32,304 bases of DNA from assembly GCA_913061105.1 (NCBI GenBank), contig CAJXVJ010000009.1:1-32304 (forward strand), in the 5' to 3' direction. The notes below the pieces were generated by a model that was not told the origin of the DNA, did not search any database, and saw only the letters and a list, made by a program, of their open reading frames with translations. A program made the translations under genes and the position numbers. Origin of the DNA: an uncultured Alcanivoracaceae bacterium. Its GTDB lineage: Bacteria > Pseudomonadota > Gammaproteobacteria > Xanthomonadales > Marinicellaceae. Every line of letters begins with the position of its first letter. Positions within the stretch are counted from its first letter, which is position 1. Below are positions 1-32,304 of this stretch, in pieces.

Positions 1-34
1 GTCTCGTGGGCTCGGAGATGTGTATAAGAGACAG
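1..34 (+). other. Residual Illumina Nextera (Tn5) i7-side transposase adapter, not genomic
   Basis: Exact GTCTCGTGGGCTCGGAGATGTGTATAAGAGACAG, including the 19-bp Tn5 mosaic end AGATGTGTATAAGAGACAG. Confidence 0.99.
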
Positions 35-36
35 GA

Positions 37-459
37 ATCAAATATAAACCCAGAAACTCAGTAATTGTCACTAAACGTTTGGGTCATAACAAAACGGTAG
101 TAAGGAAAAATAATACCACAAAAGTTAAAACTAATACAATTAAGAGCAGATATTCCAACACTGGCAAAAGTTCTACAATAAAAAGAAATGGAACTAAAAC
201 GAGGGTTAAAAAATCTAATACAACCAAGGTTGGAGTTAAGAAAACCAACTATTCTAGAACTGGAAATACAACTGTAAAAAGAACTAAAAAAACCACTAAT
301 AATCAATACGGTAAGAAAACCACTGCAAAAACAGGTAAGAAAACCACTGTAAATAATGGTAAAAAGACCACTGTTAAAAAGACAAAGAAGACTAAAAAAA
401 CCAAAGATGGTAAAAAAGTTACGAAAACAAGTAAGAAAACCGTAAAAAAGAATAAATGA
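37..459 (+). CDS. 3' part of a highly basic Lys/Thr/Asn-rich low-complexity protein, truncated by the contig edge
   Basis: The listed start at 79 is TTG, and the same frame is open upstream to the adapter (IKYKPRNSVIVTKRLGHNKTVV...). Low-complexity KKTT/KTTVKK tail ends at TGA 457-459. Confidence 0.6.
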   Translation: MKYKPRNSVIVTKRLGHNKTVVRKNNTTKVKTNTIKSRYSNTGKSSTIKRNGTKTRVKKSNTTKVGVKKTNYSRTGNTTVKRTKKTTNNQYGKKTTAKTGKKTTVNNGKKTTVKKTKKTKKTKDGKKVTKTSKKTVKKNK

Positions 460-516
460 TTCTTTTACAAACCCTAATTGAATTTTAAATTAGAGGTTTT
501 GTTTCAAAAAATACAA

Positions 517-551
517 ATGGTGTTGGCATGTTAAATTTATGTCAGCACCAT
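517..551 (+). terminator. 13-bp hairpin (ATGGTGTTGGCAT / ATGTCAGCACCAT), possible terminator or 3' structure
   Basis: Pairs fully only as plus-strand RNA (two G.U wobbles). Lies downstream of the plus-strand basic ORF and convergent to the FNT gene; no strong U-tract. Confidence 0.35.
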
Positions 552-591
552 ATTGTTTCTAGTGTAAAAAACAGATCGTAATAATAAGACC

Positions 592-1410
592 TTACTTTTC
601 TTTTCTGCGGTATATAATATGATAGACCAACCCAACTAAAACACTACCACCAATGAGATTTCCCATAATCACAGGGATTAAATTTTGCATCATTCCCATC
701 CATGATATGACATCCGTATGTGTACCAACATCTCCATAAGCTTCTATCATCATCGCCATCGGAAAGAAATACATATTAGCAATACTGTGCTCAAATCCAG
801 CGGCCACAAAAGCGGAAATCGGAAATATAATCGCTACAGCTTTATCAATCACACTGCGCCCCGCTAAGGCCATCCAGACAGCCATACAAACAAGTACATT
901 ACAAAGCATACCTTTAAAAAATGCCGTCCAAAATGGGAGTGATCCTTTAGCTGTGGCTATTGCCACGTATTGTTTTGCTACTTGTCCTGAATTCATTTCA
1001 GTGTGACCAGATAAATACACCAATACCGCTAAACTGCTGGCACCAATGAAATTTGCTATGCAGATAATCACCCAACTTTTGAGTAAGTCGCTAGTTGAAA
1101 GCTTTCCTTCAGCCCAAGCCATGGCTTGCAAGTTATTTCCAGTGAACAACTCTGCACCTGCAACAATAACTAAAATTAACCCCAAGGAAAATGTCAGCCC
1201 TCCCAAGATTTGACTGGTTGCAAAGCTTAAAGAGTCATCAGACTTTACTAAAACAAAATAAAGCGCACCAAGACCGATAAAAGCACCGGCTAAAACGCCT
1301 AACATTAACATAGATAAAAAAGGCAGGCGCGCTTTTACAACTCCTATAGACTCAACTTTTTCAGCAATTTCTTTTGGTGAAAAAGCATCAAAACCATAAA
1401 TATCTGACAC
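592..1410 (-). CDS. Formate/nitrite transporter (FNT) family channel
   Basis: 272 aa with six-helix FNT-like hydrophobic pattern and FNT-like segments (AGAELFTGNNL, FKGMLCNVLVCMAVWMA, GFEHSIANMYFFP). Confidence 0.92.
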   Translation of the reverse strand: MSDIYGFDAFSPKEIAEKVESIGVVKARLPFLSMLMLGVLAGAFIGLGALYFVLVKSDDSLSFATSQILGGLTFSLGLILVIVAGAELFTGNNLQAMAWAEGKLSTSDLLKSWVIICIANFIGASSLAVLVYLSGHTEMNSGQVAKQYVAIATAKGSLPFWTAFFKGMLCNVLVCMAVWMALAGRSVIDKAVAIIFPISAFVAAGFEHSIANMYFFPMAMMIEAYGDVGTHTDVISWMGMMQNLIPVIMGNLIGGSVLVGLVYHIIYRRKEK

Positions 1411-1518
1411 GATTCTCTCTCCTATTATTAATTCAGTTTTTATTGATTAAATGAAACCTATTCTTACTATACAATAAAACTAAATTATGGAACTTGATAT
1501 ATGACAAATTTAGAGATA

Positions 1519-2739
1519 TTAGTTAACTCTTTTATTGATAACAATACTCAATAAAAACAGAGTAGTAGAAACAACAATAAAGGCTGTTCCAATACTGAAG
1601 TTATCAACCAAAATACCGAAAACAATCGCTAATATTGCCGTCATTATAGTTTTAAGCAATGATTGTGCAGAAATGACAGAAGTCAAAATATCATTAGGAA
1701 CATTATCAGAAACCACACCTGTTAGTATGGGTTTTCTGATGTTTTCGATGATGTAAATACCTATCATAGATATTAAACCTAATACCCAAAATTTTAGAAC
1801 GATAAAAACACCACATAAAACCCCTAAACAAAAACCCACAATCAAACTATTGTATGAGATGTTGAGTTTATTTTTATCATAAAACCATGAAGCCAAACGA
1901 GAGGCCTGAGAAGTTGCCAGAAAGATAAAAAAGTATAAGGCGCCAACGACCAATCCATTTTTCTTATCAAAATCTACTGTTAGCATAATGGGCATTAGAA
2001 TTGCCACTTGAATCATAATTAGCTGTATATAATCTTTAACAGCTTTAAGATATGCCGAATGGGCAGCCGAAGAATTAATGATTTTTAATACATTAATTTG
2101 TCTCATGATATTAAAAAAGGATTTAATCGTAGTAACTAATGGTGCCTTTTCATGTTGATGGGTACTTTTGTTCAGCTCTTTTGGATAGGAATATATCAAC
2201 ATTAAATTGAATAAATAAGGGACAATGGAATACAAAAATATATTTTGAAATGACCCAGTATGAAAGACTATCAATCCAGCAATCAATGATGACAACGCAG
2301 ATCCTTTTTGAGACCAAGAACGGGTATGCCCATAATAACTGATCTTATGATCCTGCCAATTTTTCAATGCCAAATAATCAATGATCATGCCTTTATGTGT
2401 GCCCGATCGAAATGCATCACCAACACCATAAAGAATAAATGCCAGCATAAACCACCAAAAATTCTCTGCACTATAAAACAGATAAAAACTAACAATATAG
2501 GCCACAAATGAAAGCATTAATGCATTTTTTCGCCCATAAGTATCAGCCAACAAACCAGAAGGGACTTCAATCACATTAATTAAAACTTCACGTACAGCAT
2601 ACAAAACCCCAATCTGTGTATAAGGCAGGCCTTTTTCTACCAAAAACAAAATAAAGAAAGCATCAAAAAACCGTAAATTTTTCAAAAACCCATAGGCACA
2701 AAATTTGTAATACTGTTTATTTTTAGAAAATGAGACCAT
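1519..2739 (-). CDS. MFS transporter
   Basis: 406 aa polytopic protein; N-terminal MFS motif (EVPSGLLADTYGRKNAL). Confidence 0.9.
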   Translation of the reverse strand: MVSFSKNKQYYKFCAYGFLKNLRFFDAFFILFLVEKGLPYTQIGVLYAVREVLINVIEVPSGLLADTYGRKNALMLSFVAYIVSFYLFYSAENFWWFMLAFILYGVGDAFRSGTHKGMIIDYLALKNWQDHKISYYGHTRSWSQKGSALSSLIAGLIVFHTGSFQNIFLYSIVPYLFNLMLIYSYPKELNKSTHQHEKAPLVTTIKSFFNIMRQINVLKIINSSAAHSAYLKAVKDYIQLIMIQVAILMPIMLTVDFDKKNGLVVGALYFFIFLATSQASRLASWFYDKNKLNISYNSLIVGFCLGVLCGVFIVLKFWVLGLISMIGIYIIENIRKPILTGVVSDNVPNDILTSVISAQSLLKTIMTAILAIVFGILVDNFSIGTAFIVVSTTLFLLSIVINKRVN

Positions 2740-2790
2740 TAAACAAATTGTACAACAACTCGGCTATGCTCACAAATCTAATTCGTATAG

Positions 2791-2937
2791 GAAATATGTG
2801 AATACTTATCATCAAGTTTTACAATCTCAAATATGCAAAATAAAGAAGGTTTTAAGGCGTTATTCGAGAGAGCCGACAAAGCACTATATGCTGCTAAAGC
2901 ATCTGGTGGCAATCAGATCAATTTGGCAAAATTATAA
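2791..2937 (+). pseudogene. Remnant of a GGDEF (diguanylate cyclase) domain C-terminus
   Basis: Plus-strand frame reads ...FTISNMQNKEGFKALFERADKALYAAKASGGNQINLAKL*; LFERADKALYAAKASGGNQI matches the terminal GGDEF helix signature. No upstream GGDEF body is present. Confidence 0.75.
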
Positions 2938-3051
2938 ATTCAAAAGTGAATTATATAATCACTTTTTTAGAAGTTTTAGTAGCAGTTATTCTTAGGCTCA
3001 ATCAAGTTAAAAAAACTATTATTCTACCTTGATTGAACTCTTATATATCAG

Positions 3052-4047
3052 TTAGTCTTTAACAAGAACAACTTTTCCTTTGCGTTCACCACCAGCTGCG
3101 ACTGTAATAGCCTCTTTGATGTCTTTCACTTTGTATGTTGCATGAATCGGCGCAGATAACTTACCCGTTGCAATTAAGCCAATGATATTTCCGAAAACTT
3201 CTTTTTGTCGTTCAGGTGTTGCGGTACGGAACCATTTAGCCAACCAGAAACCGCGTACTGTAATGTCTTTAAATATGATGATTGTAGGAGCAAGCGTGCA
3301 AGGTTCACCACTCATGGCACCATAATTGACTATAGTTCCTCCATCACACAATGTCTCACCTAATCTATTCGTCGCTGCACCACCTACCGCATCAATGCCC
3401 AACTTAATGTCAGCACCATCGGTTGCAGCTTTCACTCTCTTTGACAAACTAAGGCCATCTAGGTTTCCATCGACCAATACCACATCTGCACCAGCAGCAA
3501 GCATAGGTTCAATCAAAGACTCACGGCGAACCACATTAACTGTTTTTAAGCCCCTTAGTTTTGCTAGAGCTACCAAATATGATCCAACCCCAGAATTGGC
3601 GGCATTTTGTATTACCCAATCACCAGGTTCTAAATCAACAAATTCGCTGAGCATTAATGAAGCTGTGGGAGGGTTAATCGTTATCATAGACAATTGAATG
3701 GGATCAACTCCATTGGGCAGAGGAACCAGTGATTTCGCATCCGCCACCATATGTGTTGCCCAAGACCCTATTCCCATCGGCAGCAATACGGTTTGTCCAA
3801 TATCTGGCCCAACAACTCCTGGTCCATGTTCAACCACTTTAGCAACACCTTCGTTGCCACCAATTGCTGGTAATGGCGGTAAAATACCATACTGCCCTGT
3901 CAAAGTAAGAACATCCGAAGGGTTAATAGGTGCAGCAAGCATTTCAAGTAATACTTGGCCATCAGCCAGTATTGGTTTTTCGAAAGAGATTGCTTCGATT
4001 ACGTCTTGTGGAACTGGCCCACGGGTTTGATATTCTGCTTTTAACAT
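3052..4047 (-). CDS. MDR-superfamily zinc-independent reductase (2-enoyl thioester reductase / quinone oxidoreductase-like)
   Basis: MLKAEYQTRGPV...INPSDVLTLTGQYG...GGNEGVAKV...NAANSGVGSYLVALAKLRGLKTVNVVRR. Start placed at the internal ATG (residue 20 of the 350-aa ORF) that begins the family homology. Confidence 0.88.
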   Translation of the reverse strand: MLKAEYQTRGPVPQDVIEAISFEKPILADGQVLLEMLAAPINPSDVLTLTGQYGILPPLPAIGGNEGVAKVVEHGPGVVGPDIGQTVLLPMGIGSWATHMVADAKSLVPLPNGVDPIQLSMITINPPTASLMLSEFVDLEPGDWVIQNAANSGVGSYLVALAKLRGLKTVNVVRRESLIEPMLAAGADVVLVDGNLDGLSLSKRVKAATDGADIKLGIDAVGGAATNRLGETLCDGGTIVNYGAMSGEPCTLAPTIIIFKDITVRGFWLAKWFRTATPERQKEVFGNIIGLIATGKLSAPIHATYKVKDIKEAITVAAGGERKGKVVLVKD

Positions 4048-4183
4048 ACAGTTTTTCCTGATAATTTGATTGTTGATTAATTTAGCGAACTGAATTACTG
4101 CCATATAAACCTGCAGTAGATTTGCAGGGTTATAAAAGATTATAAGTTTAACATAATTTCAAGTTTTAAATTAAACTATTGTG

Positions 4184-4507
4184 TTATTCCAGATCAATTG
4201 AAGAATACAACTGAAATGCAATTATAAAAAGTTGCTGTGTATTGGGGTATATTGATTGGATGGTAGATTTTAACTCAATTAATGACATGTTTTCTTGTTG
4301 TGCATGACTATCGTTAAGAAAATTAATCTGAATTGGTTCTACAGATAAAATTTTTAAAAAACCAAATGCCCTACCTTCTTCGTGAGTCAAAGCTTCAACT
4401 TTGGTCTCAGGAATGAAATCTTTTTCAGATTTATCCCGAATGGTGATGGTTTTTTTCCCCGACAATATATCTGCTTCAAAGCGTTGATAAAATGTAATCT
4501 GATGCAT
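4184..4507 (-). CDS. yqfB: ASCH-domain protein, YqfB-like N4-acetylcytidine amidohydrolase
   Basis: 107 aa; MHQITFYQRFEADILSGKKTITIRDKSEKDF resembles E. coli YqfB. Confidence 0.85.
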   Translation of the reverse strand: MHQITFYQRFEADILSGKKTITIRDKSEKDFIPETKVEALTHEEGRAFGFLKILSVEPIQINFLNDSHAQQENMSLIELKSTIQSIYPNTQQLFIIAFQLYSSIDLE

Positions 4508-4508
4508 G

Positions 4509-5423
4509 TTACTTATTACTTGAATTCAGTACTTCCGATTCAAATCTCTTATCTAAATAAGATTCATCTAATGTTTTGTGCCACAGCCCTTTTTTTTGGC
4601 CTTTGTCTTTGGCTATTTCACCTATTCTTCCGGGGTTGAATTTTAATGGATTATTAGTTTTATAGGATGCTACTGGATCGGTCAATGCGTGTTCTGGTGT
4701 AATGATTTTCCAGCCTTGTTTACGAAGTTCATCAACTAAATCACCAATAAACAAAGCGGTAATGTCCATTTCATGTAACAGCAATACATGTTTGGGAGAA
4801 CGATCTAATTGCTCAATTGCCATTTGATCATAATAATGGATGCTTTCCATTAACACATCCACGTAAAATTTTCTTAAGGCTGTCATGTTGATCTTTGTGC
4901 CTTTTTTTATTTCTCTTTGAAACAAAACTTCGATGTACCAATCGTAATTATTTAAAGTGATATATGCATTTGTATATCCTTTTTGTTTCAATAATGCCCG
5001 CATTCCATCGCGTTTTTCAACGGTATCACCTTCCCTTAAATACGGAAAACGGAACCATTTACGGAAATTTGTAAATGAATTCAAGAGAGAGTCAGCCAAT
5101 AAAAACTCTGCTTTATAATCTTCAAGGCTTAAATTATTAATATTTGGATGGTTGTGGGTATGATTGGCAATGATGTGACCTGCATCATTGTAGGCAGTTA
5201 AGCGTTTTACTCCTTCTTCATCTAATCGTTTACTGACTGAGAAAAATGCAACCTGATTGACATCATGGTCCTTTAAATTTTTAATTAATTTCTTGGCTCG
5301 CGTTGGTCCATCAAAATATCCTTGAGCAGCCCTTGGTGAATCATCAAATGTGATGGCTATTTCTTTGCCAAAAGACATCACACTATAGGCAGTTAATAAT
5401 AAAGTTAACCAAAAAGATTTCAT
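4509..5423 (-). CDS. Polysaccharide deacetylase family protein, exported
   Basis: Signal peptide (MKSFWLTLLLTAYSVMSFG), EIAITFDDSPRA, HIIANHTHNHPN and RFPYLREGD NodB-type motifs. Confidence 0.9.
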   Translation of the reverse strand: MKSFWLTLLLTAYSVMSFGKEIAITFDDSPRAAQGYFDGPTRAKKLIKNLKDHDVNQVAFFSVSKRLDEEGVKRLTAYNDAGHIIANHTHNHPNINNLSLEDYKAEFLLADSLLNSFTNFRKWFRFPYLREGDTVEKRDGMRALLKQKGYTNAYITLNNYDWYIEVLFQREIKKGTKINMTALRKFYVDVLMESIHYYDQMAIEQLDRSPKHVLLLHEMDITALFIGDLVDELRKQGWKIITPEHALTDPVASYKTNNPLKFNPGRIGEIAKDKGQKKGLWHKTLDESYLDKRFESEVLNSSNK

Positions 5424-5443
5424 ATTATTTTATAAAATATAGA

Positions 5444-6814
5444 TTACGGATTGATTGAATCAAAACTGTTCATAAAAATCAAGTCAATCGAATTAAAGTC
5501 AACACCTACCATATTAATTAAAGTGGCTAAATTGGCTTTAACAATCCCAGACCCTAATACAGGGTCTAAGTTTTCAGATAAATCATTAACCGTATGGTAT
5601 CCAAAATAAGTACCAATGTCAGGTTGATTAGAGGTAACAGCAGGGATTCCAGCATTTGAAAAGCTTAAAAAATCTGTACAACACATGTTTAGGCTGATTT
5701 GCCAATCGATATCTGAATACAATGCCCCATTGGCAGCAACAGTTTCTGCCAGAGTTTGATAGCTTGATGTATTGGTACCAGCAATAGCAACATTTCTGTC
5801 ATCCAATCTGTAACTAATCATGTCCATGTTTAGCATGGTTTTAACTTTGGAAATATCTCCATCATTGCTTAATTGAGTGACCACATCTTTTGAACCCAAT
5901 AATCCAGACTCTTCTTCAATAAAGCACATAAATAAAATTGAGGCATCTGTCTGGTACTGGCTGATGACATTGGCAACTTCTAAAACGCCCGAACATCCTG
6001 ATGCATTGTCTTCTGCTCCAGGTGACGGCAATGCATTGTTCCATGTTTGATTTCTAGAATCAAGATGGGCACCAACCACATACCAGTCATCTGGCCTGGT
6101 TGTGCCTTGTTTAAAACCTAAAACATTAGATCCCCTGTAATTCGCATGCAATGATACACGTGAAGTGACAAAACCCAAGTCCTCAAACTTTGTTTCTAAC
6201 CAATCACCTGCAATGACCAAATCAGCAGCTAACATGCGGTCCAAACTTGACAGATATTCTACTTGGCTAAACCACCGATCAGCATCGACTTTATCGATTA
6301 ATAATTGAACATCTGAATTGCCACGCAGTAGTTCCTGATTCTGCCTATTTGCGTATTGGTAGGATAAAACTTTATTCTTTGAAAACGGGCCGATTGAGTC
6401 ATGCCCATAGACTTGATTCTTATTAACAAAATTTTTCAAATCTATCAACTGTGAACTGTTGTTTGCAAATACAACATCTAATTGACTGTGCAGATGTTCA
6501 TCAAGGCCTGAATGATCACAATGTCCCAATGTTTGAAAGGCTAAATTATCGACATCAACGTCTTTAAGCGTGTTTAAAACTGTGACAGATTTAGATAGCT
6601 TATCCATTTGATCATTACCCACAGCAACAATCATTTTATCGCCCATTTCAACCCACCAATCAACGGTGCTATTGTTTTTGATTTCTAAAATTTTGTTTGG
6701 ACCAATGTTGTCGATATTAATAATGGTTAGATCTCTGATATCAGAGCTGTATGCTGTTCCAGATAAAAGTAACAAGCCCAATAATCTAAATGTATTTTGC
6801 ATATTAATTCTCAA
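5444..6814 (-). CDS. M28-family metallopeptidase, exported, with a degenerate C-terminal tail DLIFMNSFD
   Basis: Signal peptide; VVGAHLDSRN, GAEDNASGCSGVLEVA, FIEEESGLLGS, LNMDMIS and GYHTVND motifs of M28 aminopeptidases. Confidence 0.92.
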   Translation of the reverse strand: MRINMQNTFRLLGLLLLSGTAYSSDIRDLTIINIDNIGPNKILEIKNNSTVDWWVEMGDKMIVAVGNDQMDKLSKSVTVLNTLKDVDVDNLAFQTLGHCDHSGLDEHLHSQLDVVFANNSSQLIDLKNFVNKNQVYGHDSIGPFSKNKVLSYQYANRQNQELLRGNSDVQLLIDKVDADRWFSQVEYLSSLDRMLAADLVIAGDWLETKFEDLGFVTSRVSLHANYRGSNVLGFKQGTTRPDDWYVVGAHLDSRNQTWNNALPSPGAEDNASGCSGVLEVANVISQYQTDASILFMCFIEEESGLLGSKDVVTQLSNDGDISKVKTMLNMDMISYRLDDRNVAIAGTNTSSYQTLAETVAANGALYSDIDWQISLNMCCTDFLSFSNAGIPAVTSNQPDIGTYFGYHTVNDLSENLDPVLGSGIVKANLATLINMVGVDFNSIDLIFMNSFDSINP

Positions 6815-6978
6815 TTATAAATATCAATATAACCAGTATACTGGCAGGTCAACCTTTTGTGTGAATTATCTTACTACAAAATAAACGGTTACTGTTCAAG
6901 TATTGTAAGGATATTTAGAGTTTTGTGCACTTGAACACGTTTTAATGAAAATGCTGTATATAAGTATATTATGAGATT

Positions 6979-7006
6979 AAAAAAAACCGCTATTAAAGCG
7001 GCTTTT
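6979..7006 (-). terminator. Rho-independent terminator of ppnN
   Basis: Minus strand GCCGCTttaatAGCGGTTTTTTTT immediately downstream of the stop at 7027. Confidence 0.8.
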
Positions 7007-7026
7007 CTTAATATTGCTTTGTGATG

Positions 7027-8406
7027 TTATTTAATCACTTCAAAAACGGGAGTGTAGTCACTGCCTGGTAACTTCATGCGTTTTTGGTCAACAAATGACT
7101 GTAATAACACATCAAGCTTTTCCATTAGTTTCTTATTTCCAGCAATTTTATATACACCGTGATCTTCAATCTGCTTCCGTCCGAATTCTTTCACATTTCC
7201 GGCCACGATACCTGAAAATGCTTTACGTAAATCAGCAGCCAATTCATTAACAGGCTGATCCTGGTCTAAATTTAAATTCAGCATATTTTCATGTGTTGGC
7301 ACAAATGGAAATTGAAAGCTTTCTTCAATCTTTAGGTTCCAATCAAAAAAATAACTAACCTGTTGTTCAGTTCTGTATTCTTTCACTCGATTCAATCCTT
7401 GCATCATATGTGTGGCTACTTTTTCTGGGTCTTCAATAATGATTTCATACAATTCGGCTACTTCATCACCCAAAGCAAACCTGATAAAAGCATCAATTTG
7501 TTTGAAATACTCTTCTGATTCTTTTGGTCCCGTCATGATAAAAGGATAAGGGTTATCTTTGTTATCAGGGTGTGACAAAATTCCTATCAAATAAAGAATC
7601 TCTTCTGCTGTGCCAACACCACCAGGAAAAACAATAATTCCATGACCCAAACGAACAAAAGCTTCTAATCTTTTTTCAATGTCTGGCATTATGACCAATT
7701 TATTAACAATCGGATTAGGGGCTTCTGCAGCGATGATACCTGGCTCTGTTAATCCTATGTAACGTCCATCAAGAGTTCTTTGTTTGGCATGACCTACTGA
7801 TGCGCCCTTCATTGGGCCTTTCATGGCTCCAGTACCGCAGCCTGTACATATGTCTGCTTCTCTTAATCCCAGTTGATACCCTACATTTTTTGTGTATTGG
7901 TACTCAACTTGATTAATTGAATGTCCTCCCCAACAAACAACCAAATTTGGTTCTTTTCCATATTGATGCACTTCTCCTCTTCTTAGCATTTCAAATACCA
8001 TGTTGGTTATGCCTGAGGTCGTAGTTACATCATAGAGCCCGTTATTGTGTTTGCTACTTTGAAAAATAATGTCTCTTAATACTGCAAAAATTAAATCTCT
8101 GATGCCTGAGATCATTTTCCCATCTACAAATGCTTGTGCAGGTGCGTTTATAAACTCTAAATGTATGCCACGCTCTCTGGGCAACAACGTAACATCAAAA
8201 TCTTGATATCGTGACAATACAGCCATGGCATCGTCTTCTTTTGAATCACAATTTAGAACTGCCAAACAGCATTTTCTAAACAGTGCGTGAATTGAGCCCG
8301 TGCCCATTTCTAACATTCTATTAACTTCATCTTGTGATAAAAGCATCATGCCACCACGTGCAGCTATAATGCATTTATCTATTGTTTCTTCTTCGTTACA
8401 ATTCAT
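7027..8406 (-). CDS. ppnN: PpnN/YgdH-type nucleotide 5'-monophosphate nucleosidase
   Basis: MLSQDEVNRML-like start region, LPRERGIHLEFINAPAQAFVDG, CGTGAMKGPMKGA and FPGGVGTAEEILYL (LOG fold) match the long PpnN architecture. The true start may be a Met near residue 20. Confidence 0.93.
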   Translation of the reverse strand: MNCNEEETIDKCIIAARGGMMLLSQDEVNRMLEMGTGSIHALFRKCCLAVLNCDSKEDDAMAVLSRYQDFDVTLLPRERGIHLEFINAPAQAFVDGKMISGIRDLIFAVLRDIIFQSSKHNNGLYDVTTTSGITNMVFEMLRRGEVHQYGKEPNLVVCWGGHSINQVEYQYTKNVGYQLGLREADICTGCGTGAMKGPMKGASVGHAKQRTLDGRYIGLTEPGIIAAEAPNPIVNKLVIMPDIEKRLEAFVRLGHGIIVFPGGVGTAEEILYLIGILSHPDNKDNPYPFIMTGPKESEEYFKQIDAFIRFALGDEVAELYEIIIEDPEKVATHMMQGLNRVKEYRTEQQVSYFFDWNLKIEESFQFPFVPTHENMLNLNLDQDQPVNELAADLRKAFSGIVAGNVKEFGRKQIEDHGVYKIAGNKKLMEKLDVLLQSFVDQKRMKLPGSDYTPVFEVIK

Positions 8407-8772
8407 GTAATCTCCTGTTGTTTAAAGCGTTTCCCCTATGGAAACAGCAAATAATTAAGTCAATGATTTCGATGATTGTAATCATCATCCATAATAAACT
8501 TAGTAAATAATGTGATATGCTTCAATCCAAATTAGGAAATGAAGCCGTTGTACTGATAAAATTGAATGGTCATATTGTCTTAACTGTTCATTCATGTCCA
8601 TGAACTTCAACAGAAAGGGAAAGTTTTATACTAGAATTTATTACTTTGTTACAGTATTGTAATATTCAAACCCATGTTTCTTGTTTTTTTTATCATGATT
8701 TGGCTTTATTTTTAAAGCGACCTACCATATTATAATAATCTCTTGCAATTGCAATCCTTTTAAGGAATATTT

Positions 8773-9093
8773 ATGACTGAAATCCCATTATTGCTGTTTA
8801 CTGGCATAATTATATTATTCATTGCCACCAACGCAAAAGCCCGCGACATAGCCAGAGCCTATGCTAAACGCGAGACTTTGGGACGTGATTTTGTGTTTTT
8901 AGATGACTCTATAGCATTAAAATCCATGAAGATTACCAAGGTAAAAGGCCGATTTGGATTTCAACGTTCCTATGCTTTCGAATACAATCAAGGTGATTAT
9001 CAAAGATATAATGGGAAGATTGAATTAATGGGTTACAAAGTGTTCAATATTCAATTTTTTCATCCAGACCACATAGAACAATCACATGAATAA
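8773..9093 (+). CDS. DUF3301-like small membrane-anchored protein
   Basis: 106 aa with one N-terminal TM segment, then ...FLDDSIALKSMKITKVKGRFGFQRSYAFEYNQ. Overlaps the next gene by 8 nt. Confidence 0.7.
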   Translation: MTEIPLLLFTGIIILFIATNAKARDIARAYAKRETLGRDFVFLDDSIALKSMKITKVKGRFGFQRSYAFEYNQGDYQRYNGKIELMGYKVFNIQFFHPDHIEQSHE

Positions 9094-18442: not shown

Positions 18443-18990
18443 GTGCTCACCATTGGTGTCAGTTTGTTTCTTAATTTTTGTACAGCGCGGTAAATAGTCT
18501 GTTTACAGGCATTGTTGTTTATCTTTAATTGTTTAGATATTTCAGCTATTGAATAACCTTGCTGGTGTTTCAATGTAAAGGCCAATCTTTCAACATCGGT
18601 TAAACCGCTTAATGCAGATTGTAATTGCCTGTTTAAATCTAATTGATCTTCGTGGTTGATTTGCTGGTTGTGCTTTTCGCTGATGCTTGGATTCTGTTCG
18701 ATTGAATCTGTCTGCTTATGCTGTTTGGCTTTTCTCAGGTAATCTATTGATGTATTACTGGCTACTCTGAATAACCATGTAGAAAATTTAGCATTGGCCT
18801 TATATCTGGGCAACGCTTTATAAGCTTTTATAAACGTGTCTTGGGTAATGTCCTCAGCACAGGCTTTATTGGCAGCGTATCTAAAGGCCAATAAATTTAC
18901 AGCTTTCGAATAATGAATAACGAGACTGCGGAATGCCATCTTGTCGCCATTAATGGCCTGTGTGAGTATTTTGTCGTCTATTTCTTGCAT
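18439..18990 (-). CDS. ECF-family RNA polymerase sigma-70 factor
   Basis: Region 2 (AEDITQDTFIKAYKALPRYKANAKFSTWLFRVASNTSIDYLRK) and region 4 (LTDVERLAFTLKHQQGYSIAEISKQLKINNNACKQTIYRAVQKLR). Confidence 0.95.
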   Translation of the reverse strand: MQEIDDKILTQAINGDKMAFRSLVIHYSKAVNLLAFRYAANKACAEDITQDTFIKAYKALPRYKANAKFSTWLFRVASNTSIDYLRKAKQHKQTDSIEQNPSISEKHNQQINHEDQLDLNRQLQSALSGLTDVERLAFTLKHQQGYSIAEISKQLKINNNACKQTIYRAVQKLRNKLTPMVST

Positions 18991-19075
18991 GATACAAGTT
19001 TAAACGCACATTATTGAAATTGGTTATTATTTTATTTAATTATTTTAGCAACCTAAATAAATTGAAACGACATAA

Positions 19076-19104
19076 ACAAAAATGCCCAATTATAATTGGG
19101 CATT
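19076..19104 (-). terminator. Rho-independent terminator of trhO
   Basis: AATGCCCAATTATAATTGGGCATT near-perfect palindrome followed on the minus strand by a T-rich run (TTTTTG). Confidence 0.8.
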
Positions 19105-19126
19105 TAAACCATCCATTATTTTGGTT

Positions 19127-20113
19127 TTATGATTGTCTTCTTGCCTTTTCTTTACGCTGAATTTTAATATCGTGGCGTTTCTTGATTATCTCTGTCACAG
19201 TTCCACCAATGTGTTCTTCGCCTCTTTTTTTGGCAAGCAAGATTTGTTTCTCACGTTCTGCAAATCTTTGCTTTTGTTCATCAGTGACATCTTTGTAGCA
19301 ATGTGGACAACTCACGCCCTCTTGATAATGTTCACTGGACATTTCTTCAGCGGTTATTGGGTATCGGCAGGCATAACATTGTTCGTATGATCCTTTTTCT
19401 AAATCGTGATTAACAGCAACACGATTATCAAAAACAAAACATTCCCCTTTCCACATTGTTTCGTCTTTTGGGACTTCTTCCAAATATTTTAAAATTCCAC
19501 CTTGTAAATGAAACACTTCATCAAACCCTTGCTCCATTAAAAAAGCGGTAGATTTTTCACAACGAATGCCACCAGTACAAAACATCGCCACTTTTTTGTG
19601 CTTTTTGGGATCCAAATTGTCTTTAACATATTTTGGAAATTCTCTGAATGTATCAGTATTGGGATTGACTGCTTTTTCAAACGAACCAATTTGGTATTCG
19701 TAATCATTGCGTGTATCAATTAAAATGGTTTCTGGATCTGAAATCAATGCATTCCAATCTTGGGGCTTAACATAACGGCCCACTTTTAATTTTGGATCGA
19801 TGCCTTGGACACCCATGGTCACAATTTCTTTCTTGAGTTTAACTTTGGTGCGGTAAAATGGCATTTCATCGGTAAAGGATTCTTTTGAATCGAAATCAGC
19901 CAGTCGAGAATCGTTTCGCAGCCAGTTTAGCACGTTTTCTGTTCCTACTTTTTCACCGGCAATGGTGCCATTTATGCCTTCTGATGCTAACAGTAGAGTC
20001 CCACGGACTTCATTGGCAAGCATGACATCTAATAAGGGTTGACGTAGGTCTTGATAATCTTCAAGACGCACAAAGTGGTACAAAGCCGTAACGACAATTG
20101 GTTGGTTTTTCAT
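19127..20113 (-). CDS. trhO: TrhO (YceA) rhodanese-type tRNA uridine(34) hydroxylase
   Basis: 328 aa; [61 protein letters not shown] motifs. Confidence 0.95.
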
Positions 20114-20200
20114 AATATTTGCTGGCCTGAACGTAAATCAGGTGCCTAAGTTAAAAAAATGCATCTTATCGTAAATGTTTACAGGAAAAAAGAGAAGCCC

Positions 20201-20827
20201 TTAATAATCTACCCAAAGTTCATGTTTTTGCATAATTGATAGGAACAAATCTGATTTTAGCCATTTTTCTAACCAGTTTTGTAAATACACATAAGCATTG
20301 TTATCAAACCAGTCTTTATTCACAAAAGCATATTGCCTGATAAACGGAAAGATAGCGATATCAGCCAAACTAACATCATCACACATTAGGAAATTTTGTT
20401 GTTTTAATTGATTATCTAATTTCTGTAAAAACCACATTGATTGGTCTCTGTATTCAATCTCTGATAAGGGATGCCTGTCTGAATACTTGTAATAATCTAA
20501 GATGGGTTTAAAATTTTCATCGCATGTTCTAATTAATTCAAACATTTCGCTTTGCAAAGTTTGATTGCCATTCAATATCCAATTATCAGAATCTTTTTGT
20601 TCTAATGCCCATAACATCACATCTAAACTTTCATCAATTACCCTACCATCAACAATCAAAACCGGTACAGTCCCTTTGGCAGAATAATCCAACATAGATT
20701 GGGGCTTGTCTTTTAATAGTATTTCACGGTGTTGTAATGTGATATCAGAATATGCCAATGCTACACGTGCACGCATCGCATAAGGGCACCTTCTGAAGCT
20801 GTAAAATATGATTGATTTTTGATTCAT
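20201..20827 (-). CDS. Glutathione S-transferase family protein
   Basis: IIFYSFRRCPYAMRARVAL thioredoxin-fold N-terminus, KGTVPVLIVDGRVIDESLDVMLW, C-terminal helical domain. Confidence 0.88.
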   Translation of the reverse strand: MNQKSIIFYSFRRCPYAMRARVALAYSDITLQHREILLKDKPQSMLDYSAKGTVPVLIVDGRVIDESLDVMLWALEQKDSDNWILNGNQTLQSEMFELIRTCDENFKPILDYYKYSDRHPLSEIEYRDQSMWFLQKLDNQLKQQNFLMCDDVSLADIAIFPFIRQYAFVNKDWFDNNAYVYLQNWLEKWLKSDLFLSIMQKHELWVDY

Positions 20828-20891
20828 AATTAACTAAGTTATAGATTTTATTTATCACCTTGGATAAAAATCTGTGTAATCGTTTTAATAT

Positions 20892-21950
20892 GTGGATAAT
20901 ACCACAATGGTTTTAAATTTTAATACATTATTCCCCACACTTAATAAAGTTGATGCCACTGGCGTTATCCGTACTGCTCCTGAAGATTTTAATGTCACAG
21001 AAATCAATAATGTTGAATTATCAGGATCGGGAGAACATTTGTGGTTGTATCTACAAAAAATTGGCAGCAATACTGAATGGGTGGCAAACAAGCTGGCCAA
21101 TGTTTGCCAAGTACCAAGAAAACAAATTGGTTTTGCTGGCATGAAAGACAGGCATGCAATCACCAAACAATGGTTCAGTATACAATTGGCCAAAGTATCT
21201 GATATTGAAGCCATTCAATCAGCCTTGCCTGATGACGTTACTGTTCTAAAATCTGATTATCACTATAAAAAAATTAAGATTGGTCAACTGGAATCTAATC
21301 ATTTTGAAATAGTCATTCGTAATATCGTCGGTTCAGCTGATCAAATTGAACAGAATATACAAAACATTATTGAAAATGGAGTACCTAATTATTTTGGCCC
21401 ACAAAGATTTGGCCATGACTTGGGTAACATACAAAAGTGTCAAGATTGGTTTTCTGGCAATTATAAAGTTAAATCTAGAAACTTAAAAAGCCTTTTAATA
21501 TCAACATCACGGAGCCATATATTTAATACAATTGTTGCACAAAGAATAAATAACAACACGTGGAATACAGCCATAGATGGAGATATTTTACAATTAGACC
21601 GAAGCCACTCCTGGTTCCCAATCAGTGATGCCACACCAGCTGAAATCAGCAAACGTCTCAATGAATTTGATGTGCATTTAACCGCAGCCATGTATGGAGA
21701 AGATGGTCCACAAAGCACTGGAGAATGTGCAGAGCTTGAGTTATCTGTGGCATCAGAATTTCAAGTCTATCAACAAGGATTTGAGAGATTCCGCTTGAAA
21801 CAAGATCGACGTGCCATGCGTATTTGTGCCAATGATTTTACATTTAAATGGATTAATAATGACTTGTATCTGTCCTTTAACCTCGCACCAGGTTCTTATG
21901 CTACAGGTGTAATGCGTGAAATATTAACAATTAGCGATCATAATGGATAA
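20892..21950 (+). CDS. truD: tRNA pseudouridine(13) synthase TruD
   Basis: EDFNVTEI, GFAGMKDRHAITKQWFS, VPNYFGPQRFGHDLGN and LAPGSYATGVMREI motifs. GTG start at 20892; alternative ATG at 20907. Confidence 0.95.
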   Translation: MDNTTMVLNFNTLFPTLNKVDATGVIRTAPEDFNVTEINNVELSGSGEHLWLYLQKIGSNTEWVANKLANVCQVPRKQIGFAGMKDRHAITKQWFSIQLAKVSDIEAIQSALPDDVTVLKSDYHYKKIKIGQLESNHFEIVIRNIVGSADQIEQNIQNIIENGVPNYFGPQRFGHDLGNIQKCQDWFSGNYKVKSRNLKSLLISTSRSHIFNTIVAQRINNNTWNTAIDGDILQLDRSHSWFPISDATPAEISKRLNEFDVHLTAAMYGEDGPQSTGECAELELSVASEFQVYQQGFERFRLKQDRRAMRICANDFTFKWINNDLYLSFNLAPGSYATGVMREILTISDHNG

Positions 21951-21964
21951 GAAATAATTCATGA

Positions 21965-22555
21965 TTATCCGTGTCTGGCCAATTTGTATTCTAAATTTTT
22001 TTTAACAGCAGGCCACTCTGAGTTGATGATTGAAAAAACCACTGTATCTCTGTAAGATCCATTTGCCATTTTATGGTGATTCCTCAGTACACCATCCTGT
22101 TTGGCACCTAGTCTTAATATGGCTGTTCTGGATGTTTGATTGTGCCAATGGGTTCTAAATTCGACTGCAATGGCATTCATCGATTCAAAGGCATGACTCA
22201 AGAGCAGCAACTTACATTCAGTATTAACTGATGATCGCTGGTAACTTTCAGCATACCATGTATACCCAATCTCGACTCTATGATTGGTGTTATCAGAATG
22301 ACAAAAACGGGTTGATCCAATGATTTTATTGCTGACTTTATCAATTATTGAAAATGGCACGGCAGTACCTTGCTTTTGAGCATTCAGTGCAAAGCTTATA
22401 TATTCATCAATTGTTTCTGAATTGGGAACAGATGTAAACCACAACTCCCATAATTTACCATCAGATGCAGCTTTCACCAAATCATCGCTATGTTCTTGAG
22501 TCAGTGGTATGAGCTTAATGCTTTCAGATTCTAATTCTATTTTGTTTAGCCACAT
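21965..22555 (-). CDS. GNAT (RimJ/RimL-type) N-acetyltransferase
   Basis: IKLIPLTQEHSDDLVKA, KIIGSTRFCHSD...VEIGYTWYAESYQRSSVNTECK, RTAILRLGAKQDGVLRNH. Confidence 0.88.
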   Translation of the reverse strand: MWLNKIELESESIKLIPLTQEHSDDLVKAASDGKLWELWFTSVPNSETIDEYISFALNAQKQGTAVPFSIIDKVSNKIIGSTRFCHSDNTNHRVEIGYTWYAESYQRSSVNTECKLLLLSHAFESMNAIAVEFRTHWHNQTSRTAILRLGAKQDGVLRNHHKMANGSYRDTVVFSIINSEWPAVKKNLEYKLARHG

Positions 22556-22578
22556 GTGTTAATCCTTCATTGTTCACT

Positions 22579-25500
22579 TTATGAATCTAATAGTTTTTTA
22601 TTGAATTGATAATTACTAAAATTAACTTTATACAGTAAACTGTATAATACTGGTATAAAAATTAAAGTAATAACCGTGCCAAACAATAATCCGACCATAA
22701 TACTGACTGCCATGCCTTCCCACATTTCACCTCCACTTAAATAAAGAGGGATCAATCCCAATACAGTGGTAAATGTGGCTAACAGAATCGGTCGGAAACG
22801 TTGAAGACAAGCCATAACAATGGCATCATTTTGATTCAGCTCACTGCGTTCAATCCCAATTCTATCCAATAAAACAATGGCGTTATTAATGATAATTCCA
22901 AAAAGAGAAATGACTCCTAAAAATGGCATAAAACCAAAAGGTTCTTTAAATACAAGTAAACCAATTACCACGCCAATTAATCCTAATGGGATAGTCAGTA
23001 AAACCATTGTCATGTGTCTAAATGAATTAAATTGAATAATCAACAACAAGACTATGATAAAACCTGATAGTGGTAAGTAACTAATCACAGACCCCATACT
23101 TTCAGCCGATTGTTTGGCGTCTCCACCCAATTCATAAGTATAATTTTCTGGCCAATTTTCTTGCATCTCTTGCTGCAACCAAGGTGTTATTTCTTTAGTA
23201 ACTAATGAAGCATTACCAGCTGCAGTTAATTTGCTTGTCACATTAATTGTCCGTCTTAAATTCAGTCTTTTTATCTTTGAATACTGCCACTGAGGATTAA
23301 TTTCAGCCACTTGTAATAATGGTACACTTCTGCCTGATGATTGAGCATAAATATTTAAAGTTTCTAATGAAGCCAGGCTTTGTTGTTGATTTGAGTCACT
23401 GCGCATCATTATTGGTATGGTTTTATTGTCTTCTCTGTATTCTCCCGTTTTAAAACCATCTAATACTGTTTTCAATGATGTAGCAATGTCTTGACTAGAA
23501 ACACCTGCGGCTTGGGCTCTTGATTGGTCGATATTTATTAAAAACTTTTTACTTTTTGGGCCCCAATCATCTTTGATATTTTTTGTTCCAGGTATTTTTG
23601 ATAATTTGTTTTTAATGGATTCAGATATAAGTGCCAATTCATCAGGATTATCTCCTGATACTTTAATTTCAATTGGGACACCTCCGCCTCCACCAGCTAA
23701 TACGCTGACTTTTATTTCAGCATTGGGGAAATTTTCAAATGTAAATTTGTCAAGTATGGCTACCATATCATTATTGACATTAAAGGAGGATGTATTGATC
23801 AAGAGATGTGCATAACTAGAATCAGCCTCTTCCTGAGAATAACCTAAATCATAAGATTCTGGGCCTTTACCGATATATGAAGACCAGTCTACAATGCCTG
23901 ATTGACGGGTTTCATTAACTTTGAGTTTCTCATGCATAAATGATTCAATTGATGCAACGATGCTTTCAGTAGACTCAACTTTTGTTCCAGCAGGAAGGTT
24001 GACGTCAATGGTAATTAAATTTCTGTCACTGTCGGGAAAAAATAAAAACTGAATATAGCCAAATCCAAATAACGACATCACAAACATGGAAAAAATCAAA
24101 ATCATTACCTTAATTTTATTCACCAATGCTTTTAATATCACTATTCGGTAAAGCTCTTTAAGTTTTAAGATAATTCTATCTATAAGGCTTAATTTGGTTT
24201 TGGATACATCTATTTTCATAAAGAAATAACAAAATAGTGTAATGACAGACAAAGCAATTACCCATGAAGACAACAATGCAATGGTGATGACAACAAAAAT
24301 TGGGCCAACTATGTCTCCCATTGATGTTGGCGACATATAAAATGCTAAAAATGCTGCCGATGTAGTCAGTGTAGAGATGAGTAATGGCATAAACAATTCA
24401 GAAACGGCTGCAATCGCAGCATTTTTTGCCTTAATGCCAGATTCCATCTTAACCATGATTGTTTCAGCCACTACAATGGCATTATCAACTAGCATACCTA
24501 ACGCCATAATCAAGGCGGCCAATGTCACTTGGTTTAACCCTATATCAATAATACCCATTATCATAAGTGTCATAATTGTTACTATCGGAATAAGGCTGGC
24601 AATGATAAGGCCAGTCCTAAAACCTAAGAAAAAGAGCATTACCAGTAATACAATAGAGATGGATTGGATTAAGTTAACCACAAAATTATCAATCTTATTT
24701 TCAATATAAGTATCTAAAGATGACACCCTGGTTAATTCTAAACCAACTGGTAACTTTGACTGCCAATATTTAATTCTCTCATCAACTTTGACACCTAGCT
24801 CGATAACATTGGCCTCTTTTTTTAAGTTGATATGCAATGAAACAGCGGTCCGTCCATTGAATTTAACAATCTGTACTGGCGGATCTATATAGGCTTTTCT
24901 TACGGTTGTGATATCACCCAGCTCAACTAATTGGGTGCCACCATTGCCAACAGGAATTAGCATTTGACTGATGTCTTTAACAGAATTGAAATTTCCTGTT
25001 GGCTCTAAGATGACCCGTTCTTCACCTAAATTAATTTCCCCACCTGAACTCAATATATTTGTCGATGTAATGATGTTCTTTAGCATATTAGACGTTAGGC
25101 CGTATTCATTAAGTTTGGCATTGTCAAATTCAACAAAAACCCGTTCTTCTTGTAATCCACCCAAAGAAACTTTGGCAGCCTCAGGGATTTTAATCAAATC
25201 ATCTCTGATATCATCAGCATAGTCTTTCATCTGTGCATAACTAAACCCATCAGAAGTCAGCCCAACTACAATACCATAAACATCTCCAATGCCATCATCA
25301 TTAAGATCGGGCACCACATTCTGAGGTAAGCCCTTTATGTTATCGATTTTCCTTCTTAATCTATCCCACACAGCTTGTAGGTCTTTACTATCAACTTCAT
25401 CTTTTAAGGCAACAGAAACCACTGATAATCCAGTTCTAGAGGTACTGGTCACATCTTTTAGTTCAGGTAATTCTTGAGCCAATTTTTCGATTTTATCAGT

Positions 25501-25689
25501 AACCAACTGTTCTACTCGCTCAGGGCTTGCTCCTGGAAACTCAGAGACAATCGATGCCACTCGGATTGTGAATGGAGGCATGCTATCCCTAGACAAAGCA
25601 GAATACATAGCCAAACCCATCAAAATAATACTGCCCAGAACAACCAAAGTGATTCTGTTTTTTTCTATGGATATTTTTGCAATATTCAT
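22579..25689 (-). CDS. RND efflux permease (AcrB-like superfamily)
   Basis: 1036 aa; FPGASPERVEQLVTDKIE, ALGMLVDNAIVVAETI, GIIINNAIVLLDRI; two six-TM blocks. Confidence 0.95.
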   Translation of the reverse strand: MNIAKISIEKNRITLVVLGSIILMGLAMYSALSRDSMPPFTIRVASIVSEFPGASPERVEQLVTDKIEKLAQELPELKDVTSTSRTGLSVVSVALKDEVDSKDLQAVWDRLRRKIDNIKGLPQNVVPDLNDDGIGDVYGIVVGLTSDGFSYAQMKDYADDIRDDLIKIPEAAKVSLGGLQEERVFVEFDNAKLNEYGLTSNMLKNIITSTNILSSGGEINLGEERVILEPTGNFNSVKDISQMLIPVGNGGTQLVELGDITTVRKAYIDPPVQIVKFNGRTAVSLHINLKKEANVIELGVKVDERIKYWQSKLPVGLELTRVSSLDTYIENKIDNFVVNLIQSISIVLLVMLFFLGFRTGLIIASLIPIVTIMTLMIMGIIDIGLNQVTLAALIMALGMLVDNAIVVAETIMVKMESGIKAKNAAIAAVSELFMPLLISTLTTSAAFLAFYMSPTSMGDIVGPIFVVITIALLSSWVIALSVITLFCYFFMKIDVSKTKLSLIDRIILKLKELYRIVILKALVNKIKVMILIFSMFVMSLFGFGYIQFLFFPDSDRNLITIDVNLPAGTKVESTESIVASIESFMHEKLKVNETRQSGIVDWSSYIGKGPESYDLGYSQEEADSSYAHLLINTSSFNVNNDMVAILDKFTFENFPNAEIKVSVLAGGGGGVPIEIKVSGDNPDELALISESIKNKLSKIPGTKNIKDDWGPKSKKFLINIDQSRAQAAGVSSQDIATSLKTVLDGFKTGEYREDNKTIPIMMRSDSNQQQSLASLETLNIYAQSSGRSVPLLQVAEINPQWQYSKIKRLNLRRTINVTSKLTAAGNASLVTKEITPWLQQEMQENWPENYTYELGGDAKQSAESMGSVISYLPLSGFIIVLLLIIQFNSFRHMTMVLLTIPLGLIGVVIGLLVFKEPFGFMPFLGVISLFGIIINNAIVLLDRIGIERSELNQNDAIVMACLQRFRPILLATFTTVLGLIPLYLSGGEMWEGMAVSIMVGLLFGTVITLIFIPVLYSLLYKVNFSNYQFNKKLLDS

Positions 25690-26792
25690 TAGTTTGATTC
25701 TTGCTTAATTAAGACTTCTTGGCCGTTCAAAAGGGTCTGCAAGCCAGCTGTTGCAATCAATTGCCCGCTTTTCAATCCTGAAACAACCTCAAATCCTTCC
25801 GAAGTGAGTTTACCGATTTGTATGGTTTGTTTATTTGCAATGGCTGTCTCGCCATTTTGGTTTAATAAAAAGACAAACCTTCCATTTGAATCCTCTCCAA
25901 CTGCAATAGACGGGACAACTAAAAATTTATCATTAGGTTGTGACTCGGAATCTTTAAAATTAAATGTGACATTTGCCGCCATGCCAGATTTAATTTCAGA
26001 ACTTGCATCCTCTACATCAATCGTAATGGGATAGGTAGCAGTATTGATATCCAATGAAGGAGAGACTTCAGTCACAACGCCCTTAAAATCTTTATTATTG
26101 AGAGAAGAAAAAGTCACCTGCACTGGCATGTTTAATTTAACATTGTTTATCACGCTTTCAGGTAATCCCAAACTTATATTCATGTGAGATCCTGAGTTTA
26201 ATGTTGCAATTATTTGACCAGAACTGATATTTTCATTGAGTTCTACATTAACTGCAGAAATCTCTCCATCAGATGGTGCATATAAATAACCATAATTTAT
26301 CTGGTCTTGTTGAATATCAACATTCCTCATTGCAGAGTTATAGTTTTGCTGTGCATTTCTTGCTGCATCTTTAGCGGCTTCTAAATCGCTCAATGACGAC
26401 CCACCTTTTTCATATAAGGCTTTAATTCTATTCAAGTTGAGTTTTGTTGTGTTCATTTTAGATTCTGAACTGTTCTTTGATGAAATTGAGTTTTCATAAT
26501 TTAGCCTGGCTTGAACATTGTCTAATTTAGCCAATAGATCACCCTTGTTAACTTTTTGACCCAATTTAATGTTTAATTCAGATAATACTCCATTGCTTCT
26601 AAAACTTAATTTAACCACTTGGTCGGTTTTTGAAGTTCCGCTAAATACGCGTACTTTATCTCCACCTGAAAATTCGACTTTGTGGTACTTAACAGGTCGT
26701 ACCAATTTTTCTTCAGAGACTTCTTCTTCACCACAAGAAACCAATAAAAAGAGCATTGTGCTTATTATCAAAATTTTTAAAGTTATATTCAT
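25689..26792 (-). CDS. RND efflux periplasmic adaptor (MFP) lipoprotein
   Basis: Lipobox (STMLFLLVSCGEE), GKVxKGxLLAKLD-type lipoyl half (LGQKVNKGDLLAKLDNVQARL), hairpin and barrel domains. TAATG overlap with the permease. Confidence 0.93.
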   Translation of the reverse strand: MNITLKILIISTMLFLLVSCGEEEVSEEKLVRPVKYHKVEFSGGDKVRVFSGTSKTDQVVKLSFRSNGVLSELNIKLGQKVNKGDLLAKLDNVQARLNYENSISSKNSSESKMNTTKLNLNRIKALYEKGGSSLSDLEAAKDAARNAQQNYNSAMRNVDIQQDQINYGYLYAPSDGEISAVNVELNENISSGQIIATLNSGSHMNISLGLPESVINNVKLNMPVQVTFSSLNNKDFKGVVTEVSPSLDINTATYPITIDVEDASSEIKSGMAANVTFNFKDSESQPNDKFLVVPSIAVGEDSNGRFVFLLNQNGETAIANKQTIQIGKLTSEGFEVVSGLKSGQLIATAGLQTLLNGQEVLIKQESN

Positions 26793-26808
26793 GTTATCGA
26801 TTTTCCTG

Positions 26809-29148
26809 TCATTGTTTATTCAAAAATGTAAAAAAGTCTTTTCTAAATTGTTCATTCTCTTGTTTTGTATTTAAAAAGAAGTAATATCCAAGTGATCTTT
26901 CAAGCTGAAGTGAAGTAATCAAAAAATTGTATATCGCATTAGATTTTGCCAATTGGGAATTAATGTAATTATTTTGAGCATCAATTAATTGTACAATATT
27001 AACCGCACCATTTGCATAGGATGCTTTGGTTAATTCTAGTGATTCTTTTGCTGTTTGTTCGGATACTTCAGAAAGGTTAATATTTGACATTTCATTTATC
27101 AACCTTAATACTCCAGTCCTAATATTTACATCAATTAACTGTTCTGTATTTTGTTTTGAAATATCTAATTGCTCTTGCTTAATAATCGCAGTTTGCCTGT
27201 TAGTACTAAATTGGTTTTTATTAAATAACGGAACAGAAAATGACAGTGCAACATTATAGTTATCATCTAAAAATGAGCTGCCTGGTGGAGGCTGACTACC
27301 TGTTCCACTGCGGTTAAATGTATTGTTATACTGTCCTTGCAATGAAATTGTTGGCAAATACCTATTGCGTCCATTGAGTTCGATTTCTTTTTCTACTGCT
27401 TGATTGTTATATTTGATGGCTTTTAGTTCTGGGGCATTTAATTTGGCTTTAGCAATCGCAAACTCAATAAAAGGGATTCTCAATTCAGGATCATCTAGCA
27501 GTTCTGTCAATAAATTATAGTTATAGTCTTCAAACACACCTTTATCAAGTTTAACATCTTCAATATCAATTTCCTGATCAGGCGCATTGTTGAGCAATTG
27601 GTTCAAGGAAATATAAGATTGTTCTAATTGATTTGCCGCTTCTACCATGACTTGAGTATTTTGAGCTTTAGCACTTAAAAAACGCAATGAATCAGATTTT
27701 CCTGACTGACCGATTTCATAACTCTGTTGTGCCAGTTTAAGGTTGTCTTTTGTTAATTTTAAGTTGAGTAATTGAATCTGAGCATTAGTTTTCAATATTA
27801 ACACCGTGAAATAAGCGTTTACGGCATCAAAGATTGTATCTAATTGTTGTGCACTAAAATTTTCTTTTTGGGCTTTTATCAAACTTTTTTGTATGGCAAT
27901 TTCTGAATTGGCTGCATTTGAATAGAGGGTTTGATTAACGTTTAAATTCCCTGAGCTAGAAAATTCGGGATTACTGCCATTACTTAACTCGGCTAAATCA
28001 GGATCAATATATGCGCCGGTGACAGAAGCTGAAACTGTTGGTTTATAATTGTTTTTAGCAGATTTTAAATTCTGCTGGCTTAAATCAACATCAAGGCTTG
28101 ATATTTTTAAATTCAAGTTCTTTGACAATACTTGATTGATAACTTCAACTAAGTTCATCTTATCTTGTGAAAGAATATTGTTAAAATCACCAACGAAATC
28201 TGTGTCAGCTATTAAGCTGTATTTAATAGGCACACCTATGGCTTCTGCGGTATTGTAGTTAATTGTTAGTTGAGAAGTATAATCAATAAAAACCGGCATA
28301 TCAGCTAATGGAGTGCCTAATATATAAGAATCAACCGTAAGCGCTATTCTTCTAAAAAACTGTTCAATGTCACCTTCTGCCTTATGGCTAGCCATAATCC
28401 CAGCTTTAACCTGGTTAATGCTATTAAGTGTAAAAGACGGTATTTTCTTTTCGATTAACTTTATAGCCAGACGTTTAACATTATCTTCAGTTAAGAAAAA
28501 ACCACCTGCAAGATAAATCGCATCAATACCATTTAGTGCATTAATTATGTCTTCAACTGTTTCGAAAGGAATAATTTTATAACTTGAATTGATGCCTTTT
28601 ACTGCTTCATCAAGCACATCATTTAAGTTTAAAAACTCAACGATACCTTGATCGACAACGATTCCTACATTTTTAAAATGGGTCAATTGTTTTAATTTGG
28701 CCAAATCCTCTTTATACGATTCTGACTCAATCAAATAAGTAAAATTCTTAATCCCTGAGGTTTTTTTTGTTATATCCAAGTCATTGTAGTCTTGGTTAAT
28801 CGCACCAAATAATATGGTTGGTTTTTTGTGTAGTTTTTGTTTACTAACAACTTCACTGGTAATAACTCCAAATGCAATAACCATATCAATGTCATTATTG
28901 ATCATTTTTTGATATTGTTCAGCAGCCACTTTTATATCAAAATTATTGACATAAAATCCATTTTCTGGGAAATGAATACTGGCATCCTCACCAACGACGG
29001 CTTTTATTTGACTTTTTAACCGCTCCAATAAGACTGATGTCTTGTTTGAATGGTTATCTAACATTATTCCAATGTTATAGGATGATTTTGAATGCACCAA
29101 ACTTAATGGCAATGAAAAAAGAAGAAATATTAGAATTTTTTTATACAT
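26809..29148 (-). CDS. Fusion protein: N-terminal ABC substrate-binding-like domain (PF04392-type) plus C-terminal TolC-family outer-membrane efflux channel
   Basis: Residues ~20-318 read as an ABC_sub_bind fold ending AGIMASHKAEGDIEQFFRRIALTVDSYILGTPLADMPVFIDYTSQLTINYNTAEAIGVPI. Residues ~330-779 have TolC repeats (DAVNAYFTVLILKTNAQIQLLNLKLTKDNLKLAQQSYEIGQSG; ...LTKASYANGAVNIVQLIDAQNNYINSQLAKSNAIYNFLITSLQLERSLG). Confidence 0.88.
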   Translation of the reverse strand: MYKKILIFLLFSLPLSLVHSKSSYNIGIMLDNHSNKTSVLLERLKSQIKAVVGEDASIHFPENGFYVNNFDIKVAAEQYQKMINNDIDMVIAFGVITSEVVSKQKLHKKPTILFGAINQDYNDLDITKKTSGIKNFTYLIESESYKEDLAKLKQLTHFKNVGIVVDQGIVEFLNLNDVLDEAVKGINSSYKIIPFETVEDIINALNGIDAIYLAGGFFLTEDNVKRLAIKLIEKKIPSFTLNSINQVKAGIMASHKAEGDIEQFFRRIALTVDSYILGTPLADMPVFIDYTSQLTINYNTAEAIGVPIKYSLIADTDFVGDFNNILSQDKMNLVEVINQVLSKNLNLKISSLDVDLSQQNLKSAKNNYKPTVSASVTGAYIDPDLAELSNGSNPEFSSSGNLNVNQTLYSNAANSEIAIQKSLIKAQKENFSAQQLDTIFDAVNAYFTVLILKTNAQIQLLNLKLTKDNLKLAQQSYEIGQSGKSDSLRFLSAKAQNTQVMVEAANQLEQSYISLNQLLNNAPDQEIDIEDVKLDKGVFEDYNYNLLTELLDDPELRIPFIEFAIAKAKLNAPELKAIKYNNQAVEKEIELNGRNRYLPTISLQGQYNNTFNRSGTGSQPPPGSSFLDDNYNVALSFSVPLFNKNQFSTNRQTAIIKQEQLDISKQNTEQLIDVNIRTGVLRLINEMSNINLSEVSEQTAKESLELTKASYANGAVNIVQLIDAQNNYINSQLAKSNAIYNFLITSLQLERSLGYYFFLNTKQENEQFRKDFFTFLNKQ

Positions 29149-29170
29149 AGTATTATTCTATATTTTGAAT

Positions 29171-32304: not shown

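Follow-up and report, generated by a model that had tools for sequence, protein, structure and literature searches.

Does the ORF on the minus strand near the right-hand end of the window (the whole stretch of 32,304 nucleotides that was analysed) encode one protein in which a periplasmic binding-protein (SBP) domain precedes a TolC-type outer-membrane factor (OMF), and what would such a domain do on an exit duct? The original prediction described a single 779-aa ORF that switches from an ABC_sub_bind-like domain to a full TolC-family sequence at residue 320–330, near position 28180. We examined the two halves of this protein, its operon, its relatives in other genomes and its history, and weighed the roles that the additional domain might have.

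The two halves of the fusion protein

The frame is uninterrupted on the minus strand from the ATG at 29148 to the stop at 26809-26811, and stops are abundant on the plus strand over 26809-29148. It opens with the sequence MYKKILIFLLFSLPLSLVHS, the predicted signal peptide. The junction between the halves falls at about residues 321–327 (~28170-28185), where the switch had been placed, and the frame, the OEP matches and the predicted folds bear out the combination of an SBP-fold domain with a full TolC sequence (Table 1).

Table 1. Coordinates of the fusion gene, its parts and its neighbors in the window.
Feature	Position	Strand	Basis
SBP-OMF fusion ORF, 779 aa	26809..29148	minus	open frame, OEP/TolC matches, predicted fold of both halves
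Predicted Sec signal peptide, ~residues 1-22, without lipobox cysteine	29083..29148	minus	reading of the translation, inference
Putative periplasmic-binding-protein domain, ABC_sub_bind superfamily, ~residues 22-321	28185..29085	minus	relatives, profile matches, AlphaFold/Foldseek
TolC-family outer-membrane-factor part, ~residues 327-779; no long linker before it	26812..28170	minus	Pfam, NCBIfam, PDB sequence search, fold
Periplasmic adaptor, MFP (RND_mfp TIGR01730)	25689..26792	minus	Pfam, NCBIfam
RND permease (ACR_tran), 1036 aa; frame starts where the adaptor gene ends	22579..25689	minus	Pfam, NCBIfam
Terminator-like hairpin between ssb and the fusion gene	29175..29200	minus	consensus match only

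A Pfam search of the window protein matched OEP (PF02321) from residue 335 (E 3.6e-48), the NCBIfam match to type_I_sec_TolC started at residue 330, and both sources concurred with a PDB sequence search on a TolC-type OMF at residues ~328-757. This half has two OEP repeats, a predicted fold of helical barrel plus beta-barrel, and a genetic link to an adaptor and an inner-membrane pump. It resembles E. coli TolC, OprM and CusC in possessing the full OMF part with its TolC profile and fold matches, and in its association with an MFP and an RND or ABC pump, as is usual in the OEP/TolC family. Canonical members, however, begin directly at the duct, lipid-anchored or not, whereas here 300 binding-protein residues come before it; the original prediction was correct that canonical TolC proteins have no such domain. 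The AlphaFold model of the full protein (pLDDT 86.7, pTM 0.73, from an input alignment of only 27 sequences) was compared with known structures by Foldseek: one half matched TolC (E 5e-19) and the other CD0873, 3LFT and 3LKV (1.7e-11 and weaker).

The assignment of the N-terminal half as ABC_sub_bind (PF04392) could not be confirmed by Pfam alone, since the search of the window protein missed this family even at E<0.1 and gave no Pfam match of any kind in the first 320 residues; NCBIfam also missed the N-terminal domain. It was upheld by fused relatives, profiles and structure. PF04392 was matched by 4 of 27 fused relatives at E<0.01, and the two that we checked exceed the cut-off (e.g. 6e-8, 1e-9). 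A profile of 25 N-domain sequences matched VC_1101 (3LKV, 3.4e-8) and CD0873 (6HNI, 0.0012), and SP1069 (3LFT) more weakly. In the PDB, the N-domain modeled on its own (AlphaFold pLDDT 87.6) matched 6HNJ, 3LFT, 6HNI and 3LKV best (Foldseek, 9.7e-15 and weaker). The predicted structure of the N-terminal ~300 residues is thus closest to the solved type-I SBPs, and on these combined grounds the domain is assigned to the type-I periplasmic binding proteins of the ABC_sub_bind superfamily.

The similarity of fold and profile to VC_1101, CD0873 and SP1069 (TrpX) spans most of the fused domain, yet the latter is only 14-17% identical to these proteins, has its own signature residues and is tethered to an exporter duct rather than to an importer. 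Compared with 20 stand-alone SBPs, the signature of the fused domain comprises D31 (65/67 sequences), K109 (63/67), D148 (59/67), R266 (67/67), R267 (63/67) and L270 (66/67). VC_1101, CD0873 and SP1069 were crystallized with tyrosine, phenylalanine or tryptophan (PMC6816091). By our own reading of the alignment, the positions that select the side chain in these three proteins are not conserved in the fused domain, and the ligand of the solved relatives cannot therefore be transferred to it; amino-acid-like ligands, suggested by analogy with them, would be a guess. The predicted cleft loops, with cleft positions guessed from secondary structure, were no more conserved than the remainder of the domain (p 0.48 and 0.65), hence they give no sequence sign of a single conserved ligand. 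No PF04392 match above threshold, and so no importer SBP of the ABC_sub_bind family, was seen in the host genome, and the fusion operon contains no ABC importer genes.

Operon, distribution and partner pumps

In the direction of reading, the order is ssb (29759-29226), the hairpin, the fusion gene, the MFP, the RND permease and an acetyltransferase-like gene (22555-21965, its family judged by eye), with spacings of 16, -1 and 23 bases from the fusion gene onward. The fusion gene had been described as first in a same-strand series with an MFP and an RND permease, and so it is, all on the minus strand, which had not been stated. Given that this hairpin separates it from ssb, the fusion gene is probably the start of the operon; as only ~26 bases separate the hairpin stem from the ATG, the promoter would overlap the hairpin, or transcription would read through it. 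OMF, MFP and RND permease, the three parts of an RND tripartite pump, are thereby encoded in one operon. As regards substrate class (drug, metal), the permease matched named NCBIfam pump models only far below their curated cut-offs. Comparison of the fused loci revealed no conserved upstream genes hinting at a substrate, and the window has no riboswitch or other RNA element.

Several further features of the window are of note. The C-termini of secreted-looking proteins at 5444-6814, 10858-12186, 14112-14840 and 29909-31690 end in or near (I/L)F-x-(N/S)-(G/S)-F-(E/D). In the host genome, 77 instances of a stop-anchored DNA pattern for this end were counted, compared to 8 of the reversed control; the motif would be a C-terminal tag used genome-wide, perhaps for sorting or secretion. 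A 126-aa frame at 79-459, with a TTG start and KKT/VKK repeats, consists nearly entirely of K, T, N, V, G and R and might encode a basic protein that binds DNA, unless the frame is spurious. Sigma-factor-like, anti-sigma-like membrane and two repeat-rich (HEAT-like) proteins, as judged by eye, form one same-strand series at 14904-18990.

The fused architecture recurs in ~79 distinct loci, complete plasmid records included, that span at least four phyla, with hosts among Gammaproteobacteria-like genomes, Bacteroidota, Campylobacterota and Fusobacteriota, and the spacing of the SBP-OMF junction is conserved across loci. The fragmentation of the host assembly (371 contigs) might suggest an assembly or annotation artefact that fused two genes, but the same junction in this many loci of unrelated genomes refutes this account, whose probability is negligible. 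The two-domain ORF, present in dozens of independent genomes, is real, the result of neither chance nor misassembly.

Within the family of the window, the fusion was found in 5 of 33 genomes, and it is present in further families of the same order and class. A family-spread sample of the class gave an N-domain match in 26 of 387 genomes, 21 of them (the window included) with a full-length fused frame. The sample of the phylum, weighted to common genera, yielded besides the window almost only stand-alone-sized SBP frames, indicating that the fusion is scattered rather than common in this phylum. Among the Flavobacteriaceae, ~31 of 201 genomes have the fusion, the weakest of the 38 matches being stand-alone or broken; the full-length form was present in 14 of 300 genomes of the Bacteroidota sample (E<1e-158), well separated from OMFs devoid of the domain (E>=8e-47). 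A Sulfuricurvum plasmid carries the fusion under the annotation 'ABC transporter substrate binding protein', and a Cetobacterium plasmid carries it as 'TolC family protein', with a weak N-domain match. Longer Bacteroidota frames (890-955 aa) were considered for extra domains; the excess precedes the N-domain match and is most likely over-extension of the start codon. At one locus (L043:773-2670), an SBP domain of the fused type (414 aa frame) abuts a frame in which just the C-terminal fifth of an RND permease is matched; this locus lacks the OMF and the remainder of the pump, perhaps by deletion or misassembly.

Pump partners were scored in the ~73 fused loci with readable flanks. The same architecture had been proposed as a search target beside RND genes, and an MFP and an RND permease adjoin the fused gene in ~60 loci: the window, L002-L012, L031-L037, 9 of 20 loci of the class, 20 from Flavobacteriaceae, 11 of 12 from other Bacteroidota, and Cetobacterium. 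A few of these show the adaptor only, as the contig or fetched stretch stops there. In 10 loci (nine of the class, and Sulfuricurvum), the neighbors are an HlyD, an RbbA-like ATPase/permease and an ABC-2 permease, the last identified from Pfam and record annotation. Neither pump type is beside the fused gene in three loci (L101, L106 and L187). The RND-operon setting of the original prediction therefore holds for the window and the ~60 loci, but not exclusively, and the 10 loci with an unrelated exporter rule out an RND-specific fusion. Since the same duct occurs with either exporter, the SBP domain follows the duct and not the pump. The ABC-type loci have two gene orders, with the fusion gene first (L114 (G370), L095) or last (L100, L102, L103, L105, L107, L108, L110, L111), hinting at separate recruitment. 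The tree requires two changes of pump type at the fewest, a provisional figure, as a single clade of all ABC-type loci was not rejected (p 0.15).

Fusion history and transfer across phyla

The main clades agree between the trees of the N-domain and the C-domain. In a quick tree, the fused OMFs lay on one side of a branch (SH-aLRT 99) from 21 unfused OMFs, including the closest ones of Bacteroidota. A single old fusion, retained since, is the likely history on these phylogenies; it fits and is unproven, as the outgroup was restricted and N-domain searches had supplied most of the members.

The clade of the window lies inside or beside that of the Flavobacteriaceae, to which its OMF is ~56% and its RND permease 73% identical. 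In contrast, members of the window's order from outside its family have OMFs only ~27% identical to that of the window. The 16S of the window's family, taken from a genome of the same genus as none was recovered from the assembly of the window, is ~83% identical to that of E. coli and 76% to that of a Flavobacteriaceae genome. The operon is far closer to Flavobacteriaceae than to the window's own order, and 16S together with gene content indicates a gammaproteobacterial host; we conclude that the OMF-MFP-RND operon (22579-29148), common to the window's family and Flavobacteriaceae, was transferred whole across phyla. Transfer into the window's family is the likely direction, not a proven one, since monophyly of Flavobacteriaceae to the exclusion of this family was not rejected (AU p 0.25).

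Possible roles of the binding-protein domain

OMFs are trimeric ducts that are opened by the adaptor. Their N-termini follow the exterior of the duct in the stretch from the equatorial domain up to the outer membrane, a site taken by a lipid anchor or by YbjP (PMC13082787). The fusion protein would accordingly be a trimeric exit duct of the TolC type that serves the co-encoded MFP-RND pump, with one type-I binding-protein domain per protomer. Once exported, the SBP domains would hang in the periplasm as a collar outside the duct, in the zone from the equatorial ring to the outer membrane, as judged from other OMFs. We tentatively favor a role for the domain as a ligand-responsive modulator, at a confidence that stops short of calling it probable: the clamshell, open or closed depending on ligand, would act on the duct itself and bias its assembly or opening. 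Because the domain is retained with the duct even where the partner pump differs, its function probably lies with the duct, and hand-over of cargo to the pump would be less likely. The broader proposal that the whole subclass is ligand-gated, such that a small periplasmic molecule bound to the collar would open or close the duct or license its assembly with either pump, is unlikely, though worth consideration.

The SBP fold could also have been kept without ligand binding, as a structural collar that anchors, folds or stabilizes the duct where it meets the outer membrane or the peptidoglycan and, as part of this reading, replaces the OprM-type lipid anchor or the lipoprotein YbjP that E. coli TolC binds. 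The lack of a lipobox cysteine in the window protein, the cleft loops that are not preferentially conserved, the retention of the domain beside two unrelated pump classes and the occupation of that TolC site by YbjP all agree with this possibility. Yet an anchor needs no two-lobe domain of 300 residues, and the entire fold is kept with subfamily-specific invariant residues, among them D31, which follows the first strand at a site that faces the ligand in SBPs (as far as its position can be placed). We consider it possible, if somewhat doubtful; between a ligand-responsive and a purely structural collar the data favor neither strongly. Either a ligand-responsive or an assembly/anchoring collar near the outer membrane appears more likely than capture of the export substrate in the periplasm for feeding to the pump, the first idea of the original prediction. 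RND pumps can draw cargo from the periplasm, and the SBP fold would suit such capture, but the same domain family also serves ABC-2 exporters. Furthermore, the OMF N-terminus lies outside a sealed duct, on the side close to the outer membrane (PMC13082787), distant from the RND/MFP entry and from the loading site of RND or ABC pumps, making capture improbable and the least likely of the functions that had been offered. Gating of the pump, the other function offered, may apply. Separation of the halves after export, giving a normal TolC duct and an independent periplasmic binding protein for import or sensing, would be in line with the order of signal peptide and SBP, the direct junction and the existence of stand-alone SBPs in the superfamily. 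It is very unlikely in view of the conserved junction spacing, the absence of a linker or known cleavage site, and the lack of an ABC_sub_bind match elsewhere in the host genome.

OMFs and SBPs are textbook families. In the open-access publications searched, we found their fusion neither described as a conserved subclass nor well characterized as a family, although database entries with this architecture are common and bear varied names. Among OMFs with an added domain, the closest parallel is Bucl8 of Burkholderia, likewise a pump-operon OMF with a non-duct extension; that region is extracellular and collagen-like (PMC7682875), whereas the one described here is N-terminal, of SBP fold and presumably periplasmic. 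YbjP seats a periplasmic domain at the level proposed for the SBP collar, between the membrane and the equatorial ring of TolC, but it is a separate, unfused lipoprotein of the DUF3828 family (PMC13082787). The prevailing view holds OMFs to be passive, interchangeable ducts that are opened by their adaptors. That a widespread clade keeps a binding-protein domain while its pump partner switches between RND and ABC types points to a duct that may itself be regulated or may sense something, and the fusion offers a single-gene, directly testable case.
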